Assembly (NCBI GenBank): GCA_016860785.1
Contig: BOKC01000001.1
Location: 62,001-126,000 of the forward strand
Reading direction: 5' to 3'
From: Patescibacteria group bacterium
GTDB taxonomy: Bacteria > Patescibacteriota > Minisyncoccia > Phycocordibacterales > BOKC01
Length of the DNA: 64,000 nucleotides
The notes under the pieces were generated by a model. It saw nothing but the letters and a program-made list of their open reading frames with translations. It ran no database searches and was not told where the DNA came from. Every line of letters begins with the position of its first letter. The stretch's first letter is position 1. Made by a program: the position numbers and the translations under genes. This document shows, piece after piece, positions 1 to 64,000 of the stretch.

Positions 1-2
1 CA

Positions 3-107
3 ACTGAAAGTTGGTTTTTAGGTATGTATTGGGTAACTTTTGTTATGTTCCTAATTTTTTTATTATCAGAATTCTTGAAACGTAAAATAATATTTATCAA
101 TGATTAG
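3..107 (+). CDS. C-terminal end of an MreD-like membrane protein (partial)
   Basis: Only the last 34 codons lie in the window. They encode a strongly hydrophobic segment followed by a basic tail (FLKRK) and a TAG stop. The frame is open to the window edge and overlaps the start of the next gene by eight bases. MreD, the rod-shape membrane protein, usually sits directly before the PBP2 gene mrdA, and the fragment fits its last transmembrane helix. The name rests on position and hydrophobicity only. Confidence 0.45.
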   Translation, partial: TESWFLGMYWVTFVMFLIFLLSEFLKRKIIFIND

Positions 108-1791
108 CTGGTGGAGTAAAAAAATAAAATACTGGTTTAAGAGAAGGCACAATATTGAAATTACTCCGGATGAGATACTTTTGGATGCGAGTAATCTGCC
201 GAATTTTGACACTGATCAATTCGAAGGTCGGCTTGAAAAACCAATTTCCAAAAAATCTTTGAAGCTGGTGTTTGTGTTTTTTGTTACCATAAGTGTTTTA
301 CTTTTTGCTCGAACTTGGTTTTTACAGGTCCAACAGGGCGAAGCTTTTCTTGAAAGGAGCGAGAATAATCGTCTTCGTTACACTTTTATATTTTCTAATC
401 GCGGAATAATTTATGACCGTAACGGTCAGGAGTTGGTCTTTAATGTCAGGGATGACACTGAAGATTTTTCAAAAAGAAAGTATCTTGAAATCCCGGGTTT
501 CTCTCACCTTTTAGGTTATGTTAAATATCCAAGTAAAGACAAGCACGGTTTTTACTGGGAAACCAATTATGTTGGTAAGAGCGGTGTTGAACTTGCTTTT
601 AACGAAATCTTACTTGGAGAAAATGGTTTGAAGATTGTTGAAACCGATGCTTTTAATGAAATTCATTCTCAAGCTGTTACCAAACCGCCGAAAGATGGCA
701 ATAATGTTTATTTATCTATTGATGCTGGAATCCAAGCTAAATTATTTGAAATAATTTCTAAAACTGCTGGGACCTTCAACTATCAAGGTGGGTCCGGTGC
801 AATTATGAATGTCAAAACCGGCGAGCTTATCGCCGCGACAAGTTTTCCAGAATATAGTTCAGAGATTCTAAGTAACGGTAAACAGGAGGAGATTGAGAGT
901 TATTTGAACGACAAGAATAACCCTTTTCTTTATCGACTAATTGGCGGTCTTTATGCTCCGGGTTCAGTGGTCAAGCCCTTCCTCTCGGTCGCTGCTTTGA
1001 ATGAAGGAGTCATAGATCCAAAAAAACAGATTTTAAGCACTGACCGAATGGCAGTACCGAACCCATATGTCCCCGGACAATTCTCATATTTTACTGATTG
1101 GAAAGCGCATGGCTGGGTGGATATGATTGACGCCCTAGCTTTTTCTTCAAATATTTATTTCTACCACATTGGCGGTGGGTTTGGTGAACAGAGAGGTCTT
1201 GGAATCAGTAAAATTAATAAATATCTTTCGGACTTTGGGATTGGCGAAATAACCAAAATTAAATTGTCAGGCGAAGTTTCCGGCACTATTCCGAATCCAG
1301 AGTGGAAGAAATCTCGTTTTGACGATGACTGGAGACTTGGTGATACCTATAATACCTCAATCGGACAATACGGTTTTCAGGTTACTCCAATTCAAATTTT
1401 AAGAGCCGTTTCGGCTTTGGCTAATGGTGGCAATCTTTTAACACCATCTTTACTGAAGGGAGGAGAAGGGAAAAAAGACTCTTATAGTCTGTCACTGACA
1501 AGGGAATCTTTTGAAATTACAAGATTGGGAATGAGGCGGGCTGTTGAAAAAGGAACAGCGTCTGGGTTAAATGTTCCTTACGTTTCAGTGGCGGCAAAAA
1601 CAGGAACAGCTGAAATAGGCAGGTCCTTTATCCACTCTTGGATTGTTGGATTTTTTCCGTTTGAAAATCCGAAATATGCTTTTGTTGTAGTTATGGAAAG
1701 TGGTCCGTATAGTAATACCACCGGTGGGGTTTATGTGATGAGGCAGTTGTTGGATTGGATGAATCAGAATACACCGGAGTATTTTAAATAA
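100..1791 (+). CDS. mrdA: Penicillin-binding protein 2 (elongation transpeptidase)
   Basis: This 563-aa class B penicillin-binding protein cross-links peptidoglycan during lateral wall growth and works with MreC/MreD/RodA. It has a short cytoplasmic N-terminus, one membrane helix near residues 65-85, a dimerisation region, then a transpeptidase domain. The active-site motifs are all present: SVVK with Ser289/Lys292, SSN at 349-351 and KTG at 500-502. The ATG overlaps the end of the preceding MreD-like frame, which suggests translational coupling in a shape operon. Length is slightly below typical PBP2. PBP2 rather than PBP3 is favoured by the neighbour, and a second, FtsI-like protein lies at 6.1 kb. 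Confidence 0.92.
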   Translation: MISWWSKKIKYWFKRRHNIEITPDEILLDASNLPNFDTDQFEGRLEKPISKKSLKLVFVFFVTISVLLFARTWFLQVQQGEAFLERSENNRLRYTFIFSNRGIIYDRNGQELVFNVRDDTEDFSKRKYLEIPGFSHLLGYVKYPSKDKHGFYWETNYVGKSGVELAFNEILLGENGLKIVETDAFNEIHSQAVTKPPKDGNNVYLSIDAGIQAKLFEIISKTAGTFNYQGGSGAIMNVKTGELIAATSFPEYSSEILSNGKQEEIESYLNDKNNPFLYRLIGGLYAPGSVVKPFLSVAALNEGVIDPKKQILSTDRMAVPNPYVPGQFSYFTDWKAHGWVDMIDALAFSSNIYFYHIGGGFGEQRGLGISKINKYLSDFGIGEITKIKLSGEVSGTIPNPEWKKSRFDDDWRLGDTYNTSIGQYGFQVTPIQILRAVSALANGGNLLTPSLLKGGEGKKDSYSLSLTRESFEITRLGMRRAVEKGTASGLNVPYVSVAAKTGTAEIGRSFIHSWIVGFFPFENPKYAFVVVMESGPYSNTTGGVYVMRQLLDWMNQNTPEYFK

Positions 1792-1821
1792 AAAAACACT
1801 CCAACTACGTGTCGGAGTGTT
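1791..1821 (-). terminator. Intrinsic terminator read on the minus strand
   Basis: An 8-bp stem (AACACTCC at 1795-1802 with GGAGTGTT at 1814-1821) is followed on the minus strand by a run of T. On the plus strand no T-run follows. It therefore ends a minus-strand transcript rather than mrdA. Confidence 0.6.
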
Positions 1822-1877
1822 GCGGGCTGTCGTGAACCAGAACTCTCGTTCTTGTGCTGTTCTCTTTTCCCTCCGTG

Positions 1878-1979
1878 TTATTTGGATCTGGAAGGGCAGC
1901 GGCTATTTGCTGAGCACTGTTGCCTCACGATGTACCTCCGACAGTTGCGGAGAAGTGCTTCGATTGTAAAACCAACCAT
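1878..1979 (-). other. Possible very short minus-strand ORF in the mrdA-greA gap
   Basis: The 220-base gap between mrdA and greA is GC-richer than its flanks and ends in a minus-strand terminator. A 33-codon minus-strand ORF (ATG at 1979, TAA at 1878) has an internal in-frame GTG at 1928 preceded by GGAGG at good spacing, giving a 16-codon alternative. The encoded peptide is basic with several Cys. I recognise no family. It resembles the short-ORF transcripts at 25.7-26.7 kb in style. It could equally be a small RNA. Confidence 0.2.
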
Positions 1980-2008
1980 GGTGCCTATACCCTAACCCCT
2001 AATTTTAG

Positions 2009-2036
2009 TTGACTTTTTTGACCCTGTTGATACAAT
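2009..2036 (+). promoter_or_regulatory. Promoter of greA
   Basis: TTGACT (2009-2014) and TACAAT (2031-2036) are separated by 16 bp. This places transcription start about 20 bases before the greA ATG at 2066. Confidence 0.7.
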
Positions 2037-2065
2037 TCATCTCACTAAAATTAAGCAAAAATAAG

Positions 2066-2530
2066 ATGGAAGTTACAGAATATTTAACTCAAGAAAAGTT
2101 TGATGAGCTTCAAAAAGAGTTGGAGTATCTCAAAAAAGATAAAAGGAAAGAGATAGCCGAACAGCTTGAGTATGCTCGATCTCTTGGCGATTTGTCCGAA
2201 AACGCGGAATACCACGAAGCTCGAGAAGAACAGGCAAATTTGGAAGACAGGATCGTGAAGATAGAAAATCTCTTGAAGAACGCGAGCATAGTATCTTCGT
2301 CTGGTGGAAAGGAAGTCTCGATAGGTTCTACAGTTATTGTTCAAAGAGATAAAGAAAATGAATCTAGGACTTTTACTATAGTTGGTTCTGAAGAAGCTGA
2401 CATGTCGGTTGGCAAGATTTCTGTTAGGTCTCCATTCGGAGAATCTGTTTTAGGAAGAAAGAAAGGGGACGAATTTTCCTTTAAAACTCCGACCGGGGCC
2501 GCTAAATACAAGATTATCTCGGTGAAGTAG
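2066..2530 (+). CDS. greA: Transcription elongation factor GreA
   Basis: The 154-aa protein has the two-part GreA layout. An N-terminal coiled coil (residues about 1-75, with LGDLSENAEYHEAREEQ carrying the acidic tip) enters the RNA polymerase secondary channel, and a C-terminal FKBP-like domain follows. GreA stimulates transcript cleavage in backtracked polymerase. The ATG at 2066 gives the usual MEVTEYLTQEKF-type beginning. An upstream TTG in the same frame is rejected because it lies inside the promoter -35 box. The gene is monocistronic: its own promoter is upstream and a strong terminator follows. Confidence 0.95.
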   Translation: MEVTEYLTQEKFDELQKELEYLKKDKRKEIAEQLEYARSLGDLSENAEYHEAREEQANLEDRIVKIENLLKNASIVSSSGGKEVSIGSTVIVQRDKENESRTFTIVGSEEADMSVGKISVRSPFGESVLGRKKGDEFSFKTPTGAAKYKIISVK

Positions 2531-2539
2531 TTATACCAT

Positions 2540-2570
2540 AAAAGCCCCCGCCCTTTGGGCGGGGGCTTTA
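2540..2570 (+). terminator. Intrinsic terminator after greA
   Basis: AAAGCCCCCGCCC pairs with GGGCGGGGGCTTT around a TTT loop. The T-run is short. The symmetric stem may act in both directions. Confidence 0.75.
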
Positions 2571-2612
2571 GGTATGCTAAAATAATCAGCGTAATTAAAA
2601 TTTTTAAAGGCA

Positions 2613-4070
2613 ATGTCTACTCTAGAAAACATTAGATCAGAGCGTCTAAAAAAAATAGAAATTTTGAAAGAAAACGGTCTTAATCCTTATCCGGCCAAGA
2701 CAGAACGAGATCTTGAAATCTCTCAATTTATAGAAAATTTTGATCAATATCTTTCTTCGGCAGAGGAGCATGTTTTAGCAGGCAGAATTATGTCAATCCG
2801 TAGCCACGGGGGCTCAACCTTTTTAGATATTTTTGATGGTACGGAAAAAGTTCAAATATTTCTTTCAGAAGCCGAAGTTGGAGAAAAATCTTACGAGCTT
2901 TTCAAACATACAACAGACCTTGGAGATTTTGTCGAAGTAAAAGGCAAAGCTTTTCAAACCCAGCGCGGCGCCAAGAGTTTAGCCGCCAATTTCTGGACAA
3001 TGCTTTCCAAGAGCTTGCTACCAATTCCGGATGAATGGTATGGCCTCAAAGACGAAGATGAAAGGTATCGAAAGCGGTTTCTTGATTTACTTTTGAATAA
3101 AGATCTTCGAAGTTTATTTGAGAAAAAAGCTAAGTTTTGGAATGAGACTCGAAATTTTCTTATTGAAAGAGGTTTTCTTGAAGTTGAAACCCCAACACTT
3201 GAATTAACAACGGGTGGCGCTGAAGCCAGACCATTTCAAACCCATCATAATGACTTTGACTTGGATGTTTATCTCCGAATTTCTGTTGGTGAATTGTGGC
3301 AGAAGCGTTTGATGGCCGCAGGTTTTCCAAAAACTTTTGAAATCGGCCGAGTTTACAGAAATGAAGGTACGAGTCCAGAACATCTGCAAGAGTTTACCAA
3401 CGTAGAATTTTATGCCGCTTACATGGATTATGAAGAAGGTATGAATTTAACTGAAGAAATGATAAAAACAGTTGTCTATAAAGTTTTTGGAACCTACAAG
3501 TTTTCCGCCAAAGGTCATGAATTTAATTTGGAAAGTAAGTGGCCGAGAATAGATTATGTTGAGACGGTAAAGAAAATGGCGGGGATTGATATTTTGAATG
3601 CTTCTGAAAAAGAAATGAAAGATAAACTCGATGAATTGGAAGTTAAATATGATGGTGATAATAGGGAAAGGTTAACAGATACGTTGTGGAAATATTGTCG
3701 CAAACAAATTAGCGGTCCGGCTTGGCTTATCAATCATCCTAAAATAGTCTCGCCACTGTCAAAAGCTAAAAAAGATAATCCAAAGTTAACTGAAAGAGTC
3801 CAGCTTCTTTTAGCCGGAGCGGAAATGACAAATGGATTTTCGGAGTTAAATGATCCGCTTGACCAAAGAGAGAGATTTGAAATTCAACAAAAACTTCTTG
3901 AAGAAGGGGATGAAGAGGCGATGATGGCTGATTGGGAATTCGTAGAAATGCTTGAATACGGTATGCCACCAACTTTTGGCTTTGCTTATGGAGAAAGACT
4001 TTTTGCAACATTGGCTGGACTTCCAGTTAGAGAAACCCAACTATTTCCTCTGATGAGGCCGAGAGAATAA
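2613..4070 (+). CDS. lysS: Lysyl-tRNA synthetase, class II
   Basis: This 485-aa enzyme charges tRNA-Lys with lysine. An OB-fold anticodon-binding domain (about residues 50-150, GRIMSIRSHGGSTFLDI) precedes the class II catalytic core. Motif 2 is visible as FEIGRVYRNEG with the EFTNVEFYAAY strand, and motif 3 near the C-terminus as FGFAYGERLFATL. The end RETQLFPLMRP corresponds to the family's typical RDVILFP-RP ending. Motif 3 reads GFAYGER instead of the common GLGLGID-R. This divergence may be lineage-specific. The gene lies between two terminators and is probably transcribed alone. Confidence 0.94.
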   Translation: MSTLENIRSERLKKIEILKENGLNPYPAKTERDLEISQFIENFDQYLSSAEEHVLAGRIMSIRSHGGSTFLDIFDGTEKVQIFLSEAEVGEKSYELFKHTTDLGDFVEVKGKAFQTQRGAKSLAANFWTMLSKSLLPIPDEWYGLKDEDERYRKRFLDLLLNKDLRSLFEKKAKFWNETRNFLIERGFLEVETPTLELTTGGAEARPFQTHHNDFDLDVYLRISVGELWQKRLMAAGFPKTFEIGRVYRNEGTSPEHLQEFTNVEFYAAYMDYEEGMNLTEEMIKTVVYKVFGTYKFSAKGHEFNLESKWPRIDYVETVKKMAGIDILNASEKEMKDKLDELEVKYDGDNRERLTDTLWKYCRKQISGPAWLINHPKIVSPLSKAKKDNPKLTERVQLLLAGAEMTNGFSELNDPLDQRERFEIQQKLLEEGDEEAMMADWEFVEMLEYGMPPTFGFAYGERLFATLAGLPVRETQLFPLMRPRE

Positions 4071-4083
4071 GAAACCTAAATCT

Positions 4084-4120
4084 ACACCAAAAAACCGCCT
4101 TCTGGCGGTTTTTTGGTGTT
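4084..4120 (+). terminator. Intrinsic terminator after lysS
   Basis: ACACCAAAAAACCGCC and GGCGGTTTTTTGGTGT form a long stem with a TTCT loop. The T-run is inside the stem, so the terminator is near-symmetric and probably bidirectional. Confidence 0.8.
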
Positions 4121-4165
4121 AGGCACAGTTGTGGATAACTTTCTTTTCAGTATTTTGGAATTTTG

Positions 4166-4200
4166 TGGTATATTTTCCCTTGAAGTGGGATAAAGTGGGA
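4166..4200 (+). promoter_or_regulatory. Extended -10 promoter with MraZ-type operator repeats
   Basis: TGGTATATT at 4166-4174 is an extended -10 element. It is followed by two TGGGA repeats at 4186-4190 and 4196-4200, exactly 10 bp apart. MraZ proteins are known to bind TGGG repeats with this spacing upstream of their own gene. The repeats lie just downstream of the presumed start site, so MraZ would repress its own dcw operon. Confidence 0.7.
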
Positions 4201-4203
4201 AAT

Positions 4204-4320
4204 ATGAAAATAGTTAAGAGAACTTACACTGTCCATTTTAAAAACAACAAGCTCCCGCTTGAATTCCTGGTTCTTTGTAATAAGAAAATTGGCCGGAAGG
4301 TCAAAGTTAAACGAGCTTAA
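4204..4320 (+). CDS. Small basic protein encoded just before mraZ
   Basis: A 38-codon ORF starts at ATG 4204, directly after the second MraZ box, and stops two bases before the mraZ ATG. It would therefore be the first gene of the dcw transcript. The product is very basic, rich in Lys/Arg, with no membrane segment. I recognise no family. A leader peptide coupling translation to mraZ is possible. The upstream purine stretch GTGGGAAAT is a weak ribosome site. Confidence 0.4.
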   Translation: MKIVKRTYTVHFKNNKLPLEFLVLCNKKIGRKVKVKRA

Positions 4321-4322
4321 AT

Positions 4323-4760
4323 ATGTTACTTATCGGCGAATACATTCACACCCTGGACGATAAAAAGCGGGTCTCTTTACCCTCCAAATTCAGGAAGGCG
4401 GTTGGTCGGAAAATAATCGCGACAAGGGGTCTTGATAATTGTCTATTCATCTACGAATTGTCTGAATGGCAAAAAATCGCACAGAAACTTTCTGATTCAG
4501 GGATGGGACGAGCTGACAAAAGAAGCTTTGACCGATTTTTCCTGTCTTCGGCTGTTGAAATGGAAGTTGATAACGCTGGGCGATTTCTTATCCCAGAGCA
4601 TTTGAGAGATTTCGCTGGTCTGAAAGGAAAAATTGTTTTTGCCGGAGTAGGAAACAGAATAGAAGTCTGGAACGAAAACCGTTGGACTGAATACAAAAAC
4701 AGGATAGACAAAGAAGCCGATATTTTAGCTGAAAAATTGGGAGAAATCGGAGCGTTTTAA
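4323..4760 (+). CDS. mraZ: Transcriptional regulator MraZ
   Basis: The 145-aa protein contains two SpoVT/AbrB-like MraZ domains. The first has LDDKKRVSLPSKFRKAV near residues 11-27, the second VDNAGRFLIPEHLRDFAGL near 79-97. MraZ forms rings that bind TGGG repeats and regulates the division and cell wall cluster. Matching operator repeats lie about 130 bases upstream. It heads the canonical order mraZ-rsmH-ftsL-ftsI-murF seen here. Confidence 0.96.
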   Translation: MLLIGEYIHTLDDKKRVSLPSKFRKAVGRKIIATRGLDNCLFIYELSEWQKIAQKLSDSGMGRADKRSFDRFFLSSAVEMEVDNAGRFLIPEHLRDFAGLKGKIVFAGVGNRIEVWNENRWTEYKNRIDKEADILAEKLGEIGAF

Positions 4761-4841
4761 TTAGGCGTTAGGGAATTAGGCTTTAGGCGTTAGACAATTT
4801 CTAATTTCTAGAGCCTAGGACCTAGAGCCTAGAGACTAAAT
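4761..4841 (+). repeat. TTAGG/CCTAG-rich imperfect repeats between mraZ and rsmH
   Basis: The gap consists almost entirely of short tandem-like units. TTAGGCGTTAG occurs twice, then AATTTCTA-type units, then GAGCCTAG occurs twice with CCTAGAG variants. Similar TAGG/CCTA-rich material is found at 21.0 kb. It interrupts an otherwise tight operon and codes for nothing. Confidence 0.6.
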
Positions 4842-5729
4842 ATGCACGTCCCCGTTCTTTTAAAAGAAACAATAGACTGCTTAGGATTTACCGATAAAGA
4901 CAAGATTTTTCTAGACGCGACCGTTGGAGCAGGCGGGCATAGTTTAGAAATCTGCAAACGGTTCCCTTGGCTTCAGATAATTGCTCTTGATGTGGATGAA
5001 GAAGCTCTAAGTTTGGCGGAAGAAAATCTGAAAATCGGCGGTTGTCAGTTTGAAGTTAAGATTGAAAATTTCCGAAATCTTGCTAAGACCATGGATGAGT
5101 TGGGAATTCAGAAAGTTGACAAGATTTTGTTTGATATCGGAATGTCCTCCATGCACATTGATATTTCGGGCAGGGGATTTAGTTTTCAAAAAGACGAGCC
5201 GCTTCTCATGACGATGAAAAAAGAGTTGGAAGGATCATTGACTGCCTATGAAATAGTAAACAGCTGGCCAAAAGATGAAATTGAAAAAATTCTTAGAGAT
5301 TACGGCGAAGAGTCTTTTGCCAGAAAAATTGCCGAGCAGATTGTGAAAGAAAGAAAGAAGGGGCCTATAAAAACCACTTTTGATTTGGTCAAAGTGATTG
5401 AAGATGCGACCCCGAAATTTTACCGCCACAAAAGGATTCATCCGGCGACTAAAACTTTCCAAGCGATTCGGATAGCTGTAAACGACGAACTTGAATCGCT
5501 GAAAGAGGGGATAGGTCAGGCGTTTGAGAGGTTGAGAGTTGGTGGTCGGCTGGCAGTCATATCATTTCATAGTTTGGAAGACAGAATAGTAAAGAAAAAT
5601 TTTAAAGAACTTGAAAAAAACGGTAAGGGCAAATTGATAACAAAAAAACCTCTAACTGCAAGTTTTGAAGAAATAAAAATCAATTCAAGAAGTAGGAGCG
5701 CAAAATTAAGAGTAATAGAAAAAATTTAA
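4842..5729 (+). CDS. rsmH: 16S rRNA (cytosine1402-N4)-methyltransferase RsmH
   Basis: The 295-aa protein starts with HVPVLLKETIDCL, the typical RsmH opening, followed by the SAM-binding DATVGAGGHS at about residues 26-35 and the FDIGMSSMHID segment. The C-terminal AVISFHSLEDRIVK is diagnostic. It methylates C1402 of 16S rRNA with SAM. It is the second gene of the dcw cluster, followed four bases later by the FtsL-like gene. Confidence 0.96.
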   Translation: MHVPVLLKETIDCLGFTDKDKIFLDATVGAGGHSLEICKRFPWLQIIALDVDEEALSLAEENLKIGGCQFEVKIENFRNLAKTMDELGIQKVDKILFDIGMSSMHIDISGRGFSFQKDEPLLMTMKKELEGSLTAYEIVNSWPKDEIEKILRDYGEESFARKIAEQIVKERKKGPIKTTFDLVKVIEDATPKFYRHKRIHPATKTFQAIRIAVNDELESLKEGIGQAFERLRVGGRLAVISFHSLEDRIVKKNFKELEKNGKGKLITKKPLTASFEEIKINSRSRSAKLRVIEKI

Positions 5730-5733
5730 AAAA

Positions 5734-6063
5734 ATGAACACTTTGTCAAAAACCATAATAGTTTTAAAAAGAAGGCAGAAACCCGTGTCTTGGTTTTTAT
5801 TTTTTTTGGCTTCTGTTCTTGTTTTATCTTATTTATTGAGCGTAAATTTGACTGTATTCAGTACTGCCAAACGAGTGAAGATTAATAAAGAAATAAATCT
5901 CTTGAATTTTCAGGTTGGGCAATTAGAATTTGAGCTTCTCTCAAAGAAAAATGAAATAAATATGAATTTGGCTCGTTCGTTGGGTTTTGACGAAGCTCGT
6001 GACGTCAGGTTTATTTCTAGAAAATCAGTTGCTACAATACTTGGGACGGTTAATATTCAATGA
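5734..6063 (+). CDS. ftsL: FtsL-like division protein
   Basis: This 109-aa single-pass protein has a basic cytoplasmic N-terminus, one membrane helix at about residues 19-40 and an extracytoplasmic heptad-like segment (LLNFQVGQLEFELLSKKNEI). That is the FtsL/DivIC plan. FtsL joins FtsB and FtsQ in the divisome and activates FtsW-FtsI. Sequence conservation in this family is low, so the name rests on topology, length and position between rsmH and ftsI. Confidence 0.75.
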   Translation: MNTLSKTIIVLKRRQKPVSWFLFFLASVLVLSYLLSVNLTVFSTAKRVKINKEINLLNFQVGQLEFELLSKKNEINMNLARSLGFDEARDVRFISRKSVATILGTVNIQ

Positions 6064-6084
6064 GAATTGAGTTAAATCAGGTCT

Positions 6085-7803
6085 ATGAAAAATAAAAAAT
6101 CGCCAGCCTTCAGAATCTGGCTTTTGTTTTTTGGTATTTCGGCTTTTGCTCTGATTTTGGTTTTTCGACTTTATCATTTGCAAATTCTACAAGGTGAAGT
6201 CTACAAAGAAAGAGCCGAGAAACAGTATTATTTTCCTCAAGCTAATATTTTTAATCGAGGTTCAATTTTCTTTACCAATAAGGATGGAACATCATTTCCA
6301 GCCGCCTTGCAAAAGAACAGTTTTTCGGTCGTGGTCAATCCTTCTGTAATAAGAAGCCATGATTTCTTGTTTTACCAAATTTCTTCAATTATCGATTTGG
6401 ACGAGGAAGATTTTATTAGAAAGCTTAGCAAGGGTGGGGATTATCAAAAAATTGTTTCTAATCTTGATGTTGCAACCGCTGAAAAAATAAAAAAATTGAA
6501 TTTGATTGGTGTTAGTGTTGAACATCAAAAAGAGCGGGTTTATCCAGCTGGCAACTTAGCTTCCCATGCTTTGGGTTTTGTTGGTTTTGTGGAGCATAGT
6601 CGAGTTGGCCAATATGGCATCGAAAGATATTATGAAAATACTTTAAAGAGAGAAAACCAATCAGTTTTTGTAAATTTCTTTGCAGAGGTTTTTGCTGGTA
6701 TAAAAGACAGCGTTTCCATTGCTGAAGTTCAGGAGAAGGAGGGAGATGTTTTAGTCTCAATAGAACCACAAGTTCAGGCTTTTGTTGAAGAAGAGTTAAG
6801 AGATTTAAACAAAAATTTTAATTCACGTTATTCTGGGGCGATTGTGATAAATCCCAAAGACGGAGCGATTGTTGCAATGGCTTCCCATCCGGATTTTGAC
6901 CCAAACAATTATGGAAAAGAGTCTTCAAATTCAATCTTTATTAATCCGTTGGTCGAGAATGTCTATGAGATGGGTTCAATTATCAAAGCTCTGACTTTAG
7001 CCGCGGGTTTGGATTTTGGCACAATTAAACCGGAATCTACTTATTTTGATCCAGGGGTTATAACTTTGAACAATCGCCAGATTTCAAATCACGATGGTCG
7101 TGGGCGCGGACTTGTTGATATGCAGACAGTCTTAAACGAATCTTTAAACACCGGCGCATCTTTTATTGTCCAGCAAATGGGTAATCAAAATTTTGCCAGA
7201 TACATGTTTGATTTTGGTCTGGGAGAAAAATCTGGAATTGATTTGCCAAATGAAGCCGTTAATATTGTTTCCAACCTGAGCAGTAGTCGAGATTTGGAAT
7301 ACGCCACCGCTTCTTTCGGACAAGGCATTGCTTTAACTCCGGTTTCAACAGCCCGCGCTTTGTCGGTTTTGGCTAATGGCGGTTATCTAATCAATCCTCA
7401 TCTAACAAGAAAAGTTCAGTACAAAAATGGTTTTTCGCGCCAGATTTCTTATCAATCAGGTAAAAGAGTCTTAAAGCCGGAAACTTCAGAAGAGATAAGC
7501 AGAATGCTTGTTAAAACTTTTGATGAAGCGCTTTTGGGGGGCAGTTTGAAGATGGAAAATTATAGTATCGCGGCAAAAACCGGTACCGCCCAAGTAGCGA
7601 AGGAAGACGGGCGAGGTTATTATGACGACAGGTTTTTGCATACTTTTTTTGGTTATTTCCCCGCTTTCGACGCTAAATTTTTGGTCTTTCTGTTTACTTA
7701 CGATCCGAAAGGCGTAAGATATGCTTCCGAATCTTTATCTGTGCCGTTTATGGATATTGCCAAATATCTCATCAATTATTATGAAATAACGCCGGACAGA
7801 TAA
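6085..7803 (+). CDS. ftsI: Septal penicillin-binding protein FtsI (PBP3)
   Basis: This is a 572-aa class B transpeptidase with one N-terminal membrane helix (about residues 10-32), a PBP dimerisation domain and a transpeptidase domain. The active-site residues are Ser298/Lys301 in SIIK, SLN at 353-355 and KTG at 498-500. It cross-links septal peptidoglycan. It lies between the FtsL-like gene and murF, as expected for ftsI, and contrasts with the PBP2 gene at the window start. Confidence 0.93.
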   Translation: MKNKKSPAFRIWLLFFGISAFALILVFRLYHLQILQGEVYKERAEKQYYFPQANIFNRGSIFFTNKDGTSFPAALQKNSFSVVVNPSVIRSHDFLFYQISSIIDLDEEDFIRKLSKGGDYQKIVSNLDVATAEKIKKLNLIGVSVEHQKERVYPAGNLASHALGFVGFVEHSRVGQYGIERYYENTLKRENQSVFVNFFAEVFAGIKDSVSIAEVQEKEGDVLVSIEPQVQAFVEEELRDLNKNFNSRYSGAIVINPKDGAIVAMASHPDFDPNNYGKESSNSIFINPLVENVYEMGSIIKALTLAAGLDFGTIKPESTYFDPGVITLNNRQISNHDGRGRGLVDMQTVLNESLNTGASFIVQQMGNQNFARYMFDFGLGEKSGIDLPNEAVNIVSNLSSSRDLEYATASFGQGIALTPVSTARALSVLANGGYLINPHLTRKVQYKNGFSRQISYQSGKRVLKPETSEEISRMLVKTFDEALLGGSLKMENYSIAAKTGTAQVAKEDGRGYYDDRFLHTFFGYFPAFDAKFLVFLFTYDPKGVRYASESLSVPFMDIAKYLINYYEITPDR

Positions 7804-7819
7804 TGACGGCCTGCAAGAT

Positions 7820-9121
7820 ATGAAAGATTTTCTTAAAAAAACCATTGTTCATCTTATTACTTTTGAATCTAAGCTGATAATCAAAAAATATCAGCCGAAG
7901 ATTGTTGCTATCACCGGCAGTGTCGGCAAAACCGGCACCAAAGATGCAGTTCACGCTCTTTTTTCTAAATTGTTCTATGCCGAAAAAAGTCCAAAAAGTT
8001 TTAACAGCGAAGTTGGGATTCCACTTTCAATTATTGGTGGCCAAAAAAGTGGGTGGAGAAATCCGCTATCTTGGCTTAAGGTTGTTTTGGACGGCTTATT
8101 TTTAATTATTTTACCAAATCATTATCCGAGGTGGCTAATTCTCGAGGTTGGGGCTGACAGGCCGGGAGACATAGAGGAAATTTCAAATTGGCTGAAAACT
8201 GACGTTGCGATCTTCACCAGAATGAGCGAAGTGCCGGTTCACGTTGAGTTTTTTGATTCACCGCAATCAGTCTTAAAAGAAAAAATGTTTTTGTTAAAAT
8301 CTCTTAGGTCGGAGCAGGGCGTTGCAGTTTACAATTACGATGATGAAATTATAAGAAGGGAGATTGAGGACAGAAAAGAATTGACCAAGTTGTCTTATGG
8401 TTTTGACAAAAAAGCCAGAGTCTCTGCTTCAAACTATGCAATTATTTATGATAGAAAAACTGGTTTTCCTTCGGGTATAAATTTCAAAATTAATTTTGAT
8501 GGTTCAAGTGTGCCGGCCACGATTTACGGCACAGTTGGCCGTCAGCAAGTTTATGCTGTCTTGGCCGGGGTTACGGCCATTTTGTCTCAAGGTGGTAATC
8601 CAGTAAAAGCAATTGAAGGTCTTCTTGATTATAGAAGTCAGCCGGGCCGAATGAAGATTTTAGAAGGTGTAAAAAATTCTCTTATTATTGACGATAGCTA
8701 CAATTCTTCTCCGGTTGCCCTGTTTGAATCGCTTGATACTTTGAAATCTATCAAGTGGGCTGGAAGAAAAATTGTAATTTTGGGCGATATGATGGAGATA
8801 GGACGGTATTCAATTGACGAACATAAAAAAGCCGGAGCTTTAGTGGCCGAGTTTGCCGATTTTATTTTTACTGTTGGTGTTCGAGCAAAATGCATCAATG
8901 ACGGCGCTTTAGAAAGGGGGTTTTCGCCTGAAAAAATTTTTAATTTTGGCGATTCCAGAGAAGCCGGAAAACAAGTGGAAATTATGGTTCAGCCAGGCGA
9001 CATCGTCTTAGTAAAAGGTTCACAATCAGCTAGAATGGAGCGGGCAGTTGAAGAAATCATGAATGATCCGATGAAAAAAGAAGAACTTTTGGTAAGGCAA
9101 GAACAAAGCTGGAGTTTCTGA
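7820..9121 (+). CDS. murF: UDP-MurNAc-tripeptide:D-Ala-D-Ala ligase (MurF-type Mur ligase)
   Basis: The 433-aa Mur ligase has the ATP-binding loop ITGSVGKTGTKDAV at residues 31-44, a central ligase domain (EVGADRPGDIEEI) and a C-terminal domain with DDSYNSSPVAL and LGDMMEIG, both typical of MurF. MurF adds D-Ala-D-Ala to the UDP-muramyl tripeptide in the cytoplasm. MurE-like proteins share the fold, but the LGDMMELG-type motif favours MurF. It ends the dcw run and stops with TGA. Confidence 0.87.
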   Translation: MKDFLKKTIVHLITFESKLIIKKYQPKIVAITGSVGKTGTKDAVHALFSKLFYAEKSPKSFNSEVGIPLSIIGGQKSGWRNPLSWLKVVLDGLFLIILPNHYPRWLILEVGADRPGDIEEISNWLKTDVAIFTRMSEVPVHVEFFDSPQSVLKEKMFLLKSLRSEQGVAVYNYDDEIIRREIEDRKELTKLSYGFDKKARVSASNYAIIYDRKTGFPSGINFKINFDGSSVPATIYGTVGRQQVYAVLAGVTAILSQGGNPVKAIEGLLDYRSQPGRMKILEGVKNSLIIDDSYNSSPVALFESLDTLKSIKWAGRKIVILGDMMEIGRYSIDEHKKAGALVAEFADFIFTVGVRAKCINDGALERGFSPEKIFNFGDSREAGKQVEIMVQPGDIVLVKGSQSARMERAVEEIMNDPMKKEELLVRQEQSWSF

Positions 9122-9171
9122 TAAAACTTTTTGTTTTTAAGTTAATAATATTTAATAGTTTAAAAAACAAT

Positions 9172-10461
9172 ATGAATCAAAAAACAACGTCTCTATTATT
9201 TATAATTTTTATTGTAACAGCTGCTCTTTTTGCCGCTCAAACTTTTTTTCCATTAAACGCTAAAGAGCCGGTAGAAAAGGCAATTGATGGCAATCTTTCT
9301 CCGACGCCGACCGGATTGACCCCTCACTTTCAAGCTCCGGGCTGGCAGAAGAAAAAAATTTCCGAACTTTTAAATGGTTCCGCTGAAACCTTAAACGTTC
9401 TCTACATGGGCAACAGCCGAATCGCAAGACCAATTGGCTTCGCTTTTGATGGTTTGGAAAATATTGCTTTTGAAGAGGATCGGTTGGCGGGAAACGGTTT
9501 CGTCATACCTCTTAAGGGTTTTGGTCAAAGCGAATTAGATGTCAATTTTCTTTTTAATTCCGGAAGTAGCATGACCAACACTCCGCCAGCTTGGCGCGCC
9601 ACTGATTCTTCCACTCTTTTCCATTCTGTCGGCGATTTTCCCGGCTTAGTTTTGATTCCCGGGCGAGTTTTAAAGATGGCCAATTTTGGAAACAATGTTT
9701 TACTGATGCCTAAAACCGCGGAATTGAAATTAACCGTGCAATATCTTTCCGGACCTGACCGCGGACAATTCAAAATTACACCGGTCGAAGTTTCTGGTGA
9801 TACGGATATTGTTAAATCGCACCCCGAAATTTTAGTTGACAGTTTTTCAGAAAATTACGAGGTTGATTTTGTTGATATGATTTTGCCAGGGATGGAAAAT
9901 CCTGCGCTGAACAGAAGTTTTTTGCTTGAAGGTGTCTCTGGTGAATCAACAATTTTTAGAGTTAACGTTTTACGAAATGCTCAAAATGGTATCGCGCTTT
10001 CAGAGATGGCAGTGGGAGGTAGAAATTATCATCGTCAGGCGACGGAAACTTCAGCCGAGAGCTGGACGGCTTATGTCAAAGCTTTTAACCCCGACATTAT
10101 CTTTTGGCAATACGCCGGTAATGCAGAATCTAATGTTGAGCTTCTGATTGATGCGACAAAAGAGCTTATGGACAGGGTAGCAAGCGTAAATCCTAAAGCT
10201 CTTCATATCCTAACTTTAGATCATCCAACCCCACGGGTTGACTGGCAGACACCTTATTATCGTTCAAAACAATGGGCCAACGCTTTGTCGGGCTATCGCG
10301 GAGCAGTTATTGTTGATCCGGAACCTTATTTACCGCAAGATTTTTTGGATTTAGCTGGAACCGAGGAATTGGGAGATTATTTTGACAATCCGGTTCACGA
10401 AAATCGACTTGGCGCTAGGGTTGTTTTTGACGCAACTTGGGAAGCTCTAAAAAATTACTAA
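9172..10461 (+). CDS. Secreted or membrane-anchored SGNH-hydrolase-like protein
   Basis: The 429-aa protein opens with a hydrophobic segment (residues about 7-22) usable as signal or anchor. YMGNSR at 78-83 resembles SGNH block I with Ser82 as nucleophile. QYAGN in the second half could be block III, and DNPVH at 405-409 fits the block V D-x-x-H pattern (Asp405/His409, although the spacing is DNPVH). SGNH enzymes are esterases, and one next to wall genes could act on acetylated glycans. The substrate is unknown. The match is by motif only, and the middle 250 residues are unassigned beta-rich sequence. Confidence 0.45.
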   Translation: MNQKTTSLLFIIFIVTAALFAAQTFFPLNAKEPVEKAIDGNLSPTPTGLTPHFQAPGWQKKKISELLNGSAETLNVLYMGNSRIARPIGFAFDGLENIAFEEDRLAGNGFVIPLKGFGQSELDVNFLFNSGSSMTNTPPAWRATDSSTLFHSVGDFPGLVLIPGRVLKMANFGNNVLLMPKTAELKLTVQYLSGPDRGQFKITPVEVSGDTDIVKSHPEILVDSFSENYEVDFVDMILPGMENPALNRSFLLEGVSGESTIFRVNVLRNAQNGIALSEMAVGGRNYHRQATETSAESWTAYVKAFNPDIIFWQYAGNAESNVELLIDATKELMDRVASVNPKALHILTLDHPTPRVDWQTPYYRSKQWANALSGYRGAVIVDPEPYLPQDFLDLAGTEELGDYFDNPVHENRLGARVVFDATWEALKNY

Positions 10462-10535
10462 TCTTATTTTTCACCCCCCCGACCCGCGCCTTCGGAGCGG
10501 GTTGGTGTTGGTTTAACTTCTCGCGAAGTTTCTGA

Positions 10536-10713
10536 TTGTGATGAATTGCTAACCTTTGCGCGAACATATTTCGAGAAGCTCTAGCCCGACGCCCCAGCGC
10601 CTCGCAGAGCCTCGGCGCTCCGCCCTCGCCCCGTTTCCGCCTCCATGCTTTTTCTTTTTTCGCGGGGGGATTCTTTTTGAAATGGAATGGACGGAAACGG
10701 GGCTCGGTCGGGC
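10536..10713. repeat. Left imperfect inverted repeat of the island
   Basis: Read as reverse complement, this stretch matches 17039-17275. The inner part of about 115 bp starts GCCCGACCGAGCCCCGTTTC. The outer part is the perfect 15-mer GTTCGCGCAAAGGTT, ending in ATCACAA on both sides. The repeats point at each other across the five-gene operon. Confidence 0.7.
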
Positions 10714-11177
10714 TTCACCTAAGAAGGTGAAGCGTGGGGCTTCCAATGCGGTGGCCTCGGTCGTATTGTATCGGCTTTGGTTGTCCATGGCCACGGAGTG
10801 CACCACTCGGCCATCCGGCCTCGGGCATTTCCGCTAGGGCTGCTCGCGCCTAGATGCCTCTGTGCGCCGCTTATCCTCGCAAGTGCGCCGTGCTCGGCGC
10901 TTGCTCGGGCGTCGCCCTTGTTTGGGGGGAGGAAGGAATCCTCCCCCCAGCTCCTCCTCATCCTCGTTCCTTCGGATTCCGTCGTCGCACAACCCCCCTC
11001 CTCGTTTTCATTACTGCGTTTGGTGGCAAGTTTCGTTAGTCAGTGCCTCCGTTTAGGGGCGGCGCTCACCCGTGGGCCAGGACGCCCGTCGCGGAAATGC
11101 CCGAGGCCTCAAATCCAAGTCATGTGCTTGCCCCACGCGCGTGCCGATGGCCGCGCTCCCTCCCGTGCGCGCACAAA

Positions 11178-11216
11178 CCCCGCCATCTCGCAAGCTACGC
11201 AAGCGAACTGGCGGGG
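11178..11216 (-). terminator. Hairpin at the 3' end of the minus-strand island operon
   Basis: On the minus strand CCCCGCCA (11216-11209) pairs with TGGCGGGG (11185-11178), with a smaller TCGC/GCGA hairpin inside. It begins eight bases after the stop codon of the OLD-like gene. Only TTT follows, so termination may be weak. Confidence 0.5.
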
Positions 11217-11224
11217 CTCCCTAA

Positions 11225-13219
11225 CTAAAACGGAATCTCATCGGGGTCTATATCGTGCTCGTTCTCGTCATTGACGGCTACTGGTTCCGGTTCTTGTTCA
11301 ACAGGAGCTGCTGGACTCGCAGTGATACATTCGGTTACAAACAGGTCAAAAAACATTTTGAAATCAGTATCGCTGACAAACTCACCCAATCCTCTATTTT
11401 GTTCAATCATTGCTCCAATCGTCTCTAGCACCCCTTGTTCCTTTGAGCTTTTTGGTTTGATTTTATACAGGTCTTCCAATTTGCCCGGCAGTACGTAGAT
11501 TCTTTCTTGCTCGAGTTCTTTCAAGTATGCGATTACCTCGTTCTTTTTTGTCTCGTCTGTAATGTCCTCAAGAGATTTACAGGGCGTTGGCAAGCCAGAT
11601 TTTACGGAGTTTAGTTTATCAATTTTTGTTTGCGGTTCACTCAGTTTCGTCATGTATTCGTTTATCCCATCGCACAGAAAGTCAAAATCGGCGACTACAA
11701 AAACTGGAATTTCTAATTCCCGTAGCACTTCTACATATTTCCAAAACTCGGTTTTCCCGCCACAGTTCAGAATTGACACGTTATAGTTATTCAGCCAGTT
11801 TTCTCCAAGTGTCTTGTCAGGTTGCTCTATAACTTTGGCGTTGCCGTAATCTTTTGCGGCTACTTCAAGAAAATACTTTAAATCTTCGGTCAGAATCACA
11901 GCGTCTGCAAAGAACATCTCTGCATTTTGTTTCCGAATCAATATTTGCTTCCTCTTAGGAGAATCGAAACGGATATTCTTAGCGTGCGTTTCTTTATTTT
12001 TATGAGCAACAATAATGTTTAGATTTTCAGCTGCAGCAGTAATGAATTCTGACGAGTGGGTCGTCGCAATTACTTGATTATTTCCGTTATCTAAAAAATG
12101 ATTTAGACGGTCTGAAATAACACGCCTGCCGTGGGGATGTAAATAAAGTTCCGGTTCCTCAATAACCAGAATTGAGCTTTTTGTTTTCGCTACTTCTCGT
12201 ATGTAAAAATCGAAGAGTCCAATGATTACGGCGCTCTGTATTCCTGAGCCTTTGTCCTTCAGTTCGCTATTAAAACCATCGTCAACATATATAAGCGTGC
12301 TCTTATGGATATCTTGTTTTGTATCGGGGTTGAACTGGAAAGTTAATTTTGTATTAGGAAAAGTAACGTCAATATTTTTATTGCAAACCGCGTCCTGCAG
12401 TTTTTTGAAAACACCATTAGAAGCATTTTTTACTTGCTCAAAAGCCGACTTCAGAGCGGGGTCGTCTGCGGGGATGTATTCTTTCAGCAGCTTGCCGTAC
12501 CATGTCCAACTGGTAATGCGTAGCTGATCTTTTGGATCACGAAATGCTGGAATGATTGCACTTTGTATAAATACTGACCGAATATTGCCGCCACCAAGAG
12601 CAATATTCCAATTAGTGCCATCTGTTGTATACAAAAAAGCAAGAAGCTTAACGAGTTTACCCTCAACTTTCTCCGCACTAAAAGCAAAAGCAACTTTTAC
12701 AACATTCTGAAACTCATCCTCAAAATTCGTTTTGCAATAACTTTTACCCCCAACCCAATACTTGTTAAATCCCGAGTTATTATCACTTAACTTCGCGTCG
12801 CCCTCCTCGGTGTAGAATTCAAATATCTTTTCTGTTTCCTCATCTGAAAAATCATTAATCTGAATAGTGTACCTGTCTGGGTTTCGGCGGTCGCCTTGAA
12901 CAATCCTTGCGACCGCCGAGTTGGCAATATCAGAAAAATCTAGTGGCTCCAGATTACCTTCCTCGTCCTTTACTCTGTCTAATTCACACCAGATAAAAAT
13001 GGGGCTGTCCGTTTTGCCAGAATAGAAGTCGTTGTCGGTGACATTTTCAGACTTGTTCCAAGTCGGAGAACTTTCGCCAAGAAGCAAATCAACGGCCTTC
13101 ACAATATTGCTTTTTCCTGCGTTGTTTCTTCCGACGATTATATTTTTTCCTTGCTCGAATTTTAGATCGAGCCCTTTTATCGACCGATAGTTTCTTACTA
13201 TGAGTCGCGATAGATACAT
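11225..13219 (-). CDS. OLD-family ATPase/TOPRIM nuclease with SSB-like C-terminal tail
   Basis: The 664-aa protein has an SMC/ABC-like ATPase domain: Walker A GRNNAGKSN at 30-38, a KGSGIQ signature near 324-329, Walker B ILVIEEPE at 350-357 and switch ATTHSS at 385-390. A TOPRIM-like region follows, with acidic Glu445 in LTED and Asp511/Asp513 in ADFDF. OLD proteins such as GajA of the Gabija system cut DNA under nucleotide control. The usual E-G of TOPRIM is E-D here, so activity is uncertain. The last 30 residues are acidic and end in DPDEIPF, close to the SSB tail DDDIPF. It is the last gene of the operon, six bases after the DUF262-HNH gene. Confidence 0.85.
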   Translation of the reverse strand: MYLSRLIVRNYRSIKGLDLKFEQGKNIIVGRNNAGKSNIVKAVDLLLGESSPTWNKSENVTDNDFYSGKTDSPIFIWCELDRVKDEEGNLEPLDFSDIANSAVARIVQGDRRNPDRYTIQINDFSDEETEKIFEFYTEEGDAKLSDNNSGFNKYWVGGKSYCKTNFEDEFQNVVKVAFAFSAEKVEGKLVKLLAFLYTTDGTNWNIALGGGNIRSVFIQSAIIPAFRDPKDQLRITSWTWYGKLLKEYIPADDPALKSAFEQVKNASNGVFKKLQDAVCNKNIDVTFPNTKLTFQFNPDTKQDIHKSTLIYVDDGFNSELKDKGSGIQSAVIIGLFDFYIREVAKTKSSILVIEEPELYLHPHGRRVISDRLNHFLDNGNNQVIATTHSSEFITAAAENLNIIVAHKNKETHAKNIRFDSPKRKQILIRKQNAEMFFADAVILTEDLKYFLEVAAKDYGNAKVIEQPDKTLGENWLNNYNVSILNCGGKTEFWKYVEVLRELEIPVFVVADFDFLCDGINEYMTKLSEPQTKIDKLNSVKSGLPTPCKSLEDITDETKKNEVIAYLKELEQERIYVLPGKLEDLYKIKPKSSKEQGVLETIGAMIEQNRGLGEFVSDTDFKMFFDLFVTECITASPAAPVEQEPEPVAVNDENEHDIDPDEIPF

Positions 13220-13225
13220 AATGTT

Positions 13226-14317
13226 TTATTTCCCGGACTTCGTCCGGTTATCTTGCTTGCAGAGCATCTGACAGTTTTCGGCCGTCGTTTTTCCACCCTC
13301 GTGCCACGGCGTGATGTGGTCGGCTTCCATTTCTGAAATATCAAACTTCTTTTTGCAGAACGGGCAAATGCCGTCTTGCCGCTCGTACGCTTCGCGCTTC
13401 ATCTTGTCGGTAAACGCACGGATAGAAAGTTCGCGCTCGTTGCCGGTCAAAACATACGGATAGATGCCGGACTTTTTCGTTACGTCCTCGTCTTGCATCA
13501 GCTTCTTGACCTCGGTTTCGAGTTTAGCGGCGTTAAGTTTCTTGTCCTTGAATTCGTTGTATAGCTCGCCCCAATTTACATGCGCCATTTCCTTGCGGTA
13601 GTTCGGGAACGTCTTTCGCACCCATGCGATGACATCTTGAAAGTATTCCCACAATTTCTCGGCGTCTTTGTCGTGCTGATGCTTCGCCATGTAATCCGCC
13701 ACCTCGCCCTTGTTTATCCATGAGAGCGCAGTTTCCAAATACTCTTGGCGGATCGGCGAGCCGCTCAAGAGCGCTCCGCCGTCGTTCGCCAAGTGATACG
13801 CGGCGCAGCCGGTCTTGCTGAACTTGAGTTTTGCGTCCGAAAGCCACGGGCCGGTATAGACGGCGTTGCGAAGCTCTTGGTCAGTCAACTTCTCGCCCGC
13901 GATGTTGATAGTCCTAAACCAGTCGAGCCGCTCCTTGTCCGTGCCTTCGCAGAAATAAATCATCAGTTCGTAGTTCAAAATCTGCTCCTGCTCCTCTTTG
14001 ATGAGATTATGGAAAAAGCGGTCGCCAAGCGAGAAGTCGCCGTTTACATACTGGCCGATACTGATGGTGCGCTGTTGGCCGTCGAGCACTTCAAAGCCGC
14101 CGTCCTCGCGCACCATCCAATACATGACGTTGAGCGGAAATCCTTTCTTGACTGTATCGAGCACCGCGTCGCGTTGTTTGTCTTTATAGACGAACTCGCG
14201 CTGATACTTCGGGCGCACATCGAGCTTGCCGCCGTACGCCACGACGCCTTCCTCGGCGCTGTCTTTGAAGCCGTTCACTACTTCGCGTATCGAAATTTTG
14301 TGCAAATCAATTTTCAT
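13226..14317 (-). CDS. DUF262 / HNH endonuclease (GmrSD-like)
   Basis: This 363-aa protein has an N-terminal DUF262 (GmrS-like, ParB-type nucleotide-binding) domain with the diagnostic DGQQR at residues 79-83. A helical middle follows, then a C-terminal HNH nuclease. There Cys318/Cys321 and Cys349/Cys353 can hold a structural zinc, and ADHITPWH (331-339) with Asn348 forms the beta-beta-alpha metal active site. Proteins of this type (GmrSD, BrxU, SspE-like) cut modified or foreign DNA and are gated by nucleotide hydrolysis. It lies four bases after the methyltransferase, so the pair may act as a restriction-modification module. Target specificity cannot be read. Confidence 0.9.
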   Translation of the reverse strand: MKIDLHKISIREVVNGFKDSAEEGVVAYGGKLDVRPKYQREFVYKDKQRDAVLDTVKKGFPLNVMYWMVREDGGFEVLDGQQRTISIGQYVNGDFSLGDRFFHNLIKEEQEQILNYELMIYFCEGTDKERLDWFRTINIAGEKLTDQELRNAVYTGPWLSDAKLKFSKTGCAAYHLANDGGALLSGSPIRQEYLETALSWINKGEVADYMAKHQHDKDAEKLWEYFQDVIAWVRKTFPNYRKEMAHVNWGELYNEFKDKKLNAAKLETEVKKLMQDEDVTKKSGIYPYVLTGNERELSIRAFTDKMKREAYERQDGICPFCKKKFDISEMEADHITPWHEGGKTTAENCQMLCKQDNRTKSGK

Positions 14318-14321
14318 ATAT

Positions 14322-15350
14322 TTATTTTGGCATCTTATTTTTAACTACAATTCTTGAGAAAACAGCCTTACCGTTTATGTTGCAGGTGTGCGAATGTCTC
14401 CTGCGCACGTCCTCGTTTGTCCCTTGTGTGTCCAGTAGAGTATACCTATTTAGCATGTCCACGATTTCGAACTGCTCAGGATCGTGCTTATCCAAAAAAG
14501 TTATAGGGACTCCCATCTCGCCATCGTAGTCTTGAGGGATTTCTGCGACTTTTGAAACTTCAATCGCATCGAAATTATCGTATTTGGGGTACTCTTTCGG
14601 GCTGTAGTTTTTATACAGAGTCAATTTCTGATGCCTTTTTTCTACATCAAGGTTGGTATACCAACCAACATTCCCGAATGTTTGAATCGAACCATCAGGC
14701 TTACGAAATTCTTTGACTTTCCCATAGCCGCGCCAAATCTTATTTGCTTTGATGAACTCAAAAATGCCCTTGTATTTTATGGCGTTATCGTTACCAATTA
14801 TCAAGAACTTCTTTTTGTGTTCCATGAGCTGTGCGACATACTCGCGAAAGAGGGAGAATGGCGGATTTGTCACTACAATGTCCGCTTCTTTGAGGAACGC
14901 CATGCACTCGTCGCTACGAAAATCGCCATGACCGTGCAGGGGCGTTGCGGTGTTCTTGTCGTGTTGTAGCAAATACTTCACGTCATCAAGATTGATCGCG
15001 CCGTCGCCGTCTGCGTCCGGCACCTCCCGTATTTCAATTTTGAACGGTTCTTTGCCGTCGGGTTTTAGCCCCTGCATTTCAAAGAGGGGTAGTTGTCCGC
15101 CCGCAATAGGCGACCTGACGAAGCTTGTCGTGATAAGTTTCTTCAATCCAAGCGCGTTAAAATTAGCTGCAAAGTATTTGAAAAAATTGCTCTCAAATGG
15201 ATCGTCGCAGTTGCAATACACTACTTTGTCGCGGAACTGTTTTTTGTAGTGCTTTAGCTCCCTTTCAATATCGGGGAGTTGTGTATAAAACTCGTCATTC
15301 TTAGTAACGACGGCCTTATGTAAGCTTTTGTTCGATGACTTGGTTTTCAT
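14322..15350 (-). CDS. Adenine-specific DNA methyltransferase, EcoRI family
   Basis: The 342-aa protein matches the M.EcoRI-type N6-adenine methyltransferase family. Features are NDEFYTQLPDIERE at the N-terminus, VYCNCDDPFESNF near residues 44-56, a DGDGAINLDDVKYLL segment, and the catalytic motif IV NPPF at 162-165 within IVVTNPPFSLFREY. It transfers a methyl group from SAM to adenine and would protect host DNA. The start overlaps the upstream ATPase stop by four bases, so translation is coupled. No EcoRI-type PD-(D/E)xK endonuclease is adjacent; the candidate nucleases are the DUF262-HNH and OLD proteins. Confidence 0.93.
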   Translation of the reverse strand: MKTKSSNKSLHKAVVTKNDEFYTQLPDIERELKHYKKQFRDKVVYCNCDDPFESNFFKYFAANFNALGLKKLITTSFVRSPIAGGQLPLFEMQGLKPDGKEPFKIEIREVPDADGDGAINLDDVKYLLQHDKNTATPLHGHGDFRSDECMAFLKEADIVVTNPPFSLFREYVAQLMEHKKKFLIIGNDNAIKYKGIFEFIKANKIWRGYGKVKEFRKPDGSIQTFGNVGWYTNLDVEKRHQKLTLYKNYSPKEYPKYDNFDAIEVSKVAEIPQDYDGEMGVPITFLDKHDPEQFEIVDMLNRYTLLDTQGTNEDVRRRHSHTCNINGKAVFSRIVVKNKMPK

Positions 15351-16774
15351 AGATAAGAGCGAAGTAGTTCAATAGAGTGTCTCAAGTCACTCTCCTCATA
15401 GGTATCACCGTTATCTGGATGATGTATGCAATTTCGGATATATGTCGGTAGCGTCGCGCTGTTGGCCTTACCCTTCCAAGGTTTGTCTTTTTTAAGGCCT
15501 TTCTTTGCAAGAAAATTCTCGTCGAAATTCTTTATGTGGACTCTATCGGCATCACTTGTATCAGCATCCTGATAGCTTTCGTGAAGTCTCGCGTAAAGTT
15601 CGTTGTGATAATCCGTGCTGGGAATATCAAAGACTTCAAATGTCACGCTCGCATAAGTTGAGCCCTTTTGATCGAACCGTTCTTTTTCGGTCGCGTCTTT
15701 GGGTTTTGTGATTTTGTAAGTGCGACTTAAGTCCTTCTTGTCGATCATGTAGTTAGAATGGGTCGCAAAAAACGCAATATTATTGCGACTATTTTGCGTA
15801 ATCTTAACCACATCCTTCAGCAAATCCTCCTGCGCCTGTGGGTGTAGATGTGTTTCAGGTTCATCTAGCAACAAGATGGAGTCAGCCAGTTCTTCATTTT
15901 TATTTTGTGCTGAAACAGTGAGCAAAAAGGAAACAAACTGGCCAAATCCATCACTTCGTTGGTCGGCTGTTTTTGCCTTTCCTTTCGCTTTTGAATCGTG
16001 AACATGGAAGTTAATTAGGCCGTCTGAAATATCAAAAGTTATTTTGATAGGGTGCTTGGGCCAAGCGTCGTTAATGTGTTTAGTGACCTGTCTTCCAAGT
16101 TCATCCTTTAGGGCCTCCCGTTCAGTGGATTCTGTAATCAACGATATTTTCTCTTTAATCGCTTCTTTACTATCGAAGCCAGCAAGAGCGAAACAATTTT
16201 TCAAAGGAATAGAAATGTCTTCTGGGTTTTCCGCAAATTGAGCTAGGTTGATAGGTTGTGATATTAAGTACCTATCTTCTGCTGTCCAAAAAATTGATGT
16301 GTGGACTCTTTCAACGATGAAATCTTCAAGATGACTTTCCGCTTGCTCTCGCAAGGCATCTCCTTCATCCATACTTTTTATTTCCAAGACATACTGAACG
16401 TTGCTGGGCGAACTGTATTCAAACAACGCCGTCAAGACAACTCGACTCAAATCACTATCTTTGAAATCTGCATCAGGAGCCTTTTGTAGCAGGTATTCCT
16501 TAGCCTCTTTAATTTCTGCCTTGTCCAAAACGTACTCGTACTCAATTTCAATAGGGTCGTCTTTGACTCTAAAATCTTTCTGGAGCGGCAAAGTTTCTCC
16601 TTTCTGATTCTTGAGACCATCTTTTAATGCTATCGCCTTTAAGATTGTTGACTTACCAACTTCGTTTACACCTATCAAGCCATATGTATATGTGTCGTCA
16701 GCAAGAGCATCAGTGTCAAAACTGATTTTCTCAATACTCCTGTAATTTTTGATTGTGATACTTTTGAGGTTCAT
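15347..16774 (-). CDS. AAA ATPase with C-terminal HEPN-like RN-x-x-HH motif
   Basis: The 475-aa protein is an SMC-like AAA ATPase: Walker A GVNEVGKST at 35-43, a DGFGQ signature near 275-279, Walker B ILLLDEPE at 300-307 and ATHS at 338-341. Unlike the OLD protein of this operon it shows no TOPRIM acidic cluster. Its last 35 residues contain YIRNCIHHPDN (447-452 = RNCIHH), which resembles the R-x4-H motif of HEPN ribonucleases. It lies two bases after the XRE gene. It is probably an effector or sensor ATPase of the defence operon. The HEPN reading is my inference. Confidence 0.8.
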   Translation of the reverse strand: MNLKSITIKNYRSIEKISFDTDALADDTYTYGLIGVNEVGKSTILKAIALKDGLKNQKGETLPLQKDFRVKDDPIEIEYEYVLDKAEIKEAKEYLLQKAPDADFKDSDLSRVVLTALFEYSSPSNVQYVLEIKSMDEGDALREQAESHLEDFIVERVHTSIFWTAEDRYLISQPINLAQFAENPEDISIPLKNCFALAGFDSKEAIKEKISLITESTEREALKDELGRQVTKHINDAWPKHPIKITFDISDGLINFHVHDSKAKGKAKTADQRSDGFGQFVSFLLTVSAQNKNEELADSILLLDEPETHLHPQAQEDLLKDVVKITQNSRNNIAFFATHSNYMIDKKDLSRTYKITKPKDATEKERFDQKGSTYASVTFEVFDIPSTDYHNELYARLHESYQDADTSDADRVHIKNFDENFLAKKGLKKDKPWKGKANSATLPTYIRNCIHHPDNGDTYEESDLRHSIELLRSYL

Positions 16775-16776
16775 GA

Positions 16777-16983
16777 TTACTTGAGAAGCTCGTCGGCAGA
16801 AACCCCGAGCGCCTGGGCGATGCGCTCAATGGTCGAAAGCGTCGGGTTCTTCTTTCCCGTCTCCACGTTGCTCATGTAGCCGCGATCGACCCCTAGCTTT
16901 CGGCATAAATCGCCTTGCGTCATGTCTTTCGCAAGGCGGATACGCCGGACATTCGCGCCTAGTTTCTTTGCCGAGTTAGTCAC
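16777..16983 (-). CDS. XRE-family controller protein
   Basis: The 68-aa protein is a single helix-turn-helix domain (MTQGDLCRKLGVDRGYMSNVETGKKNPTL spans helices 2-4) of the size of restriction-modification C-proteins. The start is GTG at 16983. A -10 element ends seven bases upstream, so the mRNA may be leaderless, as reported for several C-protein genes. As first gene of the operon, with a palindrome over its -35 box, it probably autoregulates and delays nuclease expression until DNA is methylated. Confidence 0.88.
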   Translation of the reverse strand: MTNSAKKLGANVRRIRLAKDMTQGDLCRKLGVDRGYMSNVETGKKNPTLSTIERIAQALGVSADELLK

Positions 16984-16989
16984 AGGATA

Positions 16990-17032
16990 AGCATAGCCAG
17001 AATTGCTTTACAAAACAATATTGTTCTATAAT
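16990..17032. promoter_or_regulatory. Divergent promoters around a 12-bp palindrome (probable C-protein operator)
   Basis: Minus strand: TTGTTT (17018-17013), 17-bp spacer, TATGCT (16995-16990), reading into the XRE gene. Plus strand: TTGCTT (17003-17008), 18-bp spacer, TATAAT (17027-17032), reading toward the recombinase. The perfect palindrome AACAATATTGTT at 17014-17025 overlaps the minus -35 and lies in the plus spacer, so one bound regulator could control both directions. Confidence 0.6.
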
Positions 17033-17038
17033 ACAAAT

Positions 17039-17275
17039 GCCCGACCGAGCCCCGTTTCCGCCCATTCAATTTTAAAAAAAACACCCCCGCGAAAAAAATA
17101 AGTATGGAAAGGCGGAACGGGGCGAGGGCGGAGCGCCGAGTCTGCGAGGCGCTGGTCGGATTGTGAGAGTCACAACGCAATCGGAGCGTACGCATTGGTC
17201 TAAAGCCACCACGCACGCGGAGCGTGCGATTAGCTCTCAAAAAAGGTTCGCGCAAAGGTTATGATTAGATCACAA
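17039..17275. repeat. Right imperfect inverted repeat of the island
   Basis: It is the inverted partner of 10536-10713. About 115 bp align with few mismatches from 17039, and the 15-mer GTTCGCGCAAAGGTT at 17246-17260 is perfect. An extra stretch of about 85 bp (about 17160-17245) has no partner on the left. Confidence 0.7.
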
Positions 17276-17329
17276 ATTGAAACTTGGTCGGAAGTAAGCG
17301 CAAAATCTGGGCGCGCCGAAGGCGCGCTG
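17271..17329. repeat. Left arm of 59-bp perfect inverted repeat flanking the recombinase
   Basis: These 59 bases are the exact reverse complement of 18911-18969. Similarity continues with mismatches and one gap for about 75 further bases inward (to about 17410, opposite about 18840). Confidence 0.9.
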
Positions 17330-17441
17330 TATGGCGAGGGAATGAAATCCGTCTTGCGGGCGCGGGCGAAATCGGAGGGCGGGCGGAAAGCAAGAAATGA
17401 GATCTTAACAGTTTAATCTTTTTTTGAATCCAAAAACATAT

Positions 17442-18986
17442 ATGTCCAAACCAAAATATTTTCTCTATGCTCGCAAGAGCACCGAAGATGATGATAAGCA
17501 AGTGATGAGTATTCCGGCTCAACTTGTGGAGCTTCGTGAATTTGCGAGCAGAGAAAATCTTGAAATTCTTGAGGAATTTCAAGAGTCGAAAAGCGCAAAG
17601 AGTCCGGGGAGAGAAGTGTTCGGCGAAATGATGATGCGCATTGAGAAAATGGATGGCGTAGGTATTCTCGCGTGGCATCCTGATAGGTTAGCGAGAAATA
17701 GCATAGACGGAGGGCGCATCATTTACGCCGTAGACACCTCTAAGATTGTTTCTTTGCGATTTCCGACATTTTGGTTTGAACCGACACCGCAGGGGCTCTT
17801 TATGTTGCAAGTGGCGTTCGGACAGAGCAAGTATTATTCCGACAATTTGAAACAAAATGTAGAGCGAGGTATGCGCCAAAAATTGCGACGAGGAGAGTGG
17901 CTGACCAAAGCTCCATTCGGGTATGTGAACAATCCAACTACGCGCAATATTGAACCTGATCCGGTGAAATCTAAAATTATCGTGCGCGCGTTTGGTGAAT
18001 ATGTAAAAGGAACACATACCCTCATTTCGCTGTCGCAATTTTTGGCTGACCACGGTGTTGCTCAAAAGTCCGGAACGCCACTTGGCAAAGCTTCCGTGAA
18101 AAGGATTTTAACTAATCGTGCGTATCTCGGTTTTACCAAACATCGTGAGGAATATTTTCCCGGAAGCTTTGCGCCAATTCTTTCTCCGACACTGTTTGAA
18201 GCTGTGCAGAAACAACTTTCCGTGCGAGCGCATCCAAGACATTCCAAAATATCTCACAATTTTCCTTTCACTGGACTTTTTCGTTGTGGCGAATGTGGAA
18301 GTATGATAACCGCTCAATGGTGTACGGGGAAAATGGGCGGTCGGTATCGGTATTATCGTTGCACGAAAAAGAAAGGAAAATGTGGTCAAGGATATTTACA
18401 GGAAGATGCGCTCGCTCTCCAAGTCAAAGAACAGCTTCAATCAGTGTCGCTTCCCGAAGCGTGGGCAGATTATATGCTCAAAAAAGTTGAAGTTTTTGAG
18501 CATGACGAAATCCACGCTTCGGGAAATCGTCTCGAACAGATGAAGGAAGATTTGAAAACGCTTGAAGCGAAGCTCGACGCGCTTGTTGATTTATACTTAA
18601 ACCACGATATTGAGCACGAAATATATCTGACGAAAAAGGACGCGCTCATGCGTCAAAAAAGCTCGCTTCAAGCAAAATCTTCATCTACCCGAGCCGAGAG
18701 AAAGAATTGGGTCGAACCCCTGCGGAAGTGGATTTTGGATTCAAAACGCGCGGGGTTTCTGGCAAGCAGTGAAAATCTCCATGAGATGCGAGATTTTCTT
18801 CGTTCTTTTGGAACGAACCCCGCGCTCCAAGACAAAACTATTTCGATCTCATTTTGCCCGCCCTCTGAATTCGCCCGCGCCCACAAGACGGATTTCATTC
18901 GGACGCCTATCAGCGCGCCTTCGGCGCGCCCAGATTTTGCGCTTACTTCCGACCAAGTTTCAATTTGTGACCCTATCGGGATTTGA
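17442..18986 (+). CDS. Large serine recombinase
   Basis: From ATG 17442 the protein has 514 residues; an in-frame upstream ATG at 17424 would add six. The N-terminal resolvase domain starts YARKSTEDDDKQVMSIPAQ, where the Ser of ARKS is the likely nucleophile, and contains WHPDRLARN. A recombinase domain (GYVNNPTTRNIEPDP) and a zinc ribbon (CGECG...YRCTKKKGKC) follow, then a coiled coil. The last 26 or so codons are encoded by the right inverted repeat, and the stop codon lies inside the tRNA-Glu gene on the other strand. The natural C-terminus may therefore have been altered by integration. It is the likely mobility enzyme of the island. Confidence 0.9.
   Translation: MSKPKYFLYARKSTEDDDKQVMSIPAQLVELREFASRENLEILEEFQESKSAKSPGREVFGEMMMRIEKMDGVGILAWHPDRLARNSIDGGRIIYAVDTSKIVSLRFPTFWFEPTPQGLFMLQVAFGQSKYYSDNLKQNVERGMRQKLRRGEWLTKAPFGYVNNPTTRNIEPDPVKSKIIVRAFGEYVKGTHTLISLSQFLADHGVAQKSGTPLGKASVKRILTNRAYLGFTKHREEYFPGSFAPILSPTLFEAVQKQLSVRAHPRHSKISHNFPFTGLFRCGECGSMITAQWCTGKMGGRYRYYRCTKKKGKCGQGYLQEDALALQVKEQLQSVSLPEAWADYMLKKVEVFEHDEIHASGNRLEQMKEDLKTLEAKLDALVDLYLNHDIEHEIYLTKKDALMRQKSSLQAKSSSTRAERKNWVEPLRKWILDSKRAGFLASSENLHEMRDFLRSFGTNPALQDKTISISFCPPSEFARAHKTDFIRTPISAPSARPDFALTSDQVSICDPIGI
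18911..18969. repeat. Right arm of 59-bp perfect inverted repeat flanking the recombinase
   Basis: This is the exact reverse complement of 17271-17329. It covers the 3' end of the recombinase gene and overlaps the tRNA-Glu 3' end by two bases. Confidence 0.9.
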
Positions 18987-19042
18987 ACCCGAGTTTTCGC
19001 CTTGAGAAGGCGACGTCCTAGACCAGACTAGACGATAGGGCC
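18968..19042 (-). tRNA. tRNA-Glu (anticodon CTC)
   Basis: Read on the minus strand, GGCCCTA pairs with TAGGGTC (one G-T) as a 7-bp acceptor stem. The anticodon arm TCGCC-TTCTCAA-GGCGA carries CTC, and the T-arm has the invariant GGTTCAAATCC. Discriminator A is followed by CAAA, so CCA is not encoded. Its 3' end touches the recombinase repeat, marking the likely island boundary. Confidence 0.92.
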
Positions 19043-19083
19043 GCGCCTATAATTTTCCACAAAAATCAGGTTGTCGCAAGATT

Positions 19084-19539
19084 TTAAGAAAAATATCCTT
19101 CAACAATTTTTTTAACCTCTCCACCGTCAGCTTGACCTTTCAATTCTTTCATCACCGCGCCGATCAGGATTCCAATTTTGCTTTTGTCAGTGATTCCTAA
19201 CTCTTCTTTTTTAGCTAGAGCAACTTTTCTTATTTCATCCAAACCAATTTCTGCCGGCAAGTATTGCTTCAAAATTTCCAATTCTTTTTCTTCCTGCAGA
19301 GCCAAATCAGCGCGCCCACCTTTTTGGAATTGTTCTATGGAATCTTTTCTTTGTTTAACAGCCCTTTTAATGACTGCGAGGCAATCATTTTCGTCCAATA
19401 CTTCCTGTGGTTTACGTCCTTTGGCAACAAGCTCGTTGGTAAAAGCGGCGAGCAACCCCTTCAAAGTATCGGATTTAAGCTGATCTCTTTCTATCATAGA
19501 TTTTTTTAAATCCCCCCTTATTTTGTCGTTTATCTTCAT
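19084..19539 (-). CDS. GatB/YqeY domain protein
   Basis: The 151-aa protein is a stand-alone YqeY: an N-terminal helical part with LKSDTLKGLLAAFTNELVAKGRK and a C-terminal GatB-tail domain with IGILIGAVMKELKGQADGGEVKKIV. YqeY domains resemble the tRNA-binding tail of the GatB amidotransferase subunit, and free versions are widespread but of unclear role. Length is typical. It is transcribed away from rmuC and toward the tRNA-Glu. Confidence 0.9.
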   Translation of the reverse strand: MKINDKIRGDLKKSMIERDQLKSDTLKGLLAAFTNELVAKGRKPQEVLDENDCLAVIKRAVKQRKDSIEQFQKGGRADLALQEEKELEILKQYLPAEIGLDEIRKVALAKKEELGITDKSKIGILIGAVMKELKGQADGGEVKKIVEGYFS

Positions 19540-19559
19540 TTGTTTGTTATAATTAAATT

Positions 19560-20609
19560 ATGGAAACTTTTCTTATAATTTTGACGACAGTTTTGGTTTT
19601 ATCAAATGGTTTTTTGGTTTGGTTTTTTTTGAAATCAAAAAATAGCTCAAAAGCAGGCGATTCCGGACTTAATCTGATTTTACAGCAAATGAATGAGCTT
19701 GCCAAAGTGGTAGACTCAAAAATGGGCGAGACTTCGCGTCAAGTCAATGAAGCTATCCGCTTTCATTATGGTGATTCGCAAAAGCTCATAAAGGAAATTA
19801 CCAGAGAATTGACCGAAGTCAAAGAGACCGGAAAACAAGTAATTTCTTTTGCCGACCAGCTTCAAAGCTTGCAGGATATTTTAAAAAATCCAAAACAGAG
19901 AGGAGTTCTTGGCGAATATTATCTGGAAACGCTTTTAAAAAATGTTTTACCTCCGGGATCTTTTCAAATGCAATATTCTTTTCCCGATGGAACAATTGTT
20001 GATGCCGTGGTTTTTGTCAAAGACAGGATAATTCCGATTGACTCTAAATTCTCCTTGGAAAATTACAATAGATTGGCCGAAGAAAGAGACCAGCCGGAGC
20101 GCAAAAGATTGGAAAAGATTTTTGAAAACGATTTGAAAAACCGTATTGTTGAAACCTCAAAATATATTCAGCCGGATAAGGGGACCATGGAATTTGCGTT
20201 TATGTTCATTCCTCATGAAGCTATTTATTACGATCTGCTTATTGGGAAGGTCGGTTTGATTTCAGAAGAAAATCTTATTCAACGAGCGGCTTCTAAATAT
20301 AAAGTCATTATTGTTTCCCCGACCTCGTTTTTGGCTTACCTTCAGACAGTCTTGCAAGGTTTAAATGCTCTCCAAATTGAAGAAAAAGCCCAAGACATTG
20401 TTAAAAGAGTTGGAGAACTAGGGAAGCATATAAAGGCCTTTGAAGACTACAATTTAAAGCTTGGAAATTCTCTAAAAACCACGGTTAATCAATATAATTT
20501 GGGCTCAAAAGAGCTTAATAAAATTGACAAAGACGTTCTGCGAATTACTGGTTCAGCCCCGGGAATTGTGACTGAATTTATAGATAAACCGGCTGACGAA
20601 AATAGCTAA
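19560..20609 (+). CDS. rmuC: RmuC family DNA-recombination protein
   Basis: The 349-aa protein has an N-terminal membrane helix (about residues 4-24), a predicted coiled coil, and the RmuC nuclease-like domain. Visible signatures are GVLGEYYLETLLKNVLPP, FPDGTIVDAVVF, IPIDSKFSLENY and PHEAIYYDLL. The D...D-S-K arrangement is the restriction-endonuclease-like core. RmuC limits rearrangement at inverted repeats in Escherichia coli. Start ATG is at 19560, 20 bases from the divergent yqeY start. Confidence 0.92.
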   Translation: METFLIILTTVLVLSNGFLVWFFLKSKNSSKAGDSGLNLILQQMNELAKVVDSKMGETSRQVNEAIRFHYGDSQKLIKEITRELTEVKETGKQVISFADQLQSLQDILKNPKQRGVLGEYYLETLLKNVLPPGSFQMQYSFPDGTIVDAVVFVKDRIIPIDSKFSLENYNRLAEERDQPERKRLEKIFENDLKNRIVETSKYIQPDKGTMEFAFMFIPHEAIYYDLLIGKVGLISEENLIQRAASKYKVIIVSPTSFLAYLQTVLQGLNALQIEEKAQDIVKRVGELGKHIKAFEDYNLKLGNSLKTTVNQYNLGSKELNKIDKDVLRITGSAPGIVTEFIDKPADENS

Positions 20610-20650
20610 AAGTTGCAATCGGCGGCTAATTGTGTAGAATTAACAATAAT

Positions 20651-21025
20651 ATGCCCGCCGAAAACAAAAAAACAAAAACAGCTAAAAAAACCGTAAAGGC
20701 AAGCAAGGACGAATTTGCCGTGATTTTGACTGGTGGCAAGCAATATCAGGTTTCGGTTGGTGACACTCTTAAAATTGAGAAAATAAAGGGCGATTTCAAA
20801 AAAGGCGACAAAGTTGTCTTTGATAGAGTGCTTTTAGTTGATGATGGAAAAGATACTACTATTGGCGCGCCTTACATAGATGGCGCTAAAGTTGAAGCGG
20901 TTTTTGAAGAAGCTGGAAAAAACAAAAAAATTGAAGTTGTAAAATACAAAGCTAAGAGCCGATATTATAAAAGACGTGGCCACCGACAACCCTTCTTTAA
21001 AGTTAAAATTCAAGCTATTAAGTAG
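20651..21025 (+). CDS. rplU: 50S ribosomal protein L21
   Basis: From ATG 20651 the protein has 124 residues. The L21 body starts at about residue 20 with FAVILTGGKQYQVSVGDTLKIEK and ends in KYKAKSRYYKRRGHRQPFFKVKI, both diagnostic. The first 20 residues are a Lys/Ala/Thr-rich extension not present in most L21 proteins. L27 (rpmA), the usual partner gene, does not follow; the next gene is dprA on the other strand. Confidence 0.94.
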   Translation: MPAENKKTKTAKKTVKASKDEFAVILTGGKQYQVSVGDTLKIEKIKGDFKKGDKVVFDRVLLVDDGKDTTIGAPYIDGAKVEAVFEEAGKNKKIEVVKYKAKSRYYKRRGHRQPFFKVKIQAIK

Positions 21026-21197
21026 GTGCTAGGAGATTAGGCGCTAGGAGAAATAGGAGAAAAAATTCTTGTAGTTTGCAAGTTTTTTTTGTATTTAATA
21101 CTGCCTGAAATATAAGGATGTCGCAAACCCTTATATTTTAGGTCTAAATTAGTGACTATACCCCATACCCTAAACCCTACACCCTATACCCTAATCC
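21026..21197. repeat. Intergenic block with TAGG units, hairpin and CCCTAAACCCTA-type repeats
   Basis: The block has three parts. TAGG-rich units come first (GTGCTAGGAGATTAGGCGCTAGG). Then AAATATAAGG pairs with CCTTATATTT (about 21108-21138), a possible terminator for rplU and dprA. Last is a run of six C-rich units of the form ATACCCTAAACCCTAC reaching the dprA stop codon. The same unit is found at about 1985 and 26148. Confidence 0.65.
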
Positions 21198-22061
21198 CTA
21201 ATTCAACCGTATTTCTCCCATCTCCTCTTTGATCATCCCTTTTATTTCCATAGTGGAAAGAAGAATTTGCGCTTGGCTCGGCGACAGTCCGCTTTGTCTA
21301 ATCAACTCGTCTTTTTCCAAAGGTGTTTGTAAAAGCTCTATGATTATTTTTTCTTCTTCGGTGCAATCGGAAAATTTATCTTCAAAATCTGTCTCTTCTT
21401 TTAGTCCCAAATATTCTCTCAAGTCTGCCGAATTTCTAACCACATAAGCGCCGAGCTTAATAAGCATATTTGTCCCTTCCGAACTTCTGCTGAAAATTGA
21501 GCCGGGGATGGCCAAGACATCGCGGTTGTATTCCGAAGCCAAGCGGGAGGTGATTAAGGTGCCGGATTTTATTTTTGCTTCAACAACCAAAACTGCCGAA
21601 GAGAGTCCCGCCATAATTCGGTTTCTTTGGGGAAAGGAGTATTGTGTGGCTTGAAAATCCGGCTCAAATTCGGAAATTAAACAGCCGCCTTTTTCCACTA
21701 TTTTCTCCGCCAGATTTCTGTGCGAGCTCGGATAGAGAACTTTGTTAGACAGACCGGAGCCGGGCACTGCTATTGTTTTGAGGCCAATTTCTAGCGCCTT
21801 GCGATGAGCGATTGAATCCATTCCAAGCGCCAGCCCTGAAACAATCACTACTTTTTCCCCGCGCAAGCCGTCAAGTATTTCTTCGCAGGCCGATTTGCCG
21901 TAAGGGGTAAATTTTCTGGAGCCAACGACGCAAAGCCAAGTGAAATCCTCTGGTGGCAATTCTCCTCGAATAAAAAGGCGTTTTGGCGGGTCGGCAATTT
22001 CTTTTAAACACGCTGGCCATTTTTTTTCCGGCAGAACTTTTATTTCATCAGGTATTGGCAT
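21198..22061 (-). CDS. dprA: DNA processing protein DprA
   Basis: The 287-aa protein carries the Rossmann-like DprA/Smf domain: VVGSRKFTPYG, IVSGLALGMDSIAHRKAL, AVPGSGLSNKVLYPSSHRNLAEKI, SEFEPDFQATQYSFPQRNRIMAGLS and VVEAKIKSGTLITSRLA. A C-terminal winged helix (DELIRQSGLSPSQAQILLSTMEIKGMI) follows. The N-terminal SAM-like domain of larger DprA proteins is missing. DprA loads RecA on incoming single-stranded DNA during transformation, consistent with DNA uptake by this organism. Confidence 0.95.
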   Translation of the reverse strand: MPIPDEIKVLPEKKWPACLKEIADPPKRLFIRGELPPEDFTWLCVVGSRKFTPYGKSACEEILDGLRGEKVVIVSGLALGMDSIAHRKALEIGLKTIAVPGSGLSNKVLYPSSHRNLAEKIVEKGGCLISEFEPDFQATQYSFPQRNRIMAGLSSAVLVVEAKIKSGTLITSRLASEYNRDVLAIPGSIFSRSSEGTNMLIKLGAYVVRNSADLREYLGLKEETDFEDKFSDCTEEEKIIIELLQTPLEKDELIRQSGLSPSQAQILLSTMEIKGMIKEEMGEIRLN

Positions 22062-22123
22062 TATTTATTAATTCTAACATCTCTGTTATCATAGTGTTTA
22101 TATTTATCCCTAAACTCTAAACA

Positions 22124-23392
22124 ATGTTAGACATTAAATTTATTAGAGAGAACAAAGAAATCATTTCCGAAAGCGCCAAAAAAAAGCGTGTTGAAATTGA
22201 TTTGGACAAATTAATTGCTCTTGATGAAAAGAGAAGAGAGTTACTTGCCAAGACTGAAAATTTAAAGAGCCGGCAAAACCAAGCTAATGAAGGAGTCGTA
22301 AAATTGGCCTCGGACCCCGAACAAAAACAAAAACTGATTGAAGAAATGCAGGCCTTAAAAAAAGAATTTCAAGACGGCGAATCAGAACTAAAGGAAGTAA
22401 TGAAGGAGTGGCAGGGCTTGATGCTTGCGGTACCAAACATTCCTGACGTTTCGGTGCCCGAGGGTAAGAGTGAGGAAGACAACGTGGAATTAAAAAAATG
22501 GGGAGAGATTCCGAAATTTGATTTTCCGGTCAAAGATCACGTTGAATTGATGACGTCTAACGAAATGGTTGATTTTGAACGTGGGACAAAGGCGCACGGT
22601 TTTCGCGGCTATTTTCTTAAGAATGACGGCGCGCGACTTTCTTGGGCTGTTTGGAATTACGCTAGAGATTTTTTCTCCGGAGAGGGGGTTGAAGAAATTA
22701 TTGCGCCATCAATCGTCAAAAAAGAATATTTTTATGGGACTGGTCACTTACCGAGCGAAGCTGAAGATTTGTTCGAAACACAAGACGGTGATTATCTATC
22801 TGGTACTGCCGAAGTGCCGATGATGGCGTATCATTCCGGAGAGATTTTGAAAAAAAGCGATTTACCTAAGAGGTTTTTAGCTTTTTCTCCTTGCTATCGC
22901 AGGGAAGCTGGAAGTCATGGTAAAGACACGAAAGGAATATTGAGAGTCCATGAGTTTTACAAATTTGAACAACTTATTTTATGTGAAGCCAGCCACGAAG
23001 AATCAGAAAAACTTCACGAAGAAATTACCAGAAAAAGTGAAGAGTTTATCGAGTCGCTTGGTCTGCCGTATCGACGGCTGATTGTTTGCACTGGCGATTT
23101 GTCATCTTCAAAAGTTAAGCAATATGAGCTTGAGCTCTGGATTCCGTCCCAAGAAAAATATAGAGAAATTGGAAGCGCCTCTTATTACCACGATTTTCAA
23201 ACTCGGCGGTTCAATATTCGCTACGACGACAACGGAGCGAAGCGTTATGCTCACTCATTAAACAATACGGCAATTCCGACCCCGAGAGTCCTGATCTCTA
23301 TTGTAGAAAATTTCCAGCAAGCTGATGGAAAAATTTTAGTGCCGAAAGTTCTTCGCCCATACCTTTCTGGTAGGGAATTTATTGGTTTGTAA
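22124..23392 (+). CDS. serS: Seryl-tRNA synthetase
   Basis: The 422-aa enzyme has the N-terminal antiparallel coiled coil that grips the tRNA-Ser long arm (about residues 25-105) and the class II core. Motif 2 appears as FLAFSPCYRREAGSHGKDTKGILRVHEF and motif 3 as NNTAIPTPRVLISIVENFQ. It begins MLDIKFIRENKEII, the canonical SerRS start. The FtsQ-like gene follows five bases later, so they are probably cotranscribed. Confidence 0.96.
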   Translation: MLDIKFIRENKEIISESAKKKRVEIDLDKLIALDEKRRELLAKTENLKSRQNQANEGVVKLASDPEQKQKLIEEMQALKKEFQDGESELKEVMKEWQGLMLAVPNIPDVSVPEGKSEEDNVELKKWGEIPKFDFPVKDHVELMTSNEMVDFERGTKAHGFRGYFLKNDGARLSWAVWNYARDFFSGEGVEEIIAPSIVKKEYFYGTGHLPSEAEDLFETQDGDYLSGTAEVPMMAYHSGEILKKSDLPKRFLAFSPCYRREAGSHGKDTKGILRVHEFYKFEQLILCEASHEESEKLHEEITRKSEEFIESLGLPYRRLIVCTGDLSSSKVKQYELELWIPSQEKYREIGSASYYHDFQTRRFNIRYDDNGAKRYAHSLNNTAIPTPRVLISIVENFQQADGKILVPKVLRPYLSGREFIGL

Positions 23393-23396
23393 AAAT

Positions 23397-24293
23397 ATGC
23401 CGCGAGACGGAATAAAACCCAAAACTTCAAAGCTGGCGCGAAAAAGAAAAAAAAGAGCTTTGGGGCGACTTGTTTTATATTTTGTTTTTTTTGCATCAAT
23501 AGTTGTTGGCTTATCTTTTTTGTCGTCGGCTGAATTTTTGTCAATCAAGAATGTGGAGGTTGTTGGAGTCTCCGTTTTAAATTCTGAAGAAATTGGCAAG
23601 CTGGTTTTTAAAGAAATTGATAGTAAAAAATGGGGTCTGTTTGCCAACTCAAACGCTTTTCTTTATCCAAAGAGAAGAATTACCGAGCGGATTTTGGATT
23701 CCAACAATCGTATTGCTGATGCAAAAGTTTCGCTTGATGGTTTGTCTGACCTAAAAATTGAAATTCAAGAAAGAATGCCGTTTGGAATTTGGTGCTCTAC
23801 GCCTGATTTGTCGGAAATACCGATCGAGAGTGAAGAAAATCTTGCGATCGAAACACCCATGTCAAAACCTGAAGATTGTTTTTATTTTGACGATACAGGT
23901 TTTATATTTGAAAAAATTGCCGGCAACGAAAGTAATGAAAGTAACGAAAATAATGATTACTTGTTTTATTACGGCGGAAGTATAGAAAAGACGGTCGGTT
24001 CGTCTTTGACAACTGGTGAGATTTTTCAAAACCTGCAAACCTTTTTGAAATTACTTACTAGTCTTTCGGTTCGTCCGGTAAAAATTTTCTTAGAGGGCAC
24101 GGTAGAAGCTAAGATTGTGCTAGACTCGGGGACTGAAATTATTTTGGGTCTCGGTGAGAATTCAGAAAAATCTTTTGAAAATTTGGTTACTTTAATCAGT
24201 GAGCCGGAATTTCAGAATTCCAAAGATGGATTGTCTATGTTTGAAAACATTGATTTAAGTTTTGGCCATAAGGTGCTGTATAGGTTAAGATAA
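23397..24293 (+). CDS. ftsQ: FtsQ-like cell division protein with POTRA domain
   Basis: From ATG 23397 the protein has 298 residues. A basic cytoplasmic N-terminus, one membrane helix (about residues 25-48) and a POTRA-like segment (LSIKNVEVVGVSVLNSEEIGKLV) followed by a beta-rich domain give the FtsQ/DivIB plan. FtsQ bridges FtsL/FtsB and FtsI in the divisome. A low-complexity NESNESNENND stretch interrupts the beta domain. It is separated from the dcw cluster at 4-9 kb. Similarity in this family is weak, so the call rests on topology and POTRA pattern. Confidence 0.7.
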   Translation: MPRDGIKPKTSKLARKRKKRALGRLVLYFVFFASIVVGLSFLSSAEFLSIKNVEVVGVSVLNSEEIGKLVFKEIDSKKWGLFANSNAFLYPKRRITERILDSNNRIADAKVSLDGLSDLKIEIQERMPFGIWCSTPDLSEIPIESEENLAIETPMSKPEDCFYFDDTGFIFEKIAGNESNESNENNDYLFYYGGSIEKTVGSSLTTGEIFQNLQTFLKLLTSLSVRPVKIFLEGTVEAKIVLDSGTEIILGLGENSEKSFENLVTLISEPEFQNSKDGLSMFENIDLSFGHKVLYRLR

Positions 24294-24302
24294 TTTTTCA
24301 TT

Positions 24303-25292
24303 ATGCGGAAAAATTTTTGGCTAAATCTAGTGAAGCCGTTTTTTGTTTTGGCGCCAATGGCTGATGTGACCGACGTTGCTTTCAGGCGCATAATTGCTAA
24401 ATATTCAAGACCTTTCGGCCCAGATGTTTTTTGGACGGAGTTTGTTTCGGCTGACGGTCTTATTTTGGCTGATACAAAAGGCAGGAATAAACTTTTGAAA
24501 GATTTAACTTATTCGGAAAGTGAGCGGCCGATAGTCGCCCAGCTTTTTACTGCTCGACCGGAGATGATGGAAAAAGCAGCGAGATTGGTCTTGGATCTTG
24601 GATTTGATGGTCTTGATATAAATATGGGCTGTCCTGATAGGGGAATAGAAAAACAAGGAGCTGGCGCTGCTTTATGCAAGAAACCGGATTTGGCAAGGGA
24701 AATTATTAAAGCCGCAAGAAATGGGGTTTCAGATAAAATTCCAATTTCGGTAAAAATTCGGCTTGGTTACAATAAGGACGAACTTGATCCGCCAGTTGGT
24801 GGATGGTTGTCGGCAATTCTTGCCGAATCGCCGGCCGCTGTAACTATCCACGCTCGCACTAGAAAAGAGATGTCAAAAGTGCCGGCTAGGTGGGAGAGAA
24901 TTAAAAGAGCTGTGGAAATCAGAAATGAATTGAAAAGTAATTCGTTGATTATAGGTAACGGCGATGTCTTTGATTTGAACGATGCTAGAAAAAAAGCTGA
25001 AGAAACCGGAGCTGACGGCGTGATGCTTGGTCGGGCGATTTTTGGCAATCCGTGGTTATTTTCGGAAAAAGAACCAACCCCAGAAGAGCGCCTTAAAGTG
25101 CTTATTGAGCATATTAAACTTTTTGATGAATTACTTGGTAATACTAAAAACTTTTCGGTTATGAAAAAGCATTTCAAAGCGTATGTTAGCGATTGGGATG
25201 GAGCTAAAGAACTTCGAGAAAAACTTATGGAAACAGAGAGCGCAAAAGAGGCAGTTAGTGTTTTAAATAATTATCCAGCATTCAAACATTGA
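24303..25292 (+). CDS. dus: tRNA-dihydrouridine synthase
   Basis: The 329-aa TIM-barrel flavoprotein has the Dus signatures: APMADVTDVAFRRII near residues 17-31, the catalytic INMGCP around 105-110 and HARTRKEMSKVPARWERI. GNGDVFDLNDARKKAEETGADGVMLGRAIFGNPWLF lines the FMN phosphate site. It reduces uridines in tRNA D-loops with NADPH. The subfamily (DusB-like) is not certain. A small insertion (NKDELDPPVGGW) follows the IRLGY strand. It starts nine bases after ftsQ. Confidence 0.93.
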   Translation: MRKNFWLNLVKPFFVLAPMADVTDVAFRRIIAKYSRPFGPDVFWTEFVSADGLILADTKGRNKLLKDLTYSESERPIVAQLFTARPEMMEKAARLVLDLGFDGLDINMGCPDRGIEKQGAGAALCKKPDLAREIIKAARNGVSDKIPISVKIRLGYNKDELDPPVGGWLSAILAESPAAVTIHARTRKEMSKVPARWERIKRAVEIRNELKSNSLIIGNGDVFDLNDARKKAEETGADGVMLGRAIFGNPWLFSEKEPTPEERLKVLIEHIKLFDELLGNTKNFSVMKKHFKAYVSDWDGAKELREKLMETESAKEAVSVLNNYPAFKH

Positions 25293-25316
25293 CAGAATTC
25301 TTGGTTTTGTTATAAT
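25289..25316 (+). promoter_or_regulatory. Consensus promoter of the csrA unit
   Basis: TTGACA (25289-25294), a 16-bp spacer and TATAAT (25311-25316) form a full-consensus sigma-70 promoter. It overlaps the 3' end of the dus gene. Confidence 0.88.
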
Positions 25317-25377
25317 CTAAAAAGATTAGAGCAAAGCAAAAGGGCAAAAATCGCCAAACAAGAAACAGGGAGGTCCC

Positions 25378-25695
25378 ATGCTGGTTTTGTCACGGAAGAA
25401 GGATCAAGAGATCGTCATCATTCTCAGCAGTTCGGACGGCAAACGTGAACTTATCACTATTAAGATTGCCGATATTCGTCTTGGTAAGCACGAAAGCGAT
25501 ACCCAAGTTCGGGTTGGTATTGAGGCGCCTACAAAATATGCAATTCACCGCATGGAAGTCTACGAGAGCATTCTGGCTGAAGGCGCTCTTCTGGAAACGG
25601 GAAGCTGTCCGTCTAGGGCCGTTCAAAACTCGCGCAGTGCCACTGGGCCGAATCCTCCGAACCGCACAAGTCGTTTCGCGCGGTTTGGACGCTGA
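25378..25695 (+). CDS. csrA: CsrA-like RNA-binding regulator with extended tail
   Basis: The 105-aa protein starts MLVLSRKKDQEIVI, the CsrA hallmark, and contains VRVGIEAPTKYAIHRMEVYESI, including the RNA-contacting HR pair. CsrA binds GGA motifs in mRNA leaders and controls translation. Two features are unusual: an insertion between strands 2 and 3 (SSSDGKRELITI) and a 40-residue Ser/Arg/Asn-rich tail beyond the normal end, so it is about 40 residues longer than most CsrA proteins. GGGAGG lies five bases before ATG. It heads a GC-richer unit ending at the terminator at 26.1 kb. Confidence 0.9.
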   Translation: MLVLSRKKDQEIVIILSSSDGKRELITIKIADIRLGKHESDTQVRVGIEAPTKYAIHRMEVYESILAEGALLETGSCPSRAVQNSRSATGPNPPNRTSRFARFGR

Positions 25696-25719
25696 AACAA
25701 CCCAAAGAAGGAGGTGTTT

Positions 25720-25926
25720 ATGTTTCCGCCTCATTTTCCGCGTTTAGTGAGAGGGTATGGAGACTTCTTGCCACCACCAGAAGTGGTGGCCGAACCCAAG
25801 CCCTTGCGAAGCAGTAGTGGTCGTTACCACCGATCCCCTCGGATACGGATAATCAGACATATGATGAATCCGAGGAAGAGGTGGAGTGGGCGACGTCGCT
25901 GTCGCAATCAGCGAAGGTGGTGATAG
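25720..25926 (+). CDS. Small Arg/Pro-rich protein downstream of csrA
   Basis: An ORF of 68 codons starts at ATG 25720 with a very good ribosome site (AAGGAGG six bases upstream). The product is rich in Arg and Pro, has no membrane segment, and matches nothing I recognise. A second reading frame across 25845-25930 gives an acidic peptide, so the true coding frame is uncertain. It shares the csrA transcript, 25 bases after its stop. Confidence 0.4.
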
Positions 25927-26001
25927 GGGTTGGCGGATGCCGGCCCAAATCCTGTTCACGAGACGGACAGCGGAGCTGTCGTTTCCGAAAGGAGACTATG
26001 T

Positions 26002-26046
26002 ATGAAGCTCTGGCTAATTGTTCTTTGTTACATCGCTCTTTGCTGA
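26002..26046 (+). CDS. Possible 14-aa hydrophobic peptide
   Basis: AAAGGAG lies eight bases before ATG 26002, which opens the frame MKLWLIVLCYIALC and stops with TGA at 26046. The peptide is a single short hydrophobic stretch with Lys at position 2, as in membrane-inserted micropeptides. An overlapping ATG at 25998 in another frame has poorer spacing. It is the last ORF before the terminator of the csrA unit. Confidence 0.3.
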   Translation: MKLWLIVLCYIALC

Positions 26047-26072
26047 TCTGTGCCATCCAGGTCAGCGTGAGA

Positions 26073-26107
26073 GGCCCCGCCGTTCACACGGTGGGGTCTT
26101 TTTTTGG
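26073..26107 (+). terminator. Intrinsic terminator of the csrA unit
   Basis: GGCCCCGCCG and CGGTGGGGTC pair around TTCACA and are followed by seven T. Confidence 0.9.
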
Positions 26108-26132
26108 CTAAAAATAAGGGTGTATTTCATTA

Positions 26133-26163
26133 TTGGCTATATCCCATACCCTAAACCCTAATT
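26133..26163 (+). repeat. CCCTAAACCCTA-type intergenic repeat
   Basis: The segment contains ATCCCATACCCTAAACCCTA, the same unit as in the 21.16-21.20 kb block and near 1985. It lies directly upstream of the next promoter. Confidence 0.6.
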
Positions 26164-26168
26164 TATAT

Positions 26169-26197
26169 TTGACAAATAAAACGCTTTGTGCTAAGCT
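26169..26197 (+). promoter_or_regulatory. Promoter of the short-ORF transcript
   Basis: TTGACA (26169-26174), 17-bp spacer, TAAGCT (26192-26197). Confidence 0.75.
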
Positions 26198-26340
26198 GTT
26201 AAGCAGAGGAGATAGAGAGGAGATAGAAAGAGGGAAGCGTAGTGCGACCCTCCAAACCAGCACATTGTTTTAGGGGGGGTGGTATGCCTTATTCCGGTTT
26301 TCCTACGTAGCGGTTCAATCAGACCGTCCGGAGGTGGAAG

Positions 26341-26451
26341 ATGTTCGTTGCTCGCGGCTTCGAAAAGTCGCGGGCTGGATGTTTAACTCCAAGAAAAGGA
26401 GACCCCAAAATGCGGGTGAACCTGTTCCACGAGATGAACATTGTCGTCTGA
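26341..26451 (+). CDS. Possible 36-aa protein with two nested starts
   Basis: ATG 26341 follows GGAGG at seven bases; the frame runs 36 codons to TGA at 26451. An internal in-frame ATG at 26410, preceded by AAGGAG, would give a 13-residue peptide. Two ribosome sites in one short frame are unusual. I recognise no family. Confidence 0.35.
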   Translation: MFVARGFEKSRAGCLTPRKGDPKMRVNLFHEMNIVV

Positions 26452-26674
26452 CCCGGCGCCGGCTTGGGCTGATCACATTGGGTGATCGGCTCTGCCAGCC
26501 AAGAATTTGTGCTTTTCGCACAAATTCGCATTCTGGAAGGAGGCCTATGTGATCAAGAGTATTTGAGGAGCCGACCCCCACCTCTGCCGCAGGGTTAAGC
26601 GGCCCCACTCACGGGTGTGGGTAAAAGGCCTTAAGGCCACCCAAAAAGACTAACAACTGGTTTTTGTTTGTATG

Positions 26675-26712
26675 GGCTCCGTCACGTTTAAACGTGGCGG
26701 GGCCTTTTTTAT
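26675..26712 (+). terminator. Intrinsic terminator of the short-ORF transcript
   Basis: GGCTCCGTCACGTTT pairs with AAACGTGGCGGGGCC (two G-T pairs) and is followed by TTTTTT. Confidence 0.9.
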
Positions 26713-26747
26713 TTTCATAATATCCCAAAAGGTTTATAATTCTTTGT

Positions 26748-26852
26748 ATGAATCCAGTACGAAATCATAGTGTTATCAAATTAGGAATTACTGGAAGAAG
26801 TGGAAATAGTGGTCGAATTAATTTAAATTTAATTTTTCAATACGGAAATTAA
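26748..26852 (+). other. Short ORF within an inverted-repeat segment before dnaX
   Basis: ATG 26748 opens 34 codons ending in TAA at 26852, seven bases after a TATAAT (26735-26740) that would make it leaderless. The segment also holds GTACGAAAT at 26757-26765 and its complement ATTTCGTAC at about 26862-26870, flanking most of the ORF. This looks more like an intergenic repeat element than a gene, so coding is doubtful. Confidence 0.25.
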
Positions 26853-26873
26853 AAATTTCCTATTTCGTACGGG

Positions 26874-27926
26874 ATGAATGAAGAAATCGCTTTGTATAGA
26901 AAATACCGCCCGCAAAAATTTAGCGATGTTTTGGGTCAGGACCATATCGTCAAAGTTCTTGAGGGTTCGGTTCGCCTCAAAAGAATTTCGCACGCCTATC
27001 TTTTTACCGGCGCGCGAGGCACCGGCAAAACCAGTATTGCCAGAATTCTGGCCCGCGAGATCGGTTGCCAAGAAGAAGACCTTTACGAAATTGATGCCGC
27101 TTCAAATCGTGGTATAGACGACATTCGCGAGATTAAGCAATCAGTCTCGGCTTCGCCCTTTCGCTCACCCTATAAAGTTTATATCGTGGACGAAGTTCAT
27201 ATGTTGACTAAAGAAGCCGGGAACGCCCTTTTGAAAACTTTGGAAGAACCGCCTTCTTATGTTGTTTTTATTTTGGCCACCACCGAGCCGGACAAATTGC
27301 CAGAGACGGTTATTTCGCGTTGCCAAGTTTTTAATTTTAAAAGACCAAGCCAAGTTATTCTGCGTGATATGGTTTCGGCGGTTGCCAAAAAAGAGGGTTT
27401 TTCTCTTGAGCCATTGTCGGCTGATTTAATCTCTTTGCTTTCCGAGGGTTCATTTCGCGACGCTCTGGGGATTCTGCAGAAAATTTTGAGTTTTTCCAAA
27501 GACAAGAAAATTTCTATTAAAGAAGTTGAAATGGTTACTGGAGCACCAAAAGGCGAATTGGTCAACAAATTTATCGCTTCAATCGCTAATGGCGAATTAG
27601 AAAAAGGATTACAGGCGATTTCTGAAGTTGTGGGTCAGGATGTTGATATAAAGACATTTCTGAAAATTGTTTTGCAAAGAATCAGATTTACTCTGCTTTT
27701 GCGTCTGAAAGCCGGCTTGGATGAGGAAATTGAAAAAGAGTTGAAAAGTGAGGATTTCGAATTTCTTAAAAAATTGGCGGATCAAAAAGATTCCAAAGTT
27801 AATTCTCATGCTTTACTGGAACTACTAGATGCTTACGAAAAAACAAACTCGTCACATATTGCGCAGTTGCCATTGGAATTGGCGCTTGTAAAAATTCTCA
27901 AAAAAGATTCTGCTTTGGTCGAATAA
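26874..27926 (+). CDS. dnaX: DNA polymerase III subunit gamma (DnaX), short form lacking the zinc module
   Basis: The 350-aa clamp-loader ATPase has Walker A GARGTGKTS at about 46-54, Walker B VDEVHM, the sensor motif LATTEPDKLPETVISRCQVFNFKR and SRC arginine finger. The four-Cys zinc module that normally sits between Walker A and EIDAASN is missing: REIGCQEEDLYEIDAASN joins directly, leaving one Cys. The protein stops after the collar domain, so the tau-specific C-terminus that contacts helicase and polymerase is absent. It loads the beta clamp onto DNA. Confidence 0.92.
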   Translation: MNEEIALYRKYRPQKFSDVLGQDHIVKVLEGSVRLKRISHAYLFTGARGTGKTSIARILAREIGCQEEDLYEIDAASNRGIDDIREIKQSVSASPFRSPYKVYIVDEVHMLTKEAGNALLKTLEEPPSYVVFILATTEPDKLPETVISRCQVFNFKRPSQVILRDMVSAVAKKEGFSLEPLSADLISLLSEGSFRDALGILQKILSFSKDKKISIKEVEMVTGAPKGELVNKFIASIANGELEKGLQAISEVVGQDVDIKTFLKIVLQRIRFTLLLRLKAGLDEEIEKELKSEDFEFLKKLADQKDSKVNSHALLELLDAYEKTNSSHIAQLPLELALVKILKKDSALVE

Positions 27927-27987
27927 GTTTTCCACACTTTCAGATAAAATCTGGCCGATTTCGTGTATAATTTAAAGGTAAATCTAG

Positions 27988-28314
27988 ATGGATACTTTAA
28001 ATATCGGCATTAAGCCGAAAGAGCCAAAAAATGGCAAGGGAATAATTTGGGGCGCGATTGCCATCTTGGTGGTCGTCGCTTTGTTAATTTTCTTTTTCTT
28101 TTTTATGCCCGCCGAAAAGCCGGTCTCGTCTTTGTTGACGGAGGAAGAAAAGCAGAGATTAGAAGAAGAATTATTTGCTCCATTGCCGGAAGAAATGAAA
28201 ATCACGGATGAGGAAAAAGTGGATACTGAAGAAGAACTTTTCGCTCCTTTGGCTGAAGAGCAAAGGTTAACAGATGAAGAAAAGGCTCGACTTGAAAACG
28301 AATTATTTAATTAA
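27988..28314 (+). CDS. Small membrane-anchored protein with acidic repeats
   Basis: This 108-aa protein has a basic N-terminus, one membrane helix (about residues 19-41) and a negatively charged tail. The tail repeats EEELFAPL-x-EE...TDEEK twice, with a partial third copy (ENELFN). TATAAT at 27964 provides a -10 element. Repeats of this kind suggest a spacer or binding scaffold. I recognise no family. It precedes two secreted surface proteins. Confidence 0.7.
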   Translation: MDTLNIGIKPKEPKNGKGIIWGAIAILVVVALLIFFFFFMPAEKPVSSLLTEEEKQRLEEELFAPLPEEMKITDEEKVDTEEELFAPLAEEQRLTDEEKARLENELFN

Positions 28315-28341
28315 AATTTTATCAGTTTAATTTTAACTTTT

Positions 28342-30075
28342 ATGAAATCAATTTTTGCTTCCTTATCTAAAATATTTGTAGTAGCGTTAGTTGTCGGAAT
28401 TGGCATCGGTATAAATTTTGCTTTTGCCAACTGGAGCGCGCCTGGTGACACTCCTCCGGGAGGTAATGTTCAAGTACCGGTTAATGTTGGAGGAATCTTA
28501 CAGCAAAAAGCTGGCAATTTTGTAGCTGGCGGTTTGCGTTCTTTGACCTCTTTGGTTGTTGAGGGAAGGGCGGGAATTGGTACCACAAACCCTGATCCTA
28601 ATTCAAGACTTCACATTAATGGTCAGTTAAAAATTCAAAATATTGGGTCAAATGAGGTTAACACTAAGATTTTGACGGTTAACGATACAGGCGATGTAAG
28701 ATGGAGAAATCCTGGCGATTGGACCGGAAGTGGGGGCAGTAACGGACTTCCTTCTGGCACTAACGGTCAAACTCTTCGGCATAACGGAAGCACTTGGATA
28801 GGGAGCAGTAATATTTTTAATAACGGGACAAATGTCGGCATCGGGACGACGAATCCTGGGGCAAAACTTGATGTAAATGGTACAGCACAGGCCTATCGGC
28901 TAAAATTTAGAAATTCAAATGATATACCACAATTTAACAACACAAGCAGGATTTTGGTTGTAGGTAACGATGGGGATATTGGCTATCGAAATCCCGGCGA
29001 TTGGACTGGGGGTGGTGGTGGAGGTGGTAGTACACCAAATCTTCAACAAGTTACTGATGTCGGTAAAAGCACCACAAATGATATTAGAATTGCTCCAAGC
29101 TCCGGTAGTTTAGCGGGTGTTACTTTTGGAACTGGCGCAGGAAATAACTTTATAATCGGTAGGCCCGCAGGTCAGAATTACTTTAATTTGTGGGACGTTA
29201 GTGGCGACCGCGATATATTGAGAGCTTTACCCGGCGGCAACGGTAATCTTCTTTTGCAACCAGTCAACGGCAATGTCGGGATTGGCGCTACTCCGACAGA
29301 AAAATTGACTGTGAGCGGAAATATCGCTTTGGCCTCTGGTAATCATAGGCGCATTAGTACTAGTGGTACAGGAAACAACTTAATTTTAGGAGTAAATGCG
29401 GTACCAAATGCTTTAACTATTCAAAGTGGAAATGGTAATGTTTCCATAGGGCCTTATGTAGTGGCAGGAAGGGTCCTTCATGTGGCAAGAGCGGGTAGTG
29501 CAGTAACAATTAATACTGTCTCTTCAAATGGAGGGGGCGGTTCAACTCTTGACCTTATGACAACTTGGGACGCTGGTGGAACTGGAACCCCAGGTAGTAA
29601 GGGGTGGGCCCTTGTGGCCAGAGGAGATAATTACTCTCCTGGTCAAGGTGACCCGAGTCGTCCAAATGATTTGGTTTTTGGCTTTTGGAATTCAGATATA
29701 TGGATGCCAGAACCAATGAGATTAACTAGAAACGGTGAGCTTTATGTTGGGAATGCTTTAGTTCAAACTTCCGACGCCAATCTCAAAACTAACATTCAAA
29801 ATCTTTCCGACTCATTGGCAAAAATTCTTGAACTTCGGGGCGTAACTTTCAACTGGAAAAATCGGGTTGATGAAAAAGAAAACATCGGCTTTATTGCCCA
29901 AGAAGTTGAAAAGATTTTCCCTGAACTCGTTTACGGCGAAGACGGTAGTAAAAGTGTAAATTATGTTTCTCTGGTGCCGGTTTTGGTAGAAGCGGTCAAA
30001 GAGCTTGATGAAAAGAATAAAGAGCTTGAAGCTCGTCTTGAAAAACTGGAAAAAAGATTGGGAACTGGCCTTTAA
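28342..30075 (+). CDS. Secreted fibre-like protein with S74 self-cleaving chaperone domain
   Basis: The 577-aa protein has a signal sequence (hydrophobic residues about 9-30), a Gly/Asn-rich beta-repeat body (GIGTTNP-type units, NPGDWTG twice) and a C-terminal intramolecular chaperone domain. SDANLKTNI at about residue 480 marks the start of that domain, with GFIAQEVEKIFPELV and a final coiled coil. In phage tail spikes the S74 domain trimerises the fibre and cuts itself off at the Ser of SD. The product is probably a trimeric surface fibre. Cleavage activity is inferred. Confidence 0.85.
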   Translation: MKSIFASLSKIFVVALVVGIGIGINFAFANWSAPGDTPPGGNVQVPVNVGGILQQKAGNFVAGGLRSLTSLVVEGRAGIGTTNPDPNSRLHINGQLKIQNIGSNEVNTKILTVNDTGDVRWRNPGDWTGSGGSNGLPSGTNGQTLRHNGSTWIGSSNIFNNGTNVGIGTTNPGAKLDVNGTAQAYRLKFRNSNDIPQFNNTSRILVVGNDGDIGYRNPGDWTGGGGGGGSTPNLQQVTDVGKSTTNDIRIAPSSGSLAGVTFGTGAGNNFIIGRPAGQNYFNLWDVSGDRDILRALPGGNGNLLLQPVNGNVGIGATPTEKLTVSGNIALASGNHRRISTSGTGNNLILGVNAVPNALTIQSGNGNVSIGPYVVAGRVLHVARAGSAVTINTVSSNGGGGSTLDLMTTWDAGGTGTPGSKGWALVARGDNYSPGQGDPSRPNDLVFGFWNSDIWMPEPMRLTRNGELYVGNALVQTSDANLKTNIQNLSDSLAKILELRGVTFNWKNRVDEKENIGFIAQEVEKIFPELVYGEDGSKSVNYVSLVPVLVEAVKELDEKNKELEARLEKLEKRLGTGL

Positions 30076-30094
30076 CTTTTTCTCATAAAGCCAG

Positions 30095-31408
30095 ATGAAA
30101 AATCTAAAAAAAATCAATCAGAAATCTCTGTTTTTTATCGCCGGCGTTTTTGTAGTTGTTGCGGTTCTTGTTTCTCTAAATTTGTCGGGTAAGGTTTTTG
30201 GCGCGACTGGCGGTGGCGGAGGTGGAGCTGGCGGTGGCGAGGTAGATGGCGGAGCAGGGGCGACTTGCACTTTAACCGGCTTTGCTTGGAGCGGATACGA
30301 AAACAGAAGCGGAATGGGCTGGATCGGTTTCGGCCCGCAAAATAATTTTCGTGTTGATGTTGACTCAAATGGTTTACTAAACGGCTATGCTTGGATTGGT
30401 GATAATACTGCCGAGGGTTCTATCGGTTGGGTGAAATTCGGCGGGCTTTCTGATTTTCCCGGACAAGGCGGAAACGCTAAATTGGATTGGGAATCCGGCG
30501 AGTTGTCTGGCTGGGCGAGAGCTTGTAGTGTGTTTCAGAACGGTTGTAGTGGTACCTTAAAGAATGATGCATATCGCGGCGGCTGGGACGGTTGGATAAG
30601 TTTGAGTGGAACTACCGCTGACGGTGATTCTTACGACGTCTCTTGGAATTCAGGCACTCAACAATTTGAGGGCTATGCCTGGGGCAGTAAAGAAGTCGCT
30701 GGTTGGATAAGTTTTGCAGGCAGTAATTACGGCGTTACTTTTACGACTAACACCTGCAAGAGTGCGGTTGGAGATGGAGGTGGCGGGTTTGATTATAGCG
30801 TTGACATTGAAACTCTTATTATCCCAAGTAATGAATCTAACACTGTAGAACATCCGGTAAAAATCTCAAATAATTCCAGTTCTGTTCGGGAAGTAAGTCT
30901 CTTATTTGATGTGATTAATTCAAAAAATAATTTCGGTGATGAATTGACTATAACAAAAACAAAAGACAATACAACGTCCTGTACTCCTCCAGCACATGGT
31001 TCATGCCTACTTTTCATAGAAATTGAATACACCACTGTAAACGGATCCCGTCGCTCATTCTCAACTCAAAACATACCGACGCAATCCGAAGATATTAAAC
31101 GCGATGGAAAACTTGATATCACAATTCTCGGAGAGGGCGAAGCGTATTGTTACCCGGACCGTTCATTTGCTCTAATCAACACACCTATTACTTGGACAGT
31201 AGAACCAGGAGATGATTTAAAAAACCCATCATACGAATGGAGCGGAAGCGAGGAACTGTCGGGTGAAGGCAAAAATGTTGAAAAAGAATATTCTTCTACC
31301 GGTATAAAATCAGCCAGCGTTAAGATTACCCACGATGCGGGTGAACAAACTATTATTTGCTCGCCGACAGTCTTGATATTCTCCGACATTCTATTCGAGC
31401 ATCTTTAA
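30095..31408 (+). CDS. Secreted protein with G-x-AW...GWIxF repeats
   Basis: The 437-aa protein has a signal/anchor helix (about residues 12-32) and a Gly-rich linker. Four or five repeats of a Trp-rich unit follow (GFAWSGYENRSGMGWIGF, GYAWIGDNTAEGSIGWVKF, GWDGWISL, GYAWGSKEVAGWISF). A beta-sandwich part and a PKD-like C-terminal segment (TPITWTVEPGDDL...YSSTGIKSASVKIT) complete it. It starts 20 bases after the S74 gene, so both are probably exported together as cell-surface components. No enzymatic motif is seen. Confidence 0.75.
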   Translation: MKNLKKINQKSLFFIAGVFVVVAVLVSLNLSGKVFGATGGGGGGAGGGEVDGGAGATCTLTGFAWSGYENRSGMGWIGFGPQNNFRVDVDSNGLLNGYAWIGDNTAEGSIGWVKFGGLSDFPGQGGNAKLDWESGELSGWARACSVFQNGCSGTLKNDAYRGGWDGWISLSGTTADGDSYDVSWNSGTQQFEGYAWGSKEVAGWISFAGSNYGVTFTTNTCKSAVGDGGGGFDYSVDIETLIIPSNESNTVEHPVKISNNSSSVREVSLLFDVINSKNNFGDELTITKTKDNTTSCTPPAHGSCLLFIEIEYTTVNGSRRSFSTQNIPTQSEDIKRDGKLDITILGEGEAYCYPDRSFALINTPITWTVEPGDDLKNPSYEWSGSEELSGEGKNVEKEYSSTGIKSASVKITHDAGEQTIICSPTVLIFSDILFEHL

Positions 31409-31420
31409 AACTTTTCCCCA

Positions 31421-31448
31421 TTGACTTTTTCTGCTACTCGTGTATACT
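31421..31448 (+). promoter_or_regulatory. Promoter of the RRM-protein gene
   Basis: TTGACT (31421-31426), 16-bp spacer, TATACT (31443-31448). Confidence 0.75.
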
Positions 31449-31513
31449 TGTCTTTGAGTAAGCGCATTTCGTTTAAGCAAATTTAAGTTGTTTCTCCTTG
31501 TTTGGGGTTCTTA

Positions 31514-31573
31514 GTTTGGCTTAAAGAAGGGTTCGACGTCTTACGCTTTATAAGAAAAACACTTAAGCCAAAC
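31514..31573 (+). promoter_or_regulatory. Long 5'UTR hairpin next to the RRM start codon
   Basis: GTTTGGCTTAA (31514-31524) is the exact complement of TTAAGCCAAAC (31563-31573), an 11-bp stem enclosing 38 bases and ending eight bases before the ATG. The leader is about 125 bases long. Such a structure could control translation by temperature or by the RRM protein itself. Confidence 0.6.
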
Positions 31574-31580
31574 GAAGTAA

Positions 31581-31865
31581 ATGACTAAGCTTTATGTCGG
31601 TGGTCTGCCTTACAGCACCACTGAAAACGATTTGTCCGATCACTTTTCAAAAGCCGGACAAGTTACTTCGGCTGCGGTAATTTCCGACAAAATGTCGGGA
31701 CGCTCAAAAGGTTTCGGTTTCGTCGAAATGGCGACTCCAGAAGAAGCCAAGAATGCTATTGAAATGTTCAATGGCACTGAAATGGGTGGCAGAAAAATTA
31801 CTGTTGACGAAGCTCGGCCAAAGGAAGAAAGGCCAAGAAGAGACAACTTCAGAAGAGATTACTAA
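31581..31865 (+). CDS. RNA-binding protein with a single RRM domain
   Basis: The 94-aa protein is one RRM: RNP-2 KLYVGGLPY at residues 3-11 and RNP-1 KGFGFVEM at about 44-51, followed by a short RG/RD-rich basic tail. Bacterial RRM proteins of this type (Rbp) are often cold-induced and bind single-stranded RNA. The gene stands alone between its own promoter with a long structured leader and a strong terminator. Confidence 0.95.
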   Translation: MTKLYVGGLPYSTTENDLSDHFSKAGQVTSAAVISDKMSGRSKGFGFVEMATPEEAKNAIEMFNGTEMGGRKITVDEARPKEERPRRDNFRRDY

Positions 31866-31886
31866 TCTTTTTTGAGATTTTCTCGG

Positions 31887-31914
31887 AAAAGCCCCCGCCA
31901 AAGCGGGGGCTTTT
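31887..31914 (+). terminator. Intrinsic terminator after the RRM gene
   Basis: AAAAGCCCCCGC and GCGGGGGCTTTT pair around a CAAA loop. The stem is symmetric and closely resembles the greA terminator stem. Confidence 0.85.
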
Positions 31915-31937
31915 CCTTTCGTGCTAAAATAGTAGTT

Positions 31938-32705
31938 ATGTTCATTTCTCGCACAATTTTCAAAAAAGAAATAATATGCGAATTTTTGCCTCCAGCGCGT
32001 AAAACAAAAAGACAAAAAGTTATAATTCTTTGCCCGGGCGCGCCCGGCGCTCCACGTAGGGACGAAGTTCTAAAACTTATCTCCAAGAAGGGCTTTTGGG
32101 TTTTTAATCCCAGATATAGGGGCACGTGGGAGAGTCACGGTAAATTTTTGAAAAAGTCTCCACATCAAGATATTCTGGACATTATTTCGGAATTACCTAA
32201 AGGTTTTAGTGATTCTAAAACAGAGAAGAAAATTCGACTAAAACCCGAGAAAATTTTTCTTATCGGCTCAAGCTTTGGCGGCCCGGCTGCTATTTTGGCC
32301 TCAAAAGACAAGAGAGTAGAAAAAGTGTTTTGTTTTTCTCCAGTTATTGATTGGTCTTATCCGAGTAAAGAAGAGCCCTTAGATTTGTTTGGGAAATTTA
32401 TAAGAAAATACTTTGGTCGAGCGTATGATTTTGATTTAAAGAATTGGAAAAAACTTGAAAAAGGCAACTTTTATAATCCTATTTCCGAAACAGAAAATTT
32501 AGACGGTAGAAAAATTTTTATTATTCACGCCAAGGACGATCGGGTAGTGTCTTACAAACCAACTTTCAAATTTGCTAAACTAACCGGCGCCAGATTAAAA
32601 CTTCTTCGGAGAGGAGGACACTTCGGCACTCGTTATCTTTTAGTAAAAAATCAAGCGATGAAAGATATTTTAAAATTTTTTAACACCGAACAAAAAACAT
32701 TCTAA
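31938..32705 (+). CDS. Alpha/beta hydrolase
   Basis: From ATG 31938 (downstream of the terminator; an upstream in-frame start lies inside it) the protein has 255 residues. The nucleophile elbow GSSFGG, the acid in HAKDDRVV and the final His in GGHFG make a complete Ser-Asp-His triad order. YRGTWESHG and the strand VIILCPG mark the oxyanion side. It resembles prolyl-oligopeptidase-like small hydrolases. The substrate is unknown. Confidence 0.8.
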   Translation: MFISRTIFKKEIICEFLPPARKTKRQKVIILCPGAPGAPRRDEVLKLISKKGFWVFNPRYRGTWESHGKFLKKSPHQDILDIISELPKGFSDSKTEKKIRLKPEKIFLIGSSFGGPAAILASKDKRVEKVFCFSPVIDWSYPSKEEPLDLFGKFIRKYFGRAYDFDLKNWKKLEKGNFYNPISETENLDGRKIFIIHAKDDRVVSYKPTFKFAKLTGARLKLLRRGGHFGTRYLLVKNQAMKDILKFFNTEQKTF

Positions 32706-32747
32706 TATTCTATAAAATGTTGGAATGTTTATCCGTAAAATTTAAAA

Positions 32748-34001
32748 ATGATTAATAAGAAAAAAATTATTATTATCGGCGGAGGATTTGGTGGTATATA
32801 TGTGGCCGGTGGTTTGAAGAAAATGGCCAATCGGGAAATGGCCGAAATTACTTTGATCAGCCCACAAAACTATTTTCTTTTTACTCCGCTTTTGCATGAA
32901 GTGGCGACTGGTGGTCTGTCCCCGACAAGTGTTGCCGAGCCAATAAGAGAAATTTTTCGAAAAGATAAAATAAAATTTATTCAGGCCGAAGCTGGACTGA
33001 TAGACACGGACAGGCAAATTGTCTCAATCGAGGGCGATAGTTTGTCGTATGATTTTTTGGTTTTGGCGACCGGCGCTGAAACAAATTTTTACAAAATTCC
33101 CGGCGCCGAGCGTTATGGATTACCGCTCAAAACTCTAGCTGATTCAGTAAAGATTCGCTCTCAAATTATCGATGCTTTTGAAAGGGCTGCCTTGATCGCC
33201 GATTACGATCTACGAAAGGAATACTTAACTTTTGTAGTCGTTGGTGGTGGGGCAACCGGGGTGGAAATGGCAGGTGAAATAGCCGAATTCGTGCTTAAAA
33301 CCCTGTCTTTGTATTACCGCCGGACTTTTTGCCAAAAACAAGAAATTAGAATCGTTCTCGTTTCTTCAAGTGAACAGATTTTAAATATCTTTCCGGAAAA
33401 TATGAGAATTTGGTCGGAAAAAGTTTTGGCTAAAAAAGGAGTTGAAGTTTTGAACAAAACTTCCGTCAAGTGGGTTTCGGAGAGTGGAGTTTCTTTAAGC
33501 GATGGCAGGGAAATAAAAAGTCGGACGGTGATCTGGACAGCCGGAGTGTCTGCCAAGATTCCAAAATTTACAAAGTCTGTGGCGCTTGATGATTCGGGTC
33601 GCATTATAGTTGATGAATGTTTGAGAATGAGGGGCCTGGAAAATGTTTTTGTTTTGGGCGATACTGCTAATTTTAAAAATAGGGGAGAGGAAAAAGCTTT
33701 GCCGATGTTTGCGCAGGTAGCGGTTGAACAATCTAGTTCGGTAGTTAAAAATATTAAAGCCGGTCTTGAGGGGCAGGAAATTAGTCCTTTCTTTTACAGA
33801 CATAAAGGTTTTTTGGTTTCTATTGGTCAATGGCGGGCGGTTGGCGTGGTCTTCGGGCTTGGAATTCAAGGTCGCTTTGCTTGGTGGCTTTGGCGGACGG
33901 TCTATCTTTTTAAGTTTATTTCTTTGAGGAAAAAGCTCCGAATCGCTTTTGAATGGACTATAAATCTGTTTTATCCGAGAGATACGACTAAAATCGGCTA
34001 A
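32748..34001 (+). CDS. Type II NADH dehydrogenase-like FAD oxidoreductase
   Basis: The 417-aa flavoprotein has two dinucleotide folds: FAD-binding IIIIGGGFGGIYVAGGL at residues 5-21 and NAD-binding VVVGGGATGVEMAGEIAE at about 163-180, then the FAD contact VFVLGDTANF. The layout and the amphipathic C-terminal segment (FKFISLRKKLRIAFEWTINLFYPRD) match NDH-2, a membrane-associated enzyme that passes electrons from NADH to quinone without pumping. In an organism likely lacking a full respiratory chain it may serve NADH disposal. Confidence 0.9.
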   Translation: MINKKKIIIIGGGFGGIYVAGGLKKMANREMAEITLISPQNYFLFTPLLHEVATGGLSPTSVAEPIREIFRKDKIKFIQAEAGLIDTDRQIVSIEGDSLSYDFLVLATGAETNFYKIPGAERYGLPLKTLADSVKIRSQIIDAFERAALIADYDLRKEYLTFVVVGGGATGVEMAGEIAEFVLKTLSLYYRRTFCQKQEIRIVLVSSSEQILNIFPENMRIWSEKVLAKKGVEVLNKTSVKWVSESGVSLSDGREIKSRTVIWTAGVSAKIPKFTKSVALDDSGRIIVDECLRMRGLENVFVLGDTANFKNRGEEKALPMFAQVAVEQSSSVVKNIKAGLEGQEISPFFYRHKGFLVSIGQWRAVGVVFGLGIQGRFAWWLWRTVYLFKFISLRKKLRIAFEWTINLFYPRDTTKIG

Positions 34002-34077
34002 TTTTTTGTTTTGGGTCTTTTTATCTCTTTGTGTATAATGTGATTAAGAATTAAATTATAAGTTTTAAAATAAAAAA

Positions 34078-34758
34078 ATGAATAAATCAGTAATATTTCT
34101 CGTCGTTTTAATTGTTCTGGGTCTGGGTGCGCTTTTTATATTTTCTTCAAATAATGACTCTACACCTTCCGGCGCAGAGTCAGATACTGAAAAAACGGTT
34201 GCCGGGGAAGCTTTTGAATTTACAGGTACACCCTTCGTAATTTCTTCTGGAACAAGCACGGTTGTTTGGGAAGGCAGTAAAAAACTCGTTCCAAATTATA
34301 AAGATTTAGGAACTTTGGAAATAAAAGAGGGCCAATTTTTTGTTGATGGTGATATTTTACTCGGCGGGGTCGCGGTCTTTGACATGAATTCTATAAAAGT
34401 TTCAAGTACTGGAATTCTGGCCAACGAGAATCTTCTGGAAAGACATCTGAAATCAGACGACTTTTTCTCTGTTGAAAATTATCCGACGGCTGAAATTTTG
34501 ATCTCAAAAGCTGAAGTTATAAGTGAGGGCCAATACCAGTTGAGCGGGACAATGACAATTAAGGAAATTGCGCAGGAAGTTTCTTTTCCAGCCAGTGTTT
34601 CTATTGGTGAGGATGAAATTGTGATTGAGGGTCGCGCAAGTTTTGATAGAACTCTTTGGGATATCCGATATGGTTCGGACAAGTTTTTTGACAACTTGGC
34701 TAACAATGTCATTGACGATCTCTTTACTGTTGAATTTAAGGTTGTAGCGAATAAATAA
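34078..34758 (+). CDS. YceI-family lipocalin-like protein, membrane-anchored
   Basis: The 226-aa protein has an N-terminal membrane helix (about residues 4-22), a Ser/Thr/Glu linker and a YceI domain from about residue 55. Typical segments are GTLEIKEGQFFVDGDILLGGVAVFDMNSIKV, LERHLKSDDFFSVENYPTAEI and the DRTLWDIRYGSDKFFDNL ending. YceI proteins bind long isoprenoid or lipid chains in a beta barrel. It follows the NDH-2 gene, which fits a role with quinone-like molecules (inference). Confidence 0.9.
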   Translation: MNKSVIFLVVLIVLGLGALFIFSSNNDSTPSGAESDTEKTVAGEAFEFTGTPFVISSGTSTVVWEGSKKLVPNYKDLGTLEIKEGQFFVDGDILLGGVAVFDMNSIKVSSTGILANENLLERHLKSDDFFSVENYPTAEILISKAEVISEGQYQLSGTMTIKEIAQEVSFPASVSIGEDEIVIEGRASFDRTLWDIRYGSDKFFDNLANNVIDDLFTVEFKVVANK

Positions 34759-34791
34759 ATTTCGGCCTCTATTTTAGTTTTTCACCCCCAC

Positions 34792-35208
34792 CTCCTATTT
34801 TTCCTTTTTCTCCTTATATTTTTAGCTCTCATAATTCTTTCTGTTTTATTAGTCATCATTGCGACGGCCTATAAGTTTTTATGACTGAAGGATTATGATT
34901 TTTATGTTGAAGCCGACTGTGATCCAGAAATTGAAATCTGCTTTTACCGAGACTGTTCTATTCCAGATGACTGCCCACCAAACGGTCTGGAATATTACCG
35001 GGCTTTTGAAGTGCCGGCGGGAGATTTTTCAAACTGTTCTGATAATTCTTGTTTAGCTGAATGTGTAAGCGGTAAAATACAATGTAACGAATTAATTTGC
35101 GACGAATCTGAAGGTTACGAATGCTCTTTCCCAACAAATCTTTATGAAGAGCTTGAATTGGAGGTAGAAGCGCAAGACGCCATCTTAGAAGACCCTCAAG
35201 CTGAATAA
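34792..35208 (+). pseudogene. Disrupted membrane-anchored Cys-rich protein (in-frame TGA, no start)
   Basis: One reading frame from about 34792 encodes a strong membrane helix (LIFLALIILSVLLVIIATAYKFL), then TGA at 34882-34884. It continues in the same frame as an acidic Cys-rich ectodomain with about twelve Cys, ending at TAA 35208. No ATG precedes the helix in frame. The first usual start after the TGA is GTG 35011, which would leave 65 residues. Helix plus ectodomain in one frame around a stop argues for a decayed gene. A shortened gene from GTG 35011 or CTG 34885 remains possible. Confidence 0.5.
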
Positions 35209-35233
35209 GTCTAGCGTTGGTGCTGATAAAAAT

Positions 35234-37027
35234 CTATTCACCGACAAACCCGTGACTTTGTTGTTTCCAGAGGCGGTAATAAAGCCCATTTTTTGAAAGT
35301 AATTCTTTGTGTTTGCCTTGTTCAACAATTTCGCCGTTTTCCATAACGACTATTCTATCCATTTTTTGTATTGTGCTTAATCTGTGAGCTATAACAATTG
35401 TTGTTCTGTTTTTCATAAGTTTATCAAAAGCGTCTTGGATGTATTTTTCGCTGATAGAATCAAGCGAGCTTGTTGCTTCATCCAAAATTAGTATTGGCGC
35501 GTCTTTCAGCATGGCTCTTGCGATTGCAACTCTTTGTCTTTCTCCTCCGGAGAGTTTTACCCCTCTTTCGCCAACATAAGTATTGTAGCCCTTCGGAAAT
35601 TTATTGATAAATTCATCAGCATGAGATTTTTTCGCCGATTCCTGAATTTCTTCTTCAGTGGCGTCTGTTTTGCTATAAGAAATATTTTCTTTCAGGGTTC
35701 TATGAAAAAGAATTGGTTCTTGCGGAACATAAGCGATTTTTGTTCGCAGGTCATCTTGGGTTATAGAGCTAATATTTTGTCCATCTATGAGCACTTCTCC
35801 ACTTTCTATGTTGGCGAATCTTAAGATTATTTTAGTGATTGTGCTTTTACCAGCACCTGATGGTCCAACCAAACCGACTTTTTCCCCCGGCTCAACATTC
35901 AAAGAAAAATTTTTGAAGACAGGATTTCGTGTGCTTTTTTCATCAACTTTTTTGTTGTAGTAAAAACTGATATTTTTTATCTCTATTTTGCCGTTGGAAA
36001 TAAGGCACTTTTCTGGCTGTATTGGATCTCTGACCTCAAGCGGTTCTTCGAAAATCTCAATCATTTCTTTAGCTTCAGCTAGGGATCTCATGATTCTTGT
36101 GAAATTTCTACCAAGAGTCCACGTGATGTTAAAAGCCGCGATGATGTAAATCTGCATAAGTATTATTGTTCCAGCTGAGACCATCCCGTTTATCCAGAGA
36201 TAAATTACAGAGAACATTCCTATAAATTCAAAAATTCCTATAAATAGACCCTGAAACAGAAATTGAAGATTTTGAAAATACCACGCGTCTCGCCTCTTTT
36301 TTTCTTCATCCGCCGTTGTTTCAGCAAAACTCAAAATTTCTTTTTCACTCGCTGAAAATATTTTTACATTTAGTATGTTGGTTATAACGTCTGAAAGTCT
36401 GGCTGTGACTCTTGAATCTGCTTCAGCCGTTAATATGTCTTTTTTTATTTTAATTCTAATAAAAGGAATTGAAATCGCCACAAATAAAGTAAACCAAATC
36501 AAGAAAATTATTCCGAGCATGGGCGAGAAGTATGTCAGGACAGCAAAAGCAAATACTAGTCCAAGCCCTTTCATCCAAATTGTAAAAATTATCTGATCAT
36601 ATATTTCTTCAAATGCCCTCAAATATCTTCTTATTTTTGCCACTAATGACCCTGAAAAATTGCTGGAAAAGAAATGGTATGAGTGCCGACTGATTCTGGC
36701 GAAAGCGTCGTCCGCTAGGTCTTTTGCTGCTTTGCTTTGAGAGTAGGCGATTGAATAATCTGCAAGTCGGAAAAGCGTGCTGTATAAGAAAATTACTCCT
36801 CCTAGCATAAATATGGTCATTATGAGCGATTTGGATAGTTCTTCCGAAACTTCACCCAAAGACACGAGATCCATGATTTTTTTGTATAAAAGGGGAGAAA
36901 AAATATCTGTCAAAACTACAGCCGAGCCAAAAAGTGCGAAGGTCAAAATGACCGTCTTTTTGTATCTTTTAATGTGGGGCCAATAGTATTTGAATATCAG
37001 CTTTACTGAGATATTTTTATTATTCAT
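35234..37027 (-). CDS. ABC exporter, fused membrane and ATPase domains
   Basis: The 597-aa half-transporter has six membrane helices in its first 330 residues and a nucleotide-binding domain. The latter shows Walker A GPSGAGKST, Q-loop YVPQEPILF, signature KLSGGERQR, Walker B ILILDEATSSLD and H-loop IAHRLSTI. Layout and length match MsbA/BmrA-type type IV exporters, working as a homodimer. The substrate cannot be read. It is transcribed alone, opposite to its neighbours. An export role for the peptide made at 43.2 kb is conceivable but not supported by distance. Confidence 0.92.
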   Translation of the reverse strand: MNNKNISVKLIFKYYWPHIKRYKKTVILTFALFGSAVVLTDIFSPLLYKKIMDLVSLGEVSEELSKSLIMTIFMLGGVIFLYSTLFRLADYSIAYSQSKAAKDLADDAFARISRHSYHFFSSNFSGSLVAKIRRYLRAFEEIYDQIIFTIWMKGLGLVFAFAVLTYFSPMLGIIFLIWFTLFVAISIPFIRIKIKKDILTAEADSRVTARLSDVITNILNVKIFSASEKEILSFAETTADEEKKRRDAWYFQNLQFLFQGLFIGIFEFIGMFSVIYLWINGMVSAGTIILMQIYIIAAFNITWTLGRNFTRIMRSLAEAKEMIEIFEEPLEVRDPIQPEKCLISNGKIEIKNISFYYNKKVDEKSTRNPVFKNFSLNVEPGEKVGLVGPSGAGKSTITKIILRFANIESGEVLIDGQNISSITQDDLRTKIAYVPQEPILFHRTLKENISYSKTDATEEEIQESAKKSHADEFINKFPKGYNTYVGERGVKLSGGERQRVAIARAMLKDAPILILDEATSSLDSISEKYIQDAFDKLMKNRTTIVIAHRLSTIQKMDRIVVMENGEIVEQGKHKELLSKNGLYYRLWKQQSHGFVGE

Positions 37028-37066
37028 TTGGCGGACAACATTTTACCACAAAACGGGTGTTGGAGG

Positions 37067-37128
37067 TTGTTTTTTAAAAAATTCTAATGTAGAATCCTTC
37101 CTTAGAAAAGAGCAAAGTGGTTTTGCTC
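37067..37128 (+). promoter_or_regulatory. Promoter and 5' hairpin of the glycosyltransferase gene
   Basis: TTGTTT (37067-37072), 17-bp spacer, TAGAAT (37090-37095). The early transcript folds as GAGCAAA/TTTGCTC (37110-37128), close to the GCAAAAC/GTTTTGC hairpin of the 42.4 and 44.4 kb promoters. AAGGAG precedes the ATG. Confidence 0.65.
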
Positions 37129-37158
37129 AAAAGAGTACATTTACATAAGGAGAAGTAG

Positions 37159-38352
37159 ATGAAAATCCTAATGATCTGCAAATATCCGCCGATTCAGGGT
37201 GGGGTGAGCGCTGAGTGTTACTGGACGGCTCAAGTCTTGGCTGAAATGGGGCACGAGATTCGAGTTCTGACTAATGCCCAAGAAGTTGAAGAGGGATATC
37301 GTATCTCTATGTCTCCGGAAGATGAGAAGCTTCTTACTGGATTTAAGGATCCGAATTCTGTCGAGGTCTTTTCTACTACCATGGACAAACGGCATGTCTT
37401 CATTCCTCAGACAAACCCATCCGTTTCCAAACTCTTGAGTTTGGGACTGGAACTTGTGGATGCAGGTAGACCAGACTTGATCTGGTCTCATTACCTGGAA
37501 CCCTATGGGGTGGTCGCTTACTTGCTGTCAAAGATTACTGGTGTTCCGTACATCTTTCGACATGCCGGCAGCGACATCGGGCGGCTGATGCTGACTACTC
37601 AACTCCAAACCATCCACCACGAAGTTTTACGGAACGCCATGATGATTCTGACCAGATCTTCACATCATGACCGATTTCTCAAGCTCGGTGTTCCTCAAGG
37701 CAAGTTGGTCGATTCGGTGTCTGTTAAACTTCGACCAGAACTGTTCTTTCCAACCAAATTTTCTATTCACGACCATTTAGTCTTGGGTGTCTACGGCAAG
37801 GTTGGAGAGTCAAAGGGAACAGGTGACCTTATTGGTGCTATGTCACTTCTCAAGAAAGAAGGGTTCAGAGTCACACTTCAAGCTCATTGGGGCGGCAGAG
37901 ACCTTCCACGATATCTTCGCCAGATTCAGGAGATGGATGTGGAGGACACTATGGAAGTCAAAGGCTTTATCCCTCATTGGCAAATTCCCGACTTTATTCG
38001 CTCTTGCAACGCTGTTCTCTTTCTGGAGAATCGCTTCAATATCACCTTTCACCACCCGTCAACTCCTCTTGAGATCATCTCCTGTGGCAGACCGGTCATC
38101 ACCACTTCCGAAGTAGCGAACAAGCAGTTCTACCAAGATCTTCTGATCGACGGAGTTAACTCCTTTGTTATTAAAGAAGACATCACCGTAGAGTCGGTTG
38201 CTTCAGAAATCAAGAGAGCTTCGAAAAACTTGCGAGCGAAAGGAGGCACTGACATCTCTTGTTCTCTCAAGGTTTCTGAAACTCGTCTTCGGATTCTCAT
38301 GCACAAGCTTGTCGAGAGTTTCAACATCCATCTTTCCCGCCTAGATATTTAG
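37159..38352 (+). CDS. GT4-family glycosyltransferase
   Basis: This 397-aa GT-B enzyme has an N-terminal Rossmann fold (MKILMICKYPPIQGGVSAECYW with the Gly-rich acceptor loop, SHYLEPYGVVAYL, FRHAGSD). The C-terminal domain has the nucleotide-sugar-binding segment ending HPSTPLEIISCGRPVITT, where Glu is the conserved phosphate-contacting residue. It should transfer a sugar to a cell-surface glycan or lipid. Codon use is visibly GC-richer than in neighbouring genes. It is a stand-alone unit with its own promoter, 5' hairpin, Shine-Dalgarno and terminator. Confidence 0.87.
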   Translation: MKILMICKYPPIQGGVSAECYWTAQVLAEMGHEIRVLTNAQEVEEGYRISMSPEDEKLLTGFKDPNSVEVFSTTMDKRHVFIPQTNPSVSKLLSLGLELVDAGRPDLIWSHYLEPYGVVAYLLSKITGVPYIFRHAGSDIGRLMLTTQLQTIHHEVLRNAMMILTRSSHHDRFLKLGVPQGKLVDSVSVKLRPELFFPTKFSIHDHLVLGVYGKVGESKGTGDLIGAMSLLKKEGFRVTLQAHWGGRDLPRYLRQIQEMDVEDTMEVKGFIPHWQIPDFIRSCNAVLFLENRFNITFHHPSTPLEIISCGRPVITTSEVANKQFYQDLLIDGVNSFVIKEDITVESVASEIKRASKNLRAKGGTDISCSLKVSETRLRILMHKLVESFNIHLSRLDI

Positions 38353-38378
38353 GAGTGTAATTTTACATTATCCACAGA

Positions 38379-38409
38379 GACTGCGCGTATTTCGCGCGGT
38401 CTTTTTTTA
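38379..38409 (+). terminator. Intrinsic terminator after the glycosyltransferase
   Basis: GACTGCGCG pairs with CGCGCGGTC around TATTT and is followed by seven T. Confidence 0.9.
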
Positions 38410-38422
38410 TAGATTTTCTTTT

Positions 38423-39151
38423 TTATGTTTTTTTAAACACTAAATATAGCCACTGATTTTTTTTAGAATTTTTATGTTTTTTGATATTAGCGATAAAATC
38501 TTCTCGTTCTTTTGCAGATTTAAAATTTCTACTCATGACTGGAATTTTACTAAAAGCAATTATCTCATCGGCTGTTTTGCTATATTCCTTAACTGATTTA
38601 GCAATGAGAGTTAATTTGTTGTCTTTGGCCCAGGAAGTTAAGTTTTTAAGATTGTAAGGTAGAGGATTTCTTGGCTTATTTTTAAAATACCTATAACTAA
38701 AAAATTGATCAGGCAAATTAAAAGCGAATAGTCCATCATCTTTTAAAATATCAGAAATATTTCTAAAAGTTGTTTTTACCCTCATTTGCCAGAAAGCAGA
38801 ATTACAAATGACTACGTCTACCGGCTCTTTAACAACTTTACAAAGATTTTCAGCTTCGGCCACGATAAACTGCATATTTTTTCTATTCTTAAATTTTTCC
38901 TGGGCTTTCTTTACCATTGCTTCCGCTTGGTCAATAGCGATAATACGAACATTGTCTCCAACAGCGTTTATAATTTCTTGTGTTGTTGCTCCAGTTCCAG
39001 CTGCTAGGTCAATTATTGTCATTCCTGGTTTAACATCTGAAATTTTTACTAGATCTCGACTAGTATTCTTATACATAGAAAAACCAGTAGCATATTTATC
39101 ATATGCATTCGCATTTTCTTTTGTATTCCAACTTATTCTATATTTACTCAC
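38423..39151 (-). CDS. SAM-dependent class I methyltransferase
   Basis: The 242-aa protein has the Rossmann methyltransferase motifs: motif I IIDLAAGTGATTQEI (about residues 46-60), the acidic post-I residue in IIAIDQAEAMV, and motif IV VDVVICNSAFWQM. The fold resembles UbiE/COQ5-like small-molecule methyltransferases. The substrate is not readable. It is AT-rich like the backbone and followed by the 39.2 kb GC-rich gene in the same orientation upstream. Confidence 0.85.
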   Translation of the reverse strand: MSKYRISWNTKENANAYDKYATGFSMYKNTSRDLVKISDVKPGMTIIDLAAGTGATTQEIINAVGDNVRIIAIDQAEAMVKKAQEKFKNRKNMQFIVAEAENLCKVVKEPVDVVICNSAFWQMRVKTTFRNISDILKDDGLFAFNLPDQFFSYRYFKNKPRNPLPYNLKNLTSWAKDNKLTLIAKSVKEYSKTADEIIAFSKIPVMSRNFKSAKEREDFIANIKKHKNSKKNQWLYLVFKKT

Positions 39152-39182
39152 GATGTTAGATAGAATATAACCTATTTATAAT

Positions 39183-39215
39183 AAATAAAAGAGGAGCGAA
39201 TAGAAATCCGCTCCT
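39183..39215 (-). terminator. Intrinsic terminator of the GRDP-like gene
   Basis: On the minus strand AGGAGCGG pairs with TCGCTCCT across a short loop, followed by CTTTTATTTAT. Confidence 0.75.
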
Positions 39216-39224
39216 TTACTGACT

Positions 39225-39701
39225 TCAGCCGTCGTTGCAGGCGGCGTTGCATCCACAGTTGTCGCATGGGTCGGCACCAACGCTCTCAAGCCGAGGGTAG
39301 TCCCAGTTTTCAGAGAGTGTGTCTCCGAAAACCTCGCGAGCCAGCTTGAGCGCTCTTCGACCACCTTCACCTTTGGTCGGCGGATCGTTGGGATGGCGCG
39401 GCCGATGATAGATGAGCCGACCGAAGTACTTTTTGCAGAACTTCTCATAGTCACGCATGAAGAGGATGAACTCATGCCAGCCGAAATCCAGTGTCTCGTT
39501 GGGAGAGATCGTCTCCGGACTCACCGCGCAGAGGTAAAGGAACCTCTTGGTGTCATGGAAGAGTTGCCGGGCATCTTCGCCACTGATGCCGAGCTTTTCC
39601 TGGAAACGCGCGACTAGAACTGGATGTTCGTACGCCAGAACTTCCTCCACCGTGCAGGGCACGGTTTTGAGAGAGGTCGGCATTGTTGCGAGAACAGTCA
39701 T
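39225..39701 (-). CDS. Glycine-rich-domain-containing-protein-like (GRDP-like) protein with Cys-rich tail
   Basis: The 158-aa protein contains LDFGWHEFILFMRDYEKFCKKYFGRLIYHRP, which follows the pattern L-x-x-x-WH-x-FIL-x-T/M-RDY-x-x-FC-x-x-x-FG-x-x-x-x-H of GRDP-like proteins. VVARFQEKLGIS and TKRFLYLCA before it also fit. The biochemical role of this family in bacteria is unknown. The C-terminus ends in a cluster DPCDNCGCNAACNDG with four Cys that could bind metal. It is a GC-rich monocistronic unit with promoter, 5' hairpin, AAAGGA site and terminator. Confidence 0.6.
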   Translation of the reverse strand: MTVLATMPTSLKTVPCTVEEVLAYEHPVLVARFQEKLGISGEDARQLFHDTKRFLYLCAVSPETISPNETLDFGWHEFILFMRDYEKFCKKYFGRLIYHRPRHPNDPPTKGEGGRRALKLAREVFGDTLSENWDYPRLESVGADPCDNCGCNAACNDG

Positions 39702-39738
39702 GTCGTATTCCTTTTGTGTAAAGAACCACTTCTAACCT

Positions 39739-39807
39739 CTCTGTGAACACTCACAGAGATAAAGATTAGATCTATACTTATGTTAGCAGGGGGGCGTTTG
39801 TTGTCAA
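39739..39807 (-). promoter_or_regulatory. Promoter and 5' hairpin of the GRDP-like gene
   Basis: On the minus strand TTGACA (39807-39802), 16-bp spacer, TAACAT (39785-39780). The leader then folds as a perfect CTCTGTGA/TCACAGAG hairpin (39758-39739). Confidence 0.65.
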
Positions 39808-39892
39808 CTTCATGCCAAAAAATTATCCACAGGGTGATTTAGCTTGGTTTTATGATTTGTTTTTGAGACTTTGTTTTTACCTATTGCTTCTT

Positions 39893-40087
39893 ATCAACAA
39901 ACAACTTGGTTTGGAGTTTACACCACCTGAAAGGAGTGATAGAATACAAAAATGCTGAGTTTCGGTCATGGTATTTGGATGGAACTGAAGGAAGATAGAA
40001 TTTTGAATCTTCCAGTGTTTTTAGTGGTTCCAAAAGAATTAAAAATTTTATAAAAGATAACAAAATCCCGTAAAAACGGGATTTTGT
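39893..40087 (+). repeat. Direct repeat copy 1: promoter, 33-aa ORF and terminator module
   Basis: About 195 bases are nearly identical to 44441-44635; I see single-base differences only. The module includes TTTACA-17 bp-TAGAAT, a 33-codon ORF and the terminator AACAAAATCCCGT/ACGGGATTTTGTT. It occupies most of the gene-free stretch 39808-40095. Confidence 0.92.
39952..40053 (+). CDS. 33-aa protein, copy 1
   Basis: ATG 39952 lies seven bases after the TAGAAT -10 element, so the mRNA would be leaderless. The 33-codon frame begins MLSFGHGIWMELKED, contains LPVFLVVPKEL and ends in TAA before an intrinsic terminator. The second copy at 44500 encodes the same peptide; the visible codon difference (GTG versus GTA) is silent. 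That, and the complete transcription signals, support a real small gene. I recognise no family. Confidence 0.55.
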   Translation: MLSFGHGIWMELKEDRILNLPVFLVVPKELKIL

Positions 40088-40095
40088 TTTTTTGT

Positions 40096-40602
40096 ATGTC
40101 CATAATTCACGGTTTAGAAATAGAAAAATTTTTTATAAATAGATGTATTGAGTTAGCGGAAAAAAGTCTAAAGGAGGGTGATCTGCCCTTTGGCGCAGTG
40201 ATTGTGAAAGATTCAAGAATTGTGGCAGAAGGGAAAAACACTGGATTGAAAGACATAACAGGTCATGCAGAGATAAATGCTATCAAGAAAGCCCTTAGAA
40301 TTAATCCTACAATAGACCTTTCTAAATGTACTCTTTATTCTAATTTTGAACCCTGTGCTATGTGTTCTTTTGTAATTAGAGATGTTGGCGTAGGTAGAGT
40401 GGTTTTTTCTGTTGAGTCCCCACACCTAGGAGGATATTCTAAATGGAAAATTCTTTTGGATAAAACTATATCTCCACTTTTTTTATCAAGCGGAAAACAT
40501 AAACCACCCGTGATTTTAAAAGGTATATTAAAAGAAAAAGCCAAAGAAATTTTCGATAATCTAAAATGGAAAATGCACCTGAAAGAAAAGAAGAAACTTT
40601 AG
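40096..40602 (+). CDS. Nucleoside/cytidine deaminase-family protein
   Basis: From ATG 40096 the protein has 168 residues; an upstream in-frame ATG at 40084 lies within the preceding terminator. It has the zinc-dependent deaminase motifs HAE (TGHAEINAI) and PCAMC (NFEPCAMCSFVIRDVG) plus DLPFGAVIV near the N-terminus, as in guanine/adenosine deaminases of the TadA-like superfamily. A tRNA role is less likely given the divergent C-terminus. It begins a run with the RelA-like and Nudix genes that points to nucleotide metabolism. Confidence 0.87.
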   Translation: MSIIHGLEIEKFFINRCIELAEKSLKEGDLPFGAVIVKDSRIVAEGKNTGLKDITGHAEINAIKKALRINPTIDLSKCTLYSNFEPCAMCSFVIRDVGVGRVVFSVESPHLGGYSKWKILLDKTISPLFLSSGKHKPPVILKGILKEKAKEIFDNLKWKMHLKEKKKL

Positions 40603-40632
40603 AATCAACCGTTTCGTCTTTAGCCACTAAAT

Positions 40633-41373
40633 ATGGTTTCTGAAATTTTGTCTAAATTTGGAAAAATCCCTAGTAACCTGAAAGATATTTCTCAACTAAG
40701 AAGGGTACTCCAAGAAACTCAACCTGATTTATTTGAAAGGAGTATGTTGTTTGGAGATGGTCAGGAGTTACCTCTTGGCGAAATGAATTCCGGGGACAAC
40801 GAAGAATTACCAGACCCTTCTGTTGTTTATGATTCCATTAAAAATTCGCTTGAACAGAGTAAAGAATTAATTGATGGTATTAGAAAAAGAATAGAATTAA
40901 TATCCTCACACAATAATTCTAAATTTTCCTTCAGAATAAAAAGTTTTAAGAGTTTTTCAGAAAATTTTTCAAATATTAGTCCGAAAAGAAGTTTGATTGA
41001 TGTTATTGGAATCAGAATAGTTCCTACAGAATCTCAGACTTTAAAAGAGATAATGTTAGAATTTGAAAAAGCGTTTGCTGATGAGGTAGCTTTTAAATTA
41101 AACACCATAGCTTTTAGCAATCAAGAAATTGTTAACAAAATAGGTGAAGATTCTATATATTATCGTGCTCTACATTATTATATTCCAGTAGATAATTTTT
41201 TTATTGAAGTTCAGATAAGGACTCCTTCGGTAGATCAATGGAGTAATATTCATCATGACACTGTTTACAAACCCAAAATTCCAATTAGCGAATCAGAAAA
41301 AAGGCAGATAATGGAATTTGGAATGATAAGCAATATTGTTGACTATTTCGATTTAATAAAAGATGAACAATAA
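40633..41373 (+). CDS. RelA/SpoT-domain protein, probable small alarmone synthetase
   Basis: The 246-aa protein has a RelA_SpoT synthetase-like domain: FRIKSFKSFSENF (the R-x-K-S ATP loop), LIDVIGIRIV with the metal-binding Asp, and YRALHYYIPVDNFFIEVQIRTPSVDQWSNIHHDTVYK. There is no HD hydrolase or TGS domain, so it would be a stand-alone synthetase of (p)ppGpp or related nucleotides. The N-terminal 75 residues are unassigned. Its stop overlaps the Nudix start by 11 bases, so a hydrolase for a nucleotide product is made from the same mRNA. Confidence 0.8.
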   Translation: MVSEILSKFGKIPSNLKDISQLRRVLQETQPDLFERSMLFGDGQELPLGEMNSGDNEELPDPSVVYDSIKNSLEQSKELIDGIRKRIELISSHNNSKFSFRIKSFKSFSENFSNISPKRSLIDVIGIRIVPTESQTLKEIMLEFEKAFADEVAFKLNTIAFSNQEIVNKIGEDSIYYRALHYYIPVDNFFIEVQIRTPSVDQWSNIHHDTVYKPKIPISESEKRQIMEFGMISNIVDYFDLIKDEQ

Positions 41374-41785
41374 AATTTCTAGATCCAATATTGCTGCTGT
41401 TATTTTTGATAACAAAAGCAGAGTACTTCTTTGTAAAAGAAGTATGAGTAAAAAAATTGCACCAGGATTGTGGCGGTTGCCTGGGGGTGAGATAGAAGAG
41501 AGCGAAACACTAGAAGATGCTTTAAGAAGAGAAATACATGAAGAGTTGTCGGTTGAAATTATTTCAATAAAAGAAATAGGGATTAAAGATGTTTATAAAG
41601 TAGCAGGAGATACACACCAAACTCAGTATGCTCAAGCGACAATAAAGGGAGCAATAAAGTTAAATTATGAAAATGATGATTATGCTTTTGTAAATCCCAA
41701 TGACATTGAAAAATATATCGAAGACGACGCTTTAGATATTAACAGAAAAGTAATTGAAAGAGCCCTAAAGTTTTATCAGTCTTGA
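41363..41785 (+). CDS. Nudix hydrolase
   Basis: This 140-aa protein has a clear Nudix box, GGEIEESETLEDALRREIHEEL (G-x5-E-x7-REUxEE pattern). These enzymes cleave nucleoside diphosphates linked to another group. MutT-like size and the LLCKRSMSKKIAPGLWRLPGG start agree. It overlaps the RelA-like gene and may remove its product or clean the nucleotide pool. Confidence 0.93.
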   Translation: MNNKISRSNIAAVIFDNKSRVLLCKRSMSKKIAPGLWRLPGGEIEESETLEDALRREIHEELSVEIISIKEIGIKDVYKVAGDTHQTQYAQATIKGAIKLNYENDDYAFVNPNDIEKYIEDDALDINRKVIERALKFYQS

Positions 41786-41792
41786 TTATTAA

Positions 41793-41838
41793 CAGTAAAA
41801 ATAAAAGTCGTATTGTTCTTGGGTTAAACAATACGACT
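41793..41838 (-). terminator. Intrinsic terminator after gmk (also faces the Nudix gene)
   Basis: AGTCGTATTGTT and AACAATACGACT pair perfectly. On the minus strand TTTTATTTTT follows, the better T-tail, so it mainly ends gmk. Confidence 0.85.
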
Positions 41839-42407
41839 CAAAAGTTCACAGCTTTATTTTCAGACAAGAACGACAAAATCTGTTCCGCGACTTCTTCTGC
41901 TTTGTTGTTGTGATTGGTAATCACAAGATCATAGAGGCCAATTACATCAAGGGTTGTGGTGTCGTTCTCTAATCTACGAACCGTCCGCTCTTCTGTCATA
42001 CCTCGTTTGCGCATTCTCTCCAGAGATTCTTCTAGGGATGGAGGCAGAATAAACACCAGCATTGCATCAGGGTTAATCCGTTTGAGTTCCAATGCGCTTT
42101 TGGCAATAAGATGGACCATCAGATTCTGTCCAATTTCTAAAGCCTCGTTGAGTTTTTTGATAGGTAAACCATAGTAATCATGAACGCCAGCGCGGTCGAG
42201 AAACTCTCCGTTTTGCCAAAGAATTTCAAATTCCTCCTTTTTTACAAAGTGATAATGAACACCATCAGTTTCCTCTTGCCTTCTCTCTCTAGTAGTGTAA
42301 GTTGGAAATCTGGAAAAGTTCGATTGAGACATAATAATGTCAGAGATCGTGTCCTTCCCAGCTCCCGAGGGTCCGGAAATTACCAGAACCACTCCACGCT
42401 TTTTCAC
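41838..42407 (-). CDS. gmk: Guanylate kinase
   Basis: The 189-aa enzyme has the P-loop VISGPSGAGKDTI at about residues 8-20, the GMP-binding FPTYTTRERRQEETDGVHYHFV segment and FILPPSLEESLERMRKRG lid. It makes GDP from GMP and ATP. The P-loop carries Asp after Lys (GKDT) where Ser/Thr is usual; other guanylate kinases also show D here. The promoter region is a near-exact copy of the one before the ATP-grasp gene. Codon use is GC-richer than in the neighbouring Nudix gene. Confidence 0.9.
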   Translation of the reverse strand: MKKRGVVLVISGPSGAGKDTISDIIMSQSNFSRFPTYTTRERRQEETDGVHYHFVKKEEFEILWQNGEFLDRAGVHDYYGLPIKKLNEALEIGQNLMVHLIAKSALELKRINPDAMLVFILPPSLEESLERMRKRGMTEERTVRRLENDTTTLDVIGLYDLVITNHNNKAEEVAEQILSFLSENKAVNF

Positions 42408-42435
42408 TTTCTGATCCTTTCTGTTAAAGTGCTTT

Positions 42436-42527
42436 GAGCAAAACTGTTTTGCCCTTGTCTTCCTAAACTATAACACAGGGGATGGGGGAGTTCAAGTAGT
42501 TTTAAAAAACTCAAACTTTATCAACAA
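42436..42527 (-). promoter_or_regulatory. Duplicated promoter/leader module, copy before gmk
   Basis: Minus strand TTGAAC (42495-42490), 17-bp spacer, TATAGT (42472-42467), then a GCAAAAC-A-GTTTTGC hairpin at the mRNA 5' end. The 92 bases match 44357-44448 except at two positions. Confidence 0.85.
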
Positions 42528-42578
42528 CCCCATCAAAAACCATTTACATTTGGGGTTCTTGTTTTTAATAAAAAGTTA

Positions 42579-43046
42579 TTAGATATTCCCTTCAGCTTTT
42601 CTCTTATATTCTTCAATAGATTCAAGGCCTATTTCTGCCCTTAAATTATTAACTTTGGCTTCATCTTCAATCGGTAAAAATTCTATCTTTCCTTCAACTA
42701 TTTTATATTGAGTTCCATATTTTTGTTTTTTCCCTTCCTGAATTCTTATCTTATCAACAATAAATGCTTCATCTTTATTTTCAACACATCCTTTTTTATT
42801 TTTTATTTCCTCATAAATAATTTTAATATTTTCAAGTGGTTGATGAAGAGTTAAAATAATTCCTGCTCCGTACTCTTCTTCGCTAGATGTATTTTTACAG
42901 GGGAAACCTTTATTTTTGAAAATATCAAAAAAACTTTTGGAAATATGTTTATTTATTTTTTTAAACTCTTCTTCAGAGATTTTCCCTTGCCTCAATAACT
43001 CAATGTTTTTCTGGTCTTCTTCAAGTAGATTTTTTATCTCACCCAT
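42579..43046 (-). CDS. DUF6624-like protein
   Basis: The 155-aa protein shows the pattern of the DUF6624 family: AFIVDKIRIQEGKKQKYGTQ in the middle and PIEDEAKVNNLRAEIGLESIEEY near the C-terminus, where the KQ-x-YGTQ and the Asp-x-Arg positions are conserved. The function of the family is not known. Composition is AT-rich. It follows the peptide gene but lies beyond its terminator. Confidence 0.55.
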   Translation of the reverse strand: MGEIKNLLEEDQKNIELLRQGKISEEEFKKINKHISKSFFDIFKNKGFPCKNTSSEEEYGAGIILTLHQPLENIKIIYEEIKNKKGCVENKDEAFIVDKIRIQEGKKQKYGTQYKIVEGKIEFLPIEDEAKVNNLRAEIGLESIEEYKRKAEGNI

Positions 43047-43065
43047 GATTTATGATTTTATCATA

Positions 43066-43099
43066 GAAAAAGAGCCAGCCTTTTGGTAGGGCTGGCTCT
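43066..43099 (-). terminator. Intrinsic terminator of the ATP-grasp/peptide operon
   Basis: On the minus strand AGAGCCAGCC pairs with GGCTGGCTCT, followed by TTTTTCT. It lies about 24 bases after the peptide stop codon. Confidence 0.88.
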
Positions 43100-43122
43100 G
43101 TGGCCACAGAACCGATGAGCAT

Positions 43123-43293
43123 TCAGATGGTGTCGCTGTCACCGGTTCCCTGAATGAACGTATCTTGCTCGTTTTGTGCGGCATGATCAGGCATATCAGC
43201 GACCTGCATGCCAGCGGAACGAGCCGCAATCAGCGTAATCGGACCCGTGCGATCCACTTCTTCTGACGAGGATGACTTGCAAGCTGATGTCAC
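43123..43293 (-). CDS. 56-aa candidate graspetide (RiPP) precursor peptide
   Basis: A 56-codon frame starts at GTG 43293 with AAGGAGG seven bases upstream, and stops with TGA at 43123. The N-terminal half is a Ser/Glu-rich leader with a central hydrophobic stretch (ITLIAARSAGMQVA). The C-terminal 17 residues, QNEQDTFIQGTGDSDTI, combine Thr/Ser with Asp/Glu and one Asn. That is what an ATP-grasp ester/amide ligase of the graspetide type joins into side-chain macrocycles. It lies 47 bases after the ATP-grasp gene and before a terminator. No homologue is recognised; the role is inferred from context and composition. Confidence 0.6.
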   Translation of the reverse strand: MTSACKSSSSEEVDRTGPITLIAARSAGMQVADMPDHAAQNEQDTFIQGTGDSDTI

Positions 43294-43340
43294 AATGACA
43301 CCTCCTTGACGAATGAGAGGAAACTAAGAGAGGAACACCC

Positions 43341-44321
43341 TTACTTAGTTAACCCTCGAACAATTGACCCAGAGATATCATAACCCAGTTTGTGTTCAGA
43401 AGGCAACCATTGTCCCTGTGGATTGACTTCGAAAAACACATATTGTCCCTCACAAGAAAATCCTAAATCAACACAACCAAAGCGAAGGCCGAGAGATTTT
43501 ACGATGGAGACACAATGACTCTTAATTTCAGTCGGCAGAACGTGGTGTGAGTATATTCTTTCCCCTTCGTAATTTCTCCAGTCCAAATTTGTCGGGTCGT
43601 TGCATCCATCTAGAATGATCTTAGCCGAAAAAACATCTTGATCAACAACGGTCACCCGGACATCGAATTCTTTCCTGATAGCTTCTTGGAAAATCACAGG
43701 GCAATTTCTCACCATGTCCAAGTTGTCCAAGATATCTGTTGGATTGACGATTTTGGTGAACACAACTTTGTTTTGGTTGGAAGCAAGATCACCTTTTTCG
43801 TCAAGATTCAAGAAAGAAGTTCCCACAGGCTTGATTGTCAACTCCCTCCCCTTAAGAGCATCGATGAATTTCCTGCATTCGCGGGGTGAATTTGTAATAC
43901 AAGTCTTTGGAATATTCATTCCAAGTTGGCGAGCTTTCCTTAATTGTATTGGTTTGTTTCCACCTAATCTTTCTGCCCCAGGACTTGAAATCCAGTTGAT
44001 ACTAGGGAAATAGCTGGCGAGCGATTGTGTAACCACTCTACCCTCATTTTCCATGTACTCATCAATTTTCCGACGCCTCACGTTTTGGTGATTTCCGTTT
44101 GACCGTCTCCAATAAACACCCGAAAGAGTCTCGATTTGCAAGTTACCGATTGTTATGACAGGACATCTCGATTCCTGAGAAGGATAAAAGCTTATTTCGG
44201 CATTTTTAGGATATTGACTAATATCCCAAAGAGTTGTTTGAACCCCCATTTCTTTTCCTCGAGCGAGAACCTTTTTCCCATGACGATCTTCCTTGTAAGA
44301 CACTACGATTATTGTTTTCAT
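43341..44321 (-). CDS. ATP-grasp ligase, MvdD/graspetide-maturase type
   Basis: From ATG 44321 the protein has 326 residues. The N-terminal part contains SGVYWRRSNG, the ATP-grasp core has NKPIQLRKARQLGMNIPKT, LTIKPVGTSF and FQEAIRKEFDVRVTVVD, and the end has FGCVDLGFSCEGQYVFFEVNPQGQWL. The final Glu-x-Asn metal site and the NPQGQWL run are typical of microviridin-type MvdC/MvdD ligases and relatives. These activate Asp/Glu side chains of a precursor peptide with ATP and close esters or amides with Thr/Ser/Lys. The next gene is a 56-residue peptide. The in-frame extension upstream of 44321 crosses the promoter and is not coding. Confidence 0.85.
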   Translation of the reverse strand: MKTIIVVSYKEDRHGKKVLARGKEMGVQTTLWDISQYPKNAEISFYPSQESRCPVITIGNLQIETLSGVYWRRSNGNHQNVRRRKIDEYMENEGRVVTQSLASYFPSINWISSPGAERLGGNKPIQLRKARQLGMNIPKTCITNSPRECRKFIDALKGRELTIKPVGTSFLNLDEKGDLASNQNKVVFTKIVNPTDILDNLDMVRNCPVIFQEAIRKEFDVRVTVVDQDVFSAKIILDGCNDPTNLDWRNYEGERIYSHHVLPTEIKSHCVSIVKSLGLRFGCVDLGFSCEGQYVFFEVNPQGQWLPSEHKLGYDISGSIVRGLTK

Positions 44322-44356
44322 TTTCACACCTCTGTTTTGAAGGTACTGTGTTTTTA

Positions 44357-44448
44357 GAGCAAAACTGTTTTGCCCTTGTCTTCCTAAACTATAACACAGG
44401 GGATGGGGGAGTTCAAGCAGTTTTAAAAAACTCAACCTTTATCAACAA
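44357..44448 (-). promoter_or_regulatory. Duplicated promoter/leader module, copy before the ATP-grasp gene
   Basis: Minus strand TTGAAC (44416-44411), 17-bp spacer, TATAGT (44393-44388), then the GCAAAAC/GTTTTGC hairpin. It differs from the gmk copy at two of 92 positions. It abuts the second 33-aa module. Confidence 0.85.
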
Positions 44449-44635
44449 AGAACTTGGTTTGGAGTTTACACCACCTGAAAGGAGTGATAGAATACAAAAA
44501 TGCTGAGTTTCGGTCATGGTATTTGGATGGAACTGAAGGAAGATAGAATTTTGAATCTTCCAGTGTTTTTAGTAGTTCCAAAAGAATTAAAAATTTTATA
44601 AAAGATAACAAAATCCCGTAAAAACGGGATTTTGT
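44441..44635 (+). repeat. Direct repeat copy 2: promoter, 33-aa ORF and terminator module
   Basis: Second copy of the 39893-40087 module, 4548 bases further on and in the same orientation, again immediately followed by a metabolic gene. Confidence 0.92.
44500..44601 (+). CDS. 33-aa protein, copy 2
   Basis: This copy has the same 33-codon frame and signals as the copy at 39952: TAGAAT seven bases before ATG, TAA, then the AACAAAATCCCGT/ACGGGATTTTGTT terminator. The T-run after the terminator is shorter here. I know no family. Confidence 0.55.
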   Translation: MLSFGHGIWMELKEDRILNLPVFLVVPKELKIL

Positions 44636-44644
44636 TATATAGAT

Positions 44645-45736
44645 ATGAATTTTAACCAAAAACAAGTTTTTACTAATGTTGATGTGAGTAATTTTCAAGA
44701 GTACGATAACCATAAAACGGTTATGCGCTTTGAAGACCCTCAAAGTAACTTGGTGGGGTTTTTATCTGTTCATAATGATAACCTTGGTCCGGCAGTCGGA
44801 GGCACTAGAATGTTTCCTTACAAAACTGAAAAAGAGGCTATTTCGGATGTTTTAAGACTTTCCCGGTCAATGACTTACAAGAATGCTATTTCAGGATTGT
44901 ATTTTGGGGGAGGAAAGTCAGTAATTATAGGAGACGCAAAAAGTAAAAATAAAAAATTATTAAAATCTTATGCAGAAATTATAAAAAGCTTAGAAGGTAG
45001 ATTCTATACAGGAGAAGATGTTGGGATTAGTGAAGAAGATGTTCAATTTATGTTAGAATACTGCCCTTACTTTATAGGTAAAACAGGTTTTGCGGGAGAC
45101 CCATCTCCTTTCTCATCTCTAAGTGTTTTTTATACTATGCAGACAGCTTTAGAAGAATCTTCAGGAAATAGTTGTTTAAAAAATCGAATAATAGCTATAA
45201 AGGGTTTAGGAAAAATTGGAATGAGTTTGCTAAATTTTGTAAAAAATGCCGGAGCGAAAATAATTGTTGCTGATATAAACCCTGTTATTACAAATGATAT
45301 AAAAAATCAATTTCCTGATATAGTGGTTGTAGGACATGAAGAGATACACAAACAGAATGTAGATGTCTTTTCTCCGTGTGCTTTGGGAGGTGATCTGAAC
45401 GAAAAAATACTAAAAGAACTTCGGTGCAAGATAGTATGTGGCGGAGCTAATAACCAACTGTCAGCAAAAGAAATGGGTAACGAACTTATGAAAGCTGGTA
45501 TTCTCTATGTTCCAGATTATCTGGCAAATGCTGGAGGTCTTATTAATGTTGTTGACGAATTAGAACATGACGGTTACAACCGTGCTCGAGTTTTAAAAAG
45601 AATAGAAAAATTGAAAAGCACTCTGAAAAGAATAATTTTAACCTCAATAGAGAACAAGAGTCCTACGAACGTGGTTGCTGATCGGTTGGCTGAAAATTTT
45701 TTTACGAATAAAGTTTCTAACCTAATCCATGTCTAA
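44645..45736 (+). CDS. Leucine/valine dehydrogenase-type amino-acid dehydrogenase
   Basis: The 363-aa enzyme has the Glu/Leu/Phe/Val dehydrogenase layout: GPAVGGTRMFPY and YKNAISGLYFGGGKSVI with the catalytic Lys, and TGEDVGISEEDVQFM. The NAD-binding IAIKGLGKIGMSLL and CGGANNQL and LPDYLANAGGLI-like segments follow. It interconverts a branched-chain amino acid and its 2-oxoacid. It starts a coherent run with an acyl-adenylating enzyme, an E1-like protein and a nitroreductase, and overlaps the next gene by eight bases. Its role here may be to supply or remove an amino-acid building block. Confidence 0.88.
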   Translation: MNFNQKQVFTNVDVSNFQEYDNHKTVMRFEDPQSNLVGFLSVHNDNLGPAVGGTRMFPYKTEKEAISDVLRLSRSMTYKNAISGLYFGGGKSVIIGDAKSKNKKLLKSYAEIIKSLEGRFYTGEDVGISEEDVQFMLEYCPYFIGKTGFAGDPSPFSSLSVFYTMQTALEESSGNSCLKNRIIAIKGLGKIGMSLLNFVKNAGAKIIVADINPVITNDIKNQFPDIVVVGHEEIHKQNVDVFSPCALGGDLNEKILKELRCKIVCGGANNQLSAKEMGNELMKAGILYVPDYLANAGGLINVVDELEHDGYNRARVLKRIEKLKSTLKRIILTSIENKSPTNVVADRLAENFFTNKVSNLIHV

Positions 45737-47234
45737 TTACTATTTCAAAAAACCAAAATCGCACGAAATCATAAATTTTACTATAAAAAAGAATAGTAAA
45801 TTTTGGGAAAAAGAGGGTGATAAAAATTCCATAAAGCTTTTTAAAAAAGTTGCCAAAAATGTGCCTGCGTATAAAGATTTTCTAAAAAAGAATAAGATTA
45901 ATCCAGAAAAAATTAAAAAAATAGAAGAATTTAAGCAAATTCCAACTATAAATAAAAAGAATTATTTAAGAAAATATCACATTGAAGATCTTTGTTGGGA
46001 TGGTATTTTAAAGGAACCTTTGATTTTTACTTCTACTTCCGGATCTACAGGAAAACCTTTTTATTTTCCTAGATGGCAAAATCTTGATTGGGAATATTCT
46101 TTATTAGTGGAAGATTTTTTGCAAAACAGTTCGTATAAAACAAAAGGCCCTATTCTGGTTATTATTGGTTTTGGAATGGGAATATGGATAGGGGGATTAA
46201 TAACTTATAAGGCTTTCGAAATTGCAAGTCGGCGCAATAATCTTCCGGTTTCAATTATTACTCCAGGAATAAACAAGATAGAGATTTTAAAAACACTAAA
46301 AAATATAGCACCCAACTACAAAGAAACCATAATTGTTGGATACCCCCCTTTCCTGAAAGACATAATAGACGAAGCAAAATCAGAGAAGATAAATTTACAT
46401 AAACTAAATATCCGATTATTTTCTGCTGCCGAATCGTATACTGAAAAATTTAGAGATTATATTGCAAAAAACTCTGGTATCAAAAATACTTTTTTAGATA
46501 TTACAAATATTTATGGAACAGCGGACATTGGTGCTATGGCTTGGGAGACTCCAACTTCTATCTTAATTCGTAGACTTGCTGTAAATAACAAAAAACTTTT
46601 TAAGAATATTTTTTTGCAAACTGAAAAAACACCAACCTTGGCTCAGTACAACCCACTATTTATCAATTTTGAATCCGTGGATAATGAAATCGTTCTTACT
46701 GGAAACAACGCTATTCCACTTGTAAGATACGAGGTTGGAGATCAGGGCGGGGTAAGAACTTTTGATGAAATTCGTTTTGAGTTAGAAAAGAAAAATTTTG
46801 ATATAAAAAAAGAATCTAAAAAACATAAGATTAATCATATTCATAAATTACCTTTTGTTTATATTCTTGAGAGATCAGATTTTTCAGTTTCACTTTATGG
46901 ATTGCAAATATATCCGGAACCAATACGTGAGTCTCTCCTTTCTCAGCCTATCTGTAATTATCTAACAGGTAAGTTTGTTCTAGAAATTAGATTTGACAGC
47001 AAGCAGAATCAGTTTCTTCAAATACATTTGGAACTTAAAGATAAAAACACCTCTAGTGTTTTAAAAGGGGCAGTACTCAATTCTATCGTAGAAAATCTTA
47101 AACAAAGAAACTCAGAATATCAAGAACTTCATAAATTTTTAGGGAAACAAGCTTTACCAAAATTGACATTTTGGCCCAATGGAGATCCGAAGTACTTTAA
47201 GCCAGGAATAAAGCAAAAATGGGTTAAGAAATAA
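45729..47234 (+). CDS. PaaK/LuxE-like acyl-adenylating enzyme
   Basis: The 501-aa ANL-superfamily protein has the P-loop TSTSGSTGKPF at about residues 97-107 and an aromatic-rich NIYGTADIGAMAWE (A5-like) segment. GNNAIPLVRYEVGDQGGV corresponds to the motif around the conserved Asp (YxxGD). It resembles phenylacetate-CoA ligase and LuxE acyl-protein synthetases, which form acyl-AMP and pass the acyl group to a thiol. The carrier or CoA partner is unknown. The start overlaps the dehydrogenase stop, so they are translationally coupled. Confidence 0.8.
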   Translation: MSNYYFKKPKSHEIINFTIKKNSKFWEKEGDKNSIKLFKKVAKNVPAYKDFLKKNKINPEKIKKIEEFKQIPTINKKNYLRKYHIEDLCWDGILKEPLIFTSTSGSTGKPFYFPRWQNLDWEYSLLVEDFLQNSSYKTKGPILVIIGFGMGIWIGGLITYKAFEIASRRNNLPVSIITPGINKIEILKTLKNIAPNYKETIIVGYPPFLKDIIDEAKSEKINLHKLNIRLFSAAESYTEKFRDYIAKNSGIKNTFLDITNIYGTADIGAMAWETPTSILIRRLAVNNKKLFKNIFLQTEKTPTLAQYNPLFINFESVDNEIVLTGNNAIPLVRYEVGDQGGVRTFDEIRFELEKKNFDIKKESKKHKINHIHKLPFVYILERSDFSVSLYGLQIYPEPIRESLLSQPICNYLTGKFVLEIRFDSKQNQFLQIHLELKDKNTSSVLKGAVLNSIVENLKQRNSEYQELHKFLGKQALPKLTFWPNGDPKYFKPGIKQKWVKK

Positions 47235-47294
47235 AAAACTAACTTATTTTCTACACTCTACCTCGCCACTCTTATTCGGGTTATAATTGCTGTA

Positions 47295-48353
47295 ATGTCA
47301 AATAAGCTGATTTTTATAAAATCTCCAAAAGAGCTTACCAAAATAAACCGGCAGAAATGCAAGCCGGTTTTTGTGGATGCTTTTTCAAGGCAAATAAAAG
47401 AACTTTTTTTGGTTGAGAACCCGAAGTTTTCAATAGAAGACAAAAAAGAAGTATATCGTAGTAGGGAATTCAAAGATTTTTCAAAGAAAAAAGAAAAAGA
47501 TTTTGTTCTTATTTATTTCCCTTGGAATAATCACCTTGTTAAGTGCGTCAAGGAAAATGATTATTTCAAACTCAAAACTAATCGCAATAGAGATTTAATA
47601 ACAGAAAAAGAACAGAAGAAATTGGCAAATTTTACTGTTGGCGTTGTAGGACTTTCGGTAGGTGCCAATATGGCAACTGCTTTGATTCACAGTGGTTTCT
47701 CTAAAAATATTAAACTCACTGATTTTGACGAGCTTGATACCACAAACTTAAACCGAATTAGGGCAAAGGTTTCAGAAATTGGAGACTCTAAAATTGGCAT
47801 CGCCAGCCGGCAAATTTCTGAAATTAATCCATACGTTAAGATAAACTCTTTTCCTAAAGGATTAAATAAAAAAAATCTAAAGAATTTTCTGGCAGGTAAT
47901 CCGAAACCCAAGCTTGTGTTTGAACTGATTGATGATTTTGAGATGAAGATTTTATTAAGAAAAGAAGCTAGGAGATATAAAGTCCCGGTAATTATGATTA
48001 CAAGTTTAGGAGACAGCGTTTTAATTGATATAGAGAGGTATGACACAGAGCCGAAAACAAAATTATTTAATGGAAAAGTAAGTGAAAAAGTTTTAGACAA
48101 AATCCTTGCTGGAAGTTTGAGCGAAAAAGAGAAACATCAATGCGCTATAGATATCGTTGATGGTAAAAATCTTCCCTCAAAAGTCAAAAATTCAATAAAA
48201 CAAATAGGTAAGACCCTCGCCGGTCGACCTCAACTTATGTCGACTGTAACCGTCGCTTCCGGTATTGCCGTTTTCCTTGCCCGAAAAATCGCTTTAGGTG
48301 AAAAACTCAAAAGCGGCAGGAAGCTAGTGAAATTTAATAATTTTATTAAATGA
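47295..48353 (+). CDS. E1-like (ThiF/MoeB/HesA) adenylyltransferase
   Basis: The 352-aa protein contains a ThiF fold in residues about 110-300: VGVVGLSVGANMATALIHSGF (ATP-binding Gly-rich loop), LTDFDELDTTNLNRI with the metal-binding Asp, and the conserved Arg residues after it. No catalytic-Cys/zinc Cys pairs are visible, unlike MoeB. The N-terminal 100 residues and the C-terminus resemble the Rv1355c-type proteins in which a ThiF domain is paired with a nitroreductase. Here the nitroreductase is the next gene, overlapping by four bases. It should adenylate a carboxylate of a protein or small molecule. Confidence 0.82.
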   Translation: MSNKLIFIKSPKELTKINRQKCKPVFVDAFSRQIKELFLVENPKFSIEDKKEVYRSREFKDFSKKKEKDFVLIYFPWNNHLVKCVKENDYFKLKTNRNRDLITEKEQKKLANFTVGVVGLSVGANMATALIHSGFSKNIKLTDFDELDTTNLNRIRAKVSEIGDSKIGIASRQISEINPYVKINSFPKGLNKKNLKNFLAGNPKPKLVFELIDDFEMKILLRKEARRYKVPVIMITSLGDSVLIDIERYDTEPKTKLFNGKVSEKVLDKILAGSLSEKEKHQCAIDIVDGKNLPSKVKNSIKQIGKTLAGRPQLMSTVTVASGIAVFLARKIALGEKLKSGRKLVKFNNFIK

Positions 48354-49417
48354 AGGACGTAATCAAAGAAATCCTAACCCTCGCAGTAAATGCACCGTCC
48401 GGGCATAATTCTCAGCCGTGGAGATTTGAGGTAAAAGATAGTTCTATTTTTATCTATAACATTCCGGATAAGGATAAAATTTTGTTTAATTGGCAACAAA
48501 GAGGGTCTATGATTGCTCACGGTGCTTTGATTGAAAATATAGCAATAATTTCTTCAGAAAAAGGATATCGGGCGGATATAAAAACTTTTCCGGATGAAAA
48601 AGAGATTAATTTAACCGCAGAAATAAAACTAGAAAAAAGCTCGGAGGATTATTCTTACAGGCATCTTTCTCCCTTCATTTTAAAAAGAACCACTAATAGA
48701 CGACTATTTGAAATTGAGTCTCTTAAAGATGCGGATAGGGAAGTGTTAAATAATTTTATAGAAACACAAAAAAATTCTGGACATGAAATCCTTTTGACAG
48801 AAGACAGGGAGAAAATCAATCAAGTGGTAGGACCTTTTAGTGCCGGAGATAGATTGCTTTTCGAAAACCAATATGTCCACAAATCGCTTTTTGATAATGT
48901 AAATTGGACCCTGAAAGAAGAACGAGAAAGAAGAGAAGGTTTATATTTAGGAACTAAAGAGCTTAATTTGGCAGAAAGAATTTTCTTTAAATATGTAATG
49001 AGTAAATGGAACTTTGTTGAAAAACTTAATAGAATCGGCTTTGCGAAAAAAGCCGGAGAAAAAAGAGCGAATCTTTATAAAAATTGCTCGGCTATGGGTT
49101 TGGTTACAGCTCCCAGTGATTCTCCAAGAGACTTTATCAATTCAGGAAGGGTTTTAGAAAGATTCTGGCTGACTGTAACATCTCTTGGTTTAAGCTTTCA
49201 GCCTGTATCTGTTGGGCTTCTTTATTTAGGACAAAGGTGTAAAATAGAAAAACCGGAGGAATTGACACCTGGACAGGGTCAATATGTAAAAGAGTCGTAT
49301 AATAAGATAATGAGAGAGTTTAATATAATAAATAAAGTCCCAATCTTTAGTTTCCGAATCGGATATGCGCCACCACCCTCTGCCAGCTCGCTTAAAAAAC
49401 AGCCGGAGATTGTATAA
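48350..49417 (+). CDS. Nitroreductase-family flavoprotein
   Basis: The 355-aa protein begins ILTLAVNAPSGHNSQPWRFEV, the FMN-binding opening of nitroreductases, and has RTTNRRLFE and the second-half segment GRVLERFWLTVTSLGLSFQPVS that lines the dimeric flavin site. It is longer than simple NfsB enzymes, like the nitroreductase half of Rv1355c-type fusions. Such proteins can oxidise or reduce azoline/thiazoline-like products of cyclisation. The four-base overlap with the E1-like gene implies a joint function. Confidence 0.85.
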   Translation: MKDVIKEILTLAVNAPSGHNSQPWRFEVKDSSIFIYNIPDKDKILFNWQQRGSMIAHGALIENIAIISSEKGYRADIKTFPDEKEINLTAEIKLEKSSEDYSYRHLSPFILKRTTNRRLFEIESLKDADREVLNNFIETQKNSGHEILLTEDREKINQVVGPFSAGDRLLFENQYVHKSLFDNVNWTLKEERERREGLYLGTKELNLAERIFFKYVMSKWNFVEKLNRIGFAKKAGEKRANLYKNCSAMGLVTAPSDSPRDFINSGRVLERFWLTVTSLGLSFQPVSVGLLYLGQRCKIEKPEELTPGQGQYVKESYNKIMREFNIINKVPIFSFRIGYAPPPSASSLKKQPEIV

Positions 49418-49424
49418 TTAATTT

Positions 49425-50999
49425 ATGGGTTTTCTAGAAAATTTAGACCTCTTAACAGTTGGTGTAGCAATTTCAGCTATAGGAGTTTTGGGTTTTGTTG
49501 TATTTTTTAGTAATAAAAAAAGTATAACTAATAAGACTTTGTTTTTCTTTTCTACCAGCGCTATTTTTTGGAACATAACTAATTATCTAATATTAAATAT
49601 AACCACACCTGAATATTCTTTGTGGAATTTAAGATTTCACATTTTTACAGCAGTTTGGTATTGTTTCTTTTTATTTCAACTTTTTTATGTTTTTCCAAAA
49701 GAAAAAATTATTTTTCCTAAAATCTATAAGTTACTTTTAGTTCCATTTGTGATTTTTGTTTCTGTAATCTCTCTTACCCCATTAACCTTTATTGATGTTG
49801 CTGAATTAGCTCCAGATGGATCTATAAGTAGAACAAATAATGGCCCAGGTATTATTCTGTTTGGGGTCACTGTTGGAAGTTTAATTTTTGGAGGATTGTT
49901 TATTCTTCTCAAGAAACTAAGAAAAACAATTGGAGATCAAGTTAGGCGCCAAGTGCAATGGATAATTTTAGGGTTTACGATAACCTTTTCTTTGCATATA
50001 GTTTTTAACTTTATTTTTCCTGCACTTTACGATAATACTAATTTTATAGAGTTTGGTGCGATATATACATTTCCCCTAATAGCACTCACTTCTTACTCTA
50101 TATTAAAACATAAATTATTTAATATAAAAGTTACTGGAATTGCGTTGTTAGTTTTTGCTTTATCTATTGTTGCTTTTGGAGAAGTTATATTTGCCAGAGA
50201 GTTATTTTTGATTGTCTACCGAAGTAGTGTTTTTGTTTTGATTTTGATTTTTGGAATTCTTTTGATCAGGGGTGTTATGCGTGAGGTTTCCTTGAGAGAA
50301 CAATTACAGGAAGCTAATAAGGCGCAGGAGAATTTGATTCATTTCATTACCCATCAAATCAAAGGATTTATTACCAAATCAAGAAATATATTTGCGGAAC
50401 TGAAAGAGGGGAGTTTTGGCCCTATAAGTGAGGACGTTAGGAAAATTTCAGATCAAGGTTTAAAAATTAATACAGATGCTGTTACTACTGTTCAAACAAT
50501 TCTAGATGCTGCAAACATAAAAACCGGAAAAATTACTTATGAAAAAAAACCAGTTGACTTGAGAACTTTAGTTAAAGAAATTTTTGAAAGGCATAAACCA
50601 AACGCAGAAGACAAAGGTCTTTCTTATAATTTAGAAATTGATGAAAATCAGAAATTTAACATAAATAGCGATGTCAGAAAATTAACTGAAGCGTTTTCAA
50701 ACTTAATAGACAATTCAATAGAATACACGCCGAAAGGTGAAGTTAAGGTGTCATTAATTAAAAGTGATAATAAAATTCGATTCTCCGTCAAAGACACCGG
50801 TATCGGTATTGCGCCAGAAGATAAATCAAAACTTTTCACCGAGGGCGGACGCGCGAAAAACGCGCTCGAGGTCAACGTTGACTCCACCGGCTTTGGTCTA
50901 TACATCGTCAAAAATATCATTGAAGCGCATAACGGCCGTGTTTGGGTGGAGAGTGAGGGAGAAGGTAAAGGCTCGGAATTTATGGTTGAGCTTGGGTAG
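49425..50999 (+). CDS. Orphan membrane histidine kinase
   Basis: The 524-aa protein has about seven to eight membrane helices in its first 285 residues (7TM-type sensor) and a HisKA-like segment FITHQIKGF with His310. It ends in a HATPase domain: N-box NLIDNSIEYTP, G1 DTGIGIAPED and G2 GFGLYIVKNII. The H-box reads HQIKG rather than HELRTP. No response regulator is adjacent. The last 230 bases (from about 50770) are visibly GC-richer than the AT-rich rest. It starts seven bases after the nitroreductase and may sense its pathway's product. Confidence 0.88.
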   Translation: MGFLENLDLLTVGVAISAIGVLGFVVFFSNKKSITNKTLFFFSTSAIFWNITNYLILNITTPEYSLWNLRFHIFTAVWYCFFLFQLFYVFPKEKIIFPKIYKLLLVPFVIFVSVISLTPLTFIDVAELAPDGSISRTNNGPGIILFGVTVGSLIFGGLFILLKKLRKTIGDQVRRQVQWIILGFTITFSLHIVFNFIFPALYDNTNFIEFGAIYTFPLIALTSYSILKHKLFNIKVTGIALLVFALSIVAFGEVIFARELFLIVYRSSVFVLILIFGILLIRGVMREVSLREQLQEANKAQENLIHFITHQIKGFITKSRNIFAELKEGSFGPISEDVRKISDQGLKINTDAVTTVQTILDAANIKTGKITYEKKPVDLRTLVKEIFERHKPNAEDKGLSYNLEIDENQKFNINSDVRKLTEAFSNLIDNSIEYTPKGEVKVSLIKSDNKIRFSVKDTGIGIAPEDKSKLFTEGGRAKNALEVNVDSTGFGLYIVKNIIEAHNGRVWVESEGEGKGSEFMVELG

Positions 51000-51087
51000 A
51001 TATTAGAATCCAGAGTTTAGAAACTTGAGAATAGCTCATCTCCAACTAGGTCGTCTGAAAACAAAACAAAATGGTATAATACTATTT

Positions 51088-52488
51088 ATGGATTTTAAGC
51101 TCGTTTTTGATAAATCAAAACTGCCGAAAGGTGTTGTTCAGGCAAAGTTTACAGACGGCAAAGAAATTAAATTTCTGAAAGACGAAAACAAGATAGACAA
51201 ATTGCTCATAGGAATTTGTAAAAATAGAAGCGAGGTTAACTTGCGGGATTTTTTCATTTTGTGTCGAAAGCTGGTTAGGGTGGCTAAAATCCATAGAATT
51301 AAAAAATTAGCAATCGGTTTTGAAGAATTTGATTTTCCGAAATTAAAAAATTTGAGCGACGAAGAAAAGTCGAGAACAATTAGCGAGCAATTTTTAATCG
51401 CCGGTTTTGACTTTTTGAAATACAAAAGCGAGAAAGAAAGCTTTTTAGAGGAAGTTTTTATTTTAAATTTTCCGAAAGAATGTAAAAGCGCCTTTGAAAA
51501 AGGAGTCATAGTGGGGAAGGAAGTAAATCGTTGTCGCGAGCTTGCTAACACGCCGGGCGGAGACATGACCCCCGCTCTTTTGGCGCAAAAAGCCAAAGAT
51601 GCCTGCCGAGGCACGGCAGTAAAAGTTTCAGTTTTTGATGAAAAGAAAATTAAAGAATTAAAAATGGGCGCAATTTTGGGAGTGTCGCGTGGCTCTCCCG
51701 AAAAACCCAAGTTTATAGTTATGGAATATTGGGGGAGTTCTTCAAAGGATTCAAGACAATCTAAACACCCAATCGTTTTGGTTGGTAAAGGAGTAACTTT
51801 TGACACTGGTGGTCTTTCACTTAAGTCTTCAGATTCAATGCTTGGTATGCATCTTGATATGTCTGGCGGAGCGGCTGTGATTCATGCGATTGCGGCGGCT
51901 GCCAAGCTCGGACTCAAGAAAGATATAATAGGGCTTGTGCCGGCGGTGGAGAACATGCCTTCCGGCGAGAGCTATCGTCCGGGTGATATATTAAAAACAA
52001 TGTCTGGAAAGACTGTTGAGGTTTTAAATACAGATGCCGAAGGACGCCTGATCTTGGCTGACGCTCTGACTTTTGCCAAAAGATATAAGCCGAAATTGGT
52101 AATTGATATCGCAACTTTGACAGGCGCTGCAGTTGTGGCCTTAGGCGAGAGATGTTCAGCAATATTTTCAAAGGATAAAAAGATTATAAATCTTTTGGAA
52201 GAATCTGGAGAAAGGGTCGGCGAGTATGTTTGGCCACTGCCACTTTGGGAAGAATACGAGGAAGATATTAAGGGACATTTTGCTGATTTTTCAAATATTC
52301 ATAAAGATAATTCACGTTGGGGTGGGGCAATTGAAGCAGCGGTCTTTCTTTATCAGTTTGCTAAAGATTATCCTTGGGCCCATATAGACATGGCGCCTAG
52401 AATGGTATCAATCAAAAGTGATCACTTAGCCAGAGGCGCGACTGGAGAACCTCTTAAACTTTTGGTAAGATTGATTGAAAGTCAATAG
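51088..52488 (+). CDS. pepA: Leucyl aminopeptidase (M17 family)
   Basis: From ATG 51088 (TATAAT at 51073 lies just upstream; an earlier in-frame start at 51025 precedes this promoter) the protein has 466 residues. The M17 motifs are complete: GKGVTFDTGGLSLKSSDSMLGMHLDMSGGAAV with metal-binding Lys/Asp, and NTDAEGRLILADAL, the family signature. It removes N-terminal residues from peptides in the cytoplasm as a hexamer with two metals. An insertion-free N-terminal domain of typical length is present. Confidence 0.94.
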   Translation: MDFKLVFDKSKLPKGVVQAKFTDGKEIKFLKDENKIDKLLIGICKNRSEVNLRDFFILCRKLVRVAKIHRIKKLAIGFEEFDFPKLKNLSDEEKSRTISEQFLIAGFDFLKYKSEKESFLEEVFILNFPKECKSAFEKGVIVGKEVNRCRELANTPGGDMTPALLAQKAKDACRGTAVKVSVFDEKKIKELKMGAILGVSRGSPEKPKFIVMEYWGSSSKDSRQSKHPIVLVGKGVTFDTGGLSLKSSDSMLGMHLDMSGGAAVIHAIAAAAKLGLKKDIIGLVPAVENMPSGESYRPGDILKTMSGKTVEVLNTDAEGRLILADALTFAKRYKPKLVIDIATLTGAAVVALGERCSAIFSKDKKIINLLEESGERVGEYVWPLPLWEEYEEDIKGHFADFSNIHKDNSRWGGAIEAAVFLYQFAKDYPWAHIDMAPRMVSIKSDHLARGATGEPLKLLVRLIESQ

Positions 52489-52506
52489 GATACTTAACTT
52501 TGTTTT

Positions 52507-53817
52507 ATGATTTTTAAAAAAGACAGAAAAAGAGACGACGATAGAGACAAGAAAAAAGAGAAGCCAGAAGAAAATATCCCGTTTGAAGACCTTCTTAAGG
52601 TAAAAGGTGTCAGAACGATGGAGACTGACGCTAGGGAATACAAAGAAAAGCAGGAAAAGTACGGCGATGAAGTTCCTCCTTACGATCCATATCTTTCTTC
52701 TTCCGAATTGTCAGATAGAGATGATTTGATTGCACAAAAGGCACGGGAGACCACCTCGGCGCCGTTTGAAATCAGGCGAGAGATGCCGGAGATGTCCACT
52801 TCGGACTTAGGTGCGGGTTTGGAAGAACAATTACCAAACGAAACAGAAGAAAGCGTGACAGAATCTGTTCTAGATAAAGGGGTGGAGAGAGAATATGATT
52901 TTCCGAATGTTCAGATAAAATCAAAAACAGAAGCTGAAACGGAAGATGTAGAAGAAGAGCCCATTGAAGAACCGAATCGTAAGCCCTCGCAATACAAAGA
53001 CGAAGAAACGATATTGCGGGAAAGCATAGAATACTTGGCTCGACAGCATGCGGAATTATTGCAAAAGCTGGAACATTATCGAAAAAATAAGAAAAAAGTT
53101 TTTGAAGAAAAACAGGATTTTGTTTTGAAAAAAGAAGAGATTGAAAAGACTCTGAAACCTATTTTAGGAAAAGAAAAGGAAAAAGAGAGTGAAATAGAAG
53201 AGATAGAGCGCGCCGAAGAAATTATAAAAAACGAGGAAGAACTTAGAGCGAAGGAGAAAGAACGCTGGGCGAAGGAAGACGAAAGGCAGGCGATTGAAAA
53301 AAAGAAGTGGGGATTGTCGGATGATCTTGAAACCATCAACAAATTTATAAAGGACAGGGATGAATTGTCTGCTTCTTTAGCCGAGAAAGAAAAAGAGACT
53401 CAAGACAAAATAAAAGAAACTGAAACTGAAAAAAAGAAAAAAGAGATACAGCTTAGGATTTTGCAAATTAGAAGAAGTCGAAAACAGGCCGAGGATGAAC
53501 TTAATAATTTTAAATCTCAACTAATTCAAATTTCCGAAACTATTTCAGGACTTGTTTCAGAAGAGGGTCAAATTTTGGAAAAAAAGAAAAAGGTTGAAGA
53601 AAAAGAAAAACAAGCCGGTTCATCCGAAGAAGAAAAGGAAGTTGAAGCTCTGCGGTGGGATTTAGAGAAGCGTTTAAGACAGGTTGAGGGTAAAAGGTGG
53701 CAGGTGTCAGACCAAAAAGTCAGATTACAGCAGCTTGCGATTGAGTCGGAAAAACGTCTTCAGTTGATTCTATCAGAAGAAAATGAAGTCGAAGCCGAGC
53801 TGAAAACTCTCTCTTAG
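52507..53817 (+). CDS. Long coiled-coil protein of unknown function
   Basis: The 436-aa protein has no membrane segment. The first 165 residues are polar and low in complexity. From about residue 175 on it is an almost unbroken Glu/Lys-rich coiled coil (EEEKEVEALRWDLEKRLRQVEGKRW and similar). IPFEDLLKVKGV near residue 25 might be a short binding segment. It lies 18 bases after pepA and 21 before glgA. A cytoskeletal or scaffolding role is possible, but no family is recognised. Confidence 0.75.
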   Translation: MIFKKDRKRDDDRDKKKEKPEENIPFEDLLKVKGVRTMETDAREYKEKQEKYGDEVPPYDPYLSSSELSDRDDLIAQKARETTSAPFEIRREMPEMSTSDLGAGLEEQLPNETEESVTESVLDKGVEREYDFPNVQIKSKTEAETEDVEEEPIEEPNRKPSQYKDEETILRESIEYLARQHAELLQKLEHYRKNKKKVFEEKQDFVLKKEEIEKTLKPILGKEKEKESEIEEIERAEEIIKNEEELRAKEKERWAKEDERQAIEKKKWGLSDDLETINKFIKDRDELSASLAEKEKETQDKIKETETEKKKKEIQLRILQIRRSRKQAEDELNNFKSQLIQISETISGLVSEEGQILEKKKKVEEKEKQAGSSEEEKEVEALRWDLEKRLRQVEGKRWQVSDQKVRLQQLAIESEKRLQLILSEENEVEAELKTLS

Positions 53818-53838
53818 CTCGATTCTCAAAACAAAATT

Positions 53839-55320
53839 ATGACTAAAAAAGGGTTGAAGATAGTTCACGTTTCTTCTGAAGTGGAACCGTTTTCAAAAAG
53901 TGGGGGCCTAGCGAGTGTTGCTTCCGCCCTTCCGAAAGCCCAAAGTATTCTTGGTCACGACGTTTTGGTGATTACTCCCTTTTATGAAAAATTGATAAAC
54001 AGAAAAGAGTTTGGTCTTGAAGAAATTGGTAGTGATGTTTTGGAAATAAGTGGCAAGACTTATGAAGTCTCGTATTTAAAAGCTTACCTGAACGATAAAA
54101 CCCCGATATTTTTCATTAGCAACAGCCGTTTTTTTGGCAAGAGACAGAATCTTTACGGCGCCAAAAAAGAAAATACCCGTTTTTTCTTTTTTGATTTGGC
54201 GGTTTTGGCTTTTCTGCGGAAAATAAATTACCAGCCGGATATCTTACATTGCCACGATTGGCACACTGGTCTCATACCATATTTTTTAAAAGGCAGATTT
54301 AAGAATGAGAATTTTTGGAAGAATACCGCAACGGTTTTTACTATTCATAACCTCGCTTACCAGCTCGGCCATGATTGGTGGACAATCACGGCGAAAAATA
54401 AGGATAATGGAAGAACAATTCTACCAGCATTTTCCGATTCGAGAAGGGTGGAAACCATCAACTTTGCCAAGAGGGCTATTTTGTCGGCTGACACAGTAAA
54501 TGCCGTTTCTGAAACTTATCGTGAGGAAATTATGACCAAAGATTTCGGCGAGGAGCTTCACAGAATTTTGAAAAATCGTGAAGAAACTGTATTTGGTGTA
54601 GTCAATGGAATAGATTACGAAGAATATAACCCCTCAACTGATCCCGGACTTCACAATAATTTTGATGCTAAAAATCCGGAGGCTAAGAAGGCCAATAAAA
54701 CCTGGCTTCAAAAATTTTTAAGATTTAAAGTCGATAACGACACACCGCTTATTTGCATGACCTCAAGGATTGTGGAACAAAAGGGCTTTGAGTTGGTTTT
54801 AGAGATTTTGCCAACAATCCTAAAAGCTGATATCCAAATCGCAATTATGGGCGACGGCCAGAAGTCTATTGTGGAGTCTTTGAAGAAAATTAAAAAACAA
54901 TTTCCCAAAAAAATTGCGGTGATACCTTTTAACGTAAAATACGAAACCTCACTTTATGCCGGTTCGGATATCTTTCTTTTGCCATCCAGATTTGAACCGT
55001 GCGGAATTAATCAGCTTATTGCCCTTCGCTACGGTTCAATACCCGTCGTTCATCACATCGGTGGTTTGGCCGACACCATTCACAATTTTAATCCGGAGAA
55101 AAAAACCGGTAACGGATTTACTTTCAAGGAATATAGTCCGATTGCTCTGGCAATGGCAATTGCCAGGATTTTAGAAGTTTATAAACAGAAATCAATCTGG
55201 AACAATCTTTTAGTGTCAGTCTTGCAAGAATCTCACTCTTGGAAGATACCGGCCCAAAAATATGTTGAGCTTTATAAATCAACAATCCGCCGAACCAGAT
55301 CAAAAAATAAAAACCTATGA
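53839..55320 (+). CDS. glgA: Glycogen/starch synthase (GT5)
   Basis: The 493-aa GT-B enzyme starts KIVHVSSEVEPFSKSGGLASVASALPKA, where KSGGL binds ADP-glucose. It has HCHDWHTGLIPYFL, VFTIHNLAYQ and the C-terminal FEPCGINQLIALRYGSIPVVHHIGGLADTI with the catalytic Glu. It elongates alpha-1,4-glucan from NDP-glucose. The stop overlaps the GH57 start by four bases, so the genes form a glucan operon with two GH57 enzymes. Confidence 0.94.
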   Translation: MTKKGLKIVHVSSEVEPFSKSGGLASVASALPKAQSILGHDVLVITPFYEKLINRKEFGLEEIGSDVLEISGKTYEVSYLKAYLNDKTPIFFISNSRFFGKRQNLYGAKKENTRFFFFDLAVLAFLRKINYQPDILHCHDWHTGLIPYFLKGRFKNENFWKNTATVFTIHNLAYQLGHDWWTITAKNKDNGRTILPAFSDSRRVETINFAKRAILSADTVNAVSETYREEIMTKDFGEELHRILKNREETVFGVVNGIDYEEYNPSTDPGLHNNFDAKNPEAKKANKTWLQKFLRFKVDNDTPLICMTSRIVEQKGFELVLEILPTILKADIQIAIMGDGQKSIVESLKKIKKQFPKKIAVIPFNVKYETSLYAGSDIFLLPSRFEPCGINQLIALRYGSIPVVHHIGGLADTIHNFNPEKKTGNGFTFKEYSPIALAMAIARILEVYKQKSIWNNLLVSVLQESHSWKIPAQKYVELYKSTIRRTRSKNKNL

Positions 55321-56480
55321 TTACTTGGGTAAATTTTCTCCATTTGCACCAGCCACCTCTGCAGGCGCCAGAAATTTTGAAAAAGGTTTCTGAAGAAAGC
55401 TACAAGGAGATTATTTCTATTTTTAATAAATTTCCTGAAGTAAAAATGACCTTAAACATCTCTGGTTCGCTCTTGGAACTATTTCAGAAAAACAACCAAA
55501 CGGAAATCATAAAAGCTTTTAAGGAATTAGTTTCTTCTGGTCGGATTGAGATTACAAGCTCAGCCATGTATCACCCGATTTTACCGCTTATTTCGGAGTC
55601 AGAAGTCTTAAACCAGATAAGGTTAAACCGAGAAAAATTAGAAGAAGTTTTCGGCGCTACACATCACCCAAAGGGATTTTTTTTGCCGGAGATGGCATAT
55701 AGCCAAGAAGTCGCAAAATTGGTCGAGTCGGCCGGATTTTCTTGGTTGATTCTGGACGAAATTCATTATCCTCTCGGCAAACCAAATTCCTCAAGCTCAT
55801 ACAGAATAAAAGGAACTAGTCTTAAGGTCGTCTTTCGAAATAGAATCTTTTCAAAAAGTTTTCCGCCCGAATCAATAATCAAAAATTTTAATGAACTAGA
55901 AAACCAAATTTTAATAACCGCTCATGATGGCGAAATGTATGGTCACTGGCACAAGGACGACCAAGGTTTTACTGACAAAGTGTTTGCTAATCCGGCAATA
56001 AAAACTATAACCGTCTCCGAGTATCTTGAATCTTTGACAACAAAGGCGGAAGAGATTGAGCCGTTAAGGGTAAGTTGGGAATCAGACCTTTTGGAAATCA
56101 AGAGAGGTTTGCCTTATGCCATCTGGCAAAATCCGAAAAATAAAATCCAGAAAAAACTCTGGGATTTTAAAAATCAGGCTTACTCAATTTTGCAAGAAAA
56201 CAAAGAGGATCCAAACTGGAAATGGGCAAAAAAACATTACGAGAGAGGAATATCAAGTTGCGCTTGGTGGTGGGCTTCCGGAAGAAAACTAGACGCTTTT
56301 TCTCCTATTGCTTGGAATCCGACAGAAATTGAAAAAGGCGCTTTAGAAATTTTGCGTTCCGTTAGATCTTTGGATAAACTTGATTTGAAAACCCACCTTA
56401 AATTGGAGAAAAAATTTGCAGATTTAAGAAAAATAATTTGGCTTCAACATTGGCAGCAAAAACACAAAAAGAAAGATTAA
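55317..56480 (+). CDS. GH57-family glycoside hydrolase A
   Basis: This 387-aa protein begins with the GH57 motif 1 (FLHLHQPPLQ), and has FFLPEMAYSQEVAKL (catalytic Glu region of motif 3) and ILITAHDGEMYGHW (motif 4 region with Asp). GH57 enzymes act on alpha-1,4/1,6-glucans as amylases, glucanotransferases or branching enzymes. The short length argues against a GH57 branching enzyme. It is coupled to glgA by the four-base overlap. Confidence 0.85.
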   Translation: MITWVNFLHLHQPPLQAPEILKKVSEESYKEIISIFNKFPEVKMTLNISGSLLELFQKNNQTEIIKAFKELVSSGRIEITSSAMYHPILPLISESEVLNQIRLNREKLEEVFGATHHPKGFFLPEMAYSQEVAKLVESAGFSWLILDEIHYPLGKPNSSSSYRIKGTSLKVVFRNRIFSKSFPPESIIKNFNELENQILITAHDGEMYGHWHKDDQGFTDKVFANPAIKTITVSEYLESLTTKAEEIEPLRVSWESDLLEIKRGLPYAIWQNPKNKIQKKLWDFKNQAYSILQENKEDPNWKWAKKHYERGISSCAWWWASGRKLDAFSPIAWNPTEIEKGALEILRSVRSLDKLDLKTHLKLEKKFADLRKIIWLQHWQQKHKKKD

Positions 56481-57670
56481 AAAAACGGATTTTGTTTCCG
56501 TCTATTTGCCTTTATCTGCAAATTCATCAGCCGTTTAGGATTACTGGAGAAAAAGTTAATTATTTCAAAGATAGTAAAAAAAACGAAATAAGTAATAAAA
56601 AAATTTTTGAAAAGGTTTGCCGTAAATCATATCTACCAGCTGGTAAAATATTGCTAAAAATCCTAAAAAAACACAAAGATTTTCATTTCTCCATCTCTTT
56701 TTCCGGTTTAGCTTTGGAACAAATGGAAAAATTTTTTCCAGAAGCTTTGATGGTTTTTAAAAAAATGCACGAAACTGGACGGATGGAAATTTTATCAGAA
56801 ACTTATCATCACTCTCTGGCTTTTTTTTATTCCAAAAGAGAATTTGAAAAGCAAGTTTCAATGCACCGCCAAAAAATTAAAAAACTTTTTAATGCTGACC
56901 CGAAAGTTTTCAGAAATACGGAGTTGGCCTACAACAACGATTTGGCGGTCTGGGCTGAAAAAAAAGGTTATGCTGGAATCTTGGCCGAAGGATGGGAGGA
57001 GTATATTGGGAGTTGTGGTCCAAATTATGTTTATCAACCAAAAGACACAGAAAAGATTAGATTGCTTTTGAGGAACTATAAATTTTCAGATGACATTGCT
57101 TTTCGCTTTTCTGAACCGAGTTGGCCAGGATGGCCACTAGACGCGTCGAAATTTGCAAATTGTTTGGGAAAAGATGGGGGAGAGACGATAAATATTTTCT
57201 TAGACTTTGAAACTTTCGGTGAACATCAATACCAGGAAACCGGAATATTTAACTTTCTTACAGATTTGCCGATAGAAATATTAAAAAGAAACGGTAAATT
57301 TAGAACAGCAAGTCAAACAATTTCCTTTTTAAAGCCGAAAGCTAAAATTGATGTTCCGAAGATTTTAACATGGGCTGATTCAGAGAGAGATTTATCGGCC
57401 TGGAATGGAAATAAAATGCAAAAAGATGCGTTGAGAGTGGTTTATGGTTTAGAAAAAAATATTTCGTCTGTAAAAAATAGAAACGTTGTCAAGGATTGGC
57501 GAAGACTTCAAACTTCTGACCATTTTTATTATATGTCAACCAAAGGTCTTGATGATGGAGGAATACATGATTATTTTAGTCCTCATAAAAATCCACAAAA
57601 AGCTTACAAAATTTTTATAAAAACCATAGAAAATTTAGCTTTAAGAATTAAGAAAAAAAATAGTAGTTAA
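56438..57670 (+). CDS. GH57-family glycoside hydrolase B (alpha-amylase type)
   Basis: The open frame gives up to 410 residues. No ATG exists at its beginning: candidate starts are TTG 56438 or 56450, which overlap the upstream gene, or TTG near 56492. GH57 motifs are YLQIHQPFRI, FRNTELAYNNDLAVW (Glu) and NIFLDFETFGEHQ (motif 4 with Asp), matching archaeal-type alpha-amylases. It should cleave internal alpha-1,4 bonds of the glucan made by GlgA. The protein ends in a basic tail. Confidence 0.85.
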   Translation: MASTLAAKTQKERLKKRILFPSICLYLQIHQPFRITGEKVNYFKDSKKNEISNKKIFEKVCRKSYLPAGKILLKILKKHKDFHFSISFSGLALEQMEKFFPEALMVFKKMHETGRMEILSETYHHSLAFFYSKREFEKQVSMHRQKIKKLFNADPKVFRNTELAYNNDLAVWAEKKGYAGILAEGWEEYIGSCGPNYVYQPKDTEKIRLLLRNYKFSDDIAFRFSEPSWPGWPLDASKFANCLGKDGGETINIFLDFETFGEHQYQETGIFNFLTDLPIEILKRNGKFRTASQTISFLKPKAKIDVPKILTWADSERDLSAWNGNKMQKDALRVVYGLEKNISSVKNRNVVKDWRRLQTSDHFYYMSTKGLDDGGIHDYFSPHKNPQKAYKIFIKTIENLALRIKKKNSS

Positions 57671-57672
57671 TT

Positions 57673-58263
57673 TTATGCTTCAGATATCCACTCCAAAATA
57701 TCCCTTGTTGCTTTCGGATTTGGAATTTTAGTTAAATCAATTTGCAAAATTGGAATTCTGGACATTTTTGCTATTTCAAAATATATATTTTGTATGGCCA
57801 CATATTCTTCTGGCTTTCGGCTTATTCGCTCATAATGTCGATGTGAAGTTAACCTATCTTTTAAGCGTTTTTCAAAAATTATTGGGTCCTTGCTGACGGT
57901 ACATAAAATTATTTTAGCTCCCAAACTTAGTAACCTGTCTTCCGTAGATTTATAGTTAAATCCTCTTTTTTTGTTTTCTAGAGAGTGGTAAACAGCATCG
58001 CTTAGATGAAATTTTTCAAAGATAACGTTACTGTCTTTCAATATCTCGGCCATTTCCAAATATTTTTCAATTATCAATTGTGAATCTTTAGTTCCAAAAA
58101 TGCCTATATCGCTGTTAAACCAGTGGCAACCGTTTAAAATATGTCTATTTGTATTGTATTTCTTTTCTAAAAAATCATAAATTTGCTGGATAATATGACT
58201 TTTACCAACCAGTTCAACCCCCTCAAATATCAACTTGTGGGCTTTTTTGTTTTTTTCAATCAC
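57673..58263 (-). CDS. Thymidylate-kinase-like P-loop kinase
   Basis: The 196-aa protein has P-loop FEGVELVGKSHII (about residues 13-25), resembling the FEGxDGxGKST loop of thymidylate kinases and deoxynucleoside kinases. FEKFHLSDAVYH looks like the DRY-type base-site motif, and RLKDRLTSHRHYERISR suits a lid. The normal GKST reads GKSH, and the acidic residue E of the loop is retained. It is embedded head-on between glucan genes. The substrate is uncertain. Confidence 0.65.
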   Translation of the reverse strand: MIEKNKKAHKLIFEGVELVGKSHIIQQIYDFLEKKYNTNRHILNGCHWFNSDIGIFGTKDSQLIIEKYLEMAEILKDSNVIFEKFHLSDAVYHSLENKKRGFNYKSTEDRLLSLGAKIILCTVSKDPIIFEKRLKDRLTSHRHYERISRKPEEYVAIQNIYFEIAKMSRIPILQIDLTKIPNPKATRDILEWISEA

Positions 58264-58281
58264 GTTGTAAAATAAAAAGAA

Positions 58282-59913
58282 ATGAAAAATCTAAAAGAGA
58301 ATGATAATTACAAATGGTATCACAAGTCGGTGGTCTATCATATTTATACCAGAAGCTTTAAAGACTCAAACAAAGATGGGGTGGGTGATTTAAGGGGTAT
58401 TATTGATAGATTAGATTATCTTGCCGGTAGTGAAAAATCTTTGGGAATCGGCGCAATCTGGCTTTCGCCTTTTTATAAATCTCCACAAGTTGACTACGGC
58501 TATGATATTTCTGATTACAAAGATATAGATCCAATGTTTGGTGACCTTGAAACTTTTAAAACTCTAGTAAAAGAGTGTCACAAAAAAAACATCCGAATTA
58601 TAATAGATTTTGTAATCAATCACACATCTTCCAAACACAAGTGGTTTAAAGAATCCCGATCTTCGCGGGAAAATTCTAAAAGAGATTGGTATATTTGGCG
58701 CGATCCAAAACCGGACGGCTCTCCGCCCAATAACTGGCGCTCTGTTTTTGGTGGCCCAGCTTGGACTCTTGATGAAAAAACCGGTCAGTATTACTTTCAT
58801 AGTTTTCTGCCGGAACAACCGGATTTAAATTGGCGTTATGAAGAAGTCCAAGAAGAAATGAAGCAGGTGGGAAGATTTTGGCTTGATATGGGGGTAGATG
58901 GTTTTCGGATTGATGCGATTGAGCATTTGATAGAAGACAGCTATCTGCGCGATGACCCAAGAAATCCGGATTATGTGCCACTACGCGATGACCCATATCT
59001 TTTAAATGAACATCTTTTCAGCAAAAGCCAGAAAGATTTGAGTTATTGTATAAATGCTTTATGTGAACTAATCAGCGAATACCCTGACAGATTTATTGTC
59101 AGTGAGGCCTATGTTGATATTCCTAAAATTGTCTCTCTTTATCAGGCCTGCGAGCAAAAGGTTCACGCACCTTTTAATTTTAATTTGATGGGAAAACGTT
59201 GGTCAGCCATAGAATACCGTCAATTTGTTGATGAATTTGAAAAAGCCCTGTCGCCAAACGATTGGCCAAATTATGTTTTTGGAAATCATGACCGTTCGCG
59301 TCTGGTATCCCGCCTCGGAGAGAAGAGGGCTAGGGTCGTGGCGGTTTTGCTTTTGACACTGCGTGGTATGCCTTTTATCTATTACGGTGATGAAATTGGT
59401 ATGGCTGATGTTGAAATTTCTCTAGAAAAAATAAAAGACCCATTTGCTAAAAAATTGGGCGAAACCAGATATAGTCGCGACCCAGAACGGACACCGATGC
59501 AGTGGAGTGGAGAGAAATATGCCGGTTTTTCAGAAGTTGAACCGTGGTTGCCGGTTTCGCCGGACTTTGAGAAAAAAAATGTCGAAGAAGAGCTCAAAGA
59601 TCCAAGTTCAATTTTAAATCTTTACCGCTCTTTGATAGGTTTCAGAAATAAGACGCCGGCTTTGCAATATGGAACTTATAAATCTTTGGATACTCTGTCC
59701 TCGGAAATATTCTCTTATGTTAGAGAATATGAAGGTCAGAAGATTTTGATAATACTAAATTTTTCTGATAAAGAAGTTGAGGAAACTATACCTTTTAAAG
59801 AACTAAAATTTATTTGCTCCACTTATGGGGAAATCTTTAGGGTTGGCGACAATCCTTCTGGTAAGGTGAGTTTGAGACCAAACGAGGGCTGTATTTTTGA
59901 GGTTTTGAACTAA
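58282..59913 (+). CDS. GH13 alpha-glucosidase / trehalose synthase-like enzyme
   Basis: This 543-aa (beta/alpha)8 hydrolase has all four GH13 regions: DFVINHTS (I), GFRIDAIEHL (II, nucleophile Asp), VSEAYVD (III, acid Glu) and FGNHDRSR (IV). DSNKDGVGDLRGIIDRLDYL and the QPDLNWRYEEVQEEM segment fit the oligo-1,6-glucosidase/alpha-glucosidase/trehalose synthase group. It probably degrades or transfers glucose from short alpha-glucans, completing the GlgA-GH57 set. Which linkage is preferred cannot be told. Confidence 0.9.
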   Translation: MKNLKENDNYKWYHKSVVYHIYTRSFKDSNKDGVGDLRGIIDRLDYLAGSEKSLGIGAIWLSPFYKSPQVDYGYDISDYKDIDPMFGDLETFKTLVKECHKKNIRIIIDFVINHTSSKHKWFKESRSSRENSKRDWYIWRDPKPDGSPPNNWRSVFGGPAWTLDEKTGQYYFHSFLPEQPDLNWRYEEVQEEMKQVGRFWLDMGVDGFRIDAIEHLIEDSYLRDDPRNPDYVPLRDDPYLLNEHLFSKSQKDLSYCINALCELISEYPDRFIVSEAYVDIPKIVSLYQACEQKVHAPFNFNLMGKRWSAIEYRQFVDEFEKALSPNDWPNYVFGNHDRSRLVSRLGEKRARVVAVLLLTLRGMPFIYYGDEIGMADVEISLEKIKDPFAKKLGETRYSRDPERTPMQWSGEKYAGFSEVEPWLPVSPDFEKKNVEEELKDPSSILNLYRSLIGFRNKTPALQYGTYKSLDTLSSEIFSYVREYEGQKILIILNFSDKEVEETIPFKELKFICSTYGEIFRVGDNPSGKVSLRPNEGCIFEVLN

Positions 59914-59946
59914 TTTTAAAAAGTTTTTAGACACCACCTTTTTCTA

Positions 59947-60041
59947 TTGACAAAAATCTATTATTTGTTATAATATAGAAAGTTGTAAGTTTGTTCTTTG
60001 TCGTTGAGTTGTTTTATGAAGAGGGTAGTGTGTTGCTACTC
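59947..60041 (+). promoter_or_regulatory. Promoter and 5' hairpin of the 290-aa gene
   Basis: TTGACA (59947-59952), 16-bp spacer, TATAAT (59969-59974). The leader contains GAGGGTAG/GCTACTCTC (about 60020-60041), and GAAAGGAG lies before the ATG. Confidence 0.8.
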
Positions 60042-60091
60042 TCATCACCCCCCGTCCTCTTTCTTGTAGGACATACTGAAAGGAGCGAAAA

Positions 60092-60964
60092 ATGTTGGAG
60101 ATTTTCCGTTTTGACTTGAGAGAGAATCCGAAGACGGGCAAGCCCCAGTGGCAGGCCCGACGGAAAGGCAGGGACGGCACGACGTGTTATATTGTCCCTG
60201 ATGAGAGTCCCAAGTTCCCCTCGTATGAGCAGGATGTTTGGCTCTGCGAGATCGGGGATCCGGTCTTTGTGTCTCCAGACAAGAAGTTCCGAGTCGTTCA
60301 GGTCCGGCTCATCGCGCCGTGGCCGGAGAGAATGAAGCTTCTCTTTGTGCTTGGAGAGCGCGACGAGAAACCCTTCTGGAGCGCGTCCGGGCGTGTCGGA
60401 CCGGTGAATGTCACTTTCGTTGTCCACAAGGACAGCGAGGTGTCGCCTGATGAGACCAGTCCCGTCTGGAACTGTGGGCTGGATACCTTCATCATGGCCC
60501 AGAACCGGTACGGGATCATCGTTCCGGTTTGGCCGGAAGGACCGGTGGAGACCGAGCTCCGGACTCTTAACTTCATTGAAGACAAGAGTCCTGAAGGACG
60601 AGACCAATTCGCCTGTCAATCGGCGAGCGACGGGGTCATCGTCAGGTATGTGGTTGATCGAGGCCACTACCTGCGCGTCAAAAACTCTGGCGAGTCCCGC
60701 TGGAGTTGTGTCTTCCAGCGGGATCTCTACACAAGCCCGAACGGGCTCTTCCGTGTGATCGCGGTCGTTCCGGTGTCTCCTGTGCCTCTCACCGACCGAG
60801 GGAAAAGGCGACAGGAGAGACGTGAAGAGAGGGCGATTCGCACGGCAGCAAGGCTCGAGGTCGAGCGCGAATCGGCTCGGAAGCGCGCTGCCGAACGTCT
60901 GATGGGTGGTGGCACCCGGCGCTCCAACGGCGGTAAGAACAACAAGAAAGCTGCCACTACCTAA
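60092..60964 (+). CDS. Unknown 290-aa GC-rich gene product with basic tail
   Basis: The protein has no signal, membrane helix or motif known to me. Residues 1-230 look like beta strands with repeated aromatic/Val patterns (SPDKKFRVVQVRLIAPWP and SPNGLFRVIAVVPVSP repeat the S-P-x-x-x-FRV theme, suggesting an internal duplication). The last 60 residues are a charged helix ending in Lys/Asn/Gly. Codon use is much GC-richer than the backbone. It is a complete monocistronic unit with consensus promoter, 5' hairpin, Shine-Dalgarno (AAAGGAG) and terminator. Confidence 0.75.
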   Translation: MLEIFRFDLRENPKTGKPQWQARRKGRDGTTCYIVPDESPKFPSYEQDVWLCEIGDPVFVSPDKKFRVVQVRLIAPWPERMKLLFVLGERDEKPFWSASGRVGPVNVTFVVHKDSEVSPDETSPVWNCGLDTFIMAQNRYGIIVPVWPEGPVETELRTLNFIEDKSPEGRDQFACQSASDGVIVRYVVDRGHYLRVKNSGESRWSCVFQRDLYTSPNGLFRVIAVVPVSPVPLTDRGKRRQERREERAIRTAARLEVERESARKRAAERLMGGGTRRSNGGKNNKKAATT

Positions 60965-60983
60965 CAACTCAACACCGCACCTG

Positions 60984-61012
60984 CACCCCCGAGCCGTATG
61001 GGGGTGTTTTTT
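60984..61012 (+). terminator. Intrinsic terminator after the 290-aa gene
   Basis: CACCCCC pairs with GGGGGTG, followed by TTTTTT. Confidence 0.88.
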
Positions 61013-61082
61013 GTTGATAAACAAATATCCGAGAGTAGTAACCGCTCTCGGTTTATTTTTTTATTCTCTGTGGATTTTATTG

Positions 61083-61150
61083 TTGAAAATAAATAAGATA
61101 AGGTATAAAATTCTTTTCCAGGTTAATAGTTCTTTTGGTCGGGTGTCCGA
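61083..61150 (+). promoter_or_regulatory. Promoter and 5' hairpin of the 117-aa gene
   Basis: TTGAAA (61083-61088) and TATAAA (61104-61109) have a 15-bp spacer, shorter than ideal. Downstream GGTCGG-GTGT-CCGACC (about 61138-61153) forms a perfect hairpin. Confidence 0.5.
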
Positions 61151-61188
61151 CCGGCTATTGCCGAAACCCTCAAAGAAAAGGGGTAATC

Positions 61189-61542
61189 GTGGAAATCCCA
61201 ACAGTCGCTGGGGCGAGGGACATGGACAAGATCGTGGAGGGAAAGAAGGTCAAGGTCGTCGGGGTCTGGATCAGAGCCACACCACAGAGTCCCGTGACTC
61301 TGACTGTGACTGACTCCGCCGGGGAGATCAACTTCATCTGGTCTGATGCATATGTTCAGCCCACTACTAACATGCCGGGGTGCTGGGAGATGACGGTCAA
61401 CAGCGAGATGGTGAAACCTGTGGGTTTCTACACCGTTTCTTCGGTTTCTGGGGGGCCGATTCCTGAGCCGGAGCGCCCCAAATACTGGGGCAGAAAAGCC
61501 GTGAAGATTGACCGTGGGCGTAGTTCGGTTCACCACACCTGA
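61189..61542 (+). CDS. Unknown 117-aa GC-rich gene product
   Basis: The preferred start is GTG 61189, preceded by AAGGGG; a frame open to 61135 would run through the 5' hairpin. The product is a small beta-rich protein (KKVKVVGVWIRATPQSPVTLTVTD, INFIWSDAYV) without signal or Cys pairs, with a basic C-terminus. No family is recognised. Like the 290-aa gene before it, it is GC-rich with its own promoter, hairpin and terminator, so the two may share an origin. Confidence 0.6.
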   Translation: MEIPTVAGARDMDKIVEGKKVKVVGVWIRATPQSPVTLTVTDSAGEINFIWSDAYVQPTTNMPGCWEMTVNSEMVKPVGFYTVSSVSGGPIPEPERPKYWGRKAVKIDRGRSSVHHT

Positions 61543-61560
61543 AGGAGGGAGGCACACTGA

Positions 61561-61597
61561 AACCTCGCGCCAGACGATTGGCGTGGGGTTTTTTTTA
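61561..61597 (+). terminator. Intrinsic terminator after the 117-aa gene
   Basis: AACCTCGCGCCA pairs with TGGCGTGGGGTT (G-T pairs), followed by a run of T. Confidence 0.88.
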
Positions 61598-61912
61598 TCT
61601 AATTTTTGAAGCCAATATAAAATCGTTTTTAGTCAAACCACCGACTGAATGAGTAGAGATTGAAATTTTGACTTTATTCCAATTAAAAATCAGAATGTCC
61701 GGGTGATGGCCCTCGTCTTCAGCGATTTTTCCAACTTTATTAACGAATTCCAGCGCTTTTGGAAAATTTTCAAATTCAAATTTTTTTTCTATTTTTTTGC
61801 CATCTCCCGAGAGCCCCCAGCCCGGTATTTCTTTTAGAAAATTATTTATCTCAAGAGAATTTAACAACCCCCTACCGTTCTCGCAAGGAATACATTTTTT
61901 ATTTTTTAACAC
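61595..61912 (-). CDS. Pterin-4a-carbinolamine dehydratase-like protein
   Basis: The 105-aa protein carries the PCD signature EDEGHHPDILIFNWNKVKISISTHSVGGLTKNDFILA, where the His pair and the later His form the active site. PCD dehydrates 4a-hydroxytetrahydrobiopterin. Without an aromatic hydroxylase in view its substrate is unclear. KCIPCENGRGLL at the N-terminus is also usual for bacterial PCD. Confidence 0.93.
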   Translation of the reverse strand: MLKNKKCIPCENGRGLLNSLEINNFLKEIPGWGLSGDGKKIEKKFEFENFPKALEFVNKVGKIAEDEGHHPDILIFNWNKVKISISTHSVGGLTKNDFILASKIR

Positions 61913-61937
61913 GATAAAAATTCTTAACGCTTGTTTA

Positions 61938-62642
61938 TTATTTTACTAAATCTTCTCCACAACATTTCAAACCTTCACGGATAGGGGCCTTTCCGATAAT
62001 TTTTATAATTTCTTCTGGATCATCTATGATAATGTAGAGTTTTGTATCTTCCTTCTCAATCGTTCCGTACTTATTTAACAGAAACTTCTTAATTAATTTA
62101 TCAAACTGTTTCCAGTACTCTTTACCGACCAAAATTACCGGTACTGAATGAATTTTGCCGGTCTGCACCAAGGTCAAAATTTCAAAACACTCGTCGAGGG
62201 TTCCAAATCCGCCCGGGTAAAAAATGTAGGCCTCGGCGGCAAAGGATAGACAAACCTTTCTGGTAAAAAAATAATAAAAATTGACTTCTTCAGTTAAAAA
62301 TTTATTGGTTGCTTGTTCGGTTGGTATATCAATTGTGAGACCTAAAGATGAGCCACCAGCTTCGATCGCACCTCTGTTCGCGGCCTCCATAATACCCGGA
62401 CCGCCGCCGGTCAGAATGGCATAATTAAGCTCCCGAACTATTTTTTGGGCCAATTTTCTCGCATGTTCGTAAAATTTATTTCCTTCTTTAAATTGGGATG
62501 AACCAAAAAAAGTTACGGATAGAGGATGATCTTTTAAGAATTGGAAGCCATTTTCAAATTCTTTTTTGATCATTTCAATCCTCTGTCGGTTAGCGACCTC
62601 AAAATCTTTAGAGTTTAGTTCTTCAAAGTTTGAATTTGTCAT
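61938..62642 (-). CDS. LOG-family protein (cytokinin riboside phosphoribohydrolase-like)
   Basis: The 234-aa Rossmann protein has LTGGGPGIMEAANRGAIEAGG and PGGFGTLDECFEIL; the latter is the PGGxGTxxE motif of LOG/lysine-decarboxylase-like proteins. Known members hydrolyse N6-modified AMP or other nucleotide 5'-monophosphates. The start is a plain ATG with no clear ribosome site. Confidence 0.92.
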   Translation of the reverse strand: MTNSNFEELNSKDFEVANRQRIEMIKKEFENGFQFLKDHPLSVTFFGSSQFKEGNKFYEHARKLAQKIVRELNYAILTGGGPGIMEAANRGAIEAGGSSLGLTIDIPTEQATNKFLTEEVNFYYFFTRKVCLSFAAEAYIFYPGGFGTLDECFEILTLVQTGKIHSVPVILVGKEYWKQFDKLIKKFLLNKYGTIEKEDTKLYIIIDDPEEIIKIIGKAPIREGLKCCGEDLVK

Positions 62643-62730
62643 AATTATGTTGATTATTGTTTTTTGCCAGTTTATTGTATAATAAAAATAGGTTATTTCA
62701 AACCTTTATTACAAGCTCTAACCAAACAAA

Positions 62731-63267
62731 ATGAAAAGCAAATTAAGTACTAATCAGTGGATAGCGGTTGTAGTCTCTATCTTAGCCGTTGTTTTCATCT
62801 TTTTTATTAGCGCGCAAAATTCCAATAGAGTAATTCCGACTGGCGCTTCGGAGTCAAGTTCCGAACGATTGCCGATAATCGGCGGTCTTGAGCAAAAAAA
62901 TATATTTCAGAATATTATGACGCAAAATACTCCTGAAGATTCAACAGGTCTTATGATTGAAGATTTAGTGGTCGGAGAAGGCAAGACCGCTGAAGTCGGC
63001 AATAAAGTTCTTGTGCATTACGATGGTTACTTAACAGACGAAACTCTATTTGATAGCAGTTATAGAAGAGGTGCGCCGTTTGAGTTTGTCTTAGGCGCAG
63101 GCGAAGTTATTTCCGGTTGGGATAATGGAGTAGTGGGTATGAAAGAAGGAGGGTTAAGAATTCTTGTAATTCCACCTGCTCTAGCTTACGGAGAAAGAGA
63201 GGTTGGCCCGATTCCGCCAAATTCAACTCTTGTCTTTACAGTGGAACTTATTGAAGTCTTGGAATAA
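62731..63267 (+). CDS. Membrane-anchored FKBP-type peptidyl-prolyl isomerase
   Basis: The 178-aa protein has an N-terminal membrane helix (about residues 10-29), a linker, and a complete FKBP domain: VLVHYDGYLTDETLFDSSYRRGAPFEFVLGAGEVISGWDNGVVGMKEGG and IPPALAYGEREVGPIPPNSTLVFTVELIEV. It catalyses cis-trans isomerisation of prolyl bonds, here outside the cytoplasmic membrane, and probably helps fold secreted proteins. Confidence 0.95.
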   Translation: MKSKLSTNQWIAVVVSILAVVFIFFISAQNSNRVIPTGASESSSERLPIIGGLEQKNIFQNIMTQNTPEDSTGLMIEDLVVGEGKTAEVGNKVLVHYDGYLTDETLFDSSYRRGAPFEFVLGAGEVISGWDNGVVGMKEGGLRILVIPPALAYGEREVGPIPPNSTLVFTVELIEVLE

Positions 63268-63297
63268 AAGTTCTCTGGCGAATCTTTTTTGGTGTAG

Positions 63298-64000
63298 ATG
63301 TTTAAAATTGAAAAGAAAATTAGCGGCGCACTTGGGCGAGCCGGTGTTTTAACTACTCCTCACGGAGATATTTTAACTCCGGCTTTTGCCACTGTCGGCA
63401 CAAAAGCCACGGTCAAAGCTCTTACCCCGGAAGAAGTTCAAAATACTAACAGTCAGGTTGTTTTAGCCAACACCTATCATCTTTATCTTCAGCCCGGAGA
63501 ACAGATAATCAAAAAATCAGGCGGACTCCACAAATTTATGAATTGGCAAGGGCCGATAATAACTGATTCAGGTGGGTTTCAGGTTTTTTCTCTAGGTGCG
63601 GCTTTTGACCGGAATGTTTCAAAAATCTCAAAAACTCCAGTTGATACAAAAACAGATTTCAGCCAGAAGAAAAATGGTCTTGCTAAAATAGATGAAGACG
63701 GAGTAAACTTCAAAAACCCTTTAGATGGCTCATCTCATCGTTTTACACCTGAAAAATCAATTGAAATTCAAAGATGTCTTGGTGCTGATATCATTTTTTC
63801 TTTCGACGAATGTACTTCACCTCTAGCGCCACTTGAATATCAAAGGGAGGCAATGGAGAGGACTCATCGTTGGGCGGAAAGAGGGTTATCCTATTTTAAA
63901 AATAAGGGAGAGGGGAAAATTAAAAGAATTACCCGCAAGATTTTGAAAGTTCCGGAAGAACAGGAGATAAATCCTGGGCAACAACTCTTTGGAATTGTTC
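63298..64000 (+). CDS. tgt: Queuine/preQ1 tRNA-guanine transglycosylase (partial)
   Basis: The frame runs off the window end after 234 codons. TPAFATVGTKATVKALTPEEV, NTYHLYLQPGEQII and ITDSGGFQVFSLG, which carries the catalytic Asp, are typical of Tgt. It exchanges guanine 34 in GUN anticodons for preQ1. Between FSLG and the VNFKNPLDGSSH strand there is an insertion of about 20 residues compared with usual Tgt proteins. The expected second catalytic Asp region lies beyond the window. Confidence 0.93.
   Translation, partial: MFKIEKKISGALGRAGVLTTPHGDILTPAFATVGTKATVKALTPEEVQNTNSQVVLANTYHLYLQPGEQIIKKSGGLHKFMNWQGPIITDSGGFQVFSLGAAFDRNVSKISKTPVDTKTDFSQKKNGLAKIDEDGVNFKNPLDGSSHRFTPEKSIEIQRCLGADIIFSFDECTSPLAPLEYQREAMERTHRWAERGLSYFKNKGEGKIKRITRKILKVPEEQEINPGQQLFGIV

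Follow-up and report, generated by a model that had tools for sequence, protein, structure and literature searches.

The locus described here raises the question of whether an uncultured member of the Candidate Phyla Radiation (CPR), whose genome comprises 574 kb (8 contigs, 92% complete), makes a ring-closed peptide, and which genes take part in this. According to the original prediction, a promoter, an ATP-grasp gene, a short open reading frame (ORF) and a terminator form a complete two-gene unit in the window, i.e. the whole 64,000-nucleotide stretch of DNA that was analysed. All four elements are indeed in place on the minus strand, but a third gene, which encodes a DUF6624 protein, had been missed. 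The order is promoter, ligase, precursor ORF, terminator and DUF6624; the cassette extends from 42528 to 44353 and is bounded by 95-bp direct repeats. Judging from sequence, it almost certainly serves to make an ester-linked, ring-closed peptide. Its assignment as a graspetide (omega-ester-containing RiPP) cassette appears well supported, and we are highly confident that the ATP-grasp ligase, the 56-aa precursor and DUF6624 are its three genes.

The ligase gene (43341..44321, minus strand) encodes 326 aa and likely starts with the ATG at 44321 behind the Shine-Dalgarno (SD) sequence GAGGTG rather than at the TTG of a longer ORF. Searches against NCBIfam matched TIGR04187 (1e-50), MvdC (1e-45), MvdD (2e-42) and rimK_fam (6e-10), and the N-terminal half of the protein aligned end to end with MvdC, MvdD and TIGR04187. 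A profile built from 11 homologues retrieved from the PDB the chains 5ig9 and 5ig8 (both named 'ATP grasp ligase'), 7m4s (AMdnB) and 7mgv (CdnC) at 2e-74 to 2e-71, followed by 9bou (8e-48), 7drm (1e-26) and RimK chains (1e-7). D285, N300 and R222 are invariant and E298 is nearly invariant in the 11 homologues; the four closest ligases, in addition, all share D220 and W71-R72-R73. We take D285, E298 and N300 to be the metal ligands of the ATP-grasp fold. The gene product thus looks like an MvdC/MvdD/TgmB-type ligase with intact ATP/Mg residues. The predicted 'MvdD type' is nevertheless approximate: the graspetide maturase family holds, but all named subfamily cut-offs are missed, with 156 bits for MvdC (cut-off 425) and 145 bits for MvdD (cut-off 475), the microviridin equivalogs, and 172.6 bits for TIGR04187 (SAV_5884/TgmB; cut-off 350). 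These shortfalls count against the graspetide reading.

The host genome carries a single gene of this kind, and among the 149 relatives searched, 12 other genomes have homologues. The three nearest, in genomes G059, G083 and G097, are 38–40% identical and form a supported clade with the window's ligase (99/93), in which G059 is sister to the window (97/88). The deeper forks of the tree lack support and therefore do not reveal where the CPR ligases originated. The viral contigs searched contained no relative of the ligase family, and the phages searched yielded two ligases only, both distant. A ligase in Leptospira phage KF114876.1 (L145:2815-3783) shows 32% identity across 81% of the query and is preceded by a 37-aa ORF, possibly constituting a phage-encoded graspetide pair. 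PADLOC matched neither the ligase nor DUF6624.

What is the substrate of this ligase? The candidate is the 56-codon ORF with GTG start at 43123..43293 (minus strand), which has homologous ORFs in the same place at the loci L024, L023 and L025. A tblastn search with the window's peptide hit a site exactly 3' of the homologous ligase gene in G083 (E = 2e-6), which argues that the ORF does not exist by chance. Following up the proposal that ligase/short-ORF pairs should recur in related genomes, we found a short peptide 3' of all three nearest ligases, and alignment of the C-termini with that of the window's peptide was gapless. Anchored at their right ends, the four C-termini read PDHAAQNEQDTFIQGTGDSDTI, PETDFAREHDTMIQRTGDSDTI, RTPDIVAETDTLDQGSSDSDTI and SEPGIAMETDTKDPYSDCSDTI and have the pattern E-x-D-T-x4-[S/T]-x2-S-D-T-I in common. 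Counted from the C-terminus, the invariant columns are E-15, D-13, T-12, S-4, D-3, T-2 and I-1, and position -7 is always Ser or Thr; in the window these correspond to E42, D44, T45, S53, D54, T55 and I56, and to position 50, respectively. Six of the seven invariant columns hold Asp, Glu, Ser or Thr, i.e. ester donors or acceptors, the exception being the last Ile, while the remainder of the peptide varies. When residues were shuffled within the peptides, none of 200,000 trials gave seven invariant columns, the maximum being three. The predicted pairing of Thr/Ser with Asp/Glu at the C-terminus is therefore borne out, as exactly these residues are conserved in the four peptides. A short ligase-adjacent precursor is thus conserved across species, and its core, predicted from the four-peptide alignment to span residues 42–56 (EQDTFIQGTGDSDTI; 43126..43170, minus strand), presents conserved Ser/Thr as putative donors and Asp/Glu as putative acceptors; its conserved part contains no Lys.

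Upstream of the core, the peptide carries a leader motif, PITLI (residues 18–22; 43228..43242, minus strand), with the counterparts PITFL in G083 and G097, PITF in the more distant G340 and DPFMFQF in G059. These appear similar to the published graspetide leader motif 'Phhx(1,2)h' (PMC8939145), but the window has Thr as the second h. Several observations count against the graspetide reading. The G059 leader resembles that of the window in type only, the last ~20 codons of the G097 peptide are in another frame than its ATG, and just four members of the ExDT...SDTI precursor family were found. The frame break in G097 may reflect an assembly or sequencing error, or decay to a pseudogene. Likewise, no leader peptidase or transporter is encoded near the ligase and precursor genes, in line with the original prediction, which had noted no adjacent transporter or protease; we saw none in the window neighbourhood either.

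The more remote ligases in the order and phylum are accompanied by short peptides of their own, mostly led by an SD and with different cores. These comprise ...GTSIGTHDEPDSAGLD in G194 and G276, with a variant in G001, which belongs to the same genus as the window; ...TSAWWTGGPDS/ES... in G078 and G055; ...TTSGT..DID... in G714 and G644; and PLLPITFAFGEP... in G340, where the gene order is as in the window. A further family lies beside the ligases G276b and G344 on the strand opposite to the ligase (L117:10576-10779, minus; L120:957-1142, plus) and follows the pattern P-I/L-LLRRI..KP ... HMT-I/V-VTT.G..PEM.D..EDAT.

The expression signals at the locus agree with the prediction of a ligase/peptide pair with its own promoter and terminator. 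A consensus scan detected the promoter-like sequence TTGAAC-17-TATAGT with a TG-extended -10 ahead of the ATP-grasp gene (44388..44416, minus strand), and the identical sequence also precedes gmk (42495-42467). The strong SD of the precursor gene, AAGGAGGTG (43299..43307, minus strand), lies just 5' of its start codon. AGGAGG at SD distance occurs in 3 of the 342 ORFs of 40–80 aa in the window, and the precursor ORF has it. The pair is closed by an intrinsic terminator between precursor and DUF6624 (43066..43099, minus strand; -18.9 kcal/mol, z -3.45), composed of a hairpin (43099-43071) and the T-run TTTTT; the consensus scan did not report it, since the scan accepts loops of up to 8 and this one has 9. 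Hairpin and T-run recur between peptide and DUF6624 in G083 and G097 (z -3.5 to -5.6, window included), and G059 shows a similar hairpin there, for which the z of -1.1 refers to a truncated piece. In general, SD sequences are scarce in the window: a good one was found in 8 of 54 genes scored, these exceptions including the peptide, ligase and glycosyltransferase genes. GC3 did not differ significantly between SD-led and other genes of the window.

The third gene, just past the terminator (42579..43046, minus strand), encodes a 155-aa protein that belongs to DUF6624 (PF20329; E 7.6e-11) with 42.2 bits, as compared to the Pfam gathering cut-off of 27. It occupies the same place in all four cassettes (window, G059, G083 and G097), and DUF6624 lies beside 16 of the 29 CPR ligases placed in the tree. 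A survey of 397 genomes from the order gave 32 with DUF6624, 26 with the ligase and 13 with both, that is, DUF6624 is present in 13 of 26 ligase genomes versus 19 of 371 others (Fisher p = 2.4e-9; the evidence is at most this strong, because related genomes are not independent). In 12 of the 13 genomes with both genes, the two are close together on one contig. The DUF6624 start codons in the window, G059 and G097 lack an SD and have an A/T-rich, -10-like stretch nearby; in the window, TATGAT directly precedes the ATG. Given the preceding terminator, the missing SD and the -10-like stretch at the start, DUF6624 would be transcribed separately, from a near-leaderless transcript of its own. We rejected the missing SD as a special feature of this gene, since most genes in the window have none.

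As to the function of DUF6624, its predicted structure (pLDDT 96.5) is mainly helical with one hairpin, and fold searches of the model against the PDB and viral models gave no match below E = 1, so that no function can be derived from the fold. A weak sequence match to a designed repeat protein was disregarded. In G649 (L108) and G575 (L109), a graspetide-type ATP-grasp ligase is fused behind a ~290-aa N-terminal domain of no assigned family (open frames of 605–621 aa); this fusion was considered as a Rosetta stone for DUF6624 and dropped, as no DUF6624 motif was recognisable by eye in the extra domain. Carter et al. 2026, who noted a high frequency of DUF6624 in graspetide groups 18, 20, 23 and 42, proposed that it is a biosynthetic enzyme (PMC13097080); no other mention of DUF6624 was found in the papers searched. 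An enzymatic role is also suggested by invariant polar residues that could form an active site, as D11, Q12, H68, D98, Q108, T112 and R136, together with G111, are invariant in 19 sequences. Both points speak against the possibility, compatible with the graspetide reading, that DUF6624 serves immunity or self-protection rather than being a maturation enzyme. That role would fit the apparent transcription unit after the terminator, the absence of a ligase from 19 of the 32 DUF6624 genomes of the order, and the situation in the same-genus genome G001, which retains a DUF6624 protein 52% identical to that of the window near a different ligase/precursor pair; we consider it a serious minority option. 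DUF6624 probably also has a role outside graspetide loci, since solitary genes sit among ordinary genes. In L126, L127, L128 and L129, from genomes of the same order that lack a graspetide ligase, the neighbours look ordinary and are uninformative. None of the plasmid DUF6624 genes in four annotated records lies beside an annotated ATP-grasp gene.

The cassette is flanked by a 95-bp direct repeat, one copy of which lies at the ATP-grasp end (44354..44448) and the other, 97% identical, in the gmk promoter region at the opposite flank (42433..42527). The outer repeat runs on into a 198-bp copy (44439-44636 versus 39891-40088, 99%), and three repeat junctions have TTATCAACAA in common. Such nested repeats with shared junctions suggest recent recombination. 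In G001, the neighbourhood matches the left part (~37141-39807) and not beyond, and a different ligase/precursor pair is located elsewhere. This arrangement would fit insertion of the cassette by recombination in the gmk promoter. Through the nested repeats, the gmk promoter is present twice, as is a terminator that is accompanied by an apparent gene remnant. Further observations concern the surroundings: a 158-aa protein without Pfam match (39225-39701, minus strand; GC-rich, GC3 0.65; Cys-rich tail DPCDNCGCNAACNDG) is conserved in G001 (G001:C3), where its neighbours are again the glycosyltransferase and methyltransferase genes. On the other side, genes for a Leu/Glu-type dehydrogenase, a PaaK-like acyl-CoA ligase, a ThiF/E1-like protein and a nitroreductase follow in a row (44645-49417, plus strand), the latter two being separate genes here, each corresponding to one half of the Rv1355c family protein.

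Taken together, our computations show the ligase family, the conservation of donor and acceptor residues, the conserved gene order and the terminator. In the mechanism that we propose, ligase and precursor would be produced from one transcript ending at the terminator. The ligase would bind the leader of the precursor through the PITLI stretch, use ATP to activate the carboxylates in the side chains of E42, D44 and D54, and close esters with T45, T50, S53 and/or T55, probably yielding two to three rings, each at the expense of 18 Da. DUF6624, made from its own transcript, would act as an accessory protein, most likely in tailoring or processing and less likely in self-protection, and the product may be exported to target competing or host cells. 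A more far-reaching reading combines a new CPR core class (ExDT...SDTI at the C-terminus, free of lysine, with ring residues up to the last-but-one position) with DUF6624 as a dedicated processing or tailoring enzyme that replaces the missing peptidase/transporter and with movement of the whole cassette as a unit between CPR genomes; this combination we regard as rather doubtful.

It is very unlikely that ligase and peptide form a real pair in which the peptide is modified without macrocyclisation, e.g. as an acceptor of glutamylation or another amide ligation: ATP-grasp enzymes can also join free amino acids as amides and the conserved core is devoid of Lys, but among the conserved residues hydroxyl donors balance carboxyl acceptors, as they do in graspetide cores, and the nearest enzymes to the ligase are ring-forming. 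Hardly credible is a RimK-like ligase that adds glutamate or another amino acid to a cellular protein or cofactor next to an incidental short ORF, as the common ATP-grasp fold, the weak rimK_fam and MptN scores and the RimK chains in the PDB are outweighed by a score ~40 orders of magnitude weaker than that of the graspetide maturase model, by the end-to-end fit of the N-terminal half to MvdC/MvdD/TIGR04187 and by the retention of ORF place and cross-linkable residues in four lineages.

Assuming a graspetide cassette, its presence is of interest because CPR bacteria possess few genes for biosynthesis and a life on other cells is assumed for them. That genomes of ~0.6 Mb conserve a cassette for peptide modification suggests a possible role of the peptide in host interaction or competition. 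The window offers a compact, expressible pair of a ligase and a 56-aa substrate with sharply defined core, and, DUF6624 being present in several graspetide groups, a minimal context for assaying its role.

Among known systems, microviridins and marinostatins (MvdC, MvdD, MdnB, MdnC) would have the ATP-grasp fold, domain layout and leader-driven side-chain esters in common with the window's cassette. However, its ligase is ~26% identical to Nostoc MvdC, there is one ligase instead of two, and the PFFARFL leader and the peptidase-ABC transporter are missing. The fuscimiditide-type SAV_5884/TgmB family (TIGR04187) provides the best-scoring named model, whereas the ligase stays below the curated cut-off and no O-methyltransferase (PIMT) gene adjoins. 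Closer are the CPR graspetides of ATP-grasp branches 1 and 2 described by Makarova et al. 2022, whose loci include a neighbouring protein, 'cluster 23', which has conserved His and Arg and no assigned function (PMC8939145). This protein is probably DUF6624, as the His/Arg pattern and the context are shared. Uncultured CPR hosts, a graspetide-type ligase and a short precursor whose leader motif resembles Phh are further common traits. Group 42, which is uncharacterised and includes many examples from candidate phyla (PMC13097080), is likewise similar by description in its hosts and its frequent DUF6624. Thus, the locus, which had been called notable for an ultra-small bacterium, is real, but its kind is already known: CPR graspetides were published in 2022, and the occurrence of DUF6624 in graspetide clusters followed in 2026. 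The features that appear to be new are the seemingly separate transcription of DUF6624, its confident model without match among solved structures, and the precursor family itself. While the core signature of branch 1 is TxxxTx(6-10)Dx(1-4)D and no precursor was identified for the majority of branch 2 loci (PMC8939145), the core in the window, ExDTx4[ST]x2SDTI, is placed at the very C-terminus, and this precursor and core family, present in four lineages, appears to be undescribed, as far as the published descriptions of branches 1 and 2 and of group 42 go.
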